Below are positions 1 to 64,000 of a stretch of DNA of 64,000 nt, in pieces (positions within the stretch are counted from its first letter, which is position 1; each line of letters opens with the position of its first letter). Origin of the DNA: a bacterium (GTDB lineage: Bacteria; UBP6; UBA1177); the NCBI GenBank assembly GCA_017963125.1, contig JAGCUA010000009.1:1-64000 (forward strand), given 5' to 3'. The position numbers and the translations under genes were made by a program. Under the pieces are notes generated by a model. It was not told where the DNA came from, searched no databases, and worked only from the letters and a program-made list of their open reading frames with translations.

Positions 1-647
1 TGCAACAGATCCAGCGTCGGTTTCAACCCTTGTTTTCATGGATTTAGCCTAATGACTGGGAAAGGCGGCATCCTCTTTGCAGAGGACGCACTGTTTCAAC
101 CCTTGTTTTCATGGATTTAGCCTAATGACAGGGTCATTTGACATTGTTGTGCCGCCATCTGTCGAAGTTTCAACCCTTGTTTTCATGGATTTAGCCTAAT
201 GACCGTGTTTTTCCACCCGAAACCCTCTTTGATCTTGAAAGTTTCAACCCTTGTTTTCATGGATTTAGCCTAATGACATTGAAGAATGCGTCAGAGATTT
301 CAGCCGTTATTTGTTTCAACCCTTGTTTTCATGGATTTAGCCTAATGACTAAATTACGCTGTAAGGCGACGGAAAACTAATTTCAAGTTTCAACCCTTGT
401 TTTCATGGATTTAGCCTAATGACTTGAGACTTGATCGTTTGTCATCCAACCATGAGCGGTGTTTCAACCCTTGTTTTCATGGATTTAGCCTAATGACGCG
501 GAGGTGATAGATGGCAAGTCGGTTTTCGGTCGGTGGTTTCAACCCTTGTTTTCATGGATTTAGCCTAATGACATGCACCGGAATTACACCTACACCGACG
601 CCGTTTTCAGGTTTCAACCCTTGTTTTCATGGATTTAGCCTAATGAC
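1..647 (-). CRISPR. CRISPR array, 9 repeats of 37 bases, 8 full spacers plus a partial one
   Basis: Nine identical 37-base repeats start at 20, 93, 167, 241, 313, 387, 461, 536 and 611; each begins GTTTCAACCC and ends CCTAATGAC as written on the plus strand. The eight complete spacers are 35-38 bases and all differ; bases 1-19 are part of a ninth, so the array continues to the left. Read on the minus strand the repeat ends GTTGAAAC, which resembles the 8-base 5' crRNA handle of type I-B and related systems. This implies minus-strand transcription, the same direction as the cas operon at its right. The leader-proximal spacer would then be 573-610. I saw no obvious match of a spacer elsewhere in the window, but this was by eye only. 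Confidence 0.98.
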
Positions 648-883
648 CAATCTTTCTTAATATATAAAATGATATTAAGTGCTTAGCTCGGTTTTTGATG
701 AACGAAAAAACGCTCTTTTTTAGCAAAAATCTTGTTGAAATCAAGTTTTTTTGTGCTGCTTTACAGGTTTTTGCGTTTGAGTTACTTAATGATTCCAGTG
801 TGTTAGTTTAAATTTAGTCGAAAGTGGCTATAAAAACACCAGATTCAGTCAATTTCTGTTACTCAGTTGTCAAAGAGCGTGCC
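648..883 (-). promoter_or_regulatory. CRISPR leader between cas2 and the array
   Basis: This AT-rich, gene-free 236-base stretch separates the cas2 stop from the first transcribed repeat. It contains A/T tracts and a TATATATTAA-like run about 10-20 bases before the repeat. Its position is what is expected of a leader, carrying the array promoter and the integration signals read by Cas1-Cas2. I could not pick a convincing -35/-10 pair; a TTGACT followed by TATAGC has only 14 bases between the two. Confidence 0.7.
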
Positions 884-1174
884 TTAAAAAAACATTGAAA
901 GAATTTCGTCACTTACCAACTTTTTGTCAAAGGCGTTTCCTGCGGTTTTGACGCGCTGAAAATCCTCCTTGCACATCGGAAAAATGTAAAGTGAATCAAT
1001 GTTTTTATCAATAATATCCGCGCATTTCAAGTAAAGTTCATCGAGTCGGCTGCGTTCGATGTCGCCAAGAAAAACGCTCTTCTGAACGCGGTAAAGCCCT
1101 GCATCTTTGCAGGCACGGACGACATAGTTTCTCTTTTTGTCGTCGGATATGTCATATACCAACCATGTCAGCAT
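884..1174 (-). CDS. cas2: CRISPR-associated endoribonuclease Cas2
   Basis: Cas2 is the structural partner of Cas1 in the Cas1-Cas2 integrase that inserts new spacers beside the leader. The 96-residue protein has the usual Cas2 length. It starts with the beta strand LTWLVYDIS carrying the conserved Asp 8, continues through R-x-x-K-S-V-F-L-G, and has the later strand LYIFPMC, all typical of the ferredoxin-like fold. Its start lies inside the 3' end of cas1 (23-base overlap), so the two are probably translationally coupled. It is the last cas gene before the leader and array. Confidence 0.95.
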   Translation of the reverse strand: MLTWLVYDISDDKKRNYVVRACKDAGLYRVQKSVFLGDIERSRLDELYLKCADIIDKNIDSLYIFPMCKEDFQRVKTAGNAFDKKLVSDEILSMFF

Positions 1175-2153
1175 CGCGGCTTTCTCCTATGAATTTGTTG
1201 GCTATTCTGTGGCACTCGAATTCTATCACGTTGCATTTTTTAATGTTCCGTCCGCGGTAACGGATAGTTTCTTCCATTTCTTTGTTGAATTCACCGACAA
1301 TCAGCTGTTTTCCTTCTTTTTCGAGCGTGAATCCGTTTTTTATTTCACGGCACATTTCCTGTTTTACCATCCTTTTTGAGAATAATTTTATAACTATTTC
1401 ATCGACATAAGATCTGAAAAGTTCAATAATATCAAACACAAATGATTTCTTGCCGTAGTTATCCGTGTGAAGAAATCCGGAGTAGGGATCCAGGCCTGAA
1501 ATCACGCAGGCTCTCTCGACTCTGCCGTATAAAATGCCGTAACCGTAGTTCAAAAAGGCATTGAAGTAGTCCTGCGCAGGATTCCTGCTTCTTCCGTCAA
1601 ATTTGTATTGCGGAGGAACAATTTCGGCAATAGTTTCAAAATATATTCTGCTGGCAGCTCCTTCATAAGCCATGATCGTGTTGCGCACTTCGTCGGTCGA
1701 ATCGGCTTTTACGGCTGAAAGTTTTGCTTTTTGTTCGGAAATTGCGATGACAGCTGTTTCAATCATCTCTTTTTTGTTTTCGCGGGTGCGGGCAAGTTTT
1801 TCAAGCAGTGAAATCTGTGATTCTATTTTCTCGCAGATCCATTCCTTAACGATTTCAACACCTTCCTTTGATTGTGAAAGTTCAAGCTGCCGTCTTCTTA
1901 TCAAAGCTGTTGAACCGAATTTCGAGTGCCAGATTCTTGAAAAAGGGTTTCCGAATTTGTCGAGAAACACAATGTCGATATTGTTTTCGTAGGCGAGCAG
2001 GATCGCGTCTGTCGAAATCAGAACCGCTGTCGTTATCAGTATCGACTGGACTTTTGAAGCTGAAATCTCGCTCTTTTTTTCATCGACAGTGACTTCAAAA
2101 CATTCGCCGCGCTTTCTGATATAGGCACCTTTTGAATTTATTACAAGCTGCAT
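1152..2153 (-). CDS. cas1: CRISPR-associated integrase Cas1
   Basis: Cas1 is the metal-dependent integrase that, with Cas2, joins protospacers to the leader-proximal repeat. The 333-residue length is normal. The three metal ligands are visible: Glu 164 in MAYEGAASRIYF, His 229 in GFLHTDNYGKKS, and Glu 244 in DIIELFR. The N-terminal beta-rich domain (about 1-85) is followed by the helical catalytic domain. It lies 7 bases after cas4 and overlaps cas2, so cas4-cas1-cas2 form a compact adaptation module. Its base composition is higher in GC than that of the interference genes upstream (hand count 28/60 at 1441-1500 and 1561-1620). Confidence 0.97.
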   Translation of the reverse strand: MQLVINSKGAYIRKRGECFEVTVDEKKSEISASKVQSILITTAVLISTDAILLAYENNIDIVFLDKFGNPFSRIWHSKFGSTALIRRRQLELSQSKEGVEIVKEWICEKIESQISLLEKLARTRENKKEMIETAVIAISEQKAKLSAVKADSTDEVRNTIMAYEGAASRIYFETIAEIVPPQYKFDGRSRNPAQDYFNAFLNYGYGILYGRVERACVISGLDPYSGFLHTDNYGKKSFVFDIIELFRSYVDEIVIKLFSKRMVKQEMCREIKNGFTLEKEGKQLIVGEFNKEMEETIRYRGRNIKKCNVIEFECHRIANKFIGESRDADMVGI

Positions 2154-2160
2154 TTTTCCC

Positions 2161-2748
2161 TCACACGCAAATATTTCTGTATGTGCAGTCGCCGCATCTT
2201 GCGGTGTTTCTGGTTTTTTTAGGATAAAATCCCGTATTCATAATCAAAACCATTTCTTTAATTATATCAATTAGTTGAGCTCTGTCTTCATCAGTAAATT
2301 CGAGAGTGACAAGTTTGTTGTTTGATCGGGTATAGACCAAAAATCCGCGATCAACTTTTTTTCCGTAATTTTCCTCTATCAGCAGGGCGTAACAGAGCGA
2401 CTGATATTTGTAGGTTGAAAAAAGATGGTCGGAATATTCCGCAAATTTGTAGTCAAGCGGAGCCATTGTTCCGTCATTCAGTGTCAGAACTTCATCGACG
2501 ATTCCCTTCAGATGGTATTTTTCGCTTGAAAGATAGACTTCCTGCTCTTTGGCGGTTACTCCTATTTTTTTGCGGAGATAATCCTTGTTGATCTGAGCTT
2601 TCTCTTCGTGAATTTCGCGCCCGACCTGGACTTTGTAGCGTTTTTCCTCGTGCTGTCCGATTTCCAGAACATTCATAAAATATGTGAATCTCGGGCAGTA
2701 GTTGTATTCAATTATTTCTGAGGGAGAGATTAGGGTAGTCATGGCCAT
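2161..2748 (-). CDS. cas4: CRISPR-associated exonuclease Cas4
   Basis: Cas4 is a RecB-type nuclease with an iron-sulfur cluster that trims prespacers and helps choose those with the right PAM. The four cluster cysteines are present: Cys 18 in YNYCPR and Cys 185, 188 and 194 in the C-terminal RCGDCTYRNIC. RecB-nuclease residues are also present: His 47, Asp 85 (GIVDEV), Asp 99 and Lys 101 (PLDYKF) and the QxxxY motif at 116-120. The gene begins 2 bases after the cas3 stop without a clear Shine-Dalgarno site. Met 1 (2748) and Met 3 (2742) are both possible starts. Translation is probably coupled to cas3. Confidence 0.95.
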   Translation of the reverse strand: MAMTTLISPSEIIEYNYCPRFTYFMNVLEIGQHEEKRYKVQVGREIHEEKAQINKDYLRKKIGVTAKEQEVYLSSEKYHLKGIVDEVLTLNDGTMAPLDYKFAEYSDHLFSTYKYQSLCYALLIEENYGKKVDRGFLVYTRSNNKLVTLEFTDEDRAQLIDIIKEMVLIMNTGFYPKKTRNTARCGDCTYRNICV

Positions 2749-2750
2749 GG

Positions 2751-4916
2751 CTAAAAAAATTCTTCAGTCCTTTTTTTAAATTCGACACCTTTATCAAAGG
2801 AATAGACAACCTCCAAATATTGAAATCCATCCTTATCCTTTTTGCGATTTCGGTTTTGGTATTGCCATTCTCTCACACTTACAAGGTATTTATGTTTTTT
2901 TAAAGGTGAAGCGTACTCCAATTCTTCCATAAATTGCCAAGGGATAATATCGACGGAATCCATTCCTTCTCGAGTGTAAATTTCATCATTGTTTGCATTG
3001 TTATCAAAGATTTGATGCAGCCGCTCGTTTTGTACCTCGGTATAAATTTTCAGTCCTTTTTTGAAATCCTCTTGATTTTCGATATCAACATTTTCATAAA
3101 CTTTGTCAATTATGGTATTTAGTTCTTGTTCCGAAATTCTTTGTCCGTTTCTTTTTCTAAGTTCTTCAAAAGTATTTGATAAAATTTTGGGAACTTTATA
3201 GACAAATTTTTCTGAAACTTCACGATGTTTGCAGACGACAATTTTTGTGTTTTTTTTCTTTCGTTTTCTGTTGACTCTGCCGGCTCTTTGTATAAGTGCG
3301 TCTATCGGAGCATTTTCCGTGAATAAAATATCATAATCGATATCCAGGGAAACCTCAGCAACTTGAGTTGTTATCAGCAGGACAGGCGAGTTGCTTTGTT
3401 CATGCTCTGAAATTATTCTTTCTTTTTCAAATTTATCTTTGTTTATGAATTTTGAATGATAGCAGACAGGAGAAAAATCAATATATTTCTCATACAACCG
3501 GATTGCCTCATCGACAGTGTTTACAATAATCAGAACCTTTTCTTTGTTGTTGAGGTGCTGGATGATTTCTGCATCTATTTCATCAACAAAATTGTCTCTT
3601 ACTTCAAAAACATTCCTTGCCTGATCCAGCAATTCCGTATCACTTATTATTTTTAAATTTTCTCCTAATGTTTTGGCAAGTAGATTTTTCAGTTTCTCCG
3701 GCATAGTGGCAGACATAATGTAAAAAGTGGTGTGAAAGTTTTTGATCAAATATTTTATTGTCGCAATTATAAGACCCAGAGTGTATGGCGTGTAGAAGTG
3801 AATTTCATCAATAATTACACGGCTGTTTGTCATGTTGAATGTTTTTGCTTCCCAAAATCCCAAATTGAATCCCATGGTTAAGATTTGATCAACAGTTCCC
3901 ACACTGATGTTTTTTAAGAAAATTTTGTCAAGCAGATATTCGCTGGAATCGTAATCGCCGTGAAAATCTTTTTGAAATAGAAATGCTGAAGAATGAACCA
4001 ATGCCGTGTTATTTTCGCCAAAATATTCAGACAGCCTTCTATATATCGCATTGCTTGTAACTCTTGTCGGTAAAAGATAAATAATCTTGCCGATGCTATC
4101 TTTTTGTGATGCCCAAATTAGGGAGGCTTCCGTTTTTCCGCTTCCTGTAGGAGCTATAGCTAAAACATTTTCTTTAACTAAGCTCTCTTCTTGAAATTTT
4201 CTGAATGAAAAAAATTTGGCAATGTCTTCTTTTTTCTCTAGTTTTAGTTTGTTGACTATTTTTGTTGCCAAATCATCTTTTGTGTAATTGAGAGGGGCGG
4301 GGAGAGTTCTTGAAGCTGATGACAACCAGTCGGAAATCGTGAGTATTGCTTTATATTTTATATAATCTTCGCGGTTGTTGTCTCGTCCTTCAATTGTTTT
4401 TAGATATTTGCTGAAGTATTCGTAAAGTTTGGCGTAGGGTGTTCTGGAAATAAATTTAGAATATTCATCTTTGTTTAAATGATTTTTAAATCCCTTTTCA
4501 TAACAGAACTCGATAAATTCACTGACTAAATCAGATTGCAGATTTATTTCTTTTTCAGCCTGTTCCCTTGAAAAAATTTCATGATCAAAATTTTTGTGGT
4601 GACTGAAAACTGCTGCCAAACTTTCAGGATTGCCGTGATAATATTTGACATCTAAAGCAAATAACAGCATTCCTGATAAAAATTCATGCCGGATGTTTTC
4701 ATCAAAATTTCTGTCAAGAATCATACTTTGAAAGTTTTCTGAAATTTTTCCCATGTCGTGAAAAAGCACGGAAATATAAGAGCGATACCAGAAATCTTCG
4801 GATTCGATGATTTCATGATACCGCTCTTTTAATTCTTGGCAGATATTCAATGCTTCTTCCGTGTGTTGTGTCAATGAAATTTTCGGATTGGTTTTTGCGA
4901 GAATATCTTTTAGCAT
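2751..4916 (-). CDS. cas3: CRISPR-associated nuclease-helicase Cas3 (HD plus SF2 helicase)
   Basis: Cas3 is recruited by the target-bound Cascade complex and degrades the displaced strand while translocating 3' to 5'. The N-terminal HD nuclease shows His 18, His 53-Asp 54 (LFHDMGK), His 77, His 106/107 and Asp 196 (ISDWLSS). The helicase follows, with Walker A around Lys 261 (APTGSGKT), the DEIH box at 370-373, motif III SATMP and motif VI QRAGRVNR. At 721 residues it is a full-length fused HD-helicase with both halves apparently intact. It starts 10 bases after cas5 behind an AAGGAAG ribosome site. The gene is AT-rich (19/60 GC at 4501-4560). Confidence 0.97.
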   Translation of the reverse strand: MLKDILAKTNPKISLTQHTEEALNICQELKERYHEIIESEDFWYRSYISVLFHDMGKISENFQSMILDRNFDENIRHEFLSGMLLFALDVKYYHGNPESLAAVFSHHKNFDHEIFSREQAEKEINLQSDLVSEFIEFCYEKGFKNHLNKDEYSKFISRTPYAKLYEYFSKYLKTIEGRDNNREDYIKYKAILTISDWLSSASRTLPAPLNYTKDDLATKIVNKLKLEKKEDIAKFFSFRKFQEESLVKENVLAIAPTGSGKTEASLIWASQKDSIGKIIYLLPTRVTSNAIYRRLSEYFGENNTALVHSSAFLFQKDFHGDYDSSEYLLDKIFLKNISVGTVDQILTMGFNLGFWEAKTFNMTNSRVIIDEIHFYTPYTLGLIIATIKYLIKNFHTTFYIMSATMPEKLKNLLAKTLGENLKIISDTELLDQARNVFEVRDNFVDEIDAEIIQHLNNKEKVLIIVNTVDEAIRLYEKYIDFSPVCYHSKFINKDKFEKERIISEHEQSNSPVLLITTQVAEVSLDIDYDILFTENAPIDALIQRAGRVNRKRKKKNTKIVVCKHREVSEKFVYKVPKILSNTFEELRKRNGQRISEQELNTIIDKVYENVDIENQEDFKKGLKIYTEVQNERLHQIFDNNANNDEIYTREGMDSVDIIPWQFMEELEYASPLKKHKYLVSVREWQYQNRNRKKDKDGFQYLEVVYSFDKGVEFKKRTEEFF

Positions 4917-4926
4917 TTTTCTTCCT

Positions 4927-5643
4927 TTAATGAATTGAGAAAACAGGAATGAATTTTTCTTCCACTTCTATGCCGTTTTTGGGAATGTTCAGTTTCATCT
5001 TTTTGGGAACAAAAGAAAAAGTCTTTCTTGCAACTATTCTTCTGATGCCGTAATCTGATTCATAAGAAAATTCTGTCGGAAGATCATAAGTCAAAGGCTC
5101 GTTCGTCGAATAGATCTTGAAAGAAATGTCTTTATCTATATTGAGAAGAACTTCGGAAATTATGTTTCCTTCCAGCAGACAATTTTCGACTTCATAAGAT
5201 TCTGCTTCACGATATGAATCAATCAGCTTGATTTTGGCTAAAGAATCGCTTGTTCCAAGAGTTAAAGTATATTTCGGATAGAGAAAAGCCGTTTTCAACT
5301 GGTTTATTAAATCTGCATTTTCAGAAGCATAAACAATAAGATATTGATTTATAAAGTGAATTTCTCTTGTTATTATTCCTTTTGTTATTGATTTGCTGTC
5401 TTTGAAGCTGTTGTATTTCCAAAGATCTGATGCAAAGCCTTCCGATTTTCCGTAAATGCCGAATTTTATTTCATTATCATTGAAAAAGTCCTGGCTTTTT
5501 TTAGGTGAAAATCCCAACGCTGCACCTGCAAAACCGATTAGGGCGGTAGGCGGTGGCAGCAGGTAGGATTTGTGAAAATTCTGAAAGTCAGGATTTCTGA
5601 AAGATGAAGTCTGTGTCCACACCTTCAAAATCAGATAGTTCAT
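4927..5643 (-). CDS. cas5: Cas5 (Cas5t-like), Cascade subunit
   Basis: Cas5 is the RAMP protein that caps the 5' handle of the crRNA in Cascade. The 238-residue protein opens with a beta strand (MNYLILKVWTQTSSFR). It has the characteristic proline- and glycine-rich segment LPPPTALIGFAGAALG near residues 30-45, which is the Cas5 N-terminal signature. Its ATG overlaps the cas7 stop by 4 bases (ATGA), showing translational coupling. The neighbouring cas7 (Cst2/DevR) and cas8 (Cst1-like) genes place it in the Tneap-type I-B group. No catalytic role is expected here because a separate Cas6 is present. Confidence 0.93.
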   Translation of the reverse strand: MNYLILKVWTQTSSFRNPDFQNFHKSYLLPPPTALIGFAGAALGFSPKKSQDFFNDNEIKFGIYGKSEGFASDLWKYNSFKDSKSITKGIITREIHFINQYLIVYASENADLINQLKTAFLYPKYTLTLGTSDSLAKIKLIDSYREAESYEVENCLLEGNIISEVLLNIDKDISFKIYSTNEPLTYDLPTEFSYESDYGIRRIVARKTFSFVPKKMKLNIPKNGIEVEEKFIPVFSIH

Positions 5644-6527
5644 TTATTTTGTTCCTCTTTGTAATATTCATCAATCCAGCTTTTTATTGTGTCCCAACCA
5701 TCTTTCAGATTTTTTACATTTTCGTCTTTTGAGAACACGCTTTTCTGAACGGCAAAAACAGAATCTTCAATAAAATCTGAGTAGTCTTCGGTAACAGTTT
5801 TTAGTTCTTCAATGTTAATTTTGCCATCATCAGAAATATTTACAGATTCGAGGAATATCGGGTTCTTTGTTTTCATATAAGCTGCTGCGATAAATTTGGG
5901 CGAAATATCCGCAAGAAAACGAGTTTGTCTGCCGGAACTCCAAAGGTTTGCAAATGCATCAATAAATGCCTTAACTCTGCGTGCTTTTTCTGTGTTTTCA
6001 ATTTCTGGGTTTTCATTGAAACCGTCTCCACAACCAATTCTATCCAATTCGATAAGGATTGTTCCTCTGTAAAGTCCGGAGTGGATTTCTGTTTCAAAGA
6101 TGTTCGGCTGAATTCCTTTTTCCTTGCCCATAAAGTTGGTTCCGAAATCAAGATCACCTTGATATTTGGAGAGGGCAAGCAGAGATTCGACTCTTATTGG
6201 AGAAGTTCTTGTGGCTGTTCCTGATGCTGCTGCATCCATAAATCCGAACAAATCATCATCAATATATTGTACAGGATTACATGCAGTTTTTGGGGCTCCT
6301 TTTTTAGCACTGGCTTCGTCCACAATAGAGAGCGTTTCTCCCATTTCTTCAAGTTTTTCTCTTAAAGCATGTCTTATTGCCTGAGAAGAAACATAAGGCA
6401 GCTCTTCTCCATTCGAGAGGGTTACTTTTTTGATTGGATTAATGTTGTCTACATCCTTATCCGATCCGTTGAGGCTGGCAAATGAAACTTTTGAAAGATA
6501 GGTGATTGTAATGCTGTTAGTTTTCAT
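5640..6527 (-). CDS. cas7: Cas7 backbone protein of the Cst2/DevR family
   Basis: Cas7 polymerises along the crRNA spacer to form the Cascade backbone. The 295-residue protein begins with strands resembling Cst2/DevR members (ITYLSKVSFASLNGSDK). It then has PYVSSQAIRHALREKL, the helix after the first RAMP strand that is typical of Cas7. A later segment with G-x-x-F-G (DDLFGFMDA) and R-T-S-P-I-R is also family-like. The gene overlaps cas8 by 11 bases and cas5 by 4 bases. The assignment to type I-B Tneap rests mainly on this protein and its neighbours. Confidence 0.93.
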   Translation of the reverse strand: MKTNSITITYLSKVSFASLNGSDKDVDNINPIKKVTLSNGEELPYVSSQAIRHALREKLEEMGETLSIVDEASAKKGAPKTACNPVQYIDDDLFGFMDAAASGTATRTSPIRVESLLALSKYQGDLDFGTNFMGKEKGIQPNIFETEIHSGLYRGTILIELDRIGCGDGFNENPEIENTEKARRVKAFIDAFANLWSSGRQTRFLADISPKFIAAAYMKTKNPIFLESVNISDDGKINIEELKTVTEDYSDFIEDSVFAVQKSVFSKDENVKNLKDGWDTIKSWIDEYYKEEQNK

Positions 6528-8388
6528 TGTTTTTTTCTCCTTTTATTGTTGAGTTTAACGTGTTTAATTGGTTGAGCGCAGAGATAATGCAAAATTGTTT
6601 TACCATTACAAAATTTTGAGGATTTATCTCTTCTAAAATTTCGTTAGCGATCGCAATTTCATATTTTGTCTGAATTCTGATGATTTCTTCCAGAAATTGC
6701 TGTAAAGTGCGAGCTTTTTTTAGAGAGATAATGTAGGTGCGTCCGGCTTTAGCATTGCTTTTTTTGGCATTGATGTCATTTGCATCGCCATATCTCAGTA
6801 TTCCTTGACCGATACTTTTTCCGAGATTGATGGCTTTTTCTTGTAAAGTTTCTGTCATTTTTTGGTTTCCTCCGAATAAAGTTGCTTTTTCATATATACA
6901 AGTCAGGTCAAATATATCTTTATAACTTCTCCATTTTGCCTCGTTTGCCATTATTTGGCAGAAGCAGTTGTAGAACAGAGTTTCAATGTCTTCGAGAATA
7001 CTTTTCCCATTGATTATTTTGCCAAGAACTCTGTTGCGCAAAAGTCGCTCCTGTCTGTAGGCGTTCTTTCCTCCTCGTTCAGATTCCTTAATGAATTTCA
7101 AGCCGTTCATAATGTTGTATATACTGATTTTTTTGTCTTCCAAAAAAGCGAAAAATCTAATCAACCATTTGAAATTATTGATTTCTTCAAAGAATTTGGT
7201 TCGCATGGTTCCTGCGAATTCATCGCTTCTGAAAGAAATTAAAGATATTGGACTTTTCTTTTCCATTTCGGAATAAATTTCAGCAAAAGGATTGAAATTT
7301 TCAGAAGAATTGTGCGAATCATCTGAAACATTGTTGTCTTTCAGAATATTCTTGTAAAAACTGTAAATCAACATAAAGAGAAAATCATTTTGTTCAGTCC
7401 AATCTTTTGAACCATCCTTTTCCTTTACAAAATTATAAAGTTTCATATTGGAATTGTAATTGCATGCGATTAGAGAAGGTTCGTCTTTGTAAAGGTGGGA
7501 GTTGACTTTTCTCAAATCGTCTAAATGTTTAAGGTTGTCTGTTACAAACATATAAATATAGACTGATTCCTTTCCTTGTTGTGTATAAAATGCGAATTTA
7601 GGAGAAAATCGACTTAAATAAAGAGCTTTTGCACTAATTCTTCCAGATTTGAGATCCAAATTGGAACAGAAATTGTTTAATCCCGAAATGAATGGGGATA
7701 AACATTGAGAATCACATAGTTTTTTAAACTTTTCTCCAGTTAAAGAGCAGGTGTTTTCTCCGGCTGTGAAATAAGCAGGATCTTTGAAAATATCATCCAC
7801 ATTGGTTGTCTTTGTATATGGAGTGTTGAGATAAACTTCACCTTTGATTTTTCCTGTTTTTATGATTTCTATTTCACCATTTTCGCTTTTATTACATTTA
7901 AAACCTTCGCGTTTTATTCCTTTATCTGCAAAGAATTTGACGATCTTATCTGCAAAATCACGATCTTCGCTATATAATTTTTCCAACTTTTTTTTGTCTC
8001 CGTTATGACCTGCTGTTGGCGTGGCGTTATTGGTTATCAATGCAGCTAAACCATAACTTTGCATCTTGGGAAAAGAGTTCCCTGAAAAAGGTTCTTTTAC
8101 AAAATAGTATTGTCCTTTTCCGTTGTTGGCGTCTTCTCTGGCTCTTTGTCCGCTCGTGTCGTAAACTTCTTTTCCCATAAAATAGTAGACATCTTGAAGA
8201 AGTTTCATTAAGTGCTCAGATTCTACGACGAGCTTGTTCTCAAAAAGATTATGAGAATATTTAATATCCGTGAGTTTTTTAAATTTTTCCAAATAATAGT
8301 TTAGGGCAATAATTCCGGAATTTATGAAGATGTTCTCCGAACGATTGAAATCTATTTTTGTTATTTGCTGAGTTTTGTTTTCTATCAT
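6517..8388 (-). CDS. cas8b: Cas8b large subunit of type I-B Cascade (Cst1-like)
   Basis: This 623-residue protein sits in the large-subunit position between cas6 and cas7. Cas8 recognises the PAM and recruits Cas3. Sequence similarity within this group is low, so the call leans on size, position and a few local features. These include a central CSLTGEKFKKLC segment (Cys 214, 225 and 229) in the place of the CXXC-CXXC motif of Cst1 proteins, and LSRFSPKFAFYTQQG after it. The zinc motif is not a clean pair of CXXC knuckles. The gene is the most AT-rich of the window (16/60 GC at 7321-7380). Start and stop overlap its neighbours (4 bases with cas6, 11 with cas7). Confidence 0.85.
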   Translation of the reverse strand: MIENKTQQITKIDFNRSENIFINSGIIALNYYLEKFKKLTDIKYSHNLFENKLVVESEHLMKLLQDVYYFMGKEVYDTSGQRAREDANNGKGQYYFVKEPFSGNSFPKMQSYGLAALITNNATPTAGHNGDKKKLEKLYSEDRDFADKIVKFFADKGIKREGFKCNKSENGEIEIIKTGKIKGEVYLNTPYTKTTNVDDIFKDPAYFTAGENTCSLTGEKFKKLCDSQCLSPFISGLNNFCSNLDLKSGRISAKALYLSRFSPKFAFYTQQGKESVYIYMFVTDNLKHLDDLRKVNSHLYKDEPSLIACNYNSNMKLYNFVKEKDGSKDWTEQNDFLFMLIYSFYKNILKDNNVSDDSHNSSENFNPFAEIYSEMEKKSPISLISFRSDEFAGTMRTKFFEEINNFKWLIRFFAFLEDKKISIYNIMNGLKFIKESERGGKNAYRQERLLRNRVLGKIINGKSILEDIETLFYNCFCQIMANEAKWRSYKDIFDLTCIYEKATLFGGNQKMTETLQEKAINLGKSIGQGILRYGDANDINAKKSNAKAGRTYIISLKKARTLQQFLEEIIRIQTKYEIAIANEILEEINPQNFVMVKQFCIISALNQLNTLNSTIKGEKNNEN

Positions 8389-9050
8389 TTTCCCTCCTTA
8401 TTTATTCTTTTCACTGTTCCGAAACCGCGGCTTACGCTTTTGCCGATGCCGAAAAAGTCCGGAATTTCAAAATTTGTTCTAAAAATACCTATAAATCCGA
8501 TGATGTCAACACCTTTTAATTTAACTTTTTTTGTGTTCAGTGTTGTTTCGGCTTCGATTCTTGCCGGAACGGTATAGCCGAGCCCTTTTGACATGGAAAT
8601 CAGATTGCCGGCAAGTATTCTCGAAAGCATTTCCCTCTTTTCTTTAACAGTTTCAAGTGCCTGATATTCAGGGTAATTCTTTTGATTCAGCGCAATCCAT
8701 GAATGAATAAATTCATAAGTAATCGTATTTTCAGATATTCCGAAAGGGTAGTCAGCGACGGTGAGTTCCTTTTCATTTATCGGAATATATTTTCCTTCGA
8801 TATTAAGGTGGTCGAGTGTCATAAATATTTCGCCGAAAATTTTTATTGCGTCTTCTCCGATTGCCAGAATTATCGGGCTTTTGTCAACTGTCTTGAACTG
8901 AATAAGCGGATAGCGGTAAATCAAGCCGTTTGGACCGTGATTGTGGATCAGATCGTATTTTTCAAACATATTTCCGATAAATCCGCGCATTTTATGGATT
9001 TCAGAATCCATGAGTTTTACATCTTTCATTGTGAGCTGTGCGATTTTCAT
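8385..9050 (-). CDS. cas6: Cas6 pre-crRNA endoribonuclease
   Basis: Cas6 cuts the pre-crRNA within each repeat, leaving the 8-base 5' handle. The C-terminal glycine-rich loop FGIGKSVSRGFGTV is the Cas6 signature that binds repeat RNA. I chose the ATG at 9050 (MKIAQLTMKD) because a GAGGG site lies 7 bases upstream; an upstream in-frame ATG at 9095 has no such site. The resulting protein is 221 residues. The candidate catalytic His is not certain; His in KMRGFIGN-flanking and YDLIHNHGP segments are options. It is the first gene of the cas operon, with a 4-base overlap into cas8. Confidence 0.92.
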   Translation of the reverse strand: MKIAQLTMKDVKLMDSEIHKMRGFIGNMFEKYDLIHNHGPNGLIYRYPLIQFKTVDKSPIILAIGEDAIKIFGEIFMTLDHLNIEGKYIPINEKELTVADYPFGISENTITYEFIHSWIALNQKNYPEYQALETVKEKREMLSRILAGNLISMSKGLGYTVPARIEAETTLNTKKVKLKGVDIIGFIGIFRTNFEIPDFFGIGKSVSRGFGTVKRINKEGK

Positions 9051-9086
9051 TTTTATTCCCTCATATTTTTTCAAGCAACGATAGAT

Positions 9087-9114
9087 AACATACATTAAAG
9101 CAAATAATCAACAA
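9087..9114 (-). promoter_or_regulatory. Candidate promoter of the cas operon
   Basis: On the minus strand a TTGTTG (9114-9109) is followed after 16 bases by TATGTT (9092-9087), placed 37 bases before the cas6 ATG. The match to sigma-70 consensus is moderate, but the spacing matches other promoters in this window. Upstream bases 9115-9240 are AT-rich with no gene. Confidence 0.4.
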
Positions 9115-9295
9115 TTTTTCCGAAATTTTTGAAAAAATTTTTATACAACTGTTTCTTTTGAAAAAACTGCTGACAAAAACACGAATTTTCTGAACTCAGG
9201 CGATATATGCCGGAGTAGGTGAGTAAAATAAATCTTTTTGTGGTCAAAATTTTTGACCGCAAAATTGAGGGCTCCCTTCGACTAGCTCAGGGACC

Positions 9296-9380
9296 GTCAT
9301 TCTGAGCGTAGCGAAGAATCTGAGAGATCTTTCACATTCGTTCAAGATGGCGAGAGATGTTTCGCATTGCTCAACATGAC
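9296..9380 (+). repeat. Dispersed element A, copy 1 (extended)
   Basis: It begins GTCATTCTGAGCG and ends GCTCAACATGAC. The ends are imperfect inverted repeats (GTCAT-TGA-C). This copy carries a partial internal duplication of the second half. Other copies lie at 31010-31064, 39425-39479 and 46665-46720. Confidence 0.8.
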
Positions 9381-9407
9381 GGAATGCCTATTTTTTTCTG
9401 GTTTAAT

Positions 9408-9433
9408 GAGACGTGTCAGGAAACGCCTCTACC
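9408..9433 (-). repeat. ETSP palindrome, intergenic copy 1
   Basis: Bases GAGACGTGTC, then AG, then GAAACGCCTC plus TACC form a slightly degenerate inverted repeat. On the minus strand it reads GTAGAGGCGTTTC... and belongs to the same family as the coding copies at 41982, 45586, 45673 and 60601. Confidence 0.7.
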
Positions 9434-9685
9434 AATTCTCGGCTCCACTGAAATAGTCGCCACATCAAGGCTCCCCTGATGTAGGGGGAGCTGTCAAACG
9501 AGTTTGACTGAGGGGTCTGAGATGTCGCAGACAGAGGGGGCGGAGCTGCCGAAGGCTGAGGGGTCTGTGGTCATAGATGTTTCGCGTTGCTCAACATGAC
9601 GAACCCCGCCATCGTCACTTCGTGCCACTTCCTCCCCGAAAAGGGGCGGAAGAGTTTAGGCAAGCCGACCGCGCTACGACAAATA

Positions 9686-12600
9686 TTATAAGAAAAAACG
9701 GTTGACAAAATCTTCCGCTTTTGCCTGATCTTTGATTTCGGCAATGTCGGGATCAAAATAGAAGGCGTGCCAGAGAGAGGCGTCATTTAATTTTTCAAGA
9801 TACGATCTTATTTCGGAAATATCGGTATTTTCAAGGAATCTCACGAGTTCAAGTGCTCTGTTCTGAAATGTCGGACGAATGGTTCTTGCGAATTTTATTT
9901 TCTCTTTTCCGGCAGATTGAAGCACTGAAAGAATCTTCTCCGCATTTTCGGGTGAAGTGTTCTCAAGACCGCAGGAAAGAAGGAAAGATTCGCGGAGCGT
10001 CATGAATTTCAGTTTTTCGAAGTCAGTTTTTAGTGAATCGGGGCCGAAAACTATGTACGGGACCTGTGACATGACTGCTTTTACCGGAGTCTGACTTTCT
10101 TCATCCCACAAACCTTCAAGTTCGTCGAAATTGCACGAAAGTTTAATGTATTCAATGAGTTGCGTCAGAATTCTGTGTTTGTTGGTATGAAGAGGTTTTG
10201 CCTTTATTTTTGTTTTGTTCGGTATCGAAGAAATGATCTGGACAAATTCTCTTAAAAATTCGTCTTTTTCATTAAATCCGGCAAATTCACATATCTTTTC
10301 TTTTTCAAGGGCAAAAAAATTGGGGAACGGTTCTGTCGGTTTTTCGCTGTTTTCTCCAATAAATTCAAGTGCTTTTCTGAGGAAAAGGGTGAGCTGCCTT
10401 TTGTCTTGATTGAGTTCTGAAAGGCGGTTTAAAGTATATGTGTCTTTTCTGGAGAGAGCTTCAAAGATGATCGGTTTGAGTATGGAATTTTCTTTTTCAG
10501 CATCATTCTGTTTTTTTGCCGAAAGAGAAAAGAGGATGTTTCTTTCAAAGTTGTCTGAGATGAAGGTGTTGGTCGCCTTTTCTGCCGCTTCAAAGTTCCC
10601 GGCCTCGATATATTCTCTGATCTTTTCTTCGGTTTTCGCCTTTTCCTGCGGAGAATTTTCAAAAAATTCGGCAGCTTCTTCAATATTTCCGGTTTCGGTA
10701 AGAAGTTCGAAAAGCATCTCTTTGAGCCTGTTTTTCCGGGTTTCTTCCGTAGCCGACGCAAGTTCCGTTTTTATGATTTCAAGTGCGGAATCATTGTTGC
10801 CGGATTCTTTTAAAATTGAGGTGTAACGTTCAAGAGAAGAAATGCTTTTGTCAATGCTGAAAAGCTCTTTGGCAACGGTTTCGGCTTTTTTCCAATCTTT
10901 TTTAGCTGTATAAAAATCAAGAAGTTTTTCGCCTGAAACGATTTCTTTTTTTTTAAGCCATTTCTTTTCATAGATCGGAATCAGAATTGAGTTTGCTCCT
11001 ATTTCTGAAAGAGTAGGTTCGTAAATTTTCAGAAATTCATCCAGATTTTCGTAATCAGTAAATTTAATACGGTCTATGTATAAATCCATAAGTTTGTCCG
11101 GAGCGATGTCTTCTCCTGCCAGAGAGATGGTCTCATCGATGAAGCGGCATTTTTCTTTGTTGTCTTCAATTTTCTGAAGAGCGATATTTCTGATGAAAAG
11201 GAGTGTGCTGAAGTCTTTGTTTCCGATGTATATGTGTTCCAGGATTTCTCTGAGGATGCAGAATGTCTGTTTGTCCTGAACGGTCATGAACAGTTCTTCG
11301 AGATCATCGGCGAGAGTCGGATTTTCACATCCTTTAAAGAATAAAGACCAGATTTTCCGCTTGTTTTTTGGTTCGAATTTCAGGTAGTAGTCCAATATAA
11401 TCGAAATACCTTCAAAAAATCCGGCTTTTATGTACTCGCCGACTAAGAACATCAAAGCTGTTTTCTTTGTGGAATTTTTAGTCAGGATATCTATTGAGAA
11501 ATCTTTTTCGAGAAGAGAAAGAACAAATTTTTCTTTGTCTGAATAAGAGGTCTCCGATTTTTCAAAAGTTCCTTCCTTGTATAAAAAGTAAAGTTCTTTC
11601 CAGAACGATGACCCTTCACGCTTGAGTATCTCGTCAGTCATGAAAGATGAATTGCTTTGTTTTATATACTCTATAAACAACTCAAAATTATATTCGTTAT
11701 AATCGATCGACTCTGTTTCAATATTAGTGAAGTCTGCCTTGCCTTCCGACATCCTCAGATTTTCTTTTGCGGTTATGTTTTCAGGGTAGAGCTTGAGTAT
11801 TTCTGAAAATATTTCGTTTGCTTTTTTTGTTCTACCGCTGTCGCGCATCATCATTGCCGACTTCGTGAGGTACGAAAGTCCGATCTTTGATTTTTCGGAT
11901 CTGTTCATGTCTGAGATCTGTGAAACCACAAGATTGGTTCCTGCGGCATCTTTTGTCTTTGTGAAGATCCTTTCGAGGTAAAGGAGAGTCGGCAGATGTT
12001 CCGGCTCTATTTCCAGAAGTTCACGGAAACATTCGGTGGCACGTGTCAGATCTTTGATGTTTTCGTAAAAAATGACTCCGTTTTTGTAGTAAAGATTGGC
12101 GATTTCGGCGATATCCTTTGAAATATCGATTTCTTTGAAGTTGGTTTCCGTGAGTTTTTCCCACTCCTCCGTCTGATAGTAAATTTTTCCCAATTTTTTG
12201 ACTGCATCGAGATTTTTCGGAGCAATATCAAGGATCTGCAGAAGATAACCTTCAGCTTTCCCGAGGTCGCCAGTGCAGTTTATGCAGCAGTCGGCGAGTT
12301 TTTCGAGGATCTTTATTCTGCCGGTCTCTTCGGAAGCGTTTTTGAATTCGTATTCGAGCAGTTCCGTGTAGCGTCCGTAGTTCTTTGCTTCAAGACAGAG
12401 CTCGGTCAAAGCTCTCGCGGTTTCGAACGAATAGCGTGCGGCGATGCTTTTTTCAAAGTATTCGGCTGCCTTTATTTTGTCGTTCAGCCTGTTTTTGAAT
12501 ATCTCGCCTGTTTTATAGAAGAATGCCGATTGGTTTACGGTATTGTTTTCTCTTTCGGCAACCATCGAGTAGAGCGAAGCCAGTTTTTCCCATGAACCGT

Positions 12601-13651
12601 TATCTTCGTATATCGCGGCGGCCTTTGACAGCGAAAATGTGCAGTTCACAGGATCCTCTTCAGCGATGTTTCTGTATATTTCAGCAGCAAAATCAGGTAG
12701 TTCCAGTTTGTGCTCATAGATGTCTGCGAGAAGCTCGAGATACATCGTCTTTTCAGCACCGATCGCTTTTTTGGAAGAGAGTTTGTAGAATTTTCCGACG
12801 AGATCCCACTTTTTGTATTTGTAAAGAACGGGGGCGATTATGTTCAGGATGAAAACTGAGTCGGTGTTCTCGGCAAGTACCGAAACGGTCTCTTCGATTT
12901 TTTCTTCGATATTGTTCTTGTAATAGTAGCAGAATTCGACGAATTTTACCGTCGTAAACGAGACGGCAAGCGAACTTTCGGTCGCTTTTTTTGTGAATTC
13001 GGCGATATTTTCCGGTGAAATGCCGCTGTACTGCATGATGTAGAATTTCAGGATCTCGAAAATGAAAGGATGAAGATCCGATTCTTCAAAAACCTTGAGC
13101 ATCATAGAGAACGCTTTGCCGTAATCTCCCGATTTTTCAGCTTTGACCGCTTCAAAAAACGAGGCGCAGAGCGATTCCATCGAGCCGGTATCGGCTGTTT
13201 CGTGCGGAGATTTGTCGTAAAACGAAAGAACGAGATCCGTGACAGGATCGGATACAGTCAGATTCTTCTTTATCTCATCAATTATATCATCATTCGCAAA
13301 ACCGGTTTTTATTAATAAAAACACTAATAAATTCAGATAGTTTTCCTTGCTGATCGAAGAAGATGCGCTCCTGAGCTTTTCAAAAAGCCCGTATTCCGAA
13401 GGATCGGAGAGAAGCAGCGTGAAAAAAAGTTCGAGTTCGTCTTTTCCGTTCAGTGTCTTGAGAGCTTCAGCTGCTGACAATGAAGTGAGAGCCGACGGAA
13501 AGAAATTTTCCGGAGTGTGTCCTGAGAGGGTCTCGAGAGGTTTGAAACTGTCCCGTTTCGCTTCGATTTCCCCGCTTTTCGGCAGAATATGCCTGAAATT
13601 CAGACGCACATTTTCGAGAGTCGAATCGTTTGCAATTACGATCTTTTCCAT
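9686..13651 (-). CDS. Giant TPR-repeat protein, function unknown
   Basis: This protein has 1,321 residues and no signal peptide. From about residue 150 to 620 it carries many degenerate 34-residue tetratricopeptide motifs, for example EDPVNCTFSLSKAAAIYEDNGSWEKLASLY and later NKAAEYFEKSIAARY-like helices. A second helical array follows at about 800-1050, and the C-terminus is alpha-helical. TPR proteins act as scaffolds, so the partner, not the reaction, would define the role. The start at 13651 was chosen over the upstream TTG (13663) because GGAGGG lies 5 bases before it. It diverges from the MMPL exporter gene and is followed by the repeat mosaic. Confidence 0.8.
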   Translation of the reverse strand: MEKIVIANDSTLENVRLNFRHILPKSGEIEAKRDSFKPLETLSGHTPENFFPSALTSLSAAEALKTLNGKDELELFFTLLLSDPSEYGLFEKLRSASSSISKENYLNLLVFLLIKTGFANDDIIDEIKKNLTVSDPVTDLVLSFYDKSPHETADTGSMESLCASFFEAVKAEKSGDYGKAFSMMLKVFEESDLHPFIFEILKFYIMQYSGISPENIAEFTKKATESSLAVSFTTVKFVEFCYYYKNNIEEKIEETVSVLAENTDSVFILNIIAPVLYKYKKWDLVGKFYKLSSKKAIGAEKTMYLELLADIYEHKLELPDFAAEIYRNIAEEDPVNCTFSLSKAAAIYEDNGSWEKLASLYSMVAERENNTVNQSAFFYKTGEIFKNRLNDKIKAAEYFEKSIAARYSFETARALTELCLEAKNYGRYTELLEYEFKNASEETGRIKILEKLADCCINCTGDLGKAEGYLLQILDIAPKNLDAVKKLGKIYYQTEEWEKLTETNFKEIDISKDIAEIANLYYKNGVIFYENIKDLTRATECFRELLEIEPEHLPTLLYLERIFTKTKDAAGTNLVVSQISDMNRSEKSKIGLSYLTKSAMMMRDSGRTKKANEIFSEILKLYPENITAKENLRMSEGKADFTNIETESIDYNEYNFELFIEYIKQSNSSFMTDEILKREGSSFWKELYFLYKEGTFEKSETSYSDKEKFVLSLLEKDFSIDILTKNSTKKTALMFLVGEYIKAGFFEGISIILDYYLKFEPKNKRKIWSLFFKGCENPTLADDLEELFMTVQDKQTFCILREILEHIYIGNKDFSTLLFIRNIALQKIEDNKEKCRFIDETISLAGEDIAPDKLMDLYIDRIKFTDYENLDEFLKIYEPTLSEIGANSILIPIYEKKWLKKKEIVSGEKLLDFYTAKKDWKKAETVAKELFSIDKSISSLERYTSILKESGNNDSALEIIKTELASATEETRKNRLKEMLFELLTETGNIEEAAEFFENSPQEKAKTEEKIREYIEAGNFEAAEKATNTFISDNFERNILFSLSAKKQNDAEKENSILKPIIFEALSRKDTYTLNRLSELNQDKRQLTLFLRKALEFIGENSEKPTEPFPNFFALEKEKICEFAGFNEKDEFLREFVQIISSIPNKTKIKAKPLHTNKHRILTQLIEYIKLSCNFDELEGLWDEESQTPVKAVMSQVPYIVFGPDSLKTDFEKLKFMTLRESFLLSCGLENTSPENAEKILSVLQSAGKEKIKFARTIRPTFQNRALELVRFLENTDISEIRSYLEKLNDASLWHAFYFDPDIAEIKDQAKAEDFVNRFFL

Positions 13652-13687
13652 GAAACCCTCCAATACAATTTTTATCTTCGCCGCAAA

Positions 13688-13715
13688 ATAATATTAAACT
13701 TCTTCAGTTATGCAA
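13688..13715 (-). promoter_or_regulatory. Promoter of the TPR gene
   Basis: The minus strand has TTGCAT (13715-13710), 16 bases, then TATTAT (13693-13688), 37 bases before the ATG. The geometry is the same as at several other genes here. Confidence 0.55.
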
Positions 13716-13722
13716 GATTTAC

Positions 13723-13751
13723 TTGAATTTGTAACCGAGCTTCGGTAAAAA
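13723..13751 (+). promoter_or_regulatory. Candidate promoter of the MMPL gene
   Basis: TTGAAT (13723-13728), 17 bases, then TAAAAA (13746-13751), 40 bases before the ATG. It is back to back with the TPR promoter. Confidence 0.4.
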
Positions 13752-13791
13752 GCGTCCGAAAATGTTGTTGTTACTTTAGACAGAGGTTTTT

Positions 13792-16029
13792 ATGAAAAAT
13801 TTTGCTGAAGGGCTTATAAAATTCCGTGGTCTGATCATCGCGATTTTTATTGTCGTAACTTTGATAATGGCGATCCCGCTGAAAGACAGTTCCGTCGATC
13901 CCGATGTTGAAAACATGCTGCCTGACCATCTCAGAGTCCACCTCAAGGAGCTTGAAGAGAAGTTCGGCGGAATGGAGATAGTTTTCGTCGTTGTCGAGGA
14001 CAAGGATGTGCTTCGTCCTGCGGTCCTTGAGCAGATAAACGCGATCGCTTCGGTACTTAAAGATGTGCCGGATATTGAAAAAATCAATTCGATCCCGATG
14101 GTCGACGACGATCCTTTTGCCGACGAAAAGCCGAAAGAGGGGACTCCTGAAGAGCTGGCGCAGAGAGAGGAGCTGCGAAAGATGCTCAAAGGAAACGACA
14201 TGGTCATGCGTACTCTGATAAACGACGATTTTACTGCGGCGACAGTCCTTGTCAGAATGAAAAATAACGGGAAAGGTCTTGAAATTACTAAAAATATCCG
14301 CGAAGCAGTCGCAAAGGTCGAAGGTCCTGGCAAGGTCACTCTGGGCGGTCTTCCCGTAATCAAAGAGCACATTTCCGAAGATGTTCCGAAAGATATGATG
14401 GTATTTATGCCGCTCGGACTTCTCATCATGCTCGGCATTCTTTTTGTAAGTTTCAAGCAGCTCCGCGGCGTTATTCTGCCGTTTTCTGTCGTAATAATGT
14501 CGATAGTCGTTTCGATGGGGCTTGTGCCGCTTCTCGGCTGGAAAATGACGACTGTAACGATAATCCTTCCCGTTATTCTGATTGCGATCGCAAACGGTTA
14601 CGGGATCCACATAATCAGCCGTTATCAGCTTCACAACATGGAGGCTCATGGCAAAAAAAGCGCGGAAGAACTGGCGAAAGAGGTTTATGCAGATATGTCG
14701 GTTCCGGTCCTTCTCACCGGCGTTACGACGATTGCCGGGATGCTCTGCCTTATGACTCATACGGTCGTTCCTGCGGCTCAGCTCGGTATCCTTTCTTCGA
14801 CCGGAATCACTTTTGCGCTCGCGGCAAGCATTTTCTTTATTCCGGCGGTACTTTCGATGATGAAGGTCCCGACTCCCGTGATAAACAAGGAAAAACGTCC
14901 TGCAACGGAAAAATTCCTTGTAAATATTGCAGAATTTGTTTCTAAACATCCGAAAGCGCTTCTTGTTTCAAGCATTGTTTTAACGGCTGCAATGGCATTC
15001 GGGATTCCGAAAATCGTTGTCGATTCAAACCTCGCAAGCTACTATCCGAAAGGGCATCCGGCGCAGATCGCATCCCAGCTTATCAACGACAATTTCGGCG
15101 GTTCGCAGATAATCAGCGTCAACATCAAAGCTGACATCAAAGATCCGAAAGTGCTGAAAAAAATTGATGAAGTCGAGCAGACGATCAACAAAAACCCCAA
15201 TGTCGGAAACACGCTTTCGATCGCAAAACTTATAAAACTCGTAACGAAAGGAGCTTACCAGCCTGGCGAAAAGGGGTTCGGCGAAATTCCCGAAACGAAA
15301 AACGCAGTCGATTTCTTCCTTACGAAATACAACGAAATGGCTGATCCCGACGAGCTTACCAAACTTGTCAACAGCGATTTCACGCAGGCTCAGATAATCG
15401 TCCAGTTAAAAAGCGAAAGCAGCGAAACGATAAAAAGAGTTGTTCTCGATACAGAAAAACTGATTGAAAACGAGCCGATCTTTTCGAAAATCACCGGTCC
15501 CGGCGTAATGTTCAAAGATCTTATCGACAGCGTTATCGACGGCCAGGTGATCTCTCTCATACTTTCTTTTGTTTCGGTTTCTCTGCTCGTCATGATCCTC
15601 TTCAAATCGATCGTTGCAGGGATCATCGCTGGCGTTCCGCTCGGAGTTTCGCTCGTTCTCATGTTCGGAGTCATGGGATTCACAGGCGTCACGCTTGACA
15701 TCGCGACGGCTCTGATTTCGTCAATCGTTATCGGAGTAGGTGTCGACTACACGATCCACTTTCTGTGGCGCTACAAAATCGAAATGCAGAAGCACGCAGA
15801 CACGACCGAAGCAGTCCGCCACACGCTCCAGACAACAGGCCGCGGAATCATTTTCAACGCCGTCAGCGTAATGGTCGGCTTCGTCATCCTTCTTTTCAGT
15901 TCGTTCCTCCCGATACGTTATTTCGGTGCGCTTATTGTTCTCAGTATCGCGGTATGTCTTGTCGGCTCGATTATTCTTCTTCCTTCGATCTGCATAATTT
16001 TCAGACCGAAATTCCTTGAAAAGAAGTAG
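13792..16029 (+). CDS. RND-superfamily exporter of the MMPL/HpnN type
   Basis: This 745-residue inner-membrane protein is predicted to move a lipid or other hydrophobic substrate using the proton gradient. It has the duplicated RND layout: a first membrane helix (about 13-30), a periplasmic loop opening DPDVENMLPDHL, a block of five helices (about 205-370), a second helix (about 395-412), a second large loop and a final five-helix block (about 585-740). The motif GVGVDYTIHFLWRY is the conserved helix 10 region of the MMPL family. A single gene with no membrane-fusion or outer-membrane partner nearby fits the MMPL rather than the AcrB branch. The substrate cannot be told from sequence. Confidence 0.88.
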   Translation: MKNFAEGLIKFRGLIIAIFIVVTLIMAIPLKDSSVDPDVENMLPDHLRVHLKELEEKFGGMEIVFVVVEDKDVLRPAVLEQINAIASVLKDVPDIEKINSIPMVDDDPFADEKPKEGTPEELAQREELRKMLKGNDMVMRTLINDDFTAATVLVRMKNNGKGLEITKNIREAVAKVEGPGKVTLGGLPVIKEHISEDVPKDMMVFMPLGLLIMLGILFVSFKQLRGVILPFSVVIMSIVVSMGLVPLLGWKMTTVTIILPVILIAIANGYGIHIISRYQLHNMEAHGKKSAEELAKEVYADMSVPVLLTGVTTIAGMLCLMTHTVVPAAQLGILSSTGITFALAASIFFIPAVLSMMKVPTPVINKEKRPATEKFLVNIAEFVSKHPKALLVSSIVLTAAMAFGIPKIVVDSNLASYYPKGHPAQIASQLINDNFGGSQIISVNIKADIKDPKVLKKIDEVEQTINKNPNVGNTLSIAKLIKLVTKGAYQPGEKGFGEIPETKNAVDFFLTKYNEMADPDELTKLVNSDFTQAQIIVQLKSESSETIKRVVLDTEKLIENEPIFSKITGPGVMFKDLIDSVIDGQVISLILSFVSVSLLVMILFKSIVAGIIAGVPLGVSLVLMFGVMGFTGVTLDIATALISSIVIGVGVDYTIHFLWRYKIEMQKHADTTEAVRHTLQTTGRGIIFNAVSVMVGFVILLFSSFLPIRYFGALIVLSIAVCLVGSIILLPSICIIFRPKFLEKK

Positions 16030-16107
16030 GGGAACGGTTTGTTTGAAATGATTGATATTTTTAAGATTTTTTCTGGTATTTTTTATTAGGGGGATTAAAA
16101 TCGCGCC

Positions 16108-17262
16108 ATGTTTGTTGTAGGAACGCCTGTTTTTTATATAGCCCTTCTTTTTCTCGGGCTTTTTTTGATCCTGAAGCGGTTTTTTAAAGGAACTGCATTC
16201 AAGGTCATCGGAATAAATTTCGTCGTTATTCTTTTTCTTGTCGCTCTTTTTGATTCGGTCGCGGCGATGCTTTTCAACCGTGCCGATCCGTTCAGAGTTT
16301 CAGACAACTTCTATCACCACGGACTCAAGGCTATGGCCAATGAAAAGACTTCGTGGAAAAGCGACGGAGTTTCCTTCTATCAGGTTTATACGAATTCTCT
16401 CGGCTTCGTCGATGAGATAAACCGCGAAGTCCCGCTGAAGAAAAGCGGTAAGCGCATTATGATCTTAGGCGACAGTTTCATGGAAGGCGTCGGTTATCCG
16501 TGGCCCCAGACTGTTCCGGGAATTTTGTCGGAGCGCTTTAAAAAACAGGGGGTCGAGCTTCTTAACGCGGCGGTCATAAGCTATTCGCCGAAGATCTACT
16601 ATCTCAAGCTGAAACATTTTCTTGAAATGGGGCTCGAAATTGACGAACTCTATGTTTTTATTGATATTTCCGACATTATCGATGAAGTCGTCTACGACTA
16701 TTTCGTGCCGAAGGAATTTTCTCAGTCGGAGCTGAAATGGCAGCAGCTCGACAACTTTTTTATCAAAGGTTCATACATTTACCGGAGCACAAAAACCGAT
16801 TATTTCGCTATGCAGATAAATCCTTACCACGAACATGCACCGGTCTGGGGCGGGCTCGGAAATTTCTACAACCTGAAACCGCGTTGGACTTTTGAAGAAA
16901 GCGCAATGAAACTTTACGGTGAAAAGGGGATCGCATCGGCGAAGAAACACATCGATCTGCTCAGGAAACTCTGCGAAGAGAGGGGGATAAAACTCCACAT
17001 CGGTGTATGGCCGTGGGAAATTCAGGCTTTGAACAAGAACGGCCGGATGCAGTATGACATCTGGAAAGAGTACACTGATAAGTATAATATTGATTTTATT
17101 TCACTTTTTGACACTTTTGAATCGATGTCGCCTGAAGAGCTTTCCTCTGTTTTCATTAAAAACGACATCCATTGGAACGAAAAGGGAAACAGGATCGCGG
17201 CAGATTATATTTGGAAGCATATTGAGAACAATTCGGAGGGAAAAAATGAAAATGCTCAATGA
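16108..17262 (+). CDS. Membrane-anchored SGNH/GDSL-type hydrolase or acyltransferase
   Basis: Two N-terminal membrane segments (about 6-24 and 33-55) are followed by an SGNH fold of about 280 residues. The nucleophile block is IMILGDSFMEGVGY with Ser 123. The Asp-x-x-His pair is in IKNDIHWNEKGNRIAADYIW (about Asp 353 and His 355 or the nearby residues). These proteins are often esterases or O-acyltransferases acting on cell-surface polymers, so an envelope role is likely; the substrate is unknown. An AGGGGGA site precedes the ATG. The 3' end overlaps the M42 peptidase gene by 17 bases, which suggests an operon. Confidence 0.8.
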   Translation: MFVVGTPVFYIALLFLGLFLILKRFFKGTAFKVIGINFVVILFLVALFDSVAAMLFNRADPFRVSDNFYHHGLKAMANEKTSWKSDGVSFYQVYTNSLGFVDEINREVPLKKSGKRIMILGDSFMEGVGYPWPQTVPGILSERFKKQGVELLNAAVISYSPKIYYLKLKHFLEMGLEIDELYVFIDISDIIDEVVYDYFVPKEFSQSELKWQQLDNFFIKGSYIYRSTKTDYFAMQINPYHEHAPVWGGLGNFYNLKPRWTFEESAMKLYGEKGIASAKKHIDLLRKLCEERGIKLHIGVWPWEIQALNKNGRMQYDIWKEYTDKYNIDFISLFDTFESMSPEELSSVFIKNDIHWNEKGNRIAADYIWKHIENNSEGKNENAQ

Positions 17263-18280
17263 GATCAAAGGTGACAGGATAGTCGAATCGATAGAAAAAC
17301 TCGTGAAGATCCCGTCGCCGACCGGTTTTACAGGCAAAGTGAAGGATTTTCTCGCAGAAAATGCCGAAAAGAAGGGGATTTCATACACTGTGACCAAAAA
17401 AGGCGCGGTGATTTATTCTTTCGGTCCGCAGGATAAGCCGGGAACATTTTTCGCAGCTCACGTCGATGCGCTGGGTGCTATCGTCACTTCGATAGATGAT
17501 GATGATAACATCGTGAAGATCGCGACTGTAGGCGGTTATCCGGCTCTTTACATAATCGGTGAGGTCTGCACGATCCACACCCGCAAAGGGAAAGAATACA
17601 TTTCGACTTTCCTTCCCGACAATCCTGCTGTTCACGTAAATTCAAAGCTGAAAGAGATGGTTCCCGATTTTGAGAACTGCTCGCTCAGAGTAGATCTTAC
17701 GCTCAAAAAAGGTGAAAAACTGAGCGATTTTATCTCCGTAGGTGATTTTGTTTCGTTGGACTGCGGCTTCAGATATGTTGACGGTTATGTCAATTCACGT
17801 CATCTGGATGACAAGGCTTCTGCCGGAATATTTGTTTATCTTGCTGATATTATTAAGAAAAATGAAAGTAAGCTCAAAAACAGAGTTTCCTTTTTCTTCA
17901 ATGTTACCGAAGAAACGGGGCAGGGTATCGCAGCTACTCCGCAGGGCGACGACCTCATCGTTGTTGATATGGGTGTAGTCGGCGGCGAAACGGCTGGCAG
18001 CGAAAAATGCGTCAGTATCTGTGCGAAAGATTCGTCCGGTCCTTACAACTACGATCTGACGAACGCACTCATCGATCTTGCTGAAAAGTTCAAAATATCT
18101 TACAAAACCGATGTTTTCCCGTTCTACGGCTCAGACGGTTCGGCTCTCCTGCGCTCATGCAGCGATACGAGAGTCGCGCTTATCGGCCAGGGTGTCAATG
18201 CAAGCCACGGCTACGAAAGAACGCACGTCGAAGGTCTTGTTGCGACGGCGTCACTCATTCTTGCATACATTTTCGGTTAA
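17246..18280 (+). CDS. M42-family aminopeptidase (FrvX/tetrahedral aminopeptidase type)
   Basis: This 344-residue cytoplasmic dizinc aminopeptidase is expected to cut short peptides after proteolysis. The family motifs are present: the first metal ligand HVDALGAI (His 72, Asp 74), SRHLDDKASAG with the shared Asp, the catalytic Glu pair in NVTEETGQG, the ligand in VVDMGVVGGET, and a C-terminal ASHGYERTH histidine. I chose the ATG at 17246 because GGAGGG lies just before it and the similarity starts there; a longer frame exists upstream but lies inside the SGNH gene. It is followed after 3 bases by the aminotransferase gene. Confidence 0.92.
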   Translation: MKMLNEIKGDRIVESIEKLVKIPSPTGFTGKVKDFLAENAEKKGISYTVTKKGAVIYSFGPQDKPGTFFAAHVDALGAIVTSIDDDDNIVKIATVGGYPALYIIGEVCTIHTRKGKEYISTFLPDNPAVHVNSKLKEMVPDFENCSLRVDLTLKKGEKLSDFISVGDFVSLDCGFRYVDGYVNSRHLDDKASAGIFVYLADIIKKNESKLKNRVSFFFNVTEETGQGIAATPQGDDLIVVDMGVVGGETAGSEKCVSICAKDSSGPYNYDLTNALIDLAEKFKISYKTDVFPFYGSDGSALLRSCSDTRVALIGQGVNASHGYERTHVEGLVATASLILAYIFG

Positions 18281-18283
18281 GTC

Positions 18284-19408
18284 ATGAAAAGGCCTGACGG
18301 TTCGCTCATAAGTTTTATGAGCAATCTTGTAAAAAAGAACGGCGGAATCAACTGCGCGCAGGGAATTCCGGGCTTCGAACCTCCGAAAGAGCTGATCGAA
18401 GAGCTGGTTTCCGCGGCGAAAACACAGATCCATCAGTATCCCGCGGGAAACGGGAACCCGGAACTTCGCGGACTTGTCGCTTCGGGGCTTTGCGGAAACT
18501 GCGGGATCAGTGCTGAAAACGTTCTCGTGACGAACGGCGCTACCGAAGCTATCTCGCTTATCTATCTTTATCTGCGGCAGAAAACGGCCGGAAAATTCAC
18601 GGTTTTGTCTTTCGATCCCGTTTATGAAAGCTATGCAAATCTGCCGAAGATCTACGGCGACAGGTTTTTGTGCGAATATCCGGATGATTCTGGAACTTTT
18701 GATTTCGATGCGTTGGAAGAGCGCGTGAAAAATGAAAAAGTAAACCTCGTTCTGCTCTGTTCTCCAGGAAATCCGCTTGGGAAAATCTGGAAAAAAGAAG
18801 AAATTTCAAGGCTTTACGAAATCTGCAAAAAATACGGCGCAAACCTTGTTTTCGATTCGGTATACAGCGATTTGTACTTCGGAGAAAAACCATATCTTCC
18901 TTTTGAACTCGTTGACGAAACGCTTTTTGTCGTTTCGGCGTTTTCAAAGATGCTTTCTATTACCGGATGGCGGGTAGGTTACATCGTAGGATCTGTGCAG
19001 CATATTGAAAATCTTGCAAAAATCCACGACTACACCGGGCTTTGTACTCCTTCGGTCCTGCAGGCTGCGATTGCCGGATATCTGGAAAAGAACGATTTCG
19101 GCCGTGATTATCTCGCTTTTTTGCGCGGGAAGGTGAGAGAGTCCTTTGAGATCATGTATTCTGCGCTTCAGAAAAGCGGTTTTCTGATGCCTTCGATCGA
19201 CGGCGGCTACTTTGTCTGGGCGAAGATCCCGCAGGGATTCGATGACGGTTTCAAGTTTGCGATGGATTTGTATGAAAGCAAAAAAGTCGGCACGGTCCCC
19301 GGAATTCATTTCAGTGAAAAAGGTAATGAATTCATAAGGATAAGCATCGCAAAAGAGGCTTCGGAAATTGCGGAAGCAGCTTCAAGGATCGCAGATTTCG
19401 TTAAATAA
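18284..19408 (+). CDS. PLP-dependent aminotransferase, class I/II
   Basis: This 374-residue fold-type I enzyme is probably an aspartate-type or broad amino-acid aminotransferase. Visible residues are the PLP lysine Lys 222 in SAFSKMLSITGWRVGY, Asn 163 in CSPGNPLGK (usual N-P-x-G), Asp 191 in VFDSVYSD, and a carboxylate-binding Arg in FIRISIAKE near the C-terminus. The N-terminal INCAQGIPGFEPP segment is typical of the substrate-entry region. The ATG follows the M42 stop by 3 bases, so the two are coupled; peptide breakdown and amino-acid turnover may be linked. The exact substrate cannot be read from sequence. Confidence 0.9.
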   Translation: MKRPDGSLISFMSNLVKKNGGINCAQGIPGFEPPKELIEELVSAAKTQIHQYPAGNGNPELRGLVASGLCGNCGISAENVLVTNGATEAISLIYLYLRQKTAGKFTVLSFDPVYESYANLPKIYGDRFLCEYPDDSGTFDFDALEERVKNEKVNLVLLCSPGNPLGKIWKKEEISRLYEICKKYGANLVFDSVYSDLYFGEKPYLPFELVDETLFVVSAFSKMLSITGWRVGYIVGSVQHIENLAKIHDYTGLCTPSVLQAAIAGYLEKNDFGRDYLAFLRGKVRESFEIMYSALQKSGFLMPSIDGGYFVWAKIPQGFDDGFKFAMDLYESKKVGTVPGIHFSEKGNEFIRISIAKEASEIAEAASRIADFVK

Positions 19409-19427
19409 AAACTCTTTTTTTCTGAAA

Positions 19428-19455
19428 AATCTAAGAACTTAAAGATTGTTTTTTT
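19428..19455 (+). terminator. Candidate terminator after the aminotransferase gene
   Basis: Arms AATCT (19428-19432) and AGATT (19443-19447), with inner AAG/CTT pairing, are followed by a G and seven T (19448-19455). It lies between converging genes. The stem is short and AT-rich, so it is a moderate candidate. Confidence 0.45.
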
Positions 19456-19482
19456 ATGAAACTTGTCTGAATTTAAGATAAA

Positions 19483-21555
19483 TCAGTAGTCCTGAGAGCA
19501 GCCTTCATCAACAAGGCCGTTGCAGTTGTTGTCGATGTTGTCGCCGCAGATTTCCGGCTCAGGAACGCATGTATTCGGATCGGGGCAGCCTTCATCAATA
19601 TCTCCGTCGCCGTCGTTGTCGATACCGTCGCCGCAGATTTCGTACAATCCTGTGCCGCAGTTGATGCCGTCATCGATTTTACCGTTGCAGTCGTTGTCGA
19701 TGTAGTCGCAGATTTCGACTCCGCCGTTGGTCGGTTCGCAGGTGACCTGGCAGGCAACCTTGACAACGATGTTGACAATCGCCGATTCCGGTGCCGTATT
19801 AACATAGTTTTTGAAAGAGTCGCAAGAAGTTCCGTTCAAAGTTACAGTGTTTTCTGTTGCGTTGAACGACCAGCCGTTTGTATTATCTTTGTTAACGAGA
19901 ACAGGAGTGCCGTTGTTGTTTATTTCAACGCTGATTCTCGATGTATCGGAATTATCCTGAAGTACGACAGGTGCCGTGCAGGAAACGATTGCTGATGAAA
20001 TCGAATTGAGAGCCGTGATAATTGATGCCGTGTCCGTGATAGGATACCAAACTCCGGTTCCGCTTGCATTAGCCAGATTGTTCATGTTTGTTTCATTAAC
20101 TCCGGCCAATCCCATATAGTAAACTTTTACACCGTCTGCAACGAGAGCCTTAGTATTTGTTATAGCCGTGTTTATGTTGAAATCTCCTGAGCCGTCGGTT
20201 CCTGTAGCTGCATCCGTGATGACAACTACGACTTTCTGTCTTTCAGAAGAGTGGGTATCACCTGCAAATTCGTAATATTTGTTGTTTCTCATCAAAGTAA
20301 GAGATTCGGGAAGCGGTGTCCCGCCGTTCGGTCCGACATTGCATGCGTTGAAGTTTCCATAGCTTGTATCCGGCTGCAGATCTATGCATTCTGCAAAGTT
20401 GCTGTCTCCGCCATTGCCAGGGAATGTTCCCATTCCGATATTGAATTTTGATGAAAATTCGGTTGCTTTAGAGTTTAGTGCATCCATCAAGGCTTCCCAG
20501 CGAGTCGTTCCGTTGCAGCTGCTGCTGCTGCCGCAACCACTGTCTTCATCATCCGGATCAGCGCACCATCTCATCGAACCTGATGCGTCAAGCATGAAGT
20601 AGACATTCGGTTTCAGAGGCACGCTTGTAACTTCTTCGCCGCCGCCGCATGCTTCGGTGACAGCAATGTTTTCGCATGCGTCGCCGATACCGTTGCCGTT
20701 GTAGTCGACCTGGTTTTTGTTCTTAACTTCAGGGCAGTTGTCGCATGCGTCGCCGACACCGTCGTCGTCGCTGTCAAGCTGGTCTTCGTTCGGTGTATTC
20801 TGGCAGTTGTCCTCAGTATTCGGTACGTTGTCGCCGTCGATATCGGGGTTGTAGATCTCTTCTTCGCAGGCATCGCCTTTTCCGTTATTGTTTTCATCGA
20901 GCTGGTCTACATTCGGAACCAGCGGGCAGTTGTCGCACGCGTCACCGATACCGTCGTTATCGCTGTCAAGCTGATCAGGATTGGGTTTGTCGGGGCAGTT
21001 GTCCTGATTGTATGTGTTTTTTACACCGTCTCCGTCAGGATCGACCAAAGCTGGTTCACATTCGTCACCGACACCGTTTCCGTCGCTGTCTTTCTGATCT
21101 TTGTTTTTATCGTTCGGACAGTTGTCGCATGCGTCGCCTAATCCGTCGCCGTCGCTGTCAAGCTGATCTGCATTCTCGAGAAGGTAGCAGTTGTCAACAC
21201 AGTCCATGATTCCGTCACCGTCTGAATCGAAATCAGGAACATTGCATCCGCATATCCCGGGTTCTGTTTTGTCGAAATCTGTGGGGCAGAGGTCTTCTTT
21301 ATCACTGTCATCTTTTTCAACGCTGTCTTTATCCGGTTGCGGTTCAGGTTCTTTGTCCGGTTCTTCGGTCTTATCTTTGTCTGGGACCTGAGTTTCTTCG
21401 TCGTTTACAACTGCATCCGGAAGTCCTTCATCTTCATCTGAAACTTCTGTGGAACCGTCGTTTGTCGGTGTGGTTACTTCTTCACCGGTTTTGCTGCTTC
21501 CACAGGAAACAAAAAACAAAATTAACATAATCAAGCAAGTCGTTCGGAATTTCAT
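19483..21555 (-). CDS. Lipoprotein with thrombospondin type 3 repeats, vWA domain and MopE-like motifs
   Basis: This 690-residue surface or periplasmic lipoprotein has a signal peptide ending LFFVSC (Cys 18). An acidic Pro/Asp/Glu linker (about 25-80) follows. Then come about nine thrombospondin-3 units of the form DSDGDGxxDxCDNC (about 105-295), each a Ca2+-binding loop. A von Willebrand A domain has the MIDAS start YFMLDASGSMRW (around 320) and VVVVITDAATG. The C-terminus has three CDxIDNDCNGxIDDG units, as in MopE-type metal-binding motifs. The whole suggests a calcium-rigidified stalk presenting an adhesion domain. The start has GGAGG 5 bases upstream. A function beyond adhesion or binding is not readable. 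Confidence 0.88.
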   Translation of the reverse strand: MKFRTTCLIMLILFFVSCGSSKTGEEVTTPTNDGSTEVSDEDEGLPDAVVNDEETQVPDKDKTEEPDKEPEPQPDKDSVEKDDSDKEDLCPTDFDKTEPGICGCNVPDFDSDGDGIMDCVDNCYLLENADQLDSDGDGLGDACDNCPNDKNKDQKDSDGNGVGDECEPALVDPDGDGVKNTYNQDNCPDKPNPDQLDSDNDGIGDACDNCPLVPNVDQLDENNNGKGDACEEEIYNPDIDGDNVPNTEDNCQNTPNEDQLDSDDDGVGDACDNCPEVKNKNQVDYNGNGIGDACENIAVTEACGGGEEVTSVPLKPNVYFMLDASGSMRWCADPDDEDSGCGSSSSCNGTTRWEALMDALNSKATEFSSKFNIGMGTFPGNGGDSNFAECIDLQPDTSYGNFNACNVGPNGGTPLPESLTLMRNNKYYEFAGDTHSSERQKVVVVITDAATGTDGSGDFNINTAITNTKALVADGVKVYYMGLAGVNETNMNNLANASGTGVWYPITDTASIITALNSISSAIVSCTAPVVLQDNSDTSRISVEINNNGTPVLVNKDNTNGWSFNATENTVTLNGTSCDSFKNYVNTAPESAIVNIVVKVACQVTCEPTNGGVEICDYIDNDCNGKIDDGINCGTGLYEICGDGIDNDGDGDIDEGCPDPNTCVPEPEICGDNIDNNCNGLVDEGCSQDY

Positions 21556-21591
21556 GACCGTCCTCCCTTTTTATAAAAAGTCAACGCACCG

Positions 21592-21620
21592 ATCATATCA
21601 AGAAATAATAGTCAAGTCAA
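21592..21620 (-). promoter_or_regulatory. Promoter of the thrombospondin-3/vWA lipoprotein gene
   Basis: The minus strand has TTGACT (21620-21615), 17 bases, then TATGAT (21597-21592), 37 bases before the ATG. Confidence 0.55.
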
Positions 21621-21696
21621 TCGTAACAATACGTTTTTTCAAGATTGGACTTTAATAAATTTTTTTTTATAATCAGGAGTTTTTAGGAGGTGCTTT

Positions 21697-22350
21697 TTGG
21701 GCAGACTGCTTTTTTGTCTTTCTTTCTGTAAAAAAATATTTTTTCTATTTTCGATTTTTCTTCTTCTTTTTGTGCAGGGAAAGCTTTTCGTCTATCTCGA
21801 AAACATGGTTTCCTGCTTTCCGGTAACAATAATTTCGATGCAGAAAGAGCCGGTTGAACAGATGGTGTCAGCCATGAAAGTCTGTTCAGTTTCGGTTCAG
21901 AGCGAAAGAATGACGTTCGATTCATCGATTTTCAACGACTACGAAAAGCTGCCGGTCAAGGAGATCTATCTCTATTCCATGAAGATCCCGTATCAGAACT
22001 GGAGCGAAGTGAAAAATATGGAGGACGTTATCACCGAAGCCAACCCCTACATCGAGGAGATCGTCTCTTCCTACGCCGTTTCAAAGATCAGGTTCCAGCT
22101 TTTATCGTTCATTTTCCAGATACTTGTCGGCGTTTATTTCGTCTTTAAGATCGTTGCCTCAAACAAATCTTCAAAAAAATGTTTTATTATGATTTCGATA
22201 ATAATTTCAGTTCTTTATGCTGCTGCGTCCGTTGTTCTGCTGAATCTTTTCCCTGCGTTTATGATGCCGCTTTCAGCTGTTTCCGCAGGAGTTCTTTTTC
22301 TGATTTATTTAATAATTTCGCTTCTAAATTACAGGTTTGCAAAATGGTAG
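21697..22350 (+). CDS. Membrane protein of unknown function
   Basis: I do not recognise this 217-residue protein. It has an N-terminal hydrophobic helix (about 12-30), a soluble, probably periplasmic region (about 31-125) and three C-terminal hydrophobic segments (about 127-147, 158-178 and 180-208). It starts with TTG, with AGGAGG 6 bases upstream. Its stop overlaps the ATG of the next gene (ATGGTAG), so it is translationally coupled to the EEP-like lipoprotein. That coupling is the only hint at its role. Confidence 0.65.
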   Translation: MGRLLFCLSFCKKIFFLFSIFLLLFVQGKLFVYLENMVSCFPVTIISMQKEPVEQMVSAMKVCSVSVQSERMTFDSSIFNDYEKLPVKEIYLYSMKIPYQNWSEVKNMEDVITEANPYIEEIVSSYAVSKIRFQLLSFIFQILVGVYFVFKIVASNKSSKKCFIMISIIISVLYAAASVVLLNLFPAFMMPLSAVSAGVLFLIYLIISLLNYRFAKW

Positions 22351-23570
22351 TTAGATTTTACAAGATTCTCTGCACTTTGTTGTGTGCTTTTCTCTTTTTT
22401 TCCTGTATGTCGCACGGACATTCGGTCGAGGTCGTCAATGATGATGCCGATACTGGGCAGGAGATCTCAGATTCTGAAACTGATGAAGATTTAGCCGGAG
22501 ACAGTGACGACAGTACTGAGACCGATTTTGATGCCGAAACCGGTTCCGATGCCAAAAATGATGAAGATATTGATTTTGTTGAAGATTTTGATTCTAAGCC
22601 CGATGAAGACACCGCTCCTGACGAAGATTCCGATTATGTCACGGATGAAGATTTTGATTCGACCGGTGACCATGACGATCTTCCTGACAAAGATGCCGGA
22701 GAGATCGAGCCTTACGACGGAGATTCGATTCAGATAAGAATCGTTGCAGGAAACATCACGAGCGGAAACAAACAGTCTTACGATCCGGGTCACGGAATAA
22801 GGATCTTTCAGGCTCTTAAACCCGACATCGCACTTGTTCAGGAGATGAATTACGGAAATAATTCGGAAAGCGACTACAAAGAATTTGCACAAGAGATCGT
22901 CGGAACGAAATATTACGCGGTTGACAACAAACAAAAATGCCAAAACAGCAAATGCAACATTCCTAACGGTATAGTCAGCAAATATCCCATAACTGACTCG
23001 GATTCATGGGATGATCCGAATATCAATGACCGTGCTTTGCTGTGGGCAATTATCGATATTCCCGGTGAAAAGGATATTTTTGCGGTAAGCGTCCATCTTC
23101 ACACGGATCCCGAATCGGATCAGGTTACTGCTGCAAAGCTGATTGTTGATGAAATAGCGAAAGTCAAAGAGAAAAATCCCGAAAAATACTACTATGTCGT
23201 AGGCGGCGATTTCAACGGAGATTCTGCTGTTTCGCAAAACGGATTCGGCAAAAACAACACTTTTTATGTCGACGGTCCGGATCCTGTCGATGAAAAAGGA
23301 AACGGCAACACAAATGCCAAGAGAGAAAAGCAGTATGACTTTGTTTTAGCCGATCATCCTCTGCACGGATTCCAGGTTCCGGTTGTTTATTATTCTTCGG
23401 AAGATCCAACAAAAACAAAGAGTTACGCAGACGGGTTCGTTTTTGACACGCGCCTTTACGATCAGAGCGTGCTGGATGAATATTTTTCACCGGCAGATCA
23501 AAACGATTCTGGTGCTTCGCAGATGCAGCATATGGCTGTTGTTAAAGATTTTCTGATAGAGCTCAAATGA
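22344..23570 (+). CDS. Lipoprotein with an endonuclease/exonuclease/phosphatase-type domain
   Basis: The 408-residue protein has a signal peptide ending AFLFFSC (Cys 21) and a very acidic Asp/Glu-rich linker (about 30-125). Then comes a domain resembling the EEP superfamily (DNase I, phosphatases): IRIVAGNITSGN, ALVQEMNYG with the metal-binding Glu, FAVSVHLHTD with His, VVGGDFNGD with the paired Asp/Asn, and a late YDFVLADHPLHG. The active-site residues look intact, so it may be a surface-attached nuclease or phosphodiesterase. I chose the ATG at 22344 because the lipoprotein signal starts there. It overlaps birA by 4 bases. Confidence 0.78.
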   Translation: MVVRFYKILCTLLCAFLFFSCMSHGHSVEVVNDDADTGQEISDSETDEDLAGDSDDSTETDFDAETGSDAKNDEDIDFVEDFDSKPDEDTAPDEDSDYVTDEDFDSTGDHDDLPDKDAGEIEPYDGDSIQIRIVAGNITSGNKQSYDPGHGIRIFQALKPDIALVQEMNYGNNSESDYKEFAQEIVGTKYYAVDNKQKCQNSKCNIPNGIVSKYPITDSDSWDDPNINDRALLWAIIDIPGEKDIFAVSVHLHTDPESDQVTAAKLIVDEIAKVKEKNPEKYYYVVGGDFNGDSAVSQNGFGKNNTFYVDGPDPVDEKGNGNTNAKREKQYDFVLADHPLHGFQVPVVYYSSEDPTKTKSYADGFVFDTRLYDQSVLDEYFSPADQNDSGASQMQHMAVVKDFLIELK

Positions 23571-24304
23571 AGGAAGATTTTCTCCCCGAAAACAGATTTG
23601 AAAAGATCTACCGCTTCAATGAAGTCACTTCAACTATGGACGAATGCGAAGAGTTGATTAAATCAGGAGTCCGCAGAGGAATTGTCGTCGCAGAATCGCA
23701 GACTTCGGGTCGCGGCAGAAACGCGAAAAAATGGGTATCTGCTGCGAACGGGAACATCTATCTCTCGTTTTTTGACGAACTTAATGTCGGTCTCATTCCG
23801 CAGAGATGTGCAGTCGCATCGTTTCTTGCGGTAGATTTTTTTATGAAAGAGAAGGGCAGAGTGAAAATAAAATGGCCTAACGATATTTTGATCGATTTTA
23901 GAAAAGTCTCTGGAATTATTGCTAAAATTTTTGATTTTGACGGGAAAAGATTCTATATCTGCGGGATAGGTGTGAATGTTTTCATGCCTGAAGACCGTGA
24001 AAAGAATTTTGTCTGGAAACCGACTGCTGTTTCAGAGTTTGCTGAGGTTTCAAGCGAAAAAGTTCTGGATAAACTTATAGAAAAAATCGATTACGCCTTT
24101 TCTGCGCAAAGTAATAAAATTTTTAATGTTTACGCTGAAAAAATAAGCTGGATGACTGGAAAAAACATAGTGTTTTCACAGGATTTAATAAAAAAGGAAA
24201 ATGGAAGGATCGTCGGATTTTCTGATGATTTTTCTGTGATAAGAATTTCAACGGACGAAGGCTTGAAGGAACTTTCAGCTTTGTCGATTTTATCAATAAT
24301 CTAA
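23567..24304 (+). CDS. birA: Biotin--protein ligase, catalytic-only form
   Basis: This enzyme attaches biotin, through biotinyl-AMP, to the carrier domain of acetyl-CoA carboxylase or other carboxylases. The biotinoyl-AMP loop QTSGRGRNAKKW and the catalytic KIKWPNDILIDFRKVSGIIA motif are clear, with GIGVNVF after them. At 245 residues it has the catalytic and C-terminal domains but no N-terminal helix-turn-helix, so it should not act as the biotin-operon repressor. The ATG overlaps the previous stop (ATGA). Biological connection with the upstream lipoprotein is unclear. Confidence 0.92.
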   Translation: MKEDFLPENRFEKIYRFNEVTSTMDECEELIKSGVRRGIVVAESQTSGRGRNAKKWVSAANGNIYLSFFDELNVGLIPQRCAVASFLAVDFFMKEKGRVKIKWPNDILIDFRKVSGIIAKIFDFDGKRFYICGIGVNVFMPEDREKNFVWKPTAVSEFAEVSSEKVLDKLIEKIDYAFSAQSNKIFNVYAEKISWMTGKNIVFSQDLIKKENGRIVGFSDDFSVIRISTDEGLKELSALSILSII

Positions 24305-24319
24305 AATGGTTGAATATCT

Positions 24320-26431
24320 ATGAAAACTTTAAAGTCAATTGTTAAAAACAGAGCCTTCATGGCATTTGCCATAATCTTTCTTGCGTTTATGCTCAACTTT
24401 ATCCCGTCAAAAATCGCGCTTGCATTGAAGCTGCCGCTTTTTCTGGACAGTATCGGCACTGTAGTTGCTGCGATGATCGGCGGGAACCTCCCTGCGGTTA
24501 TTGTCGGCTTTTGTGTAAATGCAGTTAACGGGATATCCGACACGGCAACGTTTTATTACGCTTTAATCAGCATTCTGATAGGCTGCATGGCGGCGATTTT
24601 CCACAGGAACGGCTTCTTCAAGCACATCGGCGGCATAATTGCTGCCATTCTTGTTTTTGCCGTTATTGGCGGAGGTCTTGGTTCTGTGCTTACATATTTT
24701 CTTTATGGATACGATTTCGGCGAGGGAATTTCGGCACCGTTTTCTCTTGCGATTTACGAACATCTCGGTTTTTCCAAATTCGCGTCGCAGCTTCTGGCAG
24801 ACATTATTATCGATATCCTGGATAAAACTATCGTTGTTGTATGTTCGATCGCCATTTTTCGTCTGATGCCCTGGTCGTGGAAGGATAAGGCGCAACGGCT
24901 TTTCCTGTTTTTTCCTGATGCAGACGGAGAATACAGGCAGATCCTGCTTCGAAACAATATAAAACGCTCTCTTATTAAAAAAGTTGTCGTTATGGTCATT
25001 GTTGCCGAGATACTTTTGGGAACTTTGGCGACAACCACAGGATTTTTTCTTTACAGGGAAGTTGCGCTGAGCAAGTTTACCGATATAGCCAACGGTGTTA
25101 CGAAAGCAGCCTCGGTTGTAATTGATTCCGAGCGGCTTGACGAGTTTCTTGAAAAAGGGAAAACTGCGGAAGGATATTCTGAAATTGAGAAAAATCTCTA
25201 CAAGATAAAGGAGAGTTTTCCGCAAACGATGTATCTTTATGTGTATAAAATTATGGAAGACGGCTGCCATGTCGTCTTTGATCTCGATTCAGAAGGCGGT
25301 GCCGAGGCGAGCCAGCCCGGTGAAGTTATAGAATTTGACCCGACTTTCGTTCCGTATCTGCCGAAACTTTTTAAAGGTGAAGAAATAGAACCTATAATTT
25401 CAGACGACCAGTACGGAGCTCTTCTCACGGTTTACAAACCGCTCAAGGATTCGACCTATGTCGCAGCGGACATTACGATAGGCAGTATTGCAGCAGATGA
25501 AGCAAAATTTGTAATTAAACTAATTTCGGTTTTTTTCGGGCTTTCGATCATCATTATGAGCATAATCCTCGAGTTCGTAAACCGCGGTATTGTATATCCG
25601 GTCAACCGCATGGCAATGGCTTCGATGCAGTTCGCATACAATCTGGAACGTGGCGGAAATGCAGGCCTTGAAGCGCTTAAAGCCATTAATATCAGGACTT
25701 TTGACGAAATTGAGAATTTGTATAAATCGCTTGTGAAAATGGGCGGTGATTCGTTGAATTTCATTGCACAGATGCACAGACAGAACGAACGTATCACTAA
25801 TATGCAGGAAGAGATTATCGTAAACTTCGCTGAAATGGTCGAAGCGCGCGACATAAGTACAGGAAACCACGTCAAAAAGACTGCCGATTATGTCGAGGCG
25901 ATAGCGAAAGAACTTCAGAAAGAAGGAAAATTCAAAGATATTCTGACCGATTCCTACATAAAAGTCCTGAAACGCTCCGCACCGCTTCACGATATCGGAA
26001 AAATCGCGATTTCAGACCTGATATTGAACAAACCCGGCAGGTTTACCGACGAGGAGTTCAAAATCATGCAGAGTCATACTACCGAAGGAAAAAAGATTCT
26101 CACCAAGATTGAGACAAATGCAAGCGATATGGATGAAGGTTACCTGAAAGAATCTATTGAAATGGCACAGTATCACCATGAAAAGTGGGACGGAACAGGC
26201 TATCCGAACAAAGTCAAAGGCGATGATATTCCAGTTTCGGCAAGGATCATGGCAGTTGCCGATGTTTTCGACGCTCTTGTGGCTGAGCGGGTCTATAAAA
26301 AATCATTCCCTTATGAAAAGGCGATGGAAATCATCACGGAAGGTTCGGGAAAGGCTTTCGATCCGGTTGTGGTCGAAGCATTCTCCCGCATTTCAAAAGA
26401 GCTCTATGACGAGCGCACAAAACTTCAGTAA
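24320..26431 (+). CDS. Membrane HD-GYP protein, likely cyclic-di-GMP phosphodiesterase
   Basis: This 703-residue protein begins with about six hydrophobic segments (about 8-185) of an integral sensor type. A single helix, an extracytoplasmic sensor-like region (about 235-395), another helix and a HAMP-like linker follow. The C-terminal HD-GYP domain (about 510-690) has all signature residues: HDIGK, the metal-binding HxxEG region (MQSHTTEG), YHHEKWDGTGYP, and IMAVADVFDALVAERVYKK. Proteins with the intact motif hydrolyse cyclic-di-GMP, so this links an external signal to adhesion or motility. It converges with dxr, their last 7 bases overlapping. Confidence 0.9.
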   Translation: MKTLKSIVKNRAFMAFAIIFLAFMLNFIPSKIALALKLPLFLDSIGTVVAAMIGGNLPAVIVGFCVNAVNGISDTATFYYALISILIGCMAAIFHRNGFFKHIGGIIAAILVFAVIGGGLGSVLTYFLYGYDFGEGISAPFSLAIYEHLGFSKFASQLLADIIIDILDKTIVVVCSIAIFRLMPWSWKDKAQRLFLFFPDADGEYRQILLRNNIKRSLIKKVVVMVIVAEILLGTLATTTGFFLYREVALSKFTDIANGVTKAASVVIDSERLDEFLEKGKTAEGYSEIEKNLYKIKESFPQTMYLYVYKIMEDGCHVVFDLDSEGGAEASQPGEVIEFDPTFVPYLPKLFKGEEIEPIISDDQYGALLTVYKPLKDSTYVAADITIGSIAADEAKFVIKLISVFFGLSIIIMSIILEFVNRGIVYPVNRMAMASMQFAYNLERGGNAGLEALKAINIRTFDEIENLYKSLVKMGGDSLNFIAQMHRQNERITNMQEEIIVNFAEMVEARDISTGNHVKKTADYVEAIAKELQKEGKFKDILTDSYIKVLKRSAPLHDIGKIAISDLILNKPGRFTDEEFKIMQSHTTEGKKILTKIETNASDMDEGYLKESIEMAQYHHEKWDGTGYPNKVKGDDIPVSARIMAVADVFDALVAERVYKKSFPYEKAMEIITEGSGKAFDPVVVEAFSRISKELYDERTKLQ

Positions 26432-27567
26432 GAAGAAAATTCTTCGATTTCTCTAATAAAATCCGATATCTCTTTAACCGACTGCGGTGCTTTGCGGCCG
26501 CTGAATCTTTCTGTTGCCGCCTGCACGATACTGTGTATCCCTCTGACTTTGATTTCGCCTCTGAGGAACTTGGATACCGCCGTTTCATCTGATATCGCAT
26601 AAGCCGTCATGCCAGAATAATCGCGGTTTTTCAGAAGTTCGAATGCAGTCTTGAGAAGCGGGTATTTGACAAGATCAGGAGGCAGGAAAGTCATAGTTTT
26701 GCCGCAGTACTCAAAGTTCATTTCGGGAAATTTTTCTGTTACGGGAAGCATTTCAGGGTAGGAGAGTGCCGCTGCGATCGGAACGAGCATGTTTCCTACG
26801 GCATTCTGCGAAAGGCTCGAGCCGTCCTTGAAAAGAAGTGCCGCATGAACGTTTACGCTCGGGTGGACAAGAACGTCGAGTTGTTCCGGTTCGAGATCGA
26901 AAAGCCAGAACGCTTCGAAAAGTTCCAGGCCTTTGTTGAGCATTGTCGCGCTGTCGACTGTCACTTTCTGACCCATGCTCCAGACCGGGTGCTTTAGGGC
27001 AGCAGCTGCGTCTGCGTTTTCCATTTCGGCTGCGCTTAGCTCACGCAGAGCTCCTCCTGAAGCGGTGATATAGACTTTTGCTATGTTGCTCCTGCGGCTG
27101 TGTTCCAGAAGTTGCATAAGGGCTGCGTGTTCGCTGTCGATGGGGATTATCTTTGATCTGTCAGCTGTTACGCTTGAACCTAAGTAATATCCTGAAATCA
27201 CTAACGATTCTTTGTTGGCAAGACAGACCGGGATCCCGCGTTTTATCGCTTCGACAGTGATTTTCCAGCCTGATTTCCCGGGAAGAGCCATGACGATTTT
27301 GTCAGGATCCAAGTCGAGAAGGCGCATGATTCCTTCTTCGCCGGAATATACTTTGCCGCCGAATGCGACTTTTTCCGCATCTGCCGCATCCGAAACTGCC
27401 ACAGCTTTCAACGATTTGTGCCTCTGGATCATTTCGTTTAGAAGCGTGACGTTTTTTCCTGCCGAGCAGCCGATTATTTCAAATTTTTTGGGAAAAGCGC
27501 GGACAAGGCGTTCGGTGTTTGTGCCGATCGAGCCTGTGATACCGAAAATTACGATTTTATCCGACAT
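26425..27567 (-). CDS. dxr: 1-deoxy-D-xylulose 5-phosphate reductoisomerase
   Basis: Dxr makes 2-C-methyl-D-erythritol 4-phosphate, the first committed step of the MEP isoprenoid pathway, using NADPH and a divalent metal. The N-terminal FGITGSIGTN is the NADPH-binding Rossmann motif. PIDSEHAALMQLL carries the metal-binding Asp and Glu, and ASGGALRE and PVWSMGQKVTVDSATMLNKGLE are the substrate-binding loops. The 380 residues cover the complete family. It follows cdsA with an 11-base overlap, an order (cdsA-dxr) common in bacteria. Confidence 0.97.
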   Translation of the reverse strand: MSDKIVIFGITGSIGTNTERLVRAFPKKFEIIGCSAGKNVTLLNEMIQRHKSLKAVAVSDAADAEKVAFGGKVYSGEEGIMRLLDLDPDKIVMALPGKSGWKITVEAIKRGIPVCLANKESLVISGYYLGSSVTADRSKIIPIDSEHAALMQLLEHSRRSNIAKVYITASGGALRELSAAEMENADAAAALKHPVWSMGQKVTVDSATMLNKGLELFEAFWLFDLEPEQLDVLVHPSVNVHAALLFKDGSSLSQNAVGNMLVPIAAALSYPEMLPVTEKFPEMNFEYCGKTMTFLPPDLVKYPLLKTAFELLKNRDYSGMTAYAISDETAVSKFLRGEIKVRGIHSIVQAATERFSGRKAPQSVKEISDFIREIEEFSSY

Positions 27568-28483
27568 AGCTTTTTAAGAGAAGGGAAACAAAAACTATAA
27601 CTGCCGAGACGAGAAGTGAATCTGTTCTGTCGAAGAGGCCGCCGTGACCCGGAATCAGGTTGCTGGAATCCTTGACGTTGGCGCCGCGTTTGATAAGCGA
27701 TTCTATCAAGTCTCCGAACTGCGCGAAAATGCCGTCAAGAAGTGCTACGACGAGAACGAACCAGATATTTTCGTTTTTAAGAAGGGTGAGAGCGAAGACA
27801 AGGCCGGCAATGACTGAAAAAATCACGCCGGAAACAGCTCCTTCCCAGGTTTTTTTGGGGCTTATAGCCGGAGCGAATTTGTGTTTGCCGAGCGCTTTTC
27901 CGCCGAAGTAGGCCGCGCTGTCGCAGACCCACGGAATCACGAGCATGAAAAGAAACCAGTGTGCGTTGGAGTAGGGAAACTTTTCAAACAGCGGTTCAAG
28001 TCCGAAAGTGTAGCTTTTGATGAGCGGGAAAAGTCCGAAAATTATGCCGAAATAGAAAAATCCGAAGAAATAGACGTTCATCCTTCTGAATTTCACTTCG
28101 ATCGGATCTTTGCCGGTAAGAGCGATCATCGGAATGAGTGCGACACCTGCAAAAAGTACCGTCAAAAACTGCTTGAGAGGCATACAAAGTTTCCAGAATG
28201 CTTCGCCGCTTTTTGCCATCTCTGCAATATTTGCTGTCGCAGGATCCGCCGCTGCAAGGAAAATTGCATCCATCCGCATGATGGAATTCGCCATCGAAAG
28301 CATGAGTATCGCCGCGATTATGAAAAGCGGGTGATTTCTTTCCTTGAACATCGAAAGGTATTCGGCGAAAGTAAAAAATGCGACTGCGATTATGAGATAG
28401 TTAAAAATTGCAGGCGGCAGGAAGTAGATCATTCCGACTACCGCGGCAATTCCGATCACAGCTGTTATGATGCGTGTTTTCAT
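27557..28483 (-). CDS. cdsA: Phosphatidate cytidylyltransferase
   Basis: CdsA makes CDP-diacylglycerol from phosphatidate and CTP, the precursor of phosphatidylethanolamine and phosphatidylglycerol. This 308-residue inner-membrane protein has about eight hydrophobic helices. It carries the C-terminal family signature: VCDSAAYFGGKALGKHKFAPAISPKKTWEG, and then GDLIESLIKRGANVKDSSNLIPGHGGLFDRTDSLL. It lies between pheT and dxr on the same strand and overlaps dxr. No upstream uppS or frr is seen, so the usual cluster is partly broken and pheT stands in its place. Confidence 0.95.
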   Translation of the reverse strand: MKTRIITAVIGIAAVVGMIYFLPPAIFNYLIIAVAFFTFAEYLSMFKERNHPLFIIAAILMLSMANSIMRMDAIFLAAADPATANIAEMAKSGEAFWKLCMPLKQFLTVLFAGVALIPMIALTGKDPIEVKFRRMNVYFFGFFYFGIIFGLFPLIKSYTFGLEPLFEKFPYSNAHWFLFMLVIPWVCDSAAYFGGKALGKHKFAPAISPKKTWEGAVSGVIFSVIAGLVFALTLLKNENIWFVLVVALLDGIFAQFGDLIESLIKRGANVKDSSNLIPGHGGLFDRTDSLLVSAVIVFVSLLLKSYVG

Positions 28484-28516
28484 GAAAAACTCCGTTAAAA
28501 TCAGATGCTTGCTTGA

Positions 28517-30901
28517 TTAGTCTCCGCTGATTTTCCAGCCCGCATTGCGCAGAGCGGTGAAGACTTTCTGCTGGGTCTCTTTCATTTCGTCGATCGTGAG
28601 AGTGCGTTCTTTCGCGTTGAGGACGACTCTCATCGTGATGCTTGCAAAACCCGGAAGGATCGGGAAACCGGTGAACTTGTCAACAAGTTTGGTCTCGATG
28701 AAAATTTTCGGATCGACCGCTTTTTTGACAACGTTGAGAAGCTGCGAACTTTCAGTCCTTTCGGGAACGATCGCCGAAACGTCGAAACTGGTTGAGGGGA
28801 ATTTGAGGAGCTGCGCGAATTTTATATTTCTTTCAGGCAGGTCGAAAAGCATCGTCTGCTCAATTTCGATATATGCAACGGGAACGTTGATGTCGCATTT
28901 TTTGAGGATTCCGGGGTGAACTTCGCCGAAAATTGCGATCGGATCCTTTCCAGCCAAAACGACTGCCGACTTGTTCGGGTGAAGGAATTCCGTTCCGCAG
29001 AGAGCGTTGCCCGTGATCCTTTCGAAGCGCAGAGGCGGCGTGCTGAGCTCTTTTGCGATCGAAACCATGATCCTCTTCGTGTATTCAAAGAGTTCCGGTG
29101 TTCCGACTGCGATTATGCCGATTCTCTTTCTCTCGTCGTCGACTGTGAAGATGCGGCCGAATTCAAAGAGGGTGAACTGTTTGAAATTCTTGAGATTTTC
29201 GTGAACGTTTTTGACCAAACCCTGGAAAAGCGAGTATCTGAGGTAAGGGGTATCTCTTTCGTCAACCGTTTCGACGATTTTTTCTTTCGGGAACGGAACG
29301 AGCTCGAGATCGCTTGCGCCGTAGAACGAGTAGTTCATAACTTCGTTCGCACCGAATCCTTTTGCAAGGAGGTTTTTCAAAATCTCGGTCTTTTCCATAT
29401 CTTTGTTGCGTGCCGGACGCTCGACTTCAAAGTAGGGGCTCTGCGGCTTGATGTTGTTGAAGCCGTAAAGTCTGCCGACTTCTTCGACGATATCTTCGGC
29501 GATCGAAACATCCTTACTTCTTCTGTGAGCCGGAACTTCGATCGTGAGTTTTCCGCCGTCATTTTTAACGCCGAAATCGAGGTAGGTGAGCATCGAAACG
29601 ATTTTTTCGTCGCTGAGATCTTCTGCCGGGATGCCGAGAAGCGAGCGGATCCTGTCAGTTGTGATGACGATGTTTCCTTTGAAGCCATATCCTTCGCTGT
29701 TGTCGGCCGTTGCAAGTTCCGAAGTGATGATCGCGCCGGGAATTATCTCTTTGATGAGCGTTACGATGCGCTCCATTGCAAGGTAGCAGTTTTCGACCCA
29801 GAGTGATTTTTCGTATCTGTTGACCGCATCGGTCCTGAGGTCGAGCCTGTTTGCCGTTCTGCGGACGCTTGCCGGTGAGAAAAGAGCCGATTCGATGAAG
29901 ATCTCAGTCGTATCGTCTTTGATCTCGCTGTTGAGACAACCCATGACACCTGCGATCGCAAGGCTTCTCGTCTCGTCAGCTATTACTGCGTCTGTCGATT
30001 TGAGAACTCTCGGAACATTGTCCAAAGTCGTGAAGTTTTCGCCTTCAAAAGCGTCACGGATGACGATCTTGTTTCCTGCGATGTCGCGTCTGTCGAAAGT
30101 GTGAAGCGGATGACCGACTTCATACATGACATAGTTCGCGATATCGACGATGTTGTTTATCGGACGGAGCCCGACATTTTCAAGTCTCGCCTTCATCCAG
30201 TCAGGCGACGGAGCGGTTTTCAGGTTGCTGACCTTGAGGCCGAGATAGTGGAGGCAGCGCGGAGTTTTGATTTCGATTTCGAATTTTTCGTCAACTCTGT
30301 CGGCTTTGATGCCTGTGTATTTGAGCTCCTTTTTCCACGGAAGTTCGAATATCGCCCTGATCTCACGCGCTATTCCGAAGTGACCCCAGAGGTCAGGACG
30401 GTGGTTTATAGTTTTGTTTTCGATCTCGATCACGAAATCCTGTCTGTTGAATATCTTTTTGAGGGGAACTCCGATCTCTGTAGCCGGATCAAGAACCATG
30501 ATGCCCGAGTGGTCGGTGCCGAGACCGAGTTCGTCTTCAGCGCAGATCATGCCGCAGCTTTCGACTCCGCGGATCTTTGCCGGTTTTATCTCGAAATTGC
30601 CGGGAAGGACAGTTCCCAGCGGAGCGAACGCGACAGTCTGGCCTTCAGCGATATTCGGTGCGCCGCAGACAACTGTCTGCTCTTTTTTGCCGTCAAAAAC
30701 GGTCGCCAGATGAAGGTGATCGGAATTCGGATGGTTCTCGACCTTATTCACTTTCGCCGTAATGACCTGGTCGAAGTGCTTGAAAAGCCACTCGTAATCT
30801 TCGACTTCCGCCGATTTCATCGTCAGTTGTTTCGCGATCTCTTCCGCAGCGATGCCGCTCAGATCTATGTAGTCGTTGAGCCAGTTCAAAGATAATTTCA
30901 T
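28517..30901 (-). CDS. pheT: Phenylalanyl-tRNA synthetase beta subunit
   Basis: PheT pairs with PheS in an alpha2beta2 enzyme that charges tRNA-Phe. The 794 residues carry the full bacterial order: a tRNA-binding EMAP-like domain (about 40-150; VVCGAPNI), B1, B3/B4 editing (about 205-390, with RPINNIVDIANYVMYEVGHPLHTFD), B5 (about 400-475), the catalytic-like core, and the C-terminal FDX-ACB (about 700-794; PSTSFDVSAIVPE). pheS is not next to it; upstream lies a divergent ABC gene. The GGAG site before the ATG and a TTGCAT-TATAAA promoter at 30959-30986 suggest its own transcription, with cdsA and dxr following. Confidence 0.97.
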   Translation of the reverse strand: MKLSLNWLNDYIDLSGIAAEEIAKQLTMKSAEVEDYEWLFKHFDQVITAKVNKVENHPNSDHLHLATVFDGKKEQTVVCGAPNIAEGQTVAFAPLGTVLPGNFEIKPAKIRGVESCGMICAEDELGLGTDHSGIMVLDPATEIGVPLKKIFNRQDFVIEIENKTINHRPDLWGHFGIAREIRAIFELPWKKELKYTGIKADRVDEKFEIEIKTPRCLHYLGLKVSNLKTAPSPDWMKARLENVGLRPINNIVDIANYVMYEVGHPLHTFDRRDIAGNKIVIRDAFEGENFTTLDNVPRVLKSTDAVIADETRSLAIAGVMGCLNSEIKDDTTEIFIESALFSPASVRRTANRLDLRTDAVNRYEKSLWVENCYLAMERIVTLIKEIIPGAIITSELATADNSEGYGFKGNIVITTDRIRSLLGIPAEDLSDEKIVSMLTYLDFGVKNDGGKLTIEVPAHRRSKDVSIAEDIVEEVGRLYGFNNIKPQSPYFEVERPARNKDMEKTEILKNLLAKGFGANEVMNYSFYGASDLELVPFPKEKIVETVDERDTPYLRYSLFQGLVKNVHENLKNFKQFTLFEFGRIFTVDDERKRIGIIAVGTPELFEYTKRIMVSIAKELSTPPLRFERITGNALCGTEFLHPNKSAVVLAGKDPIAIFGEVHPGILKKCDINVPVAYIEIEQTMLFDLPERNIKFAQLLKFPSTSFDVSAIVPERTESSQLLNVVKKAVDPKIFIETKLVDKFTGFPILPGFASITMRVVLNAKERTLTIDEMKETQQKVFTALRNAGWKISGD

Positions 30902-30958
30902 AGTAAATCTCCTGAAAATTATAAAAATTCATTTGTTATAGCACAAAAAAACGGGAGT

Positions 30959-30986
30959 TTTATAGTCAAGTGCGTCCGAAATGCAA
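30959..30986 (-). promoter_or_regulatory. Promoter of pheT-cdsA-dxr
   Basis: The minus strand has TTGCAT (30986-30981), 16 bases, then TATAAA (30964-30959), 58 bases before the pheT ATG. A second TGCTATAAC extended -10 lies closer to the gene at 30935-30943. Confidence 0.5.
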
Positions 30987-31009
30987 GAAACGGCCACAAA
31001 ATTTTAAGC

Positions 31010-31064
31010 GTCATTCTGAGCAAAGCGAAGAATCCTGAGATGTTTCACGTTCGTTCAACATGAC
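31010..31064 (+). repeat. Dispersed element A, copy 2
   Basis: It starts GTCATTCTGAGC, contains GCGAAGAATC and ends GTTCAACATGAC. It sits between the divergent pheT and ABC genes, directly upstream of the ABC promoter. Confidence 0.85.
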
Positions 31065-31076
31065 GAATATGCTTTT

Positions 31077-31104
31077 TTGCTCTTTTGATTCTTTTTACTA
31101 TAAT
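31077..31104 (+). promoter_or_regulatory. Promoter of the ABC exporter operon
   Basis: TTGCTC (31077-31082), 16 bases, then a perfect TATAAT (31099-31104), 33 bases before the GTG start. Confidence 0.55.
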
Positions 31105-31136
31105 CTCGGGTTTTTTGATTTTTAGGGAGGAAACGC

Positions 31137-32075
31137 GTGAAACCTATCGAACTCAAAAATGTCAGGAAGGTTTTCAGCCATCCGATGAAAGTCTGGACTA
31201 AGATCGAATCGGTTAAAGACCTTTCTTTCTCGATGGAACAAGGCGAAATCATCGGTTTCGTCGGCCACAACGGTGCCGGAAAGACGACTACGATCAAAAT
31301 GATAATGGGCTTCATTAAGCCTACGAGCGGCGAAATTTCTGTTTTCGGCAGAAAGCCGGGTGAGCGCGAAGTAAAGAGCAAAATCGGCTTCCTGCCTGAG
31401 AGACCTTACTTTTATTCGGAACTTACCGCGATGGAAGTTTTGAAATATTTCGGAAAACTTTCCGGGATAAGCGGCAGGATCCTTGCCGACAAGGCTGAAA
31501 ACGTGCTGAAAAAAGTAGGTCTTTTCGAGGACAGGAACCGCAAACTTGCGAGTTATTCGAAAGGTATGCTCCAGAGGATCGGCCTGGCGCAGGCGATAAT
31601 CCACGATCCTGAGCTTGTCATTATGGACGAGCCTATGAGCGGTCTTGATCCGATCGGCAGAAAAGAGGTCAAAGACATTATCCGCGGCCTCAAGAGAGAC
31701 GGAAAAAGCGTCATTTTCTCAAGCCACATCCTGAGCGATATCGAAAATCTTTCCGACAGAGTCCTCATCATCGAGCACGGAAAGCTCAAAAGTTTCGGCT
31801 CTCTGCATGAGATCATCCGTCCGGAAGACGTCAGATATTCGATTGAATTTTCGTGCGACAGGAGCATGAAAGACGCAGTTTTCTCGCTTTTCGACGGTGT
31901 CAGGATCGTTTCGGACAGATTTGTTCTCGACTGCACCGACATCAGTGATTTCAATTCCAAACTTGCCGAAGTCGTAGGCAAAGGATACACGGTTTTGAAT
32001 GCGAACGGTTCATATCCTTCGCTGGAAGAGATAGTTTTCAAGGAGGTCAGGGAGGAAGAAAATGAACAGCATTAA
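31137..32075 (+). CDS. ABC transporter ATP-binding protein (NatA/ABC-2 type)
   Basis: The 312-residue ATPase is the motor of an ABC-2 export system with the following permease. Walker A is GHNGAGKTT (Lys 49), the signature motif is YSKGMLQRIGLAQA, Walker B is LVIMDEPMSGLDP, and the switch histidine is in IFSSHILSDIE. A C-terminal accessory region of about 90 residues follows the nucleotide-binding domain, as in NatA/CcmA-type proteins. It starts with GTG behind AGGGAGG and overlaps the permease gene by 14 bases. The substrate is unknown. Confidence 0.93.
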   Translation: MKPIELKNVRKVFSHPMKVWTKIESVKDLSFSMEQGEIIGFVGHNGAGKTTTIKMIMGFIKPTSGEISVFGRKPGEREVKSKIGFLPERPYFYSELTAMEVLKYFGKLSGISGRILADKAENVLKKVGLFEDRNRKLASYSKGMLQRIGLAQAIIHDPELVIMDEPMSGLDPIGRKEVKDIIRGLKRDGKSVIFSSHILSDIENLSDRVLIIEHGKLKSFGSLHEIIRPEDVRYSIEFSCDRSMKDAVFSLFDGVRIVSDRFVLDCTDISDFNSKLAEVVGKGYTVLNANGSYPSLEEIVFKEVREEENEQH

Positions 32076-32841
32076 AAGAATTGCCAATGTTTCGTTCTAC
32101 ACTTTTCTCGAAATGGTCCGCAGCAAAGTGCTCTACATCCTTCTTTTCTTCGCTCTTTTCATCTTTGCGCTCGGGATCGGCATCACGCAGATGACGATAG
32201 GCAACGTTCAGGACATCATCAGCGACATCGGACTTGGAACGATCGAGATCTTCTCGACGGTTCTTTCGATCTTCCTCGGCATCTCGCTTGTCCACAAGGA
32301 ACTATCGCTTAAAACCCTTCATCCGCTTTTAGCTCGTCCGATCGCACGTCCGGAATATATTCTGGGCAAATTTTTCGGCATGGTCCTCCTTATTATTGTT
32401 GAAATAGTCGTAATGTGCATCATTTTCGCGATACTTCTTGCTGTTTTCGGCGGATTTCCGCGCTTTTTCGGCTACCTTCCGGCTGTTTACACGATTTTCC
32501 TGCAGACATGCACCGTGATTTCGGTCGCAGTTCTCTGCTCGACTCTTACCGAACCGGCGGTCGCTGCGATGCTCACGATTTCGTTCTATCTCATCGGCGC
32601 GACCTCATACAACCTGGTTTATGCGATAACGAAAAGAAGTTCGGAACTTGTTGTAAATGTCGTCACGGCTCTCCGTTACATCCTGCCTGATTTTTCGCAT
32701 TTCAATATCAAGGACAATCTGGTTTACGGACGCGGTCTTGACGGTCTCAGTCTTGGTTTTGCGTCAGTTTACGCGCTGCTCATAATAGTCATCGTTCTTT
32801 CGCTCGCGGTAATGTTCTTCAACAACAAAGAGATTTCATAG
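32062..32841 (+). CDS. ABC-2 type transporter permease
   Basis: This 259-residue inner-membrane protein has about six hydrophobic helices (roughly 18-40, 55-80, 95-125, 130-155, 165-190 and 230-252), the usual ABC-2 membrane domain. The short segment HKELSLKTLHPLLARPIARPEYILGK between helices 2 and 3 resembles the coupling region of such permeases. The 14-base overlap with the ATPase gene shows that the two form one transporter. There is no partner gene nearby that would reveal the substrate. Confidence 0.88.
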   Translation: MNSIKRIANVSFYTFLEMVRSKVLYILLFFALFIFALGIGITQMTIGNVQDIISDIGLGTIEIFSTVLSIFLGISLVHKELSLKTLHPLLARPIARPEYILGKFFGMVLLIIVEIVVMCIIFAILLAVFGGFPRFFGYLPAVYTIFLQTCTVISVAVLCSTLTEPAVAAMLTISFYLIGATSYNLVYAITKRSSELVVNVVTALRYILPDFSHFNIKDNLVYGRGLDGLSLGFASVYALLIIVIVLSLAVMFFNNKEIS

Positions 32842-32850
32842 GAGAAAAAA

Positions 32851-33306
32851 ATGCTTAAAAAAGGTGATATCGCTCCCGAATTCAAACTTCAGGATTCGCA
32901 CGGAACAGAGATAAAACTTTCTGATTTTGCGGGTTACAACGTCGTTCTTTACTTCTATCCGCGCGACAATACTTCAGGCTGCACGACAGAGGCGAAAGAG
33001 TTCACCGAACTTGCAGACAAATTCAAGGAAAAACACGCCGTCATCATCGGAATAAGCCCCGATTCAGTCGAATCACACCGCAAATTCGAGGAAAAGCACG
33101 GCCTCAGAGTCCTTCTTCTTTCTGATCCGGATAAAGAAGTCCTGCAGAAATACGGCGCATGGCAGCTCAAAAAACTCTACGGAAAAGAGTCGATGGGTGT
33201 TGTCAGAACGACCTATCTCATCGGCACGGACGGAAAAATCGCCGAAGTCTTCGAAAAAGTCAAAGCGGCAGGCCACGCCGAAAAAGTTTTTTGCTCGCTT
33301 AATTGA
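32851..33306 (+). CDS. bcp: Thioredoxin-dependent peroxiredoxin of the Bcp/PrxQ family
   Basis: This 151-residue cytoplasmic peroxidase reduces hydrogen peroxide and organic peroxides. The peroxidatic Cys 44 is in FYPRDNTSGCTTEA, with the family-wide PxxxT/SxxC arrangement. The usual nearby resolving cysteine (five residues later) is replaced by Lys 49, so this is a 1-Cys-like member unless Cys 148 at the C-terminus serves. An AGGAGAAAAAA-type site precedes the ATG 9 bases after the permease gene. The gene ends 4 bases before a CGTNACGN octamer array. Confidence 0.93.
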   Translation: MLKKGDIAPEFKLQDSHGTEIKLSDFAGYNVVLYFYPRDNTSGCTTEAKEFTELADKFKEKHAVIIGISPDSVESHRKFEEKHGLRVLLLSDPDKEVLQKYGAWQLKKLYGKESMGVVRTTYLIGTDGKIAEVFEKVKAAGHAEKVFCSLN

Positions 33307-33310
33307 TTGT

Positions 33311-33342
33311 CGTCACGTCGTTACGCCGTCACGACGTAACGT
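33311..33342. repeat. CGTNACGN octamer array 1
   Basis: Four head-to-tail octamers (CGTCACGT, CGTTACGC, CGTCACGA, CGTAACGT) fill the gap between the converging bcp and DEAD-box helicase genes. Arms ACGTCGT/ACGACGT can form a hairpin, and TTATTTTTT follows on the plus strand, so it may also end transcription. Confidence 0.8.
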
Positions 33343-34880
33343 TATTTTTTGAATTTCCTGTCGCGATTTGAAAAATCCTCGCCGTAACCGCCGTGTTTTT
33401 TGTCTTTGCGGTGAAAATCGTTTGATTTCCGTGACTTGTGCTTTTCTTCGCCCTCGTGTCTGCGGTTTGTTTTTCCGAAGCCGCGGTGAGTTTTTGAGTG
33501 CTTGTTTTCCTCTTTCTGCATGAGCTGTCGGATCCTTTTTTCGGAAAATCCGACCTGGTCGGGTTCTTCTTCGGTTTCCGGCGGTTCTTCAAGAAGCATT
33601 GATGCCAGAATTATCGCGATCGAGCGCGGATCGAGCTCAGCCGCAAGTTTTTCGACAAGTTCAAGTCCCGCTTTGTCGGGGGTGTATTCCAGAATTTCCT
33701 CGATAAGGCGGTTTGAGCGTTCTTTTCTGAGATTGTGAAGAGTCGGAATGACTTTGACTTCGATCGAAGAGCCGACATTTTTCTCGATCCTGCGGATATT
33801 CCTGAATTCCGACGGCGTGACAAGTGTTATCGCGATCCCTTTGTTTCCAGCTCTGCCGGTCCTTCCGACGCGGTGGATGTAGCTTTTTGCGTTGAATGGG
33901 ATGTGATAGTTGAAAACGTGGCTCACGTCTGCGATGTCGAGTCCGCGCGCCGCGACATCGGTCGCGACTAAAATATCGATCATCCCTTTTCGGAAGCTGG
34001 ACATGACCTGATTTCTCTGCGACTGGTCCAAGTCTCCGTGGAGAGCTTTCGCGTTGAATCCTTTTGCCACAAGAAAAGTGCTGAGTTCGTCGACTTCGAG
34101 TTTCGTGCGGCAGAAAAGTATCGCTTTTTCGGGATTTTCCGATTCAATGAGGCGCGTTATCGCGATCCGCTTTTCCTCTTCCTCGACGATGTAGTATGAC
34201 TGCTCGATATCGGTATTCGTCGATTCATCGACCGTTTCAGCCTTTATCGAAACAGGATTTACGAGGATCGATTCGGCGAGTTTTTTGATCTCTTCGGGCA
34301 TTGTAGCCGAGAAAAGAAGAGTCTGGCGCTTTTCCGGCATGAAGTCGAAAATCGCCATGATGTCGTCGTAAAAACCCATGTCGAGCATCTCGTCGGCTTC
34401 GTCAAGAACGACAGTTACAGGTTCGACGATCTCGATCTTGCCCGATTGCAGCATATCGAGAAGACGCCCCGGAGTCGCCGCGAGGACCTGAGTCCCGCTT
34501 TCGAGCAGTTTGAGCTGGCGCGAATAGGAGTGCCCGCCCAAAATCGAGCAGGTTCTTATCCCGGCAAATTTGCCAAGACGGTAAAGCTCATCGCTTATCT
34601 GGGAGGCAAGTTCGCGGGTAGGGGAGATCACGATAAGTTCGATCCCGACGTTCCGCAGCATGTTATTCATGACAGGCAGGCCGAAAGCGGCTGTTTTGCC
34701 TGTTCCCGTGTGGGACTGCGCGATAACGTCTTTTCCTTCTAAAATCAAAGGAATAGCCTGAGCCTGGATCGGGCTTGGAATCTTGAAACCTGCTTCGCGT
34801 ATACCTTCCATTATGTCGCTTTTGAAGCCGAAATCTTCAAAAGTCGTGTCTGTTGCCATTTCGGCGAATTTTTCAGTCAT
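33342..34880 (-). CDS. DEAD-box ATP-dependent RNA helicase (DeaD/CsdA-like)
   Basis: This 512-residue RNA helicase probably remodels ribosomal or messenger RNA. It has the Q motif and FxSPIQAQAIP, motif I SHTGTGKTAA, Ia PTRELASQ, Ib TPGRLL, DEAD in VLDEADEMLDMGF, motif III SATMP, and C-terminal HRVGRTGRAGNKG (motif VI). After the two RecA-like domains (about 1-375) comes a helical stretch and a Lys/Arg/Gly/His-rich tail (about 440-512) suited to RNA binding. It converges with bcp across the first octamer array. Confidence 0.93.
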   Translation of the reverse strand: MTEKFAEMATDTTFEDFGFKSDIMEGIREAGFKIPSPIQAQAIPLILEGKDVIAQSHTGTGKTAAFGLPVMNNMLRNVGIELIVISPTRELASQISDELYRLGKFAGIRTCSILGGHSYSRQLKLLESGTQVLAATPGRLLDMLQSGKIEIVEPVTVVLDEADEMLDMGFYDDIMAIFDFMPEKRQTLLFSATMPEEIKKLAESILVNPVSIKAETVDESTNTDIEQSYYIVEEEEKRIAITRLIESENPEKAILFCRTKLEVDELSTFLVAKGFNAKALHGDLDQSQRNQVMSSFRKGMIDILVATDVAARGLDIADVSHVFNYHIPFNAKSYIHRVGRTGRAGNKGIAITLVTPSEFRNIRRIEKNVGSSIEVKVIPTLHNLRKERSNRLIEEILEYTPDKAGLELVEKLAAELDPRSIAIILASMLLEEPPETEEEPDQVGFSEKRIRQLMQKEENKHSKTHRGFGKTNRRHEGEEKHKSRKSNDFHRKDKKHGGYGEDFSNRDRKFKK

Positions 34881-34965
34881 TGTGCCTCAGAATAAAGTTT
34901 TACTGCTCAGCAGTTAGAAAACTTTTGAAATTTTTGTGAATTATAAAAAGGAAAGACAATTAAAC

Positions 34966-35562
34966 TTAGAATCTGTAGGTTGCTTCAGCCATGAAGTAGT
35001 CCTGGTGTCCGTGTGCAAAATGAGATTTTTTGCCTGCGTTGCCGCCGAAACCGGCTTTAAGTCCCCAGTTGTTGTTGAAATTAAGCTGTGCACCGATTCC
35101 CCAAGCAAAACTTGCTCTGAATTTAGCTTCGGTTTCATCGCCTGCATCCCAAGTAGCAACATTAAGACCAACACCCATGGAAAGCCAGGGACCAACAGCT
35201 GTAAGAGGACCTGCGCCGTTCATTTTGGTGGTGTCGAAGAGATACATGAAGTTGCCCTGAACAGGAATCATGATCCAGTGGTGATCAAAACCTTCTTCTG
35301 TCGGAATCCACCACTGAGCAGCAAGGTCAAGACCTGCATACATTTTGCCGCTGCCGTCATGAGCTTTTGTTGTAGCCTTTTCCCAAACGTTCCAGTCAAT
35401 GTCAGCGCCGACTGTTACACCGAGTATGTTCCAGCTGTCGCCGTCAGTGTCAGCACCGAGACCGAAAGTGAGCTGTATAACCTCAGGTTTCGGATCGCCG
35501 AATTTTGCAAAAAGACCGAATGTGCAGCAAAGAATAGCTGCGAGAACCAAAAATTTTTTCAT
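34966..35562 (-). CDS. Secreted outer-membrane beta-barrel-like protein
   Basis: The 198-residue protein has a cleavable signal peptide (KKFLVLAAILCCTFGLFA) and then alternating hydrophobic/polar strands. It ends in Y-R-F, the C-terminal aromatic recognised by the BAM machinery. The family is not identified. Its size suits a small eight-stranded barrel such as OmpW/OmpX-like proteins. The ATG at 35562 was chosen because AGGAGG lies 6 bases upstream; the earlier in-frame ATG at 35574 lacks a site. A TTGACT-TACTAT promoter lies at 35618-35645. Confidence 0.7.
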   Translation of the reverse strand: MKKFLVLAAILCCTFGLFAKFGDPKPEVIQLTFGLGADTDGDSWNILGVTVGADIDWNVWEKATTKAHDGSGKMYAGLDLAAQWWIPTEEGFDHHWIMIPVQGNFMYLFDTTKMNGAGPLTAVGPWLSMGVGLNVATWDAGDETEAKFRASFAWGIGAQLNFNNNWGLKAGFGGNAGKKSHFAHGHQDYFMAEATYRF

Positions 35563-35617
35563 AATTTCCTCCAAAATAAAATAACAAAAATTGGTTAAGC
35601 CAACCTAAAAACGCGAG

Positions 35618-35645
35618 ATAGTATCTATAAAATTTTTGAAGTCAA
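35618..35645 (-). promoter_or_regulatory. Promoter of the small beta-barrel gene
   Basis: The minus strand has TTGACT (35645-35640), 16 bases, then TACTAT (35623-35618), 56 bases before the ATG. Confidence 0.55.
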
Positions 35646-35665
35646 AAAAAATCATAACTAAAAAA

Positions 35666-36001
35666 TCAATCCCTGACATAGTGCGGCATATCGAAAGGAA
35701 TTACCATCGAAATCTCGACCAGTCCGCCTATCTCTCCGTTTTCCTTATACCACGGAGCCTGGTAGATCATCTTTTTGCGCCCTTTTTTCTCGATTGTGTA
35801 GATGTTCGGGTGGTCGTTTTTCATCATGTCGTGCATTTTGTCGATCGATGCCTGATGGTGGCATTTCATCAGATTTTCGCCGACCATGTTCCTTCCGCCC
35901 GAAAGTGCCTGCATCGCTGCTTCGTTCATGTCTAAAATGTTTCCTTCGGTGTCCATTACGGTTATCGCCGCACCGAATTTGTCAACCCAGTCTCTGAACA
36001 T
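35666..36001 (-). CDS. Small stand-alone PAS-domain protein
   Basis: The 111-residue cytoplasmic protein is essentially one PAS domain: AAITVMDTEGNILDMNEAAMQAL is the typical first strands and helix, followed by a loop with VGENLMKCHH and the strands KMIYQAPWYKENGEIGGLVEISM. A Cys-His-His stretch (KCHHQAS) could hold a metal or heme, but this is only a guess. There is no kinase or other output domain, so it would act by binding a partner. AAGGAGG precedes the ATG. Confidence 0.78.
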   Translation of the reverse strand: MFRDWVDKFGAAITVMDTEGNILDMNEAAMQALSGGRNMVGENLMKCHHQASIDKMHDMMKNDHPNIYTIEKKGRKKMIYQAPWYKENGEIGGLVEISMVIPFDMPHYVRD

Positions 36002-36174
36002 TTTTTCCTCCTTGTTTGAGTTGTTTGTTTCCTGTCGCCGGGAGTGCCGGCAAACAAAACGCCCGATTTTAGCTTGTTTTTTACGAAATGCGAGAGTTAT
36101 TTATGCCGGCGGGAATTTTTATTTCTGATTATTAAAAATCTTTGTATGATGCACTGTTTTTAGTAGGAGTTTGC

Positions 36175-36954
36175 ATGATTTTTTTGTACGACGGCACATT
36201 CGAAGGTTTTCTGAGCGCGGTTTTCGATGCGTTTTTAGTGAAAGAAGAAGTTGAAATCGAGAAAAAGACCGGTTTTCAGCCGCACTTTTTTACTGAAACA
36301 CGGGAAGTCGAAACTTCACCGGAAAAAGCGGAAAGGGTTGCATTAAAACTTCTGGAAATATGCGGAGAGCGCGGATTTACGGCGATAGTCTATATCTTTC
36401 TTTCGGAAGAAGAACATTGCGAAACTTACGGTTTTTATCTGATAAAAGCTGCTTTGAAGAACGGAAAAAGAGCATTCTCCTGTTTTCAGGATGAAAGGAT
36501 AGCAACTGCTATGATGATGCGTAAAAAAGTGTCGCGCGAATACGATAAAATGCTTGGTCTGCTGCGGTTTTCCGAGCTTTCAAACGGCATTTTCTATGCA
36601 CCTTTCGAACCCGATTTCAACCTTATTCCGCTTCTTGTTTCCCATTTTTACGAGCGTCTTTCCGGAACAAGGTGGATGATCCACGACCTGAAACGCGGAA
36701 TCGCAGTTTATCATGCCGAAGGAAAAACTGAAAACGTTGAATTTATTGATGAAATGACATCGCACATGAATATGGAAACACTTCTCGGAAAATCGGAAAA
36801 AGAGGATTCTTTTGAAAAAATGTGGTCGAATTACTTCAAGATAATAGCGATAGAAAGCCGCATAAATCCTAAACTCCAGCTGCGTTTTGTTCCTCAGAGA
36901 TACTGGAAACACCTGACGGAAAGGAAAAGCGAAGTTTCTGACTTCAAAGTCTGA
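36175..36954 (+). CDS. DUF4130/TIGR03915-type putative DNA repair protein
   Basis: The 259-residue protein matches what I know of the TIGR03915 (DUF4130) family, often paired with a radical SAM protein and probably involved in DNA repair. Visible features are the start IFLYDGTFEGFLSAVFDAF, the middle LRFSELSNGIFYAPFEPDFNLIPLLVSHF and WMIHDLKRGIAVYH, and the end LRFVPQRYWKHLTE. The usual radical SAM partner is not adjacent. I chose the ATG at 36175 behind TAGGAGT. The last codons and the stop lie in a hairpin repeat that recurs 40 bases downstream. Confidence 0.8.
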   Translation: MIFLYDGTFEGFLSAVFDAFLVKEEVEIEKKTGFQPHFFTETREVETSPEKAERVALKLLEICGERGFTAIVYIFLSEEEHCETYGFYLIKAALKNGKRAFSCFQDERIATAMMMRKKVSREYDKMLGLLRFSELSNGIFYAPFEPDFNLIPLLVSHFYERLSGTRWMIHDLKRGIAVYHAEGKTENVEFIDEMTSHMNMETLLGKSEKEDSFEKMWSNYFKIIAIESRINPKLQLRFVPQRYWKHLTERKSEVSDFKV

Positions 36955-36999
36955 AAGTCTGCGAAAAATAAAAGTTTCTGACTTCAAAGTCTGAAACTT
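36932..36999. repeat. Direct repeat with a 40-base period and near-perfect hairpin
   Basis: A 25-base unit (36932-36956 and 36972-36996) starts AAGTTTCTGACTTC. In the second copy, arms AAGTTTC-T-GACTT (36972-36984) and AAGTC-T-GAAACTT (36987-36999) pair with one T:T mismatch and a 2-base loop. The first copy encodes the last residues of the DUF4130 protein and its stop. It could stop or stabilise that transcript. Confidence 0.7.
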
Positions 37000-37121
37000 G
37001 TTGAAATTTGACAAAAGTGTGATGTAGAGGTGTTCTGCAAAAAAAAATAAAGAAAAGATTCTTGCCAAAGATTCAGCTCTGCTGTAATTTCAAAGGCACT
37101 TCTTTAAGTAAGGAGATGACT

Positions 37122-39416
37122 ATGAGTAAATTCGGTAAATTTGACGAGAAAGAGACCAAAGAAGGCAACATCAGACGTGTTTTCTCTATATTTTTGGGGA
37201 AACGTGAAAATGAAAAACTGAGTTTGTGCCCCAAAGAAGCAAGGGAGGATTGGGCCGCTTTTAAAAAAGAGGCTCCGGCAGATGAATACGACAAACGGCT
37301 CCTCCGCGTCTGCAGCAAGGCAAAAAGGGAAGAACTGATGAAAGTGACATCTGAGCTTCTGACTGAAGAAGAGGCTAAGCAGCTGCTCGAAATCGCAAAT
37401 CACGATGACAGGAAGTTTTGGTTTGCAGATAAGTCTCTGAGTAACAAGGAGAAGTTTATAGGAGGTTTTTATCACAAAGTCCTGCCGACGGTGATGTCGG
37501 TTTTCAACCCGCGCTTTGATGCTGTTAGACTGGATTTTCTCAGATATTTCATACTTTGGGACAACTTTGCGGAGGAACGCCGTTATGAAACAGCGGATGA
37601 ATCATTTAATACGGATGTTTCTGATTATTTTTTTGTGCCGAAAGAGACTTTTGATGTCTTTAAAAGCGGCGACACTCTGAGAAAACTTGAAACTTTCAGT
37701 GATATTCCTGCGTTATATGAATTCGTAGCTGATGAGATCACAAGTGTGAGATTGGAAAAGCGCTTTGACAGAGAGTTCTATCCAAGTGAAGCGGAATATT
37801 TGAGAGACTCGATTTCAATCTCAGATTACAATAATGCGGCCAGGTGTTTTTACGGAATCTGCAAAGGGCTGCTCAACAACACAGGCTTTTTGACTGCCGC
37901 CATAGGTCAGAATATGCTTTCCGCAAAGTTTGTTTTTGAAACTTTGAAGTACAAGGAATATGTGGAAAAATGCCATGAAATTTTGGCCACGGCTTCCAAA
38001 CTGTTCATGACTGCAAAAACTGATGAAGAAGTTTTGTCTTTACGTAAGGAACATGAAGGTAAAGGGATATACGTAGTCAAAGTCGAAAGCGGCGAAGATG
38101 ATCCTTTGAAGAAAATTATGTTTGAGCATGATTCTTATGACGAAATTCTTGAACGGGAAACAAAAAAGAAACTAGCCGAAATCTTCTTTGAAAATGAAGA
38201 AATGAAAAATTACCTTACCGAAAAAGTTTCCAGGTTCGGCATTGATGAATTCAGAAACAGCGAGTTTTTCTCTTTTATGATGAAGCTTGATCCTGGGTAT
38301 AGAATACCGATAAAAAGGCGTGTGTTTAAAGTGAATTTAAAAAATTTGGAGGAGTTGAGAGACGCCTGCGATCTTTTTGTGAATTACGGCGAGATTCTGC
38401 TGGGGCAGCAGGAACGCTGCTGCAACGATGAACCAGTGGAGTCTCAGGAGAGAGTTGAGTATCTCAAGGAGTTTCTTGAGGAATGGGTGCGCGGAAAATG
38501 GTATTTTACTGAGCTTCCGGAACTTTTTCAGAAAATAGTTTTAACTTCGCATACATTGGATTTTTGCGGAAAAAGTGCCGATTTTTCAGAAGTCGGCATA
38601 GACAAAGATGCTTTGAAAAAAGATATAGACTCTTTTCTGGGTGAGCTCAAAAAAATCGCTGCATTTGGCGGCAAACCGTCTGATTATTATGCAAACAAGC
38701 CTTTTGAATCTTATACTATTTCCAATGTCGAATCCTATGTATCGACTCAGGCATTTCACACAGCCGTCTCGTTTTTGATAAACTGTTTCGGTGCATGGAA
38801 AGCGGTAAAGCCGCTGCTTGCGATTTTTAGGAATCTCAAGGAGCAGGCGTATTCGATCGACATGGAACATTACGAGTATGACCGCTACACTTGGGCTTTC
38901 GTGCCGCTGCGCCTGACTCCGCTTCTCGGCAGTCTGGAAAATGATGAAGCCGCCAAGGTGTGCGAAGAGTGGTTCAAGCATCTTGCCGAGCAGCTCAAAT
39001 CTGCGGATGATTTTGTAATAGAGAAGCGCAAGGAAAACCCTGAAAATGTGCCGGAAGAGTTCAGGGAAGGCTACGACATAAAAATTATCGAGCCGCATCC
39101 GCTCTGGAGGGAGGCTTACTGCGAAGCGGCGGGAGATCTGAGAGTAAATCTCGGATTCAACAACTGCAAAGTTTTTAACCACCTGAAAAAAAACGATATC
39201 GACAAAGATGTCAGGGAAGCAGCTGAAAAAACGCTCGAACGTATTGAAAAAATCAAGGAAAAGTTTGATTCCGGCTCGAGGAAAAGGGCCCTTCTCAACG
39301 CATGGTGGTGGTACAGAGTCGCACACTTGAAAAGTCTCGGCATTGATTTCGACTGGGTTGCCGCGCAGAATCTCAAAAGCAAGGAAGTCAAAATAAATTA
39401 CCCGAAAATTTATTAA
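37122..39416 (+). CDS. Large cytoplasmic protein of unknown function
   Basis: I do not recognise this 764-residue protein. It lacks a signal peptide and membrane segments and is rich in Lys and Glu. Most of it reads as alpha-helical, with one stretch KFWFADKSLSNKEKFIGGFYHKVLP and a well-conserved-looking WWWYRVAHLKSLGIDFDW near the C-terminus. No catalytic motif is evident. The second of two close ATGs (37122) was chosen because AAGGAG lies 6 bases upstream. The gene is flanked by the 40-base-period repeat and element A copy 3, with no functional neighbours. Confidence 0.7.
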   Translation: MSKFGKFDEKETKEGNIRRVFSIFLGKRENEKLSLCPKEAREDWAAFKKEAPADEYDKRLLRVCSKAKREELMKVTSELLTEEEAKQLLEIANHDDRKFWFADKSLSNKEKFIGGFYHKVLPTVMSVFNPRFDAVRLDFLRYFILWDNFAEERRYETADESFNTDVSDYFFVPKETFDVFKSGDTLRKLETFSDIPALYEFVADEITSVRLEKRFDREFYPSEAEYLRDSISISDYNNAARCFYGICKGLLNNTGFLTAAIGQNMLSAKFVFETLKYKEYVEKCHEILATASKLFMTAKTDEEVLSLRKEHEGKGIYVVKVESGEDDPLKKIMFEHDSYDEILERETKKKLAEIFFENEEMKNYLTEKVSRFGIDEFRNSEFFSFMMKLDPGYRIPIKRRVFKVNLKNLEELRDACDLFVNYGEILLGQQERCCNDEPVESQERVEYLKEFLEEWVRGKWYFTELPELFQKIVLTSHTLDFCGKSADFSEVGIDKDALKKDIDSFLGELKKIAAFGGKPSDYYANKPFESYTISNVESYVSTQAFHTAVSFLINCFGAWKAVKPLLAIFRNLKEQAYSIDMEHYEYDRYTWAFVPLRLTPLLGSLENDEAAKVCEEWFKHLAEQLKSADDFVIEKRKENPENVPEEFREGYDIKIIEPHPLWREAYCEAAGDLRVNLGFNNCKVFNHLKKNDIDKDVREAAEKTLERIEKIKEKFDSGSRKRALLNAWWWYRVAHLKSLGIDFDWVAAQNLKSKEVKINYPKIY

Positions 39417-39424
39417 GGTTGACC

Positions 39425-39479
39425 GTCATTCTGAGTGAAACGAAGAATCTCAGAGATGTTTCGCATAGCTCAACATGAC
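39425..39479 (+). repeat. Dispersed element A, copy 3
   Basis: It starts GTCATTCTGAGTG and ends GCTCAACATGAC, 8 bases after the preceding stop codon. The length is 55 bases, the same as copy 2. Confidence 0.85.
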
Positions 39480-39922
39480 AGGAAAATGCGGGCGAGCCGC
39501 CTGCGCTCCGACAAAAAACTTGATTTTTATAGTGAAATCCCCATAATTTCCGCGTTTATTGTTGCGCTGTGAGCAGCAGATGTTATTTTGTGCGATCTGG
39601 GAATGATTTCCCGCCTTTCGCGAACGGTGAGCATTTCGCCGGCAGGTAACGGAGTTGCCAAAAGGCATTAAAAAGTTTTTTGGACTTCGGATGGTTGTTT
39701 ATCGCAGGTAAACAGTCATTTATTTCAGCTTAACAATCGGTCGTTTTAAAAATTCAGGGCTTGGTTTTTGTTTCAGAGCCTTTTTGTCAGCCGATTGCGC
39801 CAGAATCCAAAACTCTTTGCAACAAGTTGATTTTATTAACTTTTTGTGAGTCGTCAGAAAAAACTTTTATGCCAAAATGGTAGGGCTAAGCAAAATCGGT
39901 TTTTTTTGATGCAAGGAGGATT
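39480..39922. other. Gene-free stretch with a short repeat fragment
   Basis: The first part holds a 24-base fragment (39492-39515) that matches 9660-9683 at 20 positions, so the two intergenic mosaics share more than element A. The rest up to 39922 shows no convincing gene, hairpin or promoter. An open frame on the minus strand (39450-39668) mostly covers repeat sequence and is not believed. AAGGAGG before the next ATG is a normal ribosome site. Confidence 0.6.
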
Positions 39923-40411
39923 ATGGAAAAGATTTGTGATGCCGAGACATTGGTGCTTTTCGATTTTATTCGGGAGCTTGGTTACGAAAATCCGGGAAAA
40001 CTTGCGAACTGGGTTCGCGAAATTATCAAAAACAAAGAGGACTTCGACAAGCGTTTTCATGTTCCGAGCGCGGACAGTTTTTTCAACAGGCGCGAAGACA
40101 AGTTTATGCTTTCTCAGGAGGCAAAGATTTTGGTCGAAAATCTCTGCTTTCTGAAACCTTACATGTCATGTTTCGGAAAATCCCTTGAAAGTCAGCGGGA
40201 ATTTCAGCCTTATCGCGTTCTTGGCGGGGAAAAGGCGGACAAGGCGGCTCTTGAGAAAAAATTCGAGCGGCTGAAGATGGAACTCCAGGCTGAAAAAGAG
40301 AGGAACGAACGTGCAATGGCCAATCTGGAGTATTTCCATTCAATTCTTGTAAGTGATAAAGTAATTGATATTACTGAAGAAAAACTGGCTAAAGAAAAGG
40401 ATGCCGAATAA
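39923..40411 (+). CDS. Cytoplasmic protein with C-terminal coiled coil, function unknown
   Basis: The 162-residue protein is not recognised. Its first 90 residues look helical and globular, and residues about 105-140 (ALEKKFERLKMELQAEKERNERAMANL) form a charged coiled coil. There is no signal peptide. AAGGAGG lies 6 bases before the ATG. It precedes a lipoprotein gene that has its own promoter 12-39 bases after this stop, so the two need not be co-expressed. Confidence 0.65.
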   Translation: MEKICDAETLVLFDFIRELGYENPGKLANWVREIIKNKEDFDKRFHVPSADSFFNRREDKFMLSQEAKILVENLCFLKPYMSCFGKSLESQREFQPYRVLGGEKADKAALEKKFERLKMELQAEKERNERAMANLEYFHSILVSDKVIDITEEKLAKEKDAE

Positions 40412-40422
40412 ACGGAGATTTT

Positions 40423-40450
40423 TTGCATACCAAATTGGTAGTCATAAACG
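40423..40450 (+). promoter_or_regulatory. Promoter of the Cys-rich lipoprotein gene
   Basis: TTGCAT (40423-40428), 16 bases, then TAAACG (40445-40450), 41 bases before the ATG. The transcribed leader then has the T-rich run GTTTTTTGTGTTTTTATTAA shared with other genes. Confidence 0.5.
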
Positions 40451-40491
40451 AAATTGTTTTTTGTGTTTTTATTAACTTTTGGAGGTTAAAG

Positions 40492-41727
40492 ATGAAAAAG
40501 TTTTTTGTTTGCGCAGCTATGCTTGCTGCGATGATCCTGACAGTTTCCTGCGGCGGCGGAAGCAGTAACGACGACGGAGAAAGCAGCGGTTCACAGGTTT
40601 GTTACTATGGTGACTACAAATGCGAAGGAGGAAATTCCTATTTCTGCGGTTACATGGACGGAAGTAACGATCTGACCTGGAAATTCTCTGAGCAGTGCAG
40701 CAACGGATGTGATTCTTGGACTGGAAAATGCAATACTGCTTCAAACAACGATGAAAAACAGAAATGCACCGACGGAACATACGCTTGTCTTTCTGACTTG
40801 ACTGCTATTACTCTGTTATTGCCGGAATATTCGATAATTGTATGCAGAAATGGCGAATGGCATGAAACAGGCGAAGTATGTGAAAACGGTTGTTATGAAG
40901 AGGATCATGTCTTTTCATCAAAAGACAAAGTTTGCAAGCAAAGTGACGGTGGCAACAATGAAGGAGGGAATAACAATCAGAATGGTGATACAGAAGTAAA
41001 CTGCAACAATGGTGACTATACATGTAGTGGAGATGCACGTTTAAAATGTCAGGCAAATGACTGGGTGTATTCCGAAACATGCGCAAACGGCTGTTCAAAC
41101 GGAGAGTGTAACTCCTGTACTCCTCAGTGCAGCGGTAAAGAATGCGGTCTTGACGGTTGCGGTGGCACTTGCGGAAGTTGTGATTCCGGATACGACTGTT
41201 CCCCGGCAGGTTCTTGTCTCAGAAATAATTCATGTTCGACACACTTAGACTGCTTGGGTGACGGAATGATTTGCTATCAGGGTTTCTGTCAAAGTCCTTG
41301 GAACAAGAAGTGGAAAGTAACTTTTACTTCAGCAAAAGTCACAGAAAAGAACAAGGACGGAGAAGCTTGGGATGCTTTAGGCGGTTTGCCGGATTTGGTG
41401 GCTTTGATGAGAATAAACGGTGAAGAGGTCTTTCGCACCAATGAAGTTTCGAATTCGACAAGTGCTGAATGGAACAAAAGTGCGACCATCGATTTCGCAG
41501 CTTCGACAGATACTATAAGATATCACCTTTTTGATGCAGATGCTTTCGGTGGCGGTAGTTCTTCAGATGACGACACTTGGTTGGATTCGACAAACGATGA
41601 AATTTTCAACTTTGATCATGAGTTGGATTTATTTACATACTTTGATCAAAATGAAAAAGAAGTATGCTATTGGGATAATGGTGTTACTGTTGAATTTTTC
41701 TGCATCACATTGGAACCTGCGTGGTAA
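40492..41727 (+). CDS. Cysteine-rich lipoprotein with a C-terminal C2-like domain
   Basis: The 411-residue protein has a signal peptide ending ILTVSC (Cys 18) and then four Cys-rich modules of the form CxxGxYxCxGxxxxxC. A CTPQCSGKECGLDGCGGTCGSC motif follows (about 225-250), like those found in deltaproteobacterial surface proteins. The C-terminal 140 residues (KWKVTFTSAKVTEKNKDGEAWDALGG) look beta-rich, with Asp-rich loops as in C2-type Ca2+-binding folds. Likely surface-exposed and calcium-binding; the ligand is unknown. I chose the ATG at 40492 behind TTGGAGG. Confidence 0.75.
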   Translation: MKKFFVCAAMLAAMILTVSCGGGSSNDDGESSGSQVCYYGDYKCEGGNSYFCGYMDGSNDLTWKFSEQCSNGCDSWTGKCNTASNNDEKQKCTDGTYACLSDLTAITLLLPEYSIIVCRNGEWHETGEVCENGCYEEDHVFSSKDKVCKQSDGGNNEGGNNNQNGDTEVNCNNGDYTCSGDARLKCQANDWVYSETCANGCSNGECNSCTPQCSGKECGLDGCGGTCGSCDSGYDCSPAGSCLRNNSCSTHLDCLGDGMICYQGFCQSPWNKKWKVTFTSAKVTEKNKDGEAWDALGGLPDLVALMRINGEEVFRTNEVSNSTSAEWNKSATIDFAASTDTIRYHLFDADAFGGGSSSDDDTWLDSTNDEIFNFDHELDLFTYFDQNEKEVCYWDNGVTVEFFCITLEPAW

Positions 41728-41766
41728 TCCCAAAATCTGATTTCTTCACTACATCCCTAACAAAAA

Positions 41767-41794
41767 TTGTAATTTTTTGATTTGTGCTTAAAAT
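41767..41794 (+). promoter_or_regulatory. Promoter of the Pro/Glu-rich secreted protein gene
   Basis: TTGTAA (41767-41772), 16 bases, then TAAAAT (41789-41794), 40 bases before the ATG. The T-rich leader GTTTTTTTATTGTTAATTG follows the -10 and precedes the TTGGAG site. Confidence 0.5.
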
Positions 41795-41834
41795 CAATGC
41801 GTTTTTTTATTGTTAATTGTTTGGAGAAGTGAAA

Positions 41835-42542
41835 ATGAAAAAGATTCCTTTGTTTATGCTTATGATTTTCGGAGTGTTTATGTTGTTTGCTCAGGAAGCG
41901 CAGAAAGAAGAACCCAAAAACGAAGAGGTAAAGGCCGAGGCTGCTGCCGAGGCGCAACCCGCAGAAAACACCGCAGAACCTGTAGAGACGTTACCTGAAA
42001 CGTCTCCAGAACCTGCGCAACCGGCTGAAGCACCGGCTCAGGAAGAACAGAAACCCGCTGAACCGGAAACTCCTGCAGAGACTGAAACGCCTCAGGAACC
42101 TGCACAAACTGCTGAAACACAGGAAACGGCTGAACCGGAAGCAGTAAATGAGCCGCATCCCTACGTCAACGTCTACACCAAACCGGAAAAAGTAAAATAT
42201 TACAGACCTTATCTTGGCGCAGGAGTACCGCTTATCGTGATTGGTTCGGTTTCTTTCATGATTATGATGCCGGCTATGGGAACTATGGCTTTTGCCGCTT
42301 CCGATGCTTGTGAAGGCAAGGACTGGGATTTCTGCGAGGAACTTCACGAAAACAACAAGAAACATCACGGTGCATGGACGGCAGGTTCGGTTCTTACCGG
42401 AGTTCTCGGTGCCGGCATGATTGCGGTCGGATCGTGGCTTACAAGCATTGAAAAGCCGAAGAATATGCCCGTTGAAGTCAGCGGATTTTCAATTCTTCCG
42501 TCCAACAAAGGAATGTTCGCATCTCTTGGATTGAAGTTCTAA
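41835..42542 (+). CDS. Secreted Pro/Glu/Ala-rich protein with C-terminal membrane segments
   Basis: The 235-residue protein has a signal peptide (KKIPLFMLMIFGVFMLFAQ), then a linker of Glu, Pro and Ala (about 20-105) and two hydrophobic segments (about 128-155 and 175-200) separated by a Cys-Glu-Lys loop. Its linker is the kind that spans the periplasm. Residues 50-58 (VETLPETSP) are encoded by a copy of the ETSP palindrome at 41982-42006. No domain was recognised. The ATG at 41835 follows TTGGAGAAG. Confidence 0.65.
   Translation: MKKIPLFMLMIFGVFMLFAQEAQKEEPKNEEVKAEAAAEAQPAENTAEPVETLPETSPEPAQPAEAPAQEEQKPAEPETPAETETPQEPAQTAETQETAEPEAVNEPHPYVNVYTKPEKVKYYRPYLGAGVPLIVIGSVSFMIMMPAMGTMAFAASDACEGKDWDFCEELHENNKKHHGAWTAGSVLTGVLGAGMIAVGSWLTSIEKPKNMPVEVSGFSILPSNKGMFASLGLKF
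41982..42006 (+). repeat. ETSP palindrome inside a coding sequence
   Basis: GTAGAGACGTTACC then TGAAACGTCTCC, read in frame as V-E-T-L-P-E-T-S-P. It is a close relative of the intergenic copies at 9408 and 46812 and of the coding copies at 45586, 45673 and 60601. Confidence 0.75.
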
Positions 42543-42580
42543 CGTTAAGCTGGCGCGCAGTCAGTGTTTCTTTTCTTAAA

Positions 42581-42608
42581 TTGACAATTCAGACAACATC
42601 TTTAAAAT
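42581..42608 (+). promoter_or_regulatory. Promoter of the leuC-like operon
   Basis: Consensus TTGACA (42581-42586), 16 bases, then TAAAAT (42603-42608), 32 bases before the ATG. It is one of the best promoters in the window. Confidence 0.65.
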
Positions 42609-42640
42609 AGGCCGCTTATGTTTTTTTGAAGGGGAAAATT

Positions 42641-43852
42641 ATGGGAAAAACTGTCATTGAAAAGATTTTTTATGACCATCTGATCGACAAAAACGAGCCC
42701 GTTACGCCGGGTTCGATCGTCTGGATCAATATTGACTACAAAAGTGCAAGAGATTTCGGCGGCGCAAACGTCGTCAACAACCTCGAAAGCAAATTCTCAG
42801 GCTCGCTGATAGCTGATAAAGAGCGCACGATGTTTACTTTTGACTGCGTTGCACCGGCAAAAACGATCCCTTACGCCGTAAACCAGCAGAGATGCAGGGT
42901 TTTCGCGAGAAAGGAAGGGCTCAAAGTCTATGACGTCGATTCGGGAATCGGTTCGCATATTCTCATCGACGAATACGCAAAGCCGGGAATGACGATCGTC
43001 AGCACCGACAGCCACTTCAACATCATGGGTGCTATAAGCTGCTTCGGTCAGGGAATGGGCGATGTCGATATTTCCTACATCTGGAAGACCGGTCGTACCT
43101 GGTTCGAAGTTCCGCAGAGCGTAAAACTCACTCTCAAAGGAACGAGAAAACCGGGCATAAAAGCAAAAGACATCGTTCTTTTCATGCTCAAAAAGTTCGG
43201 TTCGCGCACATTCCTCGGGCAGGTCGTCGAGCTTTACGGAGAAGAAGCGGCGAAACTCACTCTTGACGAGAGAGTCACGATCGCCAGCATGGGGACCGAG
43301 ATGGGTGTGATTTCGATAATGATCCCCACAACGGGACTTGAAGGTTTTAAAGAGATCAAGGCTGATCCAGATGCAAATTATGCCGCTGAATACGAACTTG
43401 ATCTTGACGCTCTCACAGAGCCGCAAGTCGCCGCTCCGCCGCATCCGCACAATGTCCACAACGTCAGCGAATTTGCAGGAAAGGCAGTGGACACAGTCTT
43501 TATCGGAAGCTGCACGAACGGCAGGATCTCCGATTTTGAAGACGTTGCGAAGATAGTCAAAGGGAAAAAAATCAAGACAAACGGATACATTGTTCCGTCG
43601 TCACGCAGGATTTATGGCGAACTTATGAAATCGGGTATACTTGAAACGCTTTTTGATGCAGGTTTCGTAATTGCGAACCCAGGCTGCGGCGGCTGTGCTT
43701 CAGGACAGATCGGCATGACCGGCGACGGAGAAGTGATCGTTTCGACTTCAAACCGCAACTTCAAGGGCAAACAGGGAAACGGCGAAGTCCATCTCGCCAG
43801 CCCGGCAACTGCGGCATATTCGGCTTTGAAAGGGGAGATCTGTGGATTCTGA
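42641..43852 (+). CDS. leuC: 3-isopropylmalate dehydratase / homoaconitase-type large subunit
   Basis: The 403-residue protein is the catalytic [4Fe-4S] large subunit of a LeuCD/HACN dehydratase. Cluster cysteines are visible in GSCTNGRISDF and in NPGCGGCASGQ, and the phosphate-like SRRIYGE and SGIGSHI-type segments are present. At 403 residues it resembles the shorter archaeal-type LeuC/homoaconitase rather than the longer Escherichia form. The substrate (isopropylmalate, homocitrate or a methylated malate) cannot be told. The leuD-like partner is 2.2 kb downstream, after two unrelated genes. It overlaps the glycosyltransferase gene by 11 bases. Confidence 0.85.
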   Translation: MGKTVIEKIFYDHLIDKNEPVTPGSIVWINIDYKSARDFGGANVVNNLESKFSGSLIADKERTMFTFDCVAPAKTIPYAVNQQRCRVFARKEGLKVYDVDSGIGSHILIDEYAKPGMTIVSTDSHFNIMGAISCFGQGMGDVDISYIWKTGRTWFEVPQSVKLTLKGTRKPGIKAKDIVLFMLKKFGSRTFLGQVVELYGEEAAKLTLDERVTIASMGTEMGVISIMIPTTGLEGFKEIKADPDANYAAEYELDLDALTEPQVAAPPHPHNVHNVSEFAGKAVDTVFIGSCTNGRISDFEDVAKIVKGKKIKTNGYIVPSSRRIYGELMKSGILETLFDAGFVIANPGCGGCASGQIGMTGDGEVIVSTSNRNFKGKQGNGEVHLASPATAAYSALKGEICGF

Positions 43853-45257
43853 GAATTTGATCTCGCTCCTCTTTGTTTTAGATTCGTCTCCTCAAAGCGG
43901 TGCGTCTCTCGCATTTTTCAACAGTTTCGTCGAGCAGCTCATCGACTGCATGGCTGAAAAAGTGACTCTGACTGTGTTTTATCCGGAATTTTCTGACAGG
44001 GAAGAGCATTTTTCGCTGAGCATAACGCAGGCGCCGAGATACCGCAGGATGGTAACATATATTCCGACGCGTCTCGAATCGTACAGTGGGACCTATCTCA
44101 ACGAAAAAATGGACGATGTCTTCAGCTTTATTCTGAAGGATGACCACTTTGACGCAATACACATCTGGAGTCTGAAAAACCACTCTTTCAACTATCCGGC
44201 GATCGCGAAAGAACGCGGGATCCCGGTGGTTTACACTTTCTGTGACGGATTCCTTTTCTCAAATTCGCTTTTTGAAAAAGGGCTCGGCGAAAGCGGCGAG
44301 AAGGTGAGGGTTTCAAATTTCGTAAACTCGTCTATAACCTCTTTCGTGCACAGATTTTTCAGTGCGGTAAAACCGAAATCGCATTCCTACTGGTTCGAAA
44401 ATATCGGCAGATACAGCCGCTACTACAACAGAACGTCGGAAAGCGGGATCGGACCGGAAGTATTTGAAGAACGGGCCGAGTTGTCCGATGAAGTCGTCTC
44501 TTTCTGCGACAAGTTCATCTTCTTTTCCGAGCTTGAATACAATCTTTTCTATCGTCCGCTGATTCCCGAAAGCAAAGCCGCCTTCATGGAGCAGGGGATC
44601 CTGATGGAGCTCGATTTCTGGAACCGTCCTTTCGAGATCGAAGGGGCCGTAAGGTTCTGCTTTATGGGCGAGATCCTGCCAGAAGAAGGGATACTTGAGC
44701 TCATCGAGGCTTTCAACATCCTTTATAACGAGGGATTTAGGAACGAACTTCACATTTACGGCGAAACGCATGAAAATTCACCGTATTTCAGCAGGCTGAA
44801 ACAGCGGGTCAAAAGTCCTGACGTTATGTTCCACGGCTCGATTCAGGGGGGAAGGATAAATGCCGCACTCAATACGGCAGATGTACTGATCGTTCCTGCA
44901 AAATGGACGAGAAACGACACTTTTTTGGTGAACAATGCAATTTCCGAAAGGAAGGCGCTGATAGTCTCGGGAAAGAACGCGCTTGCCGAAAAAGTTAGAA
45001 AATCGGGACGCGGGCTCATTCTCGACGAAGTGACGCCGCGCGCTATTGCCGATGCCGTTTCCGAGCTCGAGCGCAACAGAAAGAGACTTTACTATTTCAT
45101 GCGTGTAACTGATGATTTCAAAGTTCCCGATATAAACGAAAACTGCGGATTTCTTACTTCGCTTTACTGCGAACTCGCAAAAAACTACAAAGAATCAGAT
45201 CCGCTTTTATTGGCAAGAAGACTTAACAGAAAAAGAAAGGAGAGACAACGTGGATAA
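43842..45257 (+). CDS. Glycosyltransferase of the GT-B fold (group 1-like)
   Basis: The 471-residue cytoplasmic protein resembles GT4-like glycosyltransferases. The N-terminal domain has the typical DAIHIWSLKNHSFNYPAIAKERGIPVVYTFCDG segment. The C-terminal domain has the nucleotide-sugar half: FCFMGEILPEEGILELIEAFNIL, HGSIQGGRINAALNTADVLIVPAKW and the E-x7-E-like ISERKALIVSGKNALAEKV. Acceptor and sugar are unknown; the product would be an envelope glycan or glycoprotein. It starts with GTG behind AGGGGAG, overlapping leuC, and overlaps the SPOR gene by 8 bases, so it sits inside the leuC-leuD operon. Confidence 0.8.
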   Translation: MDSENLISLLFVLDSSPQSGASLAFFNSFVEQLIDCMAEKVTLTVFYPEFSDREEHFSLSITQAPRYRRMVTYIPTRLESYSGTYLNEKMDDVFSFILKDDHFDAIHIWSLKNHSFNYPAIAKERGIPVVYTFCDGFLFSNSLFEKGLGESGEKVRVSNFVNSSITSFVHRFFSAVKPKSHSYWFENIGRYSRYYNRTSESGIGPEVFEERAELSDEVVSFCDKFIFFSELEYNLFYRPLIPESKAAFMEQGILMELDFWNRPFEIEGAVRFCFMGEILPEEGILELIEAFNILYNEGFRNELHIYGETHENSPYFSRLKQRVKSPDVMFHGSIQGGRINAALNTADVLIVPAKWTRNDTFLVNNAISERKALIVSGKNALAEKVRKSGRGLILDEVTPRAIADAVSELERNRKRLYYFMRVTDDFKVPDINENCGFLTSLYCELAKNYKESDPLLLARRLNRKRKERQRG

Positions 45258-46086
45258 ATTTAGAGACAACGGTACGATCGTAAAATATGTACTCATTCTC
45301 GTTCTGCTGCTTACGGTCGCTTTCGTGAGCGGAGTAGTTATAGGTAAAAAAGGCAGAACGAGTTTGAGCGAAGAAGAGGTAGAAGAAAGGATCAAGAGTT
45401 ACGGTGTAGTTGTCGATGAATGGAAAGAAAAATATCAGAAACTAAGAGAGGATGCGCTTGAAAGAGGGCTTGTCGATGACAAATATGTCTTGAAACCCGG
45501 TGTGGTCTGCAAAGATGCAGAGGCGTTTCGTGAAACTTCACAGGAAAAGCCCAAACCTTCGGAAAAATCCGCAGAACACGAATCCGTAGAGACATCACCT
45601 TCGACGTCTCCTAAGGAACAAACTGAACCTGCAGAAAAAATTGTTGAAAAAGCGAAACCTGTTGAAAAAACCGTAGAGACTTCATCTGAGACATCTCCGA
45701 AAAAATCCGCAGAACCGAAAAAATCTGAGAAAACAGAAAAACCGGCTGCAAACAAGACGATAGACGAGATCCTGGCTGAGAAAAAGGCGGAACAGAAACC
45801 CGTACAGACGAAACCCGCAGATAAGTCTCATGAAACGTCTCCACAAAAAGGAGATGTGAAAAAATGTCATTTTTCCATTCAGATCGCATCTCTTAACAGC
45901 GAAGAACAGGTCGCTGCGGCTAAAAAACAGTTCAAATCTCTGAAACTGAGAGTGATTAGCAGCGAAAACAACGGCGTGAAATTATATAAAATCAGGACCG
46001 GCTGCTTCGATTCGCGTGAGGCTGCCGATGCCGAGCTCCCGCAAGTCAGGAATTCGGCCAAAGACGCATTCATAGTCTCGGAATAA
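45250..46086 (+). CDS. Single-pass membrane protein with SPOR domain
   Basis: The 278-residue protein has an N-terminal membrane helix (about 14-30), a periplasmic coiled region, a long Pro/Glu/Lys/Thr linker (about 90-200) and a C-terminal SPOR domain (about 200-278; KKCHFSIQIASLNSEEQVAAAKK). SPOR domains bind denuded septal peptidoglycan, so this is probably a division or envelope protein. The linker holds two full (45586-45611 and 45673-45698) and one partial (45826-45843) copies of the ETSP palindrome, all in the same frame. It starts with GTG behind AAGGAGAG. Confidence 0.85.
   Translation: MDKFRDNGTIVKYVLILVLLLTVAFVSGVVIGKKGRTSLSEEEVEERIKSYGVVVDEWKEKYQKLREDALERGLVDDKYVLKPGVVCKDAEAFRETSQEKPKPSEKSAEHESVETSPSTSPKEQTEPAEKIVEKAKPVEKTVETSSETSPKKSAEPKKSEKTEKPAANKTIDEILAEKKAEQKPVQTKPADKSHETSPQKGDVKKCHFSIQIASLNSEEQVAAAKKQFKSLKLRVISSENNGVKLYKIRTGCFDSREAADAELPQVRNSAKDAFIVSE
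45586..45611 (+). repeat. ETSP palindrome inside the SPOR gene, copy A
   Basis: GTAGAGACATCACC then TTCGACGTCTCC, read as V-E-T-S-P-S-T-S-P in the SPOR protein linker. It is diverged in the middle but in the same frame as the other coding copies. Confidence 0.65.
45673..45698 (+). repeat. ETSP palindrome inside the SPOR gene, copy B
   Basis: GTAGAGACTTCATC then TGAGACATCTCC, read as V-E-T-S-S-E-T-S-P. A further half copy (TCTCATGAAACGTCTCC) lies at 45826-45842. Confidence 0.65.
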
Positions 46087-46107
46087 TAATTTTTTAAGGA
46101 GGAATCC

Positions 46108-46614
46108 ATGGCAATCATCAAAGGAAAGGTTTTTGTTTACGGACACGATGTGAACACAGATGTCATTTTTCCCGGGAAATACACATACACTGTGACTGAT
46201 CCGAAAGAGATCGCGTCTCATGCTCTTGAAGATGAAGATCCCGATTTCATTAAAGAAGTCAAACCGGGAGACATTATTGTGGCCGGCAAGAATTTCGGCT
46301 GCGGCTCATCGCGCGAACAGGCTGCATTCTGCTTCAAATACCTTGGAATGGGTGCTGTAATCGCCGAATCATACAGCAGGATCTACTTCAGAAACTGCAT
46401 CAACGCAGGACTTCCCGCACTTGAGATCAAAAATCTTCTCGGCAAAGTCAAAAGAGGAGACACTCTTGAGATCAACACCGAAACGGGCACGGTTTTCCTT
46501 CCCGACGGCTCTACCGTCACTTTCCCGCCGCTTCCTCCCGAAGTAGACGAGATCATGCAGAAGGGCGGTCTCGACGAATACATCAAAGCAAAACTCGCTG
46601 CGAAAAATCAATAA
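46108..46614 (+). CDS. leuD: 3-isopropylmalate dehydratase / homoaconitase-type small subunit
   Basis: The 168-residue protein is the small subunit that completes the active site of the leuC-like enzyme. It has the family motifs [15 protein letters not shown] at the start, [13 protein letters not shown] (substrate-binding loop) and [18 protein letters not shown], and its length fits the archaeal-type LeuD. AAGGAGG precedes the ATG. The separation from leuC by a glycosyltransferase and a SPOR gene is odd, but all are on one strand with little space between them, so they could share a transcript. Confidence 0.88.
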
Positions 46615-46664
46615 TAAAATCAGAAAAAGCTGCCGCTGAATAACGGTCGCGCTCTCGAAATATC

Positions 46665-46720
46665 GTCATGTTGAACGAATGTGAAACATCTCTGAGATTC
46701 TTCGCTATGCTCAGAATGAC
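46665..46720 (-). repeat. Dispersed element A, copy 4 (inverted)
   Basis: It lies in opposite orientation to the other copies, from GTCATGTTGAAC to TCAGAATGAC. It lies in the gap between leuD and the AgmX/PglI-like gene. Confidence 0.85.
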
Positions 46721-46733
46721 GGCGAAAAATGCG

Positions 46734-46800
46734 GCGGCCGATCACCGCAAACAGGCGGCCGATCACCGCAAACAGGCGGCCGATCACCGCAAACAGGCGG
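46734..46800. repeat. Tandem repeat, 21-base unit, three copies plus a fragment
   Basis: The unit GCGGCCGATCACCGCAAACA(G) is present identically at 46734-46754, 46755-46775 and 46776-46796, with a short fourth start. Identical units point to recent expansion by slippage or unequal crossing. It does not encode anything believable on either strand. Confidence 0.85.
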
Positions 46801-46811
46801 CGAAACAAGGT

Positions 46812-46836
46812 GAGACGTTTCAGGAAACGTCTCTAC
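46812..46836 (-). repeat. ETSP palindrome, intergenic copy 2
   Basis: GAGACGTTTCAGG then AAACGTCTCTAC; on the minus strand it is one base different from the copy inside the LysM gene (60601-60625). Its end supplies the TAG stop of the AgmX/PglI-like gene (46835-46833). Confidence 0.8.
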
Positions 46837-47657
46837 AAGCTCAGGGATTTTCTCGGTTTTTCAGGTCTGGGATTGTCTGAAGTCGCCGTATAATCGAAGT
46901 TTACTTCGACTTCATCGTCGCTGTCTCCTTTCGGGAAGATGGTGTCTTCAAGTTTTTCGACAGTGCAGTTTATCACGTATTTGTCGGTGAAAGTGTTGTT
47001 TCTGAGTTTGATGTCGTAGACTTCACCGTCAGGGTCGATTGTGAATTTCAATGTGAATTTTCCCTGCAGTTTTGGGTTTTTTGCTCTCCGCGCATCAAAG
47101 CAGTCCTTGAATTTTTTCATTTTTGCGAGAGAGGTTATCATCTGCGAGCGCAGGTCGTTCATCTTTCTGTGTTTTTCCTGCTGTTTGTGTTTCTCTTTTG
47201 CGATCTTGTAGGAGAGAGTGTATTTTGTATTGCGCGGATTCCCCGGTCTGACGCCGATAAGCTCCATCTCTTTTTTGATGCACTTGGCGATCTTCATTGC
47301 GTTTTTTGATTTCATTTTTGCAATTTCTATCATCTCGAAGAAGCCGTCGGCATCAACTTCGATATCGAAATCTATGTTGATATTCTCAGCCTCGCCGATC
47401 TTTACGGTATCCTGATAGCATATGATGAAATCCTCATCAAGCAGCTTCATTTTGCGTGCGACTTCCTTGTCCTTTGAATATCCAAAGATTTTGAGCGTTT
47501 CGCCGCCTTCCATTTCGGCATAGCCTATTTCGGAGCTGTCTCCTTTTTTTTCAGGTTTTTTTGAAGAGTTTTTCCCTGACGAGCAGGAAGACAAGGAACT
47601 GAAGCAAACAAGTAAAAAAATAATAAATAAATGTCTTAAATGTCTTAAATGTCTCAA
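46833..47657 (-). CDS. Lipoprotein with an AgmX/PglI-like C-terminal domain
   Basis: The 274-residue lipoprotein has a signal peptide ending FSSLSSC (about Cys 25). It starts with TTG at 47657 behind AGAGG. The C-terminal region (about 180-260; FKDCFDARRAKNPKLQGKFTLKFTIDPDGEVYDIKLRNNTF ... CTVEKLEDTIFP) matches the AgmX/PglI-type C-terminal domain known from gliding myxobacteria, a TonB-like fold. The N-terminus reads R-H-L three times because a 9-base repeat lies at the start. The stop falls within an ETSP palindrome, so the original C-terminus may be altered. It is the last gene of a run with HAD and a second lipoprotein. Confidence 0.75.
   Translation of the reverse strand: MRHLRHLRHLFIIFLLVCFSSLSSCSSGKNSSKKPEKKGDSSEIGYAEMEGGETLKIFGYSKDKEVARKMKLLDEDFIICYQDTVKIGEAENINIDFDIEVDADGFFEMIEIAKMKSKNAMKIAKCIKKEMELIGVRPGNPRNTKYTLSYKIAKEKHKQQEKHRKMNDLRSQMITSLAKMKKFKDCFDARRAKNPKLQGKFTLKFTIDPDGEVYDIKLRNNTFTDKYVINCTVEKLEDTIFPKGDSDDEVEVNFDYTATSDNPRPEKPRKSLSL
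47629..47655. repeat. 9-base tandem repeat at the start of the AgmX/PglI-like gene
   Basis: AAATGTCTT, AAATGTCTT, AAATGTCTC. On the minus strand it encodes the R-H-L-R-H-L-R-H-L N-terminus in front of the signal peptide hydrophobic core. Slippage here would change the n-region length of the signal peptide by three residues. Confidence 0.8.
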
Positions 47658-47658
47658 A

Positions 47659-48300
47659 TCAGCCTCTTACGATTTTTATAAGTTCACTTATTGAATTGAA
47701 AACCGGAGCACCGGTATTTCTCAGAATTTCTGCAGTGTTGTGTCCGCGCGAAACAAGAGCAGCGTCGCATCCGATCGTTTTCGCCGTTTCGTAGTCATGG
47801 CATGTGTCTCCGACGAAAAGGATCTCTTTTTCGGAATATCCCGATTTTTCAAGGATTTTTTGACAGAGATGTGTTTTTCCTTCTGCGTAGTGGTTCTCAA
47901 TTCCTTCTATGAAGCGGAAGTATTGCGGTATTCTCAGCATTCCGACGTGTCTGTTGAGCATTTCGTGCTCCATCGCCGAAAATATTCCCGTTTCTATGCC
48001 GGCCCGTTTGAGTTCTTCAAGCGACGGAACGACATCAGGGAAAAGTTTGACCTTTTCTATGTCAGAAATGTAGTGTTTGCCGAATTCTGCGGCGATCTCA
48101 TCCCATTCCTTCAGGTCAAGTCCCAGCTCCTTATAAAAAATTGAAACCGGAAAACAGAAGTTTTCCCTGTAATATTCGATCGTTATCGGTTTGAGCCCAC
48201 GCTTTTCCAAAACACCGTTTATTGCGTTCAGATTGAGCCATACATCATCGATCAGAGTGCCGTTCCAATCGAAAATTATCATTTTTTTGGAGTTGGCCAT
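47659..48300 (-). CDS. HAD-family hydrolase (phosphoglycolate phosphatase-like)
   Basis: The 213-residue cytoplasmic phosphatase has the HAD motif I FDWNGTLIDD (Asp 11, Asn in place of the second Asp), motif II in IFSAMEHE, motif III Lys and motif IV EILFVGDTCHDYETAKTIGCD. The 100-residue cap type resembles phosphoglycolate phosphatases. Substitution of the second motif-I Asp by Asn is seen in some members and may change the reaction. The gene lies 3 bases after a lipoprotein gene and 1 base before the AgmX-like gene, so the three form an operon. The substrate is unknown. Confidence 0.82.
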   Translation of the reverse strand: MANSKKMIIFDWNGTLIDDVWLNLNAINGVLEKRGLKPITIEYYRENFCFPVSIFYKELGLDLKEWDEIAAEFGKHYISDIEKVKLFPDVVPSLEELKRAGIETGIFSAMEHEMLNRHVGMLRIPQYFRFIEGIENHYAEGKTHLCQKILEKSGYSEKEILFVGDTCHDYETAKTIGCDAALVSRGHNTAEILRNTGAPVFNSISELIKIVRG

Positions 48301-48303
48301 TTT

Positions 48304-48891
48304 CTACTCCACGGCGTAGCTTACAAGTTCTGTCGTCGTCTGCGGGATCATCTTGTTTTCACGGACATCTTCGAGGACTGTAACGATCTTTACGATGCCG
48401 ACTTTAAGCGCGAAGTAGTGGTATGAGTGAAGCACTTTTTTGCCTGGAAGCTCAACATAAGTGTGTACCTTGATCGTGCCTTCAAATGTCCCGGCGGGAA
48501 CAGTTACCGTTTCATCGACACCTTCAGTCTTTCTTATTTCACGTGTATTCCGCTTGATTATTGTGATCCATGATTCTCTCTGGAGCGGGAACATCAGGAT
48601 ATATCTTTCTGCATCACGTATTCCGTGCCTGTCGGCTTTGAGTCTGCCACCTTTGTTGTCAAGGAACCAGTCTCCGTCGGTCCCGACGATGCTGATCTCG
48701 GTTTCACCTGACTGACCGAAGTAGTTTACTTTATATTTCCAGCTGTTGCCTACTGCGAGCGGAAGATAGCGCATAGCCGATTCTTTGTAGTCCGAAAGAT
48801 TGTATTTTTCATCTTTCTTTTTGTCGGCACTACCGCATGAAACCGCGAAAATTGCAATGAAAACCATAAAAACTAAAAGTGCTTTTTTCAT
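48304..48891 (-). CDS. Lipoprotein with a conserved beta-rich domain
   Basis: The 195-residue protein has a signal peptide ending IFAVSC (Cys 19) and a domain of alternating strands. The line YLPLAVGNSWKYKV near residue 40 and TVPAGTFEGTIKVHTY near 130 belong to a known but uncharacterised lipoprotein pattern (PLxxGNxWxY ... VPAGTF). I chose the ATG at 48891 behind GAGGA; a longer frame upstream (to 49035) adds a basic stretch without a signal peptide. It is the first gene of the lipoprotein-HAD-AgmX run. Confidence 0.7.
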   Translation of the reverse strand: MKKALLVFMVFIAIFAVSCGSADKKKDEKYNLSDYKESAMRYLPLAVGNSWKYKVNYFGQSGETEISIVGTDGDWFLDNKGGRLKADRHGIRDAERYILMFPLQRESWITIIKRNTREIRKTEGVDETVTVPAGTFEGTIKVHTYVELPGKKVLHSYHYFALKVGIVKIVTVLEDVRENKMIPQTTTELVSYAVE

Positions 48892-49014
48892 AATCGTCCT
48901 CATTTTTTTAACACCCCAAAAATGCCGCGGAATTATAATGATTTTTCCAAAAAGAGCAAAAGAAACGCGATTTTTTAAAATAAGGCGGAAAAATAGGGAG
49001 CTGAAACTCTTTAT

Positions 49015-49042
49015 TTGACTTAAAAACTGCCGCAAATAAACT
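49015..49042 (+). promoter_or_regulatory. Promoter of the M29 aminopeptidase gene
   Basis: TTGACT (49015-49020), 16 bases, then TAAACT (49037-49042), 39 bases before the ATG. The leader GCGTTTTTTTGTTTTTATTT follows and TTAACTTTGGAGG precedes the start. Confidence 0.6.
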
Positions 49043-49081
49043 TTTGCGTTTTTTTGTTTTTATTTAACTTTGGAGGGAAAA

Positions 49082-50203
49082 ATGAAAGATCCGAGAATCG
49101 CAAAGGTTGCGAAAAACCTTATCCGTTACAGTACGCATGTCCAGCCGGGCGAAAATGTCCTTATCGAGCTTAGAGACCACTGGCCGCTTCCTCTTGTTCA
49201 CGCTCTGATTGAAGAAGTCAAGGCTGTCGGCGGCAGAGCTTTCGTAAACTACACTGACTATCAGCTTCAGAGAAAGCTCCTTCTCAACGCAGATGACGAA
49301 TGGTTTGACGCGATGTGCGAAGTCGACCTTCTCCGCATGAAGAAGATGCAGGCTTACATTTCGATCAACGGCAGAAACAACAGCTACGAGCTTTCGGACG
49401 TTCCGGCTGATATCCAGAAGAAAAACGGCGAAAAATACCTTATCCCGGTTCATTTCAAACAGAGAGTAAACCACACGAAGTGGTGCATCCTCGCATACCC
49501 GAACCCGTCTTATGCACAGGCTTCGTCAATGAGTACGGAAGCTTTTGAAGATTTCTATTTCGATGTCTGCTCGCTTGACTACGCGAAAATGGACAAGGCG
49601 ATGGATCCTTTGAAGGAACTTATGGATAAAACCGACAAAGTCCGCCTGCTCGGTCCGGGAAGAACAGATCTCACTTTCTCTATCAAAGGGCTTCCGGGCA
49701 TCAAATGCTCCGGTCAGTGCAACATTCCGGACGGCGAAGTTTACTCCGCACCGGTCAAAGATTCAGTAAACGGCGTGATCGAATACAACACCCCGACAGT
49801 TTACCAGGGATCGAAGTTCGACAAAGTCATCCTCACTTTCGAAAAGGGCAAAATCGTCAAGATCGAAGGCAGCGATGTCGAGAAACTTGAGAAGATCTTC
49901 AACACCGACGAAGGTGCAAGGTATGTCGGCGAATTCGCGATCGGCGTAAACCCGTATGTCACGAAACCGATGGTCGATATCCTTTTCGACGAAAAGATCT
50001 GCGGATCGATCCACTTCACTCCGGGCGAATGCTACGAGGACTGCGACAACGGCAACGAGTCTGCGATCCACTGGGATCTCGTCATGATCCAGACTCCGGA
50101 ATACGGCGGCGGCGAAATCTATTTCGACGACGTTCTCATCAGAAAGGACGGCCGCTTTGTTCTGCCAGAACTTAAGGCTTTGAATCCGGAAAATCTTAAG
50201 TAA
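49082..50203 (+). CDS. Thermophilic-type metalloaminopeptidase, M29 family
   Basis: The 373-residue cytoplasmic aminopeptidase resembles AmpS/PepS (M29). Typical segments are the N-terminal KVAKNLIRYSTHVQPGENVLIE, the middle TDLTFSIKGLPGIKCSGQCNIPDGEVYSAPVKDSVNG with metal-ligand Glu, and the C-terminal GEFAIGVNPYVTKPM, GSIHFTPGECYEDC and AIHWDLVM. M29 enzymes use Glu/His/Asp and two divalent metals to remove N-terminal residues. GGAGG lies just before the ATG, and it is transcribed from a good promoter at 49015. A CGTNACGN array lies 26 bases after the stop. Confidence 0.9.
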   Translation: MKDPRIAKVAKNLIRYSTHVQPGENVLIELRDHWPLPLVHALIEEVKAVGGRAFVNYTDYQLQRKLLLNADDEWFDAMCEVDLLRMKKMQAYISINGRNNSYELSDVPADIQKKNGEKYLIPVHFKQRVNHTKWCILAYPNPSYAQASSMSTEAFEDFYFDVCSLDYAKMDKAMDPLKELMDKTDKVRLLGPGRTDLTFSIKGLPGIKCSGQCNIPDGEVYSAPVKDSVNGVIEYNTPTVYQGSKFDKVILTFEKGKIVKIEGSDVEKLEKIFNTDEGARYVGEFAIGVNPYVTKPMVDILFDEKICGSIHFTPGECYEDCDNGNESAIHWDLVMIQTPEYGGGEIYFDDVLIRKDGRFVLPELKALNPENLK

Positions 50204-50228
50204 TCGTTATTATTAAGCGCACCATCGC

Positions 50229-50260
50229 CGTCACGGCGTCACGACGTAACGTCGTCACGA
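50229..50260. repeat. CGTNACGN octamer array 2
   Basis: The octamers CGTCACGG, CGTCACGA, CGTAACGT and CGTCACGA run in tandem 26 bases after the M29 stop. The central ACGACGT-A-ACGTCGT is a near-perfect palindrome. Confidence 0.85.
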
Positions 50261-50281
50261 TGACATGGCGCGCGAAAAAAA

Positions 50282-50310
50282 TTGATAAAATTTAGTCTTT
50301 TGTTTATAAC
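50282..50310 (+). promoter_or_regulatory. Promoter of the ankyrin lipoprotein gene
   Basis: TTGATA (50282-50287), 17 bases, then TATAAC (50305-50310), 41 bases before the ATG. The T-rich leader GTTTTTTGTTTTTACTTAAT follows, then TTGGAG. Confidence 0.55.
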
Positions 50311-50351
50311 GCTTTGGTTTTTTGTTTTTACTTAATTTTTTGGAGTCAAAA

Positions 50352-51962
50352 ATGAAGAAATTTTTCGTGCTTATGATTTGCCTGCTTTCCATGATCGCAT
50401 GCGGAAACGGCAAAGATCCGATGATGCAGAAAATGGAAGAGGCTGCTGAAAGAAACAAAGCCTACAAAGAGGCTGAAGAGGCAAAGAAGAAAGAAAAACC
50501 GAAATTCGTAGACGATGAGATCAAAGAAGAGCTTCCGGCTGTCGTAGACGCTGCTGCAAAAGGCAATCTGGCTGCAGTAAAAGCTGAGATCAGCAAGGGA
50601 ACGCTCGTTGATACCAAGGACGGCCGCGGCAGAACCCCGCTTTATATGGCTGCTTCCGAAGGAAAGAAAGATGTCGTTGATTACCTTATCGAAGAAGGTG
50701 CCAACGTCAACACGAAGCGTGACGACGGCGACACACCGCTCATGGCTGCCGCAAGAAGAGGCGACAAAGCTGTCGTTGAAGCACTTATCGATGCAAAGGC
50801 AGACATTGCTCAGGCTGACAACTTCGGCAGAACTCCGCTTATGATGGCTGCTCAGAGCGGTTCGAAAGAACTCGTTGACTATATGCTTGCAAAAGGTGCG
50901 GACCTCAATGCGACTGACAAATATGAGCTTTCGGCTCTTATTTTCGCGATGAAGGCTCACAAAATGGACCTTGCAAAATATCTCCTCGGCAAAGGTGCAA
51001 AAGTCTGGAAACAGAAACCCCTCGTGATCAAGGAAAAACCCCTTGTTCTCAAGATCGAAGGAAAAGTCCAGCCGGGAATGGAAGAAGTTATCGAAAATCT
51101 TGATAAAAAAGACGTTCATCTCCGCCAGAAGACAGAGCTTTTCTACGCTGTCGAAACGGGCGACCTTGATCTTGTCAAACTTCTCGTCCAGAAAGGATCT
51201 CCTGTTCTCGTTGACGATGTCGAACAGAGCAGAGAGACGATAATTTATGAATTCGGCCAGGGCAAGGAAGAAGAACGTGATATGCTTTTCCAGAGAAAAG
51301 TTACGAGAACTTCCTACGACCGTGACCAGAAAAACCTTCTTCACTACGCTGCAGAAGGCGGATATGTAGAAATCATGAAGTTCCTCATCTCCAAAGGCGC
51401 AAGACTTGAAGAGACCGACGGTGAAAACGTCAGAGGTCCGCTCTTCTACGTCGTAGCTCAGGAAATCGACCCGAAAGATCCCGGCAAAGAGGCGAGACTT
51501 GTTGCAACTGCAGACTACATCATCGAAGAGGGCAAAAAGACCTGGACGAAGAGAGTCAGACTTACCAAAAAAGAACTCGACAAGATGAGAGAGAAAGAAA
51601 AATCGAAAAACTGGTGGGAAAAGAACCCGTTCGATACCGAATGGAAAGATGTCACCGCTCCGAAAGTTGATATCGAAGAATACGACTACGAAGGATGGCA
51701 TGTTCTTGCTCTCGCTGCGAAATACGGTCACACCGACATCGTAAAACTTCTCATCAACAAAGGTGCGAACATCAACCACAAAGAGAGAAAAATGGGCAAC
51801 ACAGCGCTTATTTACTCGAGAGTCGGAAAATTCGCGGAAATGGAAAAATTCCTTCTTGAACACTGCGCGAAAGAGGGCATCAACTTCGACCACGAAGAAC
51901 TTGCAAAACAAGGCTGGAAGTGTGTTGACGGCAAGGAAGTCTTCGAAAAACCTGCTGAATAA
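50352..51962 (+). CDS. Ankyrin-repeat lipoprotein
   Basis: The 536-residue lipoprotein has a signal peptide ending LSMIAC (Cys 17). About five or six ankyrin repeats follow (roughly 95-230), for example GRTPLYMAASEGKKDVVDYLIEEGANVNTKRDDGDTPLMAAARRG. Further repeats lie later (about 270-310, 340-375 and 450-500; LLHYAAEGGYVEIMKFLISKGA and LALAAKYGHTDIVKLLINKGANIN). Ankyrins are protein-protein docking units, so this anchors a partner at the membrane or cell surface. TTGGAG precedes the ATG at 50352, with a promoter of its own. Confidence 0.85.
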   Translation: MKKFFVLMICLLSMIACGNGKDPMMQKMEEAAERNKAYKEAEEAKKKEKPKFVDDEIKEELPAVVDAAAKGNLAAVKAEISKGTLVDTKDGRGRTPLYMAASEGKKDVVDYLIEEGANVNTKRDDGDTPLMAAARRGDKAVVEALIDAKADIAQADNFGRTPLMMAAQSGSKELVDYMLAKGADLNATDKYELSALIFAMKAHKMDLAKYLLGKGAKVWKQKPLVIKEKPLVLKIEGKVQPGMEEVIENLDKKDVHLRQKTELFYAVETGDLDLVKLLVQKGSPVLVDDVEQSRETIIYEFGQGKEEERDMLFQRKVTRTSYDRDQKNLLHYAAEGGYVEIMKFLISKGARLEETDGENVRGPLFYVVAQEIDPKDPGKEARLVATADYIIEEGKKTWTKRVRLTKKELDKMREKEKSKNWWEKNPFDTEWKDVTAPKVDIEEYDYEGWHVLALAAKYGHTDIVKLLINKGANINHKERKMGNTALIYSRVGKFAEMEKFLLEHCAKEGINFDHEELAKQGWKCVDGKEVFEKPAE

Positions 51963-52002
51963 TTTTTTCTAATTTTTTTAATCCAAAATCAGAGGTGTTT
52001 TT

Positions 52003-53028
52003 ATGAAAAAAAATATCATGATTCTTTTTGCGCTTTTTTTGATGATTTCGTGCGGCGGAGACGATCCTGAAACGGAAGCTGCTCAGGGCGAGGAAGGTGG
52101 AAAATGCTATCCTAACAGAACCTGCAACGACGGTCTGGAATGTTCGGAAGGTCTGTGTGTCAAAACTGCTGATTCAGGTGATACTCAGGATCCATCCGAT
52201 GCCGATAGTTCCGATTCTGTGTCAGATGACGATACTTCGGACACTTCTGATTCAGGAGACGACAACGATCAGGCTGATTCCGGTGAAAACAAGGATGCTG
52301 AATGCGGCAACGGCGTTGTCGAAAGCGGTGAAATTTGCGAAAAAGGCGAAACAAAACCATGTTCGGAAATTGACAGTTCATATAAGACCGGAGATGTCGA
52401 GTGCAATGACTCATGCGGCGGCTGGATCACAGTCAACTGTATGGCTTCGGAACTTGAGCCGCTTGCGTCTTTTCCGGCAAGAACACATGAACTGACCTAC
52501 CTTTACAACGGTGTTAACGCTTTTAATGAAATGGCAAATCAGGAAGACGAGCTATGGAAGTCAGCTCTTTTCAACGCTTCCATCACTATGAGCGGCGGGA
52601 CTTATTCTATTCCGAATCCGCAGGCAAACGTGCATTGGATTGCCGCTTACTACGATTCCTCGGCGCTTTATTTCTATCAGAATTCCTATCTTTGTGATAA
52701 TTCAATGAACTGTCAGTTTGCGACTCCAAGCGTTATTTTCGGAGCAGCTTTGTCCGAGCTTTCGGCAGGAAAAGAGCTTTCGATAGGTATTTCCGACAAG
52801 CACAAAGTCAATATGCTGATCGAAGATGTCACGGGGGAAGACAATGAAGACTGCGTCATGCTTGTAGGATACGGAAATTTAACCGTTGATTCGGTGAAAA
52901 TTGCTGCCGGAGATTCAGGAAATTTCAAATTCACGACTTCAGAAATCGGCTTGTATCTGCCAGGTGTAACACCTGAAGGAGATATGAGCGGCGAACTTGA
53001 AAATGCGGGGTTCAAAATATGCAAGTAA
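52003..53028 (+). CDS. Lipoprotein with a myxobacterial-type Cys-rich motif
   Basis: The 341-residue lipoprotein has a signal peptide ending FLMISC (Cys 17) and a short C-x4-C motif (GGKCYPNRTCNDGLECSEGLC). An acidic Ser/Asp linker (about 60-105) and CGNGVVESGEICEKGETKPC follow, the latter like the Cys-rich repeats (myxo_disulf_rpt) of myxobacterial proteins. The remaining 200 residues look beta-rich with no recognised domain. AGAGG lies 8 bases before the ATG. It overlaps the next lipoprotein by 10 bases, suggesting that they are made together. Confidence 0.75.
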   Translation: MKKNIMILFALFLMISCGGDDPETEAAQGEEGGKCYPNRTCNDGLECSEGLCVKTADSGDTQDPSDADSSDSVSDDDTSDTSDSGDDNDQADSGENKDAECGNGVVESGEICEKGETKPCSEIDSSYKTGDVECNDSCGGWITVNCMASELEPLASFPARTHELTYLYNGVNAFNEMANQEDELWKSALFNASITMSGGTYSIPNPQANVHWIAAYYDSSALYFYQNSYLCDNSMNCQFATPSVIFGAALSELSAGKELSIGISDKHKVNMLIEDVTGEDNEDCVMLVGYGNLTVDSVKIAAGDSGNFKFTTSEIGLYLPGVTPEGDMSGELENAGFKICK

Positions 53029-54332
53029 AAACAAAAACTTCAATAATTTTCGTAATTTTTCTCTGTTTGGCTTTTGCGGTTTCGTGCGGCGGATCGTCAA
53101 AAAAAGAGGAAACGCCTGAGACCGATACCGTACCGGATGAAAACGAAACAACCGATGAAGACGAAGCTGCGGATACCGATGATGAAACTGCGGATGATTC
53201 CGAAGTCGAAAGCGTCAATGCGAGTGTTTCTTCGATAAAATTCAAAATTCCCGAAGAGGCTTCGACAGTCGCAGAGTTTTCAGGTCATTTCGCTTTTCCT
53301 GATGTCGTCAGACTCAAAAGCGGCAAGTTCATGGTTGTTTACAGAAACGGCAGCTCACACGCCGACAAAAGCGGGGCGATAATCGTATCGCTTTCCGATG
53401 ACGGGGTAAACTGGGGAGAGCCCGATATTCTGCTGAACGACGACACGATTGACGACAGAGACCCTTCGATCACCGTTTTTTCAGACGGAAGAGTCGGCAT
53501 GAACTGGTTCAAATACCGCTATCCTGCTGATTATTCAGAACCTTGGGTTCACCATCTGTTTTTCGCCGTTTCTGACAGCAGCGGGCTCAATTTCGGTGAA
53601 CACATTCAGGTTGACGGCGGCGTTTTCGACTATTCCGAAACGGCTGTTATGGATGAAAACGGAATCTGGCTTGATGATGAAAACGGCAGTGAAGTCACAG
53701 TTGCGGCTTCATCGAGTTCTATGATCGAAGACGGTGAAAAGATAATAATTCCGGGATATTTCGGCAACGCACTCAACTGGCAGTCGATGTCCAAAACGCC
53801 TAAAACGAGAGTCGTTCTTTATGAAAGCAGCGACGGCGGAAGAACATGGTCTCCCAACGAAGTCAAAGCCGAAATCGACGAAAAAACGTGGCTTCAGGAA
53901 CCGGCTTTGCTCAAAGTTACTGACAAACGCTGGATTATTCAGGCTAGAACAGGTGTCGGTTCGAGTCCGAGCAATAAAGGCGACATGGTTCAGACTGTTT
54001 CTGAAGACGGCGGAAAAACGTGGTCTGCATACAAAAGTCTCGGCTTTGTAGCGCACGCTCCGGAACTTCTTAAACTTGAAAACGGCGTTATCGTCAGCTC
54101 TTTCCGCTGGCTCGACTGGGGCACCAGCGTCAGCAGAGAAGCAGTTTCGATGGTTTATTCGCTTGACGGCGGCGAAACGTGGTCTGATGTTATCGAAATT
54201 CTCGACTGCGGCAAGGCTGAATGCGGATATCCAGGCATGGTCGAACTTCCTGATAACAAAATTCTTATCGTTTACTACACGCCGGGCGGAACCGGAATCG
54301 AATCCAAAATCATAACTTTTGAAGCTGAATAA
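53019..54332 (+). CDS. Lipoprotein with sialidase-like Asp-box beta-propeller
   Basis: The 437-residue protein has a signal peptide ending FAVSC (about Cys 21) and an acidic linker (about 30-68). A beta-propeller follows, with four Asp-box motifs (S-x-D-x-G-x-x-W) in LSDDGVNWG, SSDGGRTWS, SEDGGKTWS and SLDGGETWS. The residue pattern of sialidases (FAFPDVVRLKSGKFMVVYRNG with a candidate Arg) suits a glycoside hydrolase of the GH33 or related type, or a carbohydrate-binding protein. It overlaps the preceding gene by 10 bases. Whether it cleaves sialic acid cannot be told. Confidence 0.8.
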   Translation: MQVKTKTSIIFVIFLCLAFAVSCGGSSKKEETPETDTVPDENETTDEDEAADTDDETADDSEVESVNASVSSIKFKIPEEASTVAEFSGHFAFPDVVRLKSGKFMVVYRNGSSHADKSGAIIVSLSDDGVNWGEPDILLNDDTIDDRDPSITVFSDGRVGMNWFKYRYPADYSEPWVHHLFFAVSDSSGLNFGEHIQVDGGVFDYSETAVMDENGIWLDDENGSEVTVAASSSSMIEDGEKIIIPGYFGNALNWQSMSKTPKTRVVLYESSDGGRTWSPNEVKAEIDEKTWLQEPALLKVTDKRWIIQARTGVGSSPSNKGDMVQTVSEDGGKTWSAYKSLGFVAHAPELLKLENGVIVSSFRWLDWGTSVSREAVSMVYSLDGGETWSDVIEILDCGKAECGYPGMVELPDNKILIVYYTPGGTGIESKIITFEAE

Positions 54333-54417
54333 TTGCTTTATTTTTTTTTATAATTATAATAATTTGCTTATGTTATTTGAGAGTTTTTTGGCAGTTTAAT
54401 ATTTTACGGAGTTAAAA

Positions 54418-55278
54418 ATGAAAAAATTTTTGTCAATCATGCTTGTTTGTTCGCTGTTTTTCGCTCTTTCCTGCGGCAGCAGCGATAAAAAAGACGGAAA
54501 AATGTCCCTTATTGAAAAGAAGATCGAAATGATCAAAACCGACAATCAGGGCAAACCTGTAAAACAGATGGTCGAGATCCTCAAACTCAAAGGTGAAAAC
54601 GAAGAGGTCGTAAAGAAATCGGTTATGAAGATCTATTCCGAAATTACCGGAAAAGTTGCTCCTCATCAGCTTGCACAGTTCAAGGAATCGCCGAACAGAA
54701 ACATTCAGGTTCCCGGCAATGTTTCAAGAATTCACATCAAAAGCGACTATGTTTCAAGCGCTAACGTAATGCTTTTCCTCATGAAGGGCAAAGAGCCTGT
54801 TGTATGGGACGAGCTTGAGTTCAACACTGAGAAAAAATACGATTTCGCACCTGGCAACTACGATTTCATCATGGTCGTTGACAGACCTGACAACGCAAAT
54901 GTCTATGTTTTCAAGTATGACCGCAGCTTCAAAGGCGGCGAACTTTACCTCGGCGAATTCAAAATCATCGGAAAATACAGCAACTCCGGCGAATGCGCAA
55001 AAGGTTATCTCCGTGACGACGCTGAGACCTGTATTGCTCCTTCGTTCAAAATTTTCGACAACTGCGACGCAGGAACGCACCTTGTAGAGCATCTCTGCTG
55101 CGAAGAAGGATTCAACTTCATCATGGAAGGACAGTGCTCGAGATACAGCGACACGGTTGAAAACGTTATCTGCCCGGCCGGCTATCATGAAGCAGGTAAG
55201 GGAAGATGCTGCCCGACCGGTCAGCTTTTCATCGACAACAAATGCCAGGTTCCGCCAAAAGAAGAACCGGCAAAATAG
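54418..55278 (+). CDS. Lipoprotein with a Cys-rich C-terminus
   Basis: The 286-residue protein has a signal peptide ending FFALSC (Cys 19). A middle region looks beta-rich (KYDFAPGNYDFIMVVDRPD), and the C-terminal 80 residues hold 10-11 Cys in short spacings (ECAKGYLRDDAETC ... CCEEGFNFIMEGQC ... CCPTGQLFIDNKC), as in disulfide-bonded surface modules. No known domain was matched. GAG and AGTTAAAA precede the ATG. Confidence 0.65.
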   Translation: MKKFLSIMLVCSLFFALSCGSSDKKDGKMSLIEKKIEMIKTDNQGKPVKQMVEILKLKGENEEVVKKSVMKIYSEITGKVAPHQLAQFKESPNRNIQVPGNVSRIHIKSDYVSSANVMLFLMKGKEPVVWDELEFNTEKKYDFAPGNYDFIMVVDRPDNANVYVFKYDRSFKGGELYLGEFKIIGKYSNSGECAKGYLRDDAETCIAPSFKIFDNCDAGTHLVEHLCCEEGFNFIMEGQCSRYSDTVENVICPAGYHEAGKGRCCPTGQLFIDNKCQVPPKEEPAK

Positions 55279-55293
55279 TGAATTTTCTATCTT

Positions 55294-55632
55294 ATGAATC
55301 AAAAACTTCTTCCCGAAATAAATCTTTTCAAAGAGCGTTTCCGCGAATTTCTTGAAAACGAAGCGGCTGTCAACGGAAAACTGCTTGTGAGAGAGCTTAT
55401 TTTCCGTTTTGCGATGGTACAGTTGCGCGATACGCACGGTTTCGAGGCGGGAAAAGTCGAATACATTGCCAAGGTCTTTGACGAGGCGCAGGCTGAATTC
55501 GGGAAGATTTTTGAGGAGTTCGCTGTTTTCTGCATTGAAAACGGTTTTGACGAGACTTTTATAAACTCTGAGATGAAGAAATGGCTGACCGGAATTTCGG
55601 AAGAAATGGAACTCGAAAAGGCGGAAAGCTGA
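55294..55632 (+). CDS. Small helical protein of unknown function
   Basis: The 112-residue protein has no signal peptide and looks wholly alpha-helical and acidic (for example EFLENEAAVNGKLLVRELIFRFAMVQL). I do not recognise it. It starts 15 bases after the previous stop, and its last 52 bases overlap the TonB-like gene, so they are probably made together. A scaffold or partner for the TonB-like protein is possible. Confidence 0.6.
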   Translation: MNQKLLPEINLFKERFREFLENEAAVNGKLLVRELIFRFAMVQLRDTHGFEAGKVEYIAKVFDEAQAEFGKIFEEFAVFCIENGFDETFINSEMKKWLTGISEEMELEKAES

Positions 55633-56660
55633 TTCTTTTCATTCTGTTTTCCGTACTTCTTCACGGGCTGATTTTCTTAATAAAAATCGACCTCTCGACT
55701 GATAAAGGCGATGATGAAAGCCTCGTTTCGATAAGGTATATCGACGATTCGGCCGCGAAACTTCCGGCAACTCCCGTTCTTCCGCCGAAACCCGAGAAAA
55801 AGCAAGAGGATGTAAAGCCGAAAGGGCAGGTTGTCGATATTGCAAAGCCGAAAATCGAGAAAAAACCTTCCAAAAGCCGTTTTCTCTCCGAATTTGACAG
55901 TTCTGTAGAAAAAGAAACCGTTGCAGCGGAGCACGACGAAAATATAAACGTACGCGGCGAAAGTCTTAAGAAACAGCTTGCAAAGAAGGCTGAGAACGTG
56001 AATGCCGAGTCCGATGAAAACATGGTTGTGCCGCTTCAGGCCAATAACGACGAGAAAAATGAACCGGCCAAAGAGCAGAAAATCAAAAAGGGCGAACTCA
56101 AAGGTTTTGAAGGCGATAACGGTGACTATGCTGCCGGAAAAGACAAGGAGATTGCCGGAAAAATCGATGCAAAGGACGACAAGGACGAGGAAGGGCGCGT
56201 AAATGTCGGCGGAAGATGGATCCCGAAGAAACTTCTTCCTTATCTCAACGGTTCAGATGCAGTGCTCATGAGTCCGTCGAACGATTTTCTGGAAGATATC
56301 AAAAAGGGGAACGAGACTTATCTCAACACGAGGAAATTCGCTTATGCGGCATACTTCAACAAGATCAAACAGGCGATCTCGAGAAACTGGAGTCCGGGAA
56401 CAGCGATAATCGTGAACGACCCGACCGGCAGGATGTACGGCAGAAAGGACAGGTTCACGAAACTTCAGGTTTTTATTTCGGCGAAAGGAAAACTCGTAAA
56501 AGCGAAAGTTATCACGAGCTGCGGAGTCGATTTTCTCGACAGAGAGGCGATAAACGCGTTCAAAATGGCGGCACCTTTTGTTCCGCCGCCCGAAGTTCTT
56601 CTCAACGAAGACAAACAGCTTGAAATACGGTTCGGATTTATGGTGACGACACATGAATAA
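55581..56660 (+). CDS. TonB-family protein
   Basis: The 359-residue protein has one N-terminal membrane helix (about 17-35, LILFILFSVLLHGLIFLIKI). A long Lys/Glu/Asp/Pro-rich periplasmic linker (about 45-205) follows, then a TonB-like C-terminal domain (about 245-355). That domain shows RNWSPG..., LQVFISAKGKLVKAKVITSCGVDFLDREAINAFKMAAPFVPPPE and the final strand FGFMVT. It would pass force or contact to the outer membrane, but no ExbB/ExbD or receptor is nearby. The start lies within the preceding gene, and the end overlaps queC by 8 bases. Confidence 0.8.
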   Translation: MADRNFGRNGTRKGGKLILFILFSVLLHGLIFLIKIDLSTDKGDDESLVSIRYIDDSAAKLPATPVLPPKPEKKQEDVKPKGQVVDIAKPKIEKKPSKSRFLSEFDSSVEKETVAAEHDENINVRGESLKKQLAKKAENVNAESDENMVVPLQANNDEKNEPAKEQKIKKGELKGFEGDNGDYAAGKDKEIAGKIDAKDDKDEEGRVNVGGRWIPKKLLPYLNGSDAVLMSPSNDFLEDIKKGNETYLNTRKFAYAAYFNKIKQAISRNWSPGTAIIVNDPTGRMYGRKDRFTKLQVFISAKGKLVKAKVITSCGVDFLDREAINAFKMAAPFVPPPEVLLNEDKQLEIRFGFMVTTHE

Positions 56661-57330
56661 TTCAAAAAAAGCAGTTGTTCTTTTCAGCGGCGGTCTCGAT
56701 TCGACGACTGTGCTGGTCTATGCGATGAAGCAGGGTTATGACGTTTATCCGCTCACTTTTTCTTACGGTCAGAGGCACGCTATCGAGATAAAACAGTCTG
56801 AAAGAACGCTTGAAAAATACGGGCTTACGCCTCGCCAGACGGTGTTTTCGATCGATCTTACGCCGTTTGTGAACTGTTCGCTCATTAACAAAAATCTGGA
56901 AGTTCCGGAATTCGCCGAAAACAGGATCCCTTCGACTTATGTGCCCTCGAGGAACATAATTTTTCTTTCTATTGCATCAGGTATGGCCGAGACTTTAGGG
57001 GCAGAAAAGATTTTTATCGGAGTCAATTCTGTCGATTATTCAGGCTATCCCGACTGCCGTCCCGAATTTATCGATGCTTTCAACAAAACGATTGCCGTCG
57101 GCACGAAACAGGGTGTCGAAAGCGGAATAAAAGTCGAGGCACCGATCCTGAATATGTCGAAAAAAGAGATAATCGAGCTCGGAATGTCGCTCGGAGTCGA
57201 CTATTCTCTCACACACAGCTGCTATAATCCGACTCCCTACGGGCTTTCATGCGGAGTCTGCGACAGCTGCCGCCTTCGTCTTGAAGGTTTCAGGCAGGCA
57301 GGATTTGAAGATCCTTTGAAATATCGTTAA
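56653..57330 (+). CDS. queC: 7-cyano-7-deazaguanine synthase (preQ0 synthase)
   Basis: QueC turns 7-carboxy-7-deazaguanine into preQ0 using ATP and ammonia, for queuosine (or archaeosine-like) tRNA modification. The 225-residue protein has the PP-loop ATP pyrophosphatase motif VVLFSGGLDSTTVLVYAMKQG at the N-terminus. Zinc-binding Cys lie near the C-terminus: CYNPTPYGLSCGVCDSCRLR (CX9CX2CX2C pattern). queD, queE and queF are not in the window. The ATG overlaps the TonB-like gene by 8 bases. A CGTNACGN array follows 22 bases after the stop. Confidence 0.95.
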   Translation: MNNSKKAVVLFSGGLDSTTVLVYAMKQGYDVYPLTFSYGQRHAIEIKQSERTLEKYGLTPRQTVFSIDLTPFVNCSLINKNLEVPEFAENRIPSTYVPSRNIIFLSIASGMAETLGAEKIFIGVNSVDYSGYPDCRPEFIDAFNKTIAVGTKQGVESGIKVEAPILNMSKKEIIELGMSLGVDYSLTHSCYNPTPYGLSCGVCDSCRLRLEGFRQAGFEDPLKYR

Positions 57331-57351
57331 TGCCGCCGCGCGCATTTTTGA

Positions 57352-57383
57352 CGTTACGTCGTCACGTCGTTTCGGCGTTACGA
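57352..57383. repeat. CGTNACGN octamer array 3
   Basis: CGTTACGT, CGTCACGT, CGTTTCGG and CGTTACGA follow queC by 22 bases. Confidence 0.8.
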
Positions 57384-57406
57384 TGAAAGTGGCGCCGCAA
57401 CAAAAC

Positions 57407-57434
57407 TTGTTTTATTTCCGATTTTATTTAAACT
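57407..57434 (+). promoter_or_regulatory. Promoter of the acidic lipoprotein gene
   Basis: TTGTTT (57407-57412), 16 bases, then TAAACT (57429-57434), 32 bases before the ATG. The -10 sequence is identical to that of the M29 promoter. Confidence 0.5.
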
Positions 57435-57466
57435 CCCGCGGTGTTGACCTTTTTTAGGAGGAAAAA

Positions 57467-58588
57467 ATGAAAAAAATTTGGTTGGCTATTTTAACAATTG
57501 CATGTCTCTTAGTGCTTTCAAGCTGCGGCGGTGACGATAAAAAACCGGCGAAAGCGGAAGATCCGGATTCAGAACAGGAAGAGACCTCGGACGCTGAACC
57601 GGCTGAAGATCCGACTGACACGGAAGAAGAACCGGCTGAACAGCCTGATGAAAACACGACTCCCGAGAATTTCAATCCTGAAAATCCGGGTTACTTCGTT
57701 GAATTTATGATCATTGACGTAAACATGGCAAACCAGCCTCAGACGATGGCGATAGGCTATTTCATGAAGGCTGCCCGCGAAGATCTCAATCCGCACAGTT
57801 TTGATGAATCGACGCTTGATACCTGCACTTTCGGGGAGGCTGTCGAAAGCGTTCCTCAGTGTGCTTCCAAAGATGACTGTGCTCCGGAACAGGATTGTGT
57901 TCCTGAATACGACGACAACGGCAATGCGTATCCGAATTCAGAGCACTGCGAAACGCTCGGCAGAGAGTCGCTTGATGTCGGTCCTGTTATGATCTCAGGC
58001 TTCAACGGCGGTCCCTATCAGTTTGCTTTCGAGCCCGGCGATCAGGCTTACAAACTTAACGGAACTGGAGACGGTTCAATCCCCGGCGACATGATCGCTT
58101 ACGGTGTCGACTACACGATCAGCGGCGAAAACATGCTTCCTGAGGATCTTACTTCTCTTTCGGCGACCTTCACGATGCCGCCTTCATTTGCTATTTCGGA
58201 ACCTGCTCCGCAGACGAATACGGCCGGCGGTTTCGGCGATATCATCAACGTTACTCCGGGTGAGCCCCTTACGATCAAATGGGCCGGAAACAACGGATTC
58301 GGATATATCGATGTCAATTTTGTCGTAATGAAGAGCCTTATGGAGCAGGTATCGATCACCTGCAGAATGATCGATGACGGCGAATTCACGATCCCGGCTG
58401 AGTATACGAGCGAGATGCAGCTTTCGCAGGGCGGTGGTGATTCAGGCAACCCGTTCGGCGATATGCTCGGTATGATGAACATAATCACCGTAAACCGCCA
58501 TGTCGAGTCTCCGATCACCGGCAAAGGGATCACGGCTGGATCATTCTCGGCTGAGCAGATGGTCCTTTACACACTCGGCAACAACTAA
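57467..58588 (+). CDS. Acidic lipoprotein of unknown function
   Basis: The 373-residue protein has a signal peptide ending VLSSC (about Cys 20) and an acidic Pro/Glu/Asp linker (about 25-75). A beta-rich region follows, with a Cys-containing loop (CASKDDCAPEQDCVPEYDDNG), NTAGGFGDIINVTPGEPLTIKWAGNNG and an Ig-like pattern at the end. No family was recognised. TAGGAGG precedes the ATG and a promoter lies at 57407. Confidence 0.7.
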   Translation: MKKIWLAILTIACLLVLSSCGGDDKKPAKAEDPDSEQEETSDAEPAEDPTDTEEEPAEQPDENTTPENFNPENPGYFVEFMIIDVNMANQPQTMAIGYFMKAAREDLNPHSFDESTLDTCTFGEAVESVPQCASKDDCAPEQDCVPEYDDNGNAYPNSEHCETLGRESLDVGPVMISGFNGGPYQFAFEPGDQAYKLNGTGDGSIPGDMIAYGVDYTISGENMLPEDLTSLSATFTMPPSFAISEPAPQTNTAGGFGDIINVTPGEPLTIKWAGNNGFGYIDVNFVVMKSLMEQVSITCRMIDDGEFTIPAEYTSEMQLSQGGGDSGNPFGDMLGMMNIITVNRHVESPITGKGITAGSFSAEQMVLYTLGNN

Positions 58589-58640
58589 TGCTTTCGGTCA
58601 GATAACGTCTTTTAATCACTGAATATTTTCTCAAAACATC

Positions 58641-59192
58641 ATGAAAACTGAAATCTTAAGGATCTCGGAAGATCTCTATCTGAAGTCGCTTGAACTCGAT
58701 GATGCGGAACACATTTTCAAAGCGGTCGATTCTCAGCGTGAATATCTCGGCGAATGGCTTCCGTTCGTCGAATTTACGAAAAGCGTTAAAGATTCCCTCG
58801 ATTACGTCAATTCAGTCGTGACAATGCCTGAAGAATGCAAGGAATGGCAGTTCGCTGTTTTCTGCGGCGGCTGTTTTGCGGGGCTTGCCGGATTCAAAGG
58901 AACAGACAGGCTCAACCGGAAAAGCGAGATCGGCTACTGGCTCCGCGAAGAGTTTCAGGGCCGCGGCATAATGACTGAATCGGTGCGCGCTTTGATAAAT
59001 TTCGGCTTTTCGGAGATCGATCTCAACAGAATCCAGATAAAATGCGCTCCCGAAAATCTCAAAAGCAACAAGATCCCGCAAAGACTCGGATTTACCCTTG
59101 AAGGGATCGAACGCGACAGCGAATTTGTGCGGGAAGGCGTTTTTCGTGACGCCAATGTCTGGAGTCTAATCAAAAAAGACGTGACACCGTGA
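58641..59192 (+). CDS. GNAT-family N-acetyltransferase (RimJ/RimL-like)
   Basis: The 183-residue cytoplasmic protein resembles RimJ/RimL and SpeG-type acetyltransferases, which modify the N-terminus of ribosomal proteins or small amines. Motif A is EIGYWLREEFQGRGIMTESVRALINFGF (acetyl-CoA loop R-G-x-x-T) and the later RIQIKCAPENLKSNKIPQRLGFTLEG is typical. The stop lies inside octamer array 4, so its last residues (KDVTP) are partly array-encoded. The substrate is not known. Confidence 0.85.
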   Translation: MKTEILRISEDLYLKSLELDDAEHIFKAVDSQREYLGEWLPFVEFTKSVKDSLDYVNSVVTMPEECKEWQFAVFCGGCFAGLAGFKGTDRLNRKSEIGYWLREEFQGRGIMTESVRALINFGFSEIDLNRIQIKCAPENLKSNKIPQRLGFTLEGIERDSEFVREGVFRDANVWSLIKKDVTP

Positions 59193-59248
59193 CGTCGTGC
59201 CGTCGTAACATTAATTAGTAACGTCGTTACGTCGTGCCGTCGTTACGT
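59180..59248. repeat. CGTNACGN octamer array 4 with two blocks
   Basis: Four octamers (59180-59211: CGTGACAC, CGTGACGT, CGTGCCGT, CGTAACAT), a short TA-rich gap and then CGTTACGT, CGTGCCGT and CGTTACGT (59225-59248). It spans the facing 3' ends of the GNAT and lipA genes and is translated at the end of both. Confidence 0.85.
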
Positions 59249-60095
59249 TTTCAATCATATTCTGGTGGATCTCTTTTGCATTGAAGGAGCTTCTGACGAA
59301 TCTGCCTGAATAAACTTCTTTGAAACCGATAGAAAGTCCGTAGTCGCGAAGTGCGTCAAATTCAGCCTGAGTGTAGTCCTTTTCGACCGGGATGTGCTGC
59401 AATGACGGGCGGAAATACTGCCCGATCGTCATTATGTCGCATCCGACATCGCGGAGATCGCGCATCAGAGCATGCACTTCATCGACTGTTTCGCCGACAC
59501 CGAGCATTATGCCAGACTTCGTGATGAAACCTTTGCGCTTCATGTAGCAGAGAACGTCAAGCGAACGTTTGTAGTCAGCCTGCGGACGAACTTTCGGATA
59601 GAGTGAGCAGATCGTCTCGACATTGTGGTTGAAAACGTCTATCGGCGAATCGGCAACGATATCGAGATTTTCCTTTATTCCGAGAAAATCTGGAGTCAGG
59701 ACTTCGACAAGAGTTTCAGGAGATAACTCTTTGACTTTTTTAACAGTTTCGGCGAAATGAGCTGCTCCGCAGTCGGGCAGGTCGTCTCTTGTGACCGAGG
59801 TTATTACTGTGTAAAGCAAACCTAAATCTTTTACGGCAAGCGCAAGGTTTTCTGGCTCATTCGGATCGGGAAGGGGAATATTTTCGTTGTGGACGATGTT
59901 GCAGAAGCGGCAGTTGCGGGTGCAGCTGTTACCTAAGATCAGGAAAGTCGCCGTTCTTTTCTTGAAGCAGTCGCCGATATTCGGACAGTGCGCCGATTCG
60001 CAGACTGAATGAAGATGGTGCAGACGCAGGATCTTCTTCATTTCGGCAACGAAAGGGGATTTGAAAGTCGATTTTTTGAGCATTTCTTCAGCCAT
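59211..60095 (-). CDS. lipA: Lipoyl synthase
   Basis: LipA inserts two sulfurs into octanoyl groups on carrier domains, by radical SAM chemistry. The auxiliary cluster CX4CX5C is in SVCESAHCPNIGDCF and the radical SAM CX3CX2C in SCTRNCRFCNI. The C-terminal RSSFNAKE contains the conserved Ser that ligates the auxiliary cluster. The ATG at 60095 was chosen because GAGG lies 6 bases upstream; an in-frame ATG at 60107 lacks one. After the core, the last 11 residues (VTTARRNDVTN) are encoded by the octamer array, probably an added tail. Confidence 0.95.
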   Translation of the reverse strand: MAEEMLKKSTFKSPFVAEMKKILRLHHLHSVCESAHCPNIGDCFKKRTATFLILGNSCTRNCRFCNIVHNENIPLPDPNEPENLALAVKDLGLLYTVITSVTRDDLPDCGAAHFAETVKKVKELSPETLVEVLTPDFLGIKENLDIVADSPIDVFNHNVETICSLYPKVRPQADYKRSLDVLCYMKRKGFITKSGIMLGVGETVDEVHALMRDLRDVGCDIMTIGQYFRPSLQHIPVEKDYTQAEFDALRDYGLSIGFKEVYSGRFVRSSFNAKEIHQNMIENVTTARRNDVTN

Positions 60096-60128
60096 GACAA
60101 GCCTCATTGAACATTCATAAAACGCGGG

Positions 60129-60157
60129 ATTTAAGCCTTTGAAAAGGCTGTTGTCAA
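60129..60157 (-). promoter_or_regulatory. Promoter of lipA
   Basis: The minus strand has TTGACA (60157-60152), 17 bases, then TTAAAT (60134-60129). A 14-base inverted repeat (GCCTTT-GA-AAAGGC, 60135-60148) lies in the spacer and could be an operator. Confidence 0.5.
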
Positions 60158-60181
60158 GGAATTTGTCGGCTGTGTTCCCTG

Positions 60182-60913
60182 TTAGCTGATTGAATTTCCC
60201 GGGAGATATTTCACCGGATCGACAGGTTTTGATTCTTTTCTCACTTCAAAATGAAGTGTCGGAACAGATTTCTTTTCAGTGGTGTCCGCAATTCCCAGAA
60301 CGTCGTTCTGTTTGATCGGCTGGCCTTCTTTAGCGAAAATCGTGTGAAGATAAGCGTAAACAGTGATGAAATTGTTGTCATGCTGGATTATTACCATGTT
60401 TCCGAGCTGGGAGTGTGCCGCGCTGTAAATGACTTTTCCGTCAGCTGCTGCGCGGATGTCGGTGCTTTTTTCAAACTCGATGTCGATCCCGTCGCTTTTC
60501 GGGCTGCTTGCGGAAAATTTGCATACGATTTTTCCGGCAGCTGGCCATATGAAATTCATCGTGGTTTCATTTTCGGGTTCAGGTTCGGGAGATGTTTCAG
60601 GAGACGTTTCATGAAACGTCTCTACAGGTGCAGGTTCGGGTTCGGTTTCTGGTGCTGGTTCATGTGAAGGTTCCGGTGAGGTTTCGATGACTTCGTCGGC
60701 TCCTGGAATGAAGATCGCAGAACCTTCCTTGAGCTCGTCAACTCCTTCGGGAATTGAGTTCTCTGCTCTCAGCTCGTTTTCATCCACATTGTATAACTGA
60801 CTTATTTTAGTAATGTTTTCGCCTTTTTTTACGGTGTGGTACACTCCGAAAGAGTCTGTAGCGCATGAAAGGCAGAAAAGTGCTGAGAAGATAAAAATGC
60901 AAAAGTTTTTCAT
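60182..60913 (-). CDS. NlpD-like lipoprotein with LysM and degenerate LytM domain
   Basis: The 243-residue protein has a signal peptide ending FCLSC (about Cys 17), a LysM domain (about 26-70; YHTVKKGENITKISQLYNVDENEL), a Pro/Glu linker and a LytM/M23 domain (about 120-240). The peptidase metal-ligand positions are degenerate: GIDIEF lacks the usual HxxxD histidine and YAYLHT replaces HxH. It therefore resembles NlpD/EnvC, which activate cell-wall amidases rather than cut peptidoglycan. The linker V-E-T-F-H-E-T-S-P is encoded by the ETSP palindrome at 60601-60625. It overlaps pyrD by 4 bases (ATGA). Confidence 0.85.
   Translation of the reverse strand: MKNFCIFIFSALFCLSCATDSFGVYHTVKKGENITKISQLYNVDENELRAENSIPEGVDELKEGSAIFIPGADEVIETSPEPSHEPAPETEPEPAPVETFHETSPETSPEPEPENETTMNFIWPAAGKIVCKFSASSPKSDGIDIEFEKSTDIRAAADGKVIYSAAHSQLGNMVIIQHDNNFITVYAYLHTIFAKEGQPIKQNDVLGIADTTEKKSVPTLHFEVRKESKPVDPVKYLPGNSIS
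60601..60625 (-). repeat. ETSP palindrome inside the NlpD-like gene
   Basis: Minus strand: GTAGAGACGTTTC then ATGAAACGTCTC, read as V-E-T-F-H-E-T-S-P. This is a near-perfect inverted repeat and is one base different from the intergenic copy at 46812-46836. Confidence 0.85.
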
Positions 60914-61815
60914 TCTTTTATTGATCCTATAAGCTGGTTGATATTTTCTTTTCTTTTTTCGAGATACTCTTCAAGTTTTTCGGCGCATTCACCTGCAATC
61001 GCCGGATTTACGAAGTTATAAGCGCCGATCTGCACTGCCTTTGCGCCGACGATGAGGAAGTCGAGAACGTCTTCAAATGACGAAATTCCGCCGATTCCTA
61101 TGACCGGGATCTTCACTGTTTTCGCCGTCTGCCAGACCATTCTGAGGGCGACCGGTTTTATTGCTGGACCGCTCAGACCGCCGATCTTGTTGCCGAGGAT
61201 GAAAGTCCTTTTTTCGCGGTCTATCGCAGTTCCGATCAGAGTGTTGATGAGGGAAACCGCATCAGCTCCGCCTGCTTCCGCAGCAAGTGCAGTCTGAGTA
61301 ATGTCGGTCACGTTCGGCGAGAGTTTTACGATGACAGGCTTATCGGTCGCCGCCTTGACGGCTTTGGTAAGTCTCCGGATTATTTCAGGATTTGCGCCGA
61401 AAGCCGAGCCGCCAGACTTTACGTTGGGGCAGGAGAGGTTCATTTCGAAAGCATCGATCCGTTCTTCTTTTGACAAAATCTCCGTGAGACGGACGAAATC
61501 ATCTTCCGAAGATGCGTAGAGATTGACGATTATCGCGCACTTGAGGTCTTTTATCTTCGGCATGATCTCGTTGAGAAAATGCTTTGAGCCGCAGTTCTCA
61601 AGTCCTATCGAATTGAGCATTCCCGAAGCTGTTTCGACCACTCTGGGCGAAGGATTGCCCGCTCTCGGTTCGATCGAGATCCCTTTTGTGCAGAATCCGC
61701 CGATTTTGTTGAGGTCGAAAAAGTCGGTGAATTCGATGCCGTATCCGAAAGTTCCCGAAGCCGTAAGGATCGGGTTTTTGAGTTTGAGTTTTCCGATATT
61801 TACTGATAGATCCAT
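60910..61815 (-). CDS. pyrD: Dihydroorotate dehydrogenase, class 1B catalytic subunit
   Basis: PyrD oxidises dihydroorotate to orotate in pyrimidine synthesis; class 1B enzymes pass electrons to NAD through PyrK. The 301-residue protein starts at 61815 behind GGAGAA. It has LTASGTFGYGIEF (FMN loop) and the class 1 active-site Cys in MNLSCPNVKSGG. VIVKLSPNVTDI, VSLINTLIGTAID and IGIGGISSFEDVLDFLIVGAKAVQIG form the FMN phosphate site. No pyrK is adjacent. The NlpD-like gene overlaps its end. Confidence 0.95.
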   Translation of the reverse strand: MDLSVNIGKLKLKNPILTASGTFGYGIEFTDFFDLNKIGGFCTKGISIEPRAGNPSPRVVETASGMLNSIGLENCGSKHFLNEIMPKIKDLKCAIIVNLYASSEDDFVRLTEILSKEERIDAFEMNLSCPNVKSGGSAFGANPEIIRRLTKAVKAATDKPVIVKLSPNVTDITQTALAAEAGGADAVSLINTLIGTAIDREKRTFILGNKIGGLSGPAIKPVALRMVWQTAKTVKIPVIGIGGISSFEDVLDFLIVGAKAVQIGAYNFVNPAIAGECAEKLEEYLEKRKENINQLIGSIKE

Positions 61816-61900
61816 GCTGTTCTCCACAGTCTTCAAGCATCAAACAAAAGCTATAAAGAGTAACTAAAAAGATTTTTTTATCAAGGACGGATGATTTAAA

Positions 61901-63661
61901 TTAAATTTCGAACTCTTTGAAGAAATACTGCGAATCTTCGGCTTTGATGCCGACAGTGATCGTTTCGACTGCTGAATCAAGATTTATTTTGACCGTTTCA
62001 TGCATGATGTAGGGAATGTCGTAGAGTTTGTCGCCTGCAAAAACGCGGAGCGCTGCACCTTCAAGATCGGGGGTAAAGTGGAATGAAACGGTTTTGATGC
62101 CTTCATTCTCTTCAACTTCCGGATTTATTTCTGCAGCAAAAGGCTCGACAGGATCGCGCCAGAAAACGGTCATCGGGTCGCCGAGCATGATGATCGACTT
62201 TTTCGTCCAGGTCCAGCTGTCCTTGTTTACGACCGGAACATTGATGTTCACCATCTGTATCGGCGGATTGAAAGTGTCGCTCTGCGGCATGCTCAAGTGG
62301 GCGAAAATGTAACTTTCTCCGATCACGGAGTAGGGGAATGCGAACATATTTTTCATCATTTCGTCAATGAACTGGCTGCCGCCGGCGATTCCCAGACCCG
62401 TAGTAGTATTGCCGAGATAAACTATCGCACCGCCTTTCGGAGCGTTCATTAATTTTTCTCCGGCAGAATCTTGTTTGACAAACTGACCTGCTTCGCATGC
62501 GCAGCTCAAAAAGAACGGGAGAGTATCGTTTTCAAGCTCGTACGCCATCGTTCCTGAGAAATCGCGGTCGGGGTCGTCACCCTGTTCGCAGGTGAGGAGC
62601 CATGTCGCGCCGTGTCCGCTGTGTACGATGAGGTTCATGCCTTCTTCGATCGCAGCCTTTTCATTGTCGTTGTCCAGATATCCGGCTGTTCCGTTGCCGG
62701 GGAAAGGTGTCGATTTGGTGTAAAGCTTTTTGATTGAATAGTTCGCCGGGATCTGGCTTATGGTTTTTCCTTCGGTCTCAAAGTAGTATCCGGAGTTTAC
62801 CTTTATGCCCGAAAGTTCAGTTGCAATGTTTGTAAGAAGAAGCGATTTCGTCGTGTGAGCCGTGTTGAAAGCGGTATAATGTTTTACAAGTTTTGAAAAA
62901 TAAAGTTCAGCTTCCTCGACTGTTGAAACTGAGATCCTGCCTACTGCGATATTGGCTACAAGAATGGGGCTGTCTTCGTCTTCGGCATAGGTTCCGTTGC
63001 CGTTGAGATCCCAGTTGCTGAAGTCGGCGTAGTAAAGGTCGCTGTAGAAATCGTCGGTGTAGTCTGCGATTCCGAGCGGAAGTTCAAAGTGGTCGTGGAC
63101 CTTTCTTGACGGAATATCTTCGATGTCGCCTCCTAAAACAAGGTATCTGAGTCCTTCGACAGACATAACGTAGTCTTTTATCGCCTTCTGCGTGTCATTC
63201 ATCGGATCATTGTCGTCGCAAACTGCGTTTTCGCATATATCTTCAACAGTGACGACTTTTGTAATTATTCCGGTAACTGTGTGGAAATCTGCGAATTTTT
63301 TGAAAACTTCGGCAAATTCGGCTCTCGTTACTATCAAAGCATCGGTTTTTGTATCGAAATCGGGACTCGGTTCAACGACGACAGTTGTCTCTTTGACAGG
63401 ATCGTCATTGCTTTCGTCCGGATCTTCATTGTTTTCATCAGGATCTGCATTAGGATCATCCTGGCTTTCTCCGCCGTCAGGATCCTCTTCAGCCGGTTCC
63501 GTATCTGTTCCGTCGCTATCAGGATTCTCAGCATCAGAAGACGTGTCTGCCGTATCATCCGTTTCGTCGCCGGGTTTGGTGATTTTTTTAGAATTTTCAC
63601 CGCATGAAATCATGAAAAAACATAAAACTGCACATAAAATCAAAAGTGATTTTTTTAACAT
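61901..63661 (-). CDS. Gingipain-like C25 peptidase lipoprotein
   Basis: The 586-residue protein has a signal peptide ending FFMISC (Cys 20) and an acidic linker (about 25-100) before the catalytic domain. The catalytic pair typical of C25 peptidases (gingipain-like) is visible: His in LIVHSGHGATW (around 350) and Cys in FFLSCACEAGQF (around 390). An upstream YLVLGGDIEDIPSRKV and YYADFSNWDLNGNG fit the family. A beta-rich domain follows to the end. It would be a surface cysteine protease acting outside the cell. GGAGGAATC precedes the ATG, with a promoter at 63692. Confidence 0.88.
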   Translation of the reverse strand: MLKKSLLILCAVLCFFMISCGENSKKITKPGDETDDTADTSSDAENPDSDGTDTEPAEEDPDGGESQDDPNADPDENNEDPDESNDDPVKETTVVVEPSPDFDTKTDALIVTRAEFAEVFKKFADFHTVTGIITKVVTVEDICENAVCDDNDPMNDTQKAIKDYVMSVEGLRYLVLGGDIEDIPSRKVHDHFELPLGIADYTDDFYSDLYYADFSNWDLNGNGTYAEDEDSPILVANIAVGRISVSTVEEAELYFSKLVKHYTAFNTAHTTKSLLLTNIATELSGIKVNSGYYFETEGKTISQIPANYSIKKLYTKSTPFPGNGTAGYLDNDNEKAAIEEGMNLIVHSGHGATWLLTCEQGDDPDRDFSGTMAYELENDTLPFFLSCACEAGQFVKQDSAGEKLMNAPKGGAIVYLGNTTTGLGIAGGSQFIDEMMKNMFAFPYSVIGESYIFAHLSMPQSDTFNPPIQMVNINVPVVNKDSWTWTKKSIIMLGDPMTVFWRDPVEPFAAEINPEVEENEGIKTVSFHFTPDLEGAALRVFAGDKLYDIPYIMHETVKINLDSAVETITVGIKAEDSQYFFKEFEI

Positions 63662-63691
63662 TGTGATTCCTCCAACACAAAAAACGGCGGC

Positions 63692-63719
63692 ATTATAGTC
63701 GTTTTTTTTGCCGCCGCAA
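63692..63719 (-). promoter_or_regulatory. Promoter of the C25 peptidase gene
   Basis: The minus strand has TTGCGG (63719-63714), 16 bases, then a perfect TATAAT (63697-63692), 31 bases before the ATG. Inverted repeat arms GGCGGCA (63686-63692) and TGCCGCC (63709-63715) flank the -10 to -35 region. Confidence 0.6.
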
Positions 63720-63798
63720 CTCTTTTCGACGGCGGAAATCGTTCTTGTCGACGCCGCCAGATTGTGTCGTTTAGGTTCGACGCGCCGGAAATCAGGAT

Positions 63799-63830
63799 CG
63801 TTATACCGTTATTCCGTTATAACGTTATTC
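63799..63830. repeat. Diverged octamer array 5
   Basis: CGTTATAC, CGTTATTC, CGTTATAA and CGTTATTC run in tandem with the same 8-base period as the CGTNACGN arrays, but the second half of the unit differs. It lies 49 bases 3' of the partial beta-barrel gene. Confidence 0.65.
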
Positions 63831-63878
63831 CGACGGCGCGAATCGGTAATTACGATAATAACGATAAAGAAAAAAGGA

Positions 63879-64000
63879 TTAAAACTCGAAAACGAGGCCG
63901 AATTCGAAGTTGTTTTTCATTTTGTTGGAGAGGTCGAAGCTCTTGTTTCTCCAGAAATCATTGATTTTCTCGAATTTGTATCCGACGAAAAGACAGGTGT
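63879..64000 (-). CDS. C-terminal end of a beta-barrel outer-membrane protein (5' end outside window)
   Basis: The minus strand at the right edge encodes 39 in-frame residues to a TAA. The end alternates charged/polar and aromatic residues (LFVGYKFEKINDFW ... NNFEFGLVFEF). The final Phe is the usual signal of outer-membrane barrels. The rest of the gene lies beyond the window, so family and length are unknown. The diverged octamer array lies 3' of the stop. Confidence 0.7.
   Translation of the reverse strand, partial: TCLFVGYKFEKINDFWRNKSFDLSNKMKNNFEFGLVFEF

Follow-up and report, generated by a model that had tools for sequence, protein, structure and literature searches.

A palindromic octamer array at the converging ends of lipA and an acetyltransferase gene as a probable copy of a genus-restricted family of small dispersed elements

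Towards the end of the window, by which we mean the whole 64,000-nucleotide stretch of contig JAGCUA010000009.1 that was analysed here, a lipoyl synthase gene and an acetyltransferase gene converge on an array with a period of eight bases, and both of their reading frames end inside it. The features at this locus are as follows.

58641 to 59192, plus strand: GNAT acetyltransferase gene, 183 aa, Pfam Acetyltransf_3, C-terminus DVTP from block A
59174 to 59253: the whole palindromic double array in the lipA/GNAT gap, two blocks flanking a TTAATTA linker
59180 to 59206, plus strand: block A, period 8, holding the GNAT stop codon (59190-59192)
59217 to 59248, minus strand: block B, period 8, of which 59246-59217 is read as VTTARRNDVT of LipA
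59211 to 60107, minus strand: lipA, lipoyl synthase, 298 aa, NCBIfam lipA TIGR00510, 344.9 bits

The period-8 array proper occupies 59180-59248, as blocks at 59180-59206 and 59217-59248 with the TTAATTA linker between them. As the first-pass annotation of this DNA had claimed, the LipA residues VTTARRNDVT are the minus-strand translation of the array (V to T from 59246-59217) and the LipA stop codon, TAA at 59213-59211, is supplied by the linker, the protein ending E-N-V-T-T-A-R-R-N-D-V-T-N-stop. Its claim that the facing gene stops within the array was borne out as well: the GNAT protein ends K-K-D-V-T-P, followed by a TGA at 59190-59192 within block A. The copy at this site is irregular, consisting of two decayed blocks that form imperfect inverted repeats without GC arms, with 46 of the 80 positions of 59174-59253 equal to their reverse complement. 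When 59166-59256 was folded as RNA, z was -3.2 for the plus strand and -1.1 for the minus strand, the lipA side. The pattern ACGNNGTNACGNNGTNACG, with at most one mismatch, matches 19 times in the window, whereas 100 dinucleotide shuffles average 0.06; the 19 matches count overlapping positions and both strands within four arrays.

The genomes of the genus that we compared are 15 ruminant-gut MAGs of 59-99% completeness, and the nearest relatives of this LipA (94-98%), with a few more at 85-97%, likewise come from the ruminant gut. LipA is present in all 15 and carries an array-derived tail in six, each of which has the array, partly decayed, in its DNA: the tail is NVTTARRNDVTN in G000 (the genome of the window) and G004, NVTASRRNNVAN in G011, NVTASRHNDVTN in G003 and NVTLARRNDETK in G008 and G010. 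In the remaining nine genomes LipA extends 4-9 residues past HQ.M as opposed to 14, and is therefore 5-10 residues shorter, with tails that are unrelated to the array tail. In G013 the protein ends RNIEISK, read in place from an octamer array of a second type, and G005 and G006 have the same core in common in the lipA gap. A relative with the same LipA tail but no octamer array, which would speak for a tail older than the array, was sought in the 15 genomes and none was seen. Outside the genus, the RSSxxA motif was found, as searched, in 18 of 21 lipA loci, where the protein ends 4-16 residues past it compared to 21 in the window. That the tail occurs only in the six array-bearing genomes, while nine relatives have unrelated and shorter ones, supports a late entry, in which the array would have arrived after lipA was formed and displaced the LipA stop. 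The first-pass annotation had taken the window's sequence by itself to show that the array came later, which it does not do; for LipA, the relatives do. On the LipA DNA tree, which is weakly resolved, the array label amounts to three changes.

The TIGR00510 profile match on LipA reaches residue 286 of 298. In an AlphaFold2 model, pLDDT is 85-98 over residues 81-270 and falls to 62, 58 and 49 in the last three blocks (271-297), with a low-confidence helix at 276-296. The structure prediction, which had been suggested as a check, is thus informative to a limited degree: confidence already drops ahead of the residues that come from the array, and the helix modelled at the end is itself of low confidence, so that it would tell us little about the tail except that this appears to lie outside the confident fold. 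We infer that the tail is a tolerated by-product without function.

On the facing side, a GNAT end was located at nine of the 15 lipA loci of the genus, with the tails DVTP (four loci), DINS (G003), DINSQRCYVVTP (G011), DSESRDYENQ (G006) and KKEF or KKEL (G005 and G013). The stop is usually shifted by about two residues (KKDVTP or KKDINS versus KKEF or KKEL), and the larger shifts are +10 in G011 (KKDINSQRCYVVTP) and +8 in G006 (KRDSESRDYENQ), the latter extension apparently deriving from another core type. Because the GNAT end is seen at nine loci of the 15, its ancestral stop is less certain, and of the earlier proposal that the repeat entered after the genes had formed and moved both stop codons, it is the LipA half that is better supported.

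Related elements lie elsewhere in the window.

33311 to 33341: core of four CGTNACG heptamers filling a 35-bp convergent gap
50229 to 50259: four heptamers flanked by complementary GC arms, downstream of 49070-50203
57345 to 57388: element between GC arms, directly after the gene ending at 57330, with the same core in G003 and G008
63799 to 63832: a second type of core, (CGDDATHH)4-CG, CGTTATACCGTTATTCCGTTATAACGTTATTCCG, followed by a GC-rich stretch

The octamer array, which the first-pass annotation took as a thing in itself, is real, yet it is one copy of a genus-wide family of elements and no isolated microsatellite. Cores of two types recur, one of 34 bp built from four 8-bp modules, (CG-DD-AT-HH)4-CG, and one of 31 bp with four CGTNACG heptamers one base apart. 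In 741 kb from nine species, comprising partly orthologous stretches, runs of one to five CGnnATnn modules number 4239, 28, 6, 16 and 4, and three permuted controls never rise above two modules; for CGTnACG, runs of one to four number 164, 8, 0 and 3. Within the modules, counted over both strands of 69 distinct arrays, 17 of the 1104 letters at positions 3-4 are C; the free positions nearly lack C on one side and G on the other. In intergenic DNA, CG recurs at lags of 8, 16 and 24 with 2.39-, 2.09- and 1.89-fold frequency, lags 3 and 21 being raised too (2.23 and 1.78), and in coding DNA the value at lag 8 is 0.87. Between copies, the commonest match of the free letters is 4 of 16 and the best 15 of 16, both orientations counted. 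What defines the core is a grammar with no fixed sequence: four modules with fixed CG and AT and, elsewhere, mostly the freedom of three letters. We recognised this grammar by inspection, and the data used to test it overlap in part with those in which it was seen; the more independent checks are the free-letter bias, the search of the phylum and the peak in run length.

The sequences around the cores are also structured, many cores being flanked by GC-rich arms able to pair with one another. A flank stem of at least 7 bp is found in 42 of 65 elements, compared to 25% when flanks are swapped between elements and 2.5% when they are shuffled, and copies without arms also occur. With their flanks, the elements fold below shuffles (mean z -2.3, with 25 of the 45 folded, from the 65, below -2), and the core alone has a mean z of -1.8 versus dinucleotide shuffles (45 cores). 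A hairpin formed by the core itself was considered and rejected, the complementarity of its variable letters being below shuffles at six of seven centres and equal to them at one. An identical 31-bp core stands at four loci in three genomes (L173, L292, L293 and L294). L173 and L293 may be an orthologous pair; the flanks of L292 and L294 differ from those of the other loci. An Rfam search of the window at gathering thresholds gave no match. Separately, in contig C15 of G005 the gap between ORFs G005#65 and G005#66 holds an apparent period-9 array of about four NNNTAARGA units with GC-rich stretches on either side; this is possibly a third core type, and the same site has an octamer core in G013.

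The family is confined to the genus among the genomes searched. The 34-bp core was found in 15 of 15 genus genomes and the heptamer core, allowing one mismatch, in 12 of 15, and neither occurs in the 13 further genomes of the phylum that were searched. Each type has 28 places in G000, and the number per genome, counted in full, spans 4-56 for one core type and 0-33 for the other. Reversed-pattern controls gave none in the genus for either core and two per strand in G027, a non-genus genome, for the 34-bp core.

Genes were called with a simple ORF script, so the gap classes that follow, taken from the 741 kb, may include miscalls. Arrays are present in 10 of 48 convergent gaps of at least 15 bp, compared to 10 of 226 tandem and 5 of 79 divergent ones (Fisher p = 0.0006). 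Of the 77 cores retrieved from three genomes, those of tonB left out, 53 have a 3' end as their nearest ORF end (22 of 34 in G000, 16 of 21 in G004 and 15 of 22 in G005), a modest preference, and a stop codon lies within the core in nine. Context counts based on runs (convergent 27, tandem 16, divergent 5, inside an ORF 5) were set aside, several runs falling in one gap. Two ORFs with apparent arrays were likewise set aside by eye: that at L175 is RimO-like and likely starts after the array, and that at L180 looks spurious.

Inside genes, the elements are seen in the flexible linker of TonB. In G000 the gene lies at C65:191753-192511 (L266) and has a TonB_C domain, with orthologues at L267-L280. 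Read as open frames, in-frame copies of the element, of species-specific core types, contribute to the TonB linker in 12 of the 15 genus genomes; the DNA that forms intergenic elements thus also supplies a large part of the linker of a protein. In 13 of 15 linkers, at least three CG follow one another at a spacing of eight, but 12 are counted since G007 has a single run without such a peptide; there is likewise just one run in G014, and Ns mask part of G002. By reading, the repeated units measure 51 bp in G013 and 57 bp in G010. Ordinary linkers are present in G001, G007 and G009 despite 5, 4 and 4 cores elsewhere in their genomes. A peptide search of G000 for further translated copies returned five matches: TonB accounts for three, and the other two are weak and fall on intergenic elements, no protein besides TonB being hit. 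The likeness between the TonB peptide DDVTTERRDDE of G000 and the LipA tail is explained by both being read from modules of the same type.

Orthologous sites are empty, occupied or filled with different cores. This is the case for the eight orthologous gaps that have an array in at least one of nine species, four of which cover just three or four species. At the 50229 site, compared in seven species, G000 and G010 have a core in common and each of the other five holds something different. A divergent gap is empty in G005 and G006 and 133 bp longer in G013, where the element sits in what, by eye, resembles a terminator hairpin. In one convergent pair the ORFs of G006, which is empty, overlap by 4 nt, and G005 and G013 are occupied and differ by exactly 16 bp; at lipA, the arrays of G000 and G004 are also 16 bp apart in length, that is, by two octamers. 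At the window's 46615 site, G004 and G010 have an identical core, G013 part of an array and G000 a remnant; nothing is present in G005 and G006, and G003 is almost empty. The gap at 46615-46834 also contains a 21-bp tandem repeat (GGCGGCCGATCACCGCAAACA, 3.3 copies) and another dispersed repeat. By eye, one empty/occupied pair has TAA as a possible target-site duplication and none is evident at two others. The polarity of the LipA change appears settled by the relatives, and gain and loss remain unpolarised at most intergenic sites, where the direction of change would be our assumption. Sites that are empty, occupied or exchanged nevertheless make turnover and stop-codon capture traceable over 15 related genomes.

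Some of this turnover may have occurred by exchange between species. G000 and G004 are 93-100% identical per 200 bp over a tract at 57600-59600 (starting near 57440), compared with 69-94% in the other bins examined; because the locus lies inside it, the two copies of the lipA array were probably exchanged as a block rather than gained separately. The start of this probable recombination tract is about 50 bp beyond the 57345 element. Around that element itself, identity per 60 columns is 93-100% to G008 (57286-57465) and 90-100% to G003 (57321-57440), whereas the gene downstream of it is just 52-88% identical, which suggests that a small tract centred on the element was exchanged by recombination.

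We therefore consider it likely that the array between lipA and the GNAT gene is a copy of a genus-restricted family of small, dispersed, palindromic and non-autonomous elements similar to REPs or RPEs. In the mechanism that we propose, spread would be transposition-like: at intergenic sites, copies would appear, disappear and pass from one species to another, preferentially where convergent genes meet, and a copy that landed on a stop codon would cause the gene to read into it. Such stop capture would have given LipA its last ~10 residues and GNAT its last few, presuming that these frames are translated in the cell, and in-frame copies in the tolerant TonB linker would have been kept and, in several species, multiplied as units of 51-57 bp. 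Counting against a mobile element are the finding of Y1_Tnp, the only transposase family searched, in just 1 of 15 genomes, the unclear target-site duplications, the modest 3' preference, the irregular form of the lipA copy, and free letters that diverge more widely between copies than one would usually expect of a transposon that had spread recently.

RPEs are described as small dispersed palindromes of 105-146 bp (PMC2229807) that are found both between genes and translated in frame inside conserved proteins (PMC2229807; PMC10969869), and small repeats that invade coding sequences are known in Rickettsia, Wolbachia and some other groups (PMC2229807). The elements here, compared by description with RPEs, are likewise small, dispersed, palindromic and both intergenic and in frame, and their in-frame sequence is absent from orthologues without the element (present, as open reading, in TonB of 12 of 15 genomes and LipA of 6 of 15). 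They differ in having a repeated unit of ~31-65 bp with a degenerate four-module core, in their translated sites, which are a pair of C-termini and the TonB linker, and in the phylum in which they occur. REPs of the GTAG and CGTC super-families are many-copy small palindromes that lie mostly downstream of coding regions, with some inside genes, and CGTC REPs have been reported without a dedicated RAYT transposase (PMC3733652). The present elements also lie mostly downstream of genes (10 of 48 convergent gaps; 53 of 77 cores nearest a 3' end), but have a modular degenerate core. In the flanks of the 34-bp core type, no fixed REP tag was found: GTAG occurs within 45 nt in 7 of 65, at most once per position, and CGTC in 21 of 65, at most four times at one position. 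RAYT-type Y1_Tnp (PF01797) was detected in G013 among the 15 genus genomes, with none in G000, compared to 5 of 14 control genomes. On the absent tag and the rarity of the transposase, we rejected membership in the REP/RAYT system. MITEs are expected to have terminal inverted repeats and target-site duplications; here, flank stems of at least 7 bp are present in 42 of 65 elements beside copies that lack arms, and a TAA duplication is possible at one of three sites. Prokaryotic satellites such as the octamer-derived family of Mesorhizobium ciceri are short-period tandem repeats scattered in the genome (PMC6749651); here, in contrast, run length peaks at four modules and only the TonB copies resemble a minisatellite. 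A minisatellite of variable unit number was rejected on that peak in 741 kb, the exceptions being the 16-bp differences at two sites and the TonB units. A literature search found no paper on these elements, although this does not prove that there is none. The family looks like an independent case of small repeats invading coding sequence, in an uncultured ruminant-gut lineage.

A different possibility, which we regard as rather unlikely, is that the elements are functional sites under selection, bound by a protein that makes contact with CG and AT at 4-bp intervals and acts, for instance, in the nucleoid, in segregation or in recombination, with the copies at gene ends being tolerated read-through sites. 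The run lengths that peak at four modules, the near-exclusion of C at module positions 3-4, the dyad symmetry of the core and the way in which orthologous sites keep the grammar with different letters would all fit such a site. Harder to reconcile with it are the rate at which orthologous sites turn over, some being wholly empty in close relatives, and the spread in counts per genome (4-56 and 0-33 for the two core types, at completeness of 59-99%). Room is left for this reading by the single genome in 15 with a Y1 transposase, the unclear target duplications and the preferred number of modules. It is tempting to speculate, with no greater confidence, that the four-module core might be the recognition site of a genus-specific machinery that reads CG and AT at fixed 4-bp steps, accepts any of three letters at the remaining positions, and copies or exchanges cores between sites and species. 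If so, each genome would have its own flavour of core, and the machinery would even rebuild the TonB linker and the LipA tail.

Somewhat more doubtful is the idea that the arrays are transcription terminators or RNA 3'-end hairpins, acting in both directions between convergent genes. The enrichment in convergent gaps and the folding of elements with flanks below shuffles (mean z -2.3) agree with it, as does the lipA copy of G004, which by eye is an inverted repeat followed by CTTTTTT (z -3.7, but with other pairing). However, a T-run of at least five within 45 nt accompanies just 13 (plus) or 14 (minus) of 65 elements, the variable letters of the core are no more complementary than in shuffles (0.41 versus 0.45 at the central CG), and some copies lie in divergent gaps and inside tonB. 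At the lipA array, the consensus scan finds no terminator and the minus-strand fold, that of lipA, is ordinary (z -1.1), though the plus-strand fold is not (z -3.2), and we rejected that role for it. Least probable is a simple microsatellite that arose at each site independently through replication slippage of an 8-bp unit, since the 16-bp differences at lipA (G000 versus G004) and in one convergent gap (G005 versus G013), the slightly greater likeness of neighbouring octamers than in shuffles (0.516 versus 0.448) and the varying number of TonB units are outweighed by run lengths that peak at four modules with no steady fall, by neighbouring modules that differ at about half of their free letters, by the paired arms and by identical cores at loci with different flanks.

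Apart from the elements described here, the window contains a second dispersed intergenic repeat, at 9096-9685, 30902-31136 and 39417-39449, with a motif like GTCATTCTGAGC...GAAGAATC.
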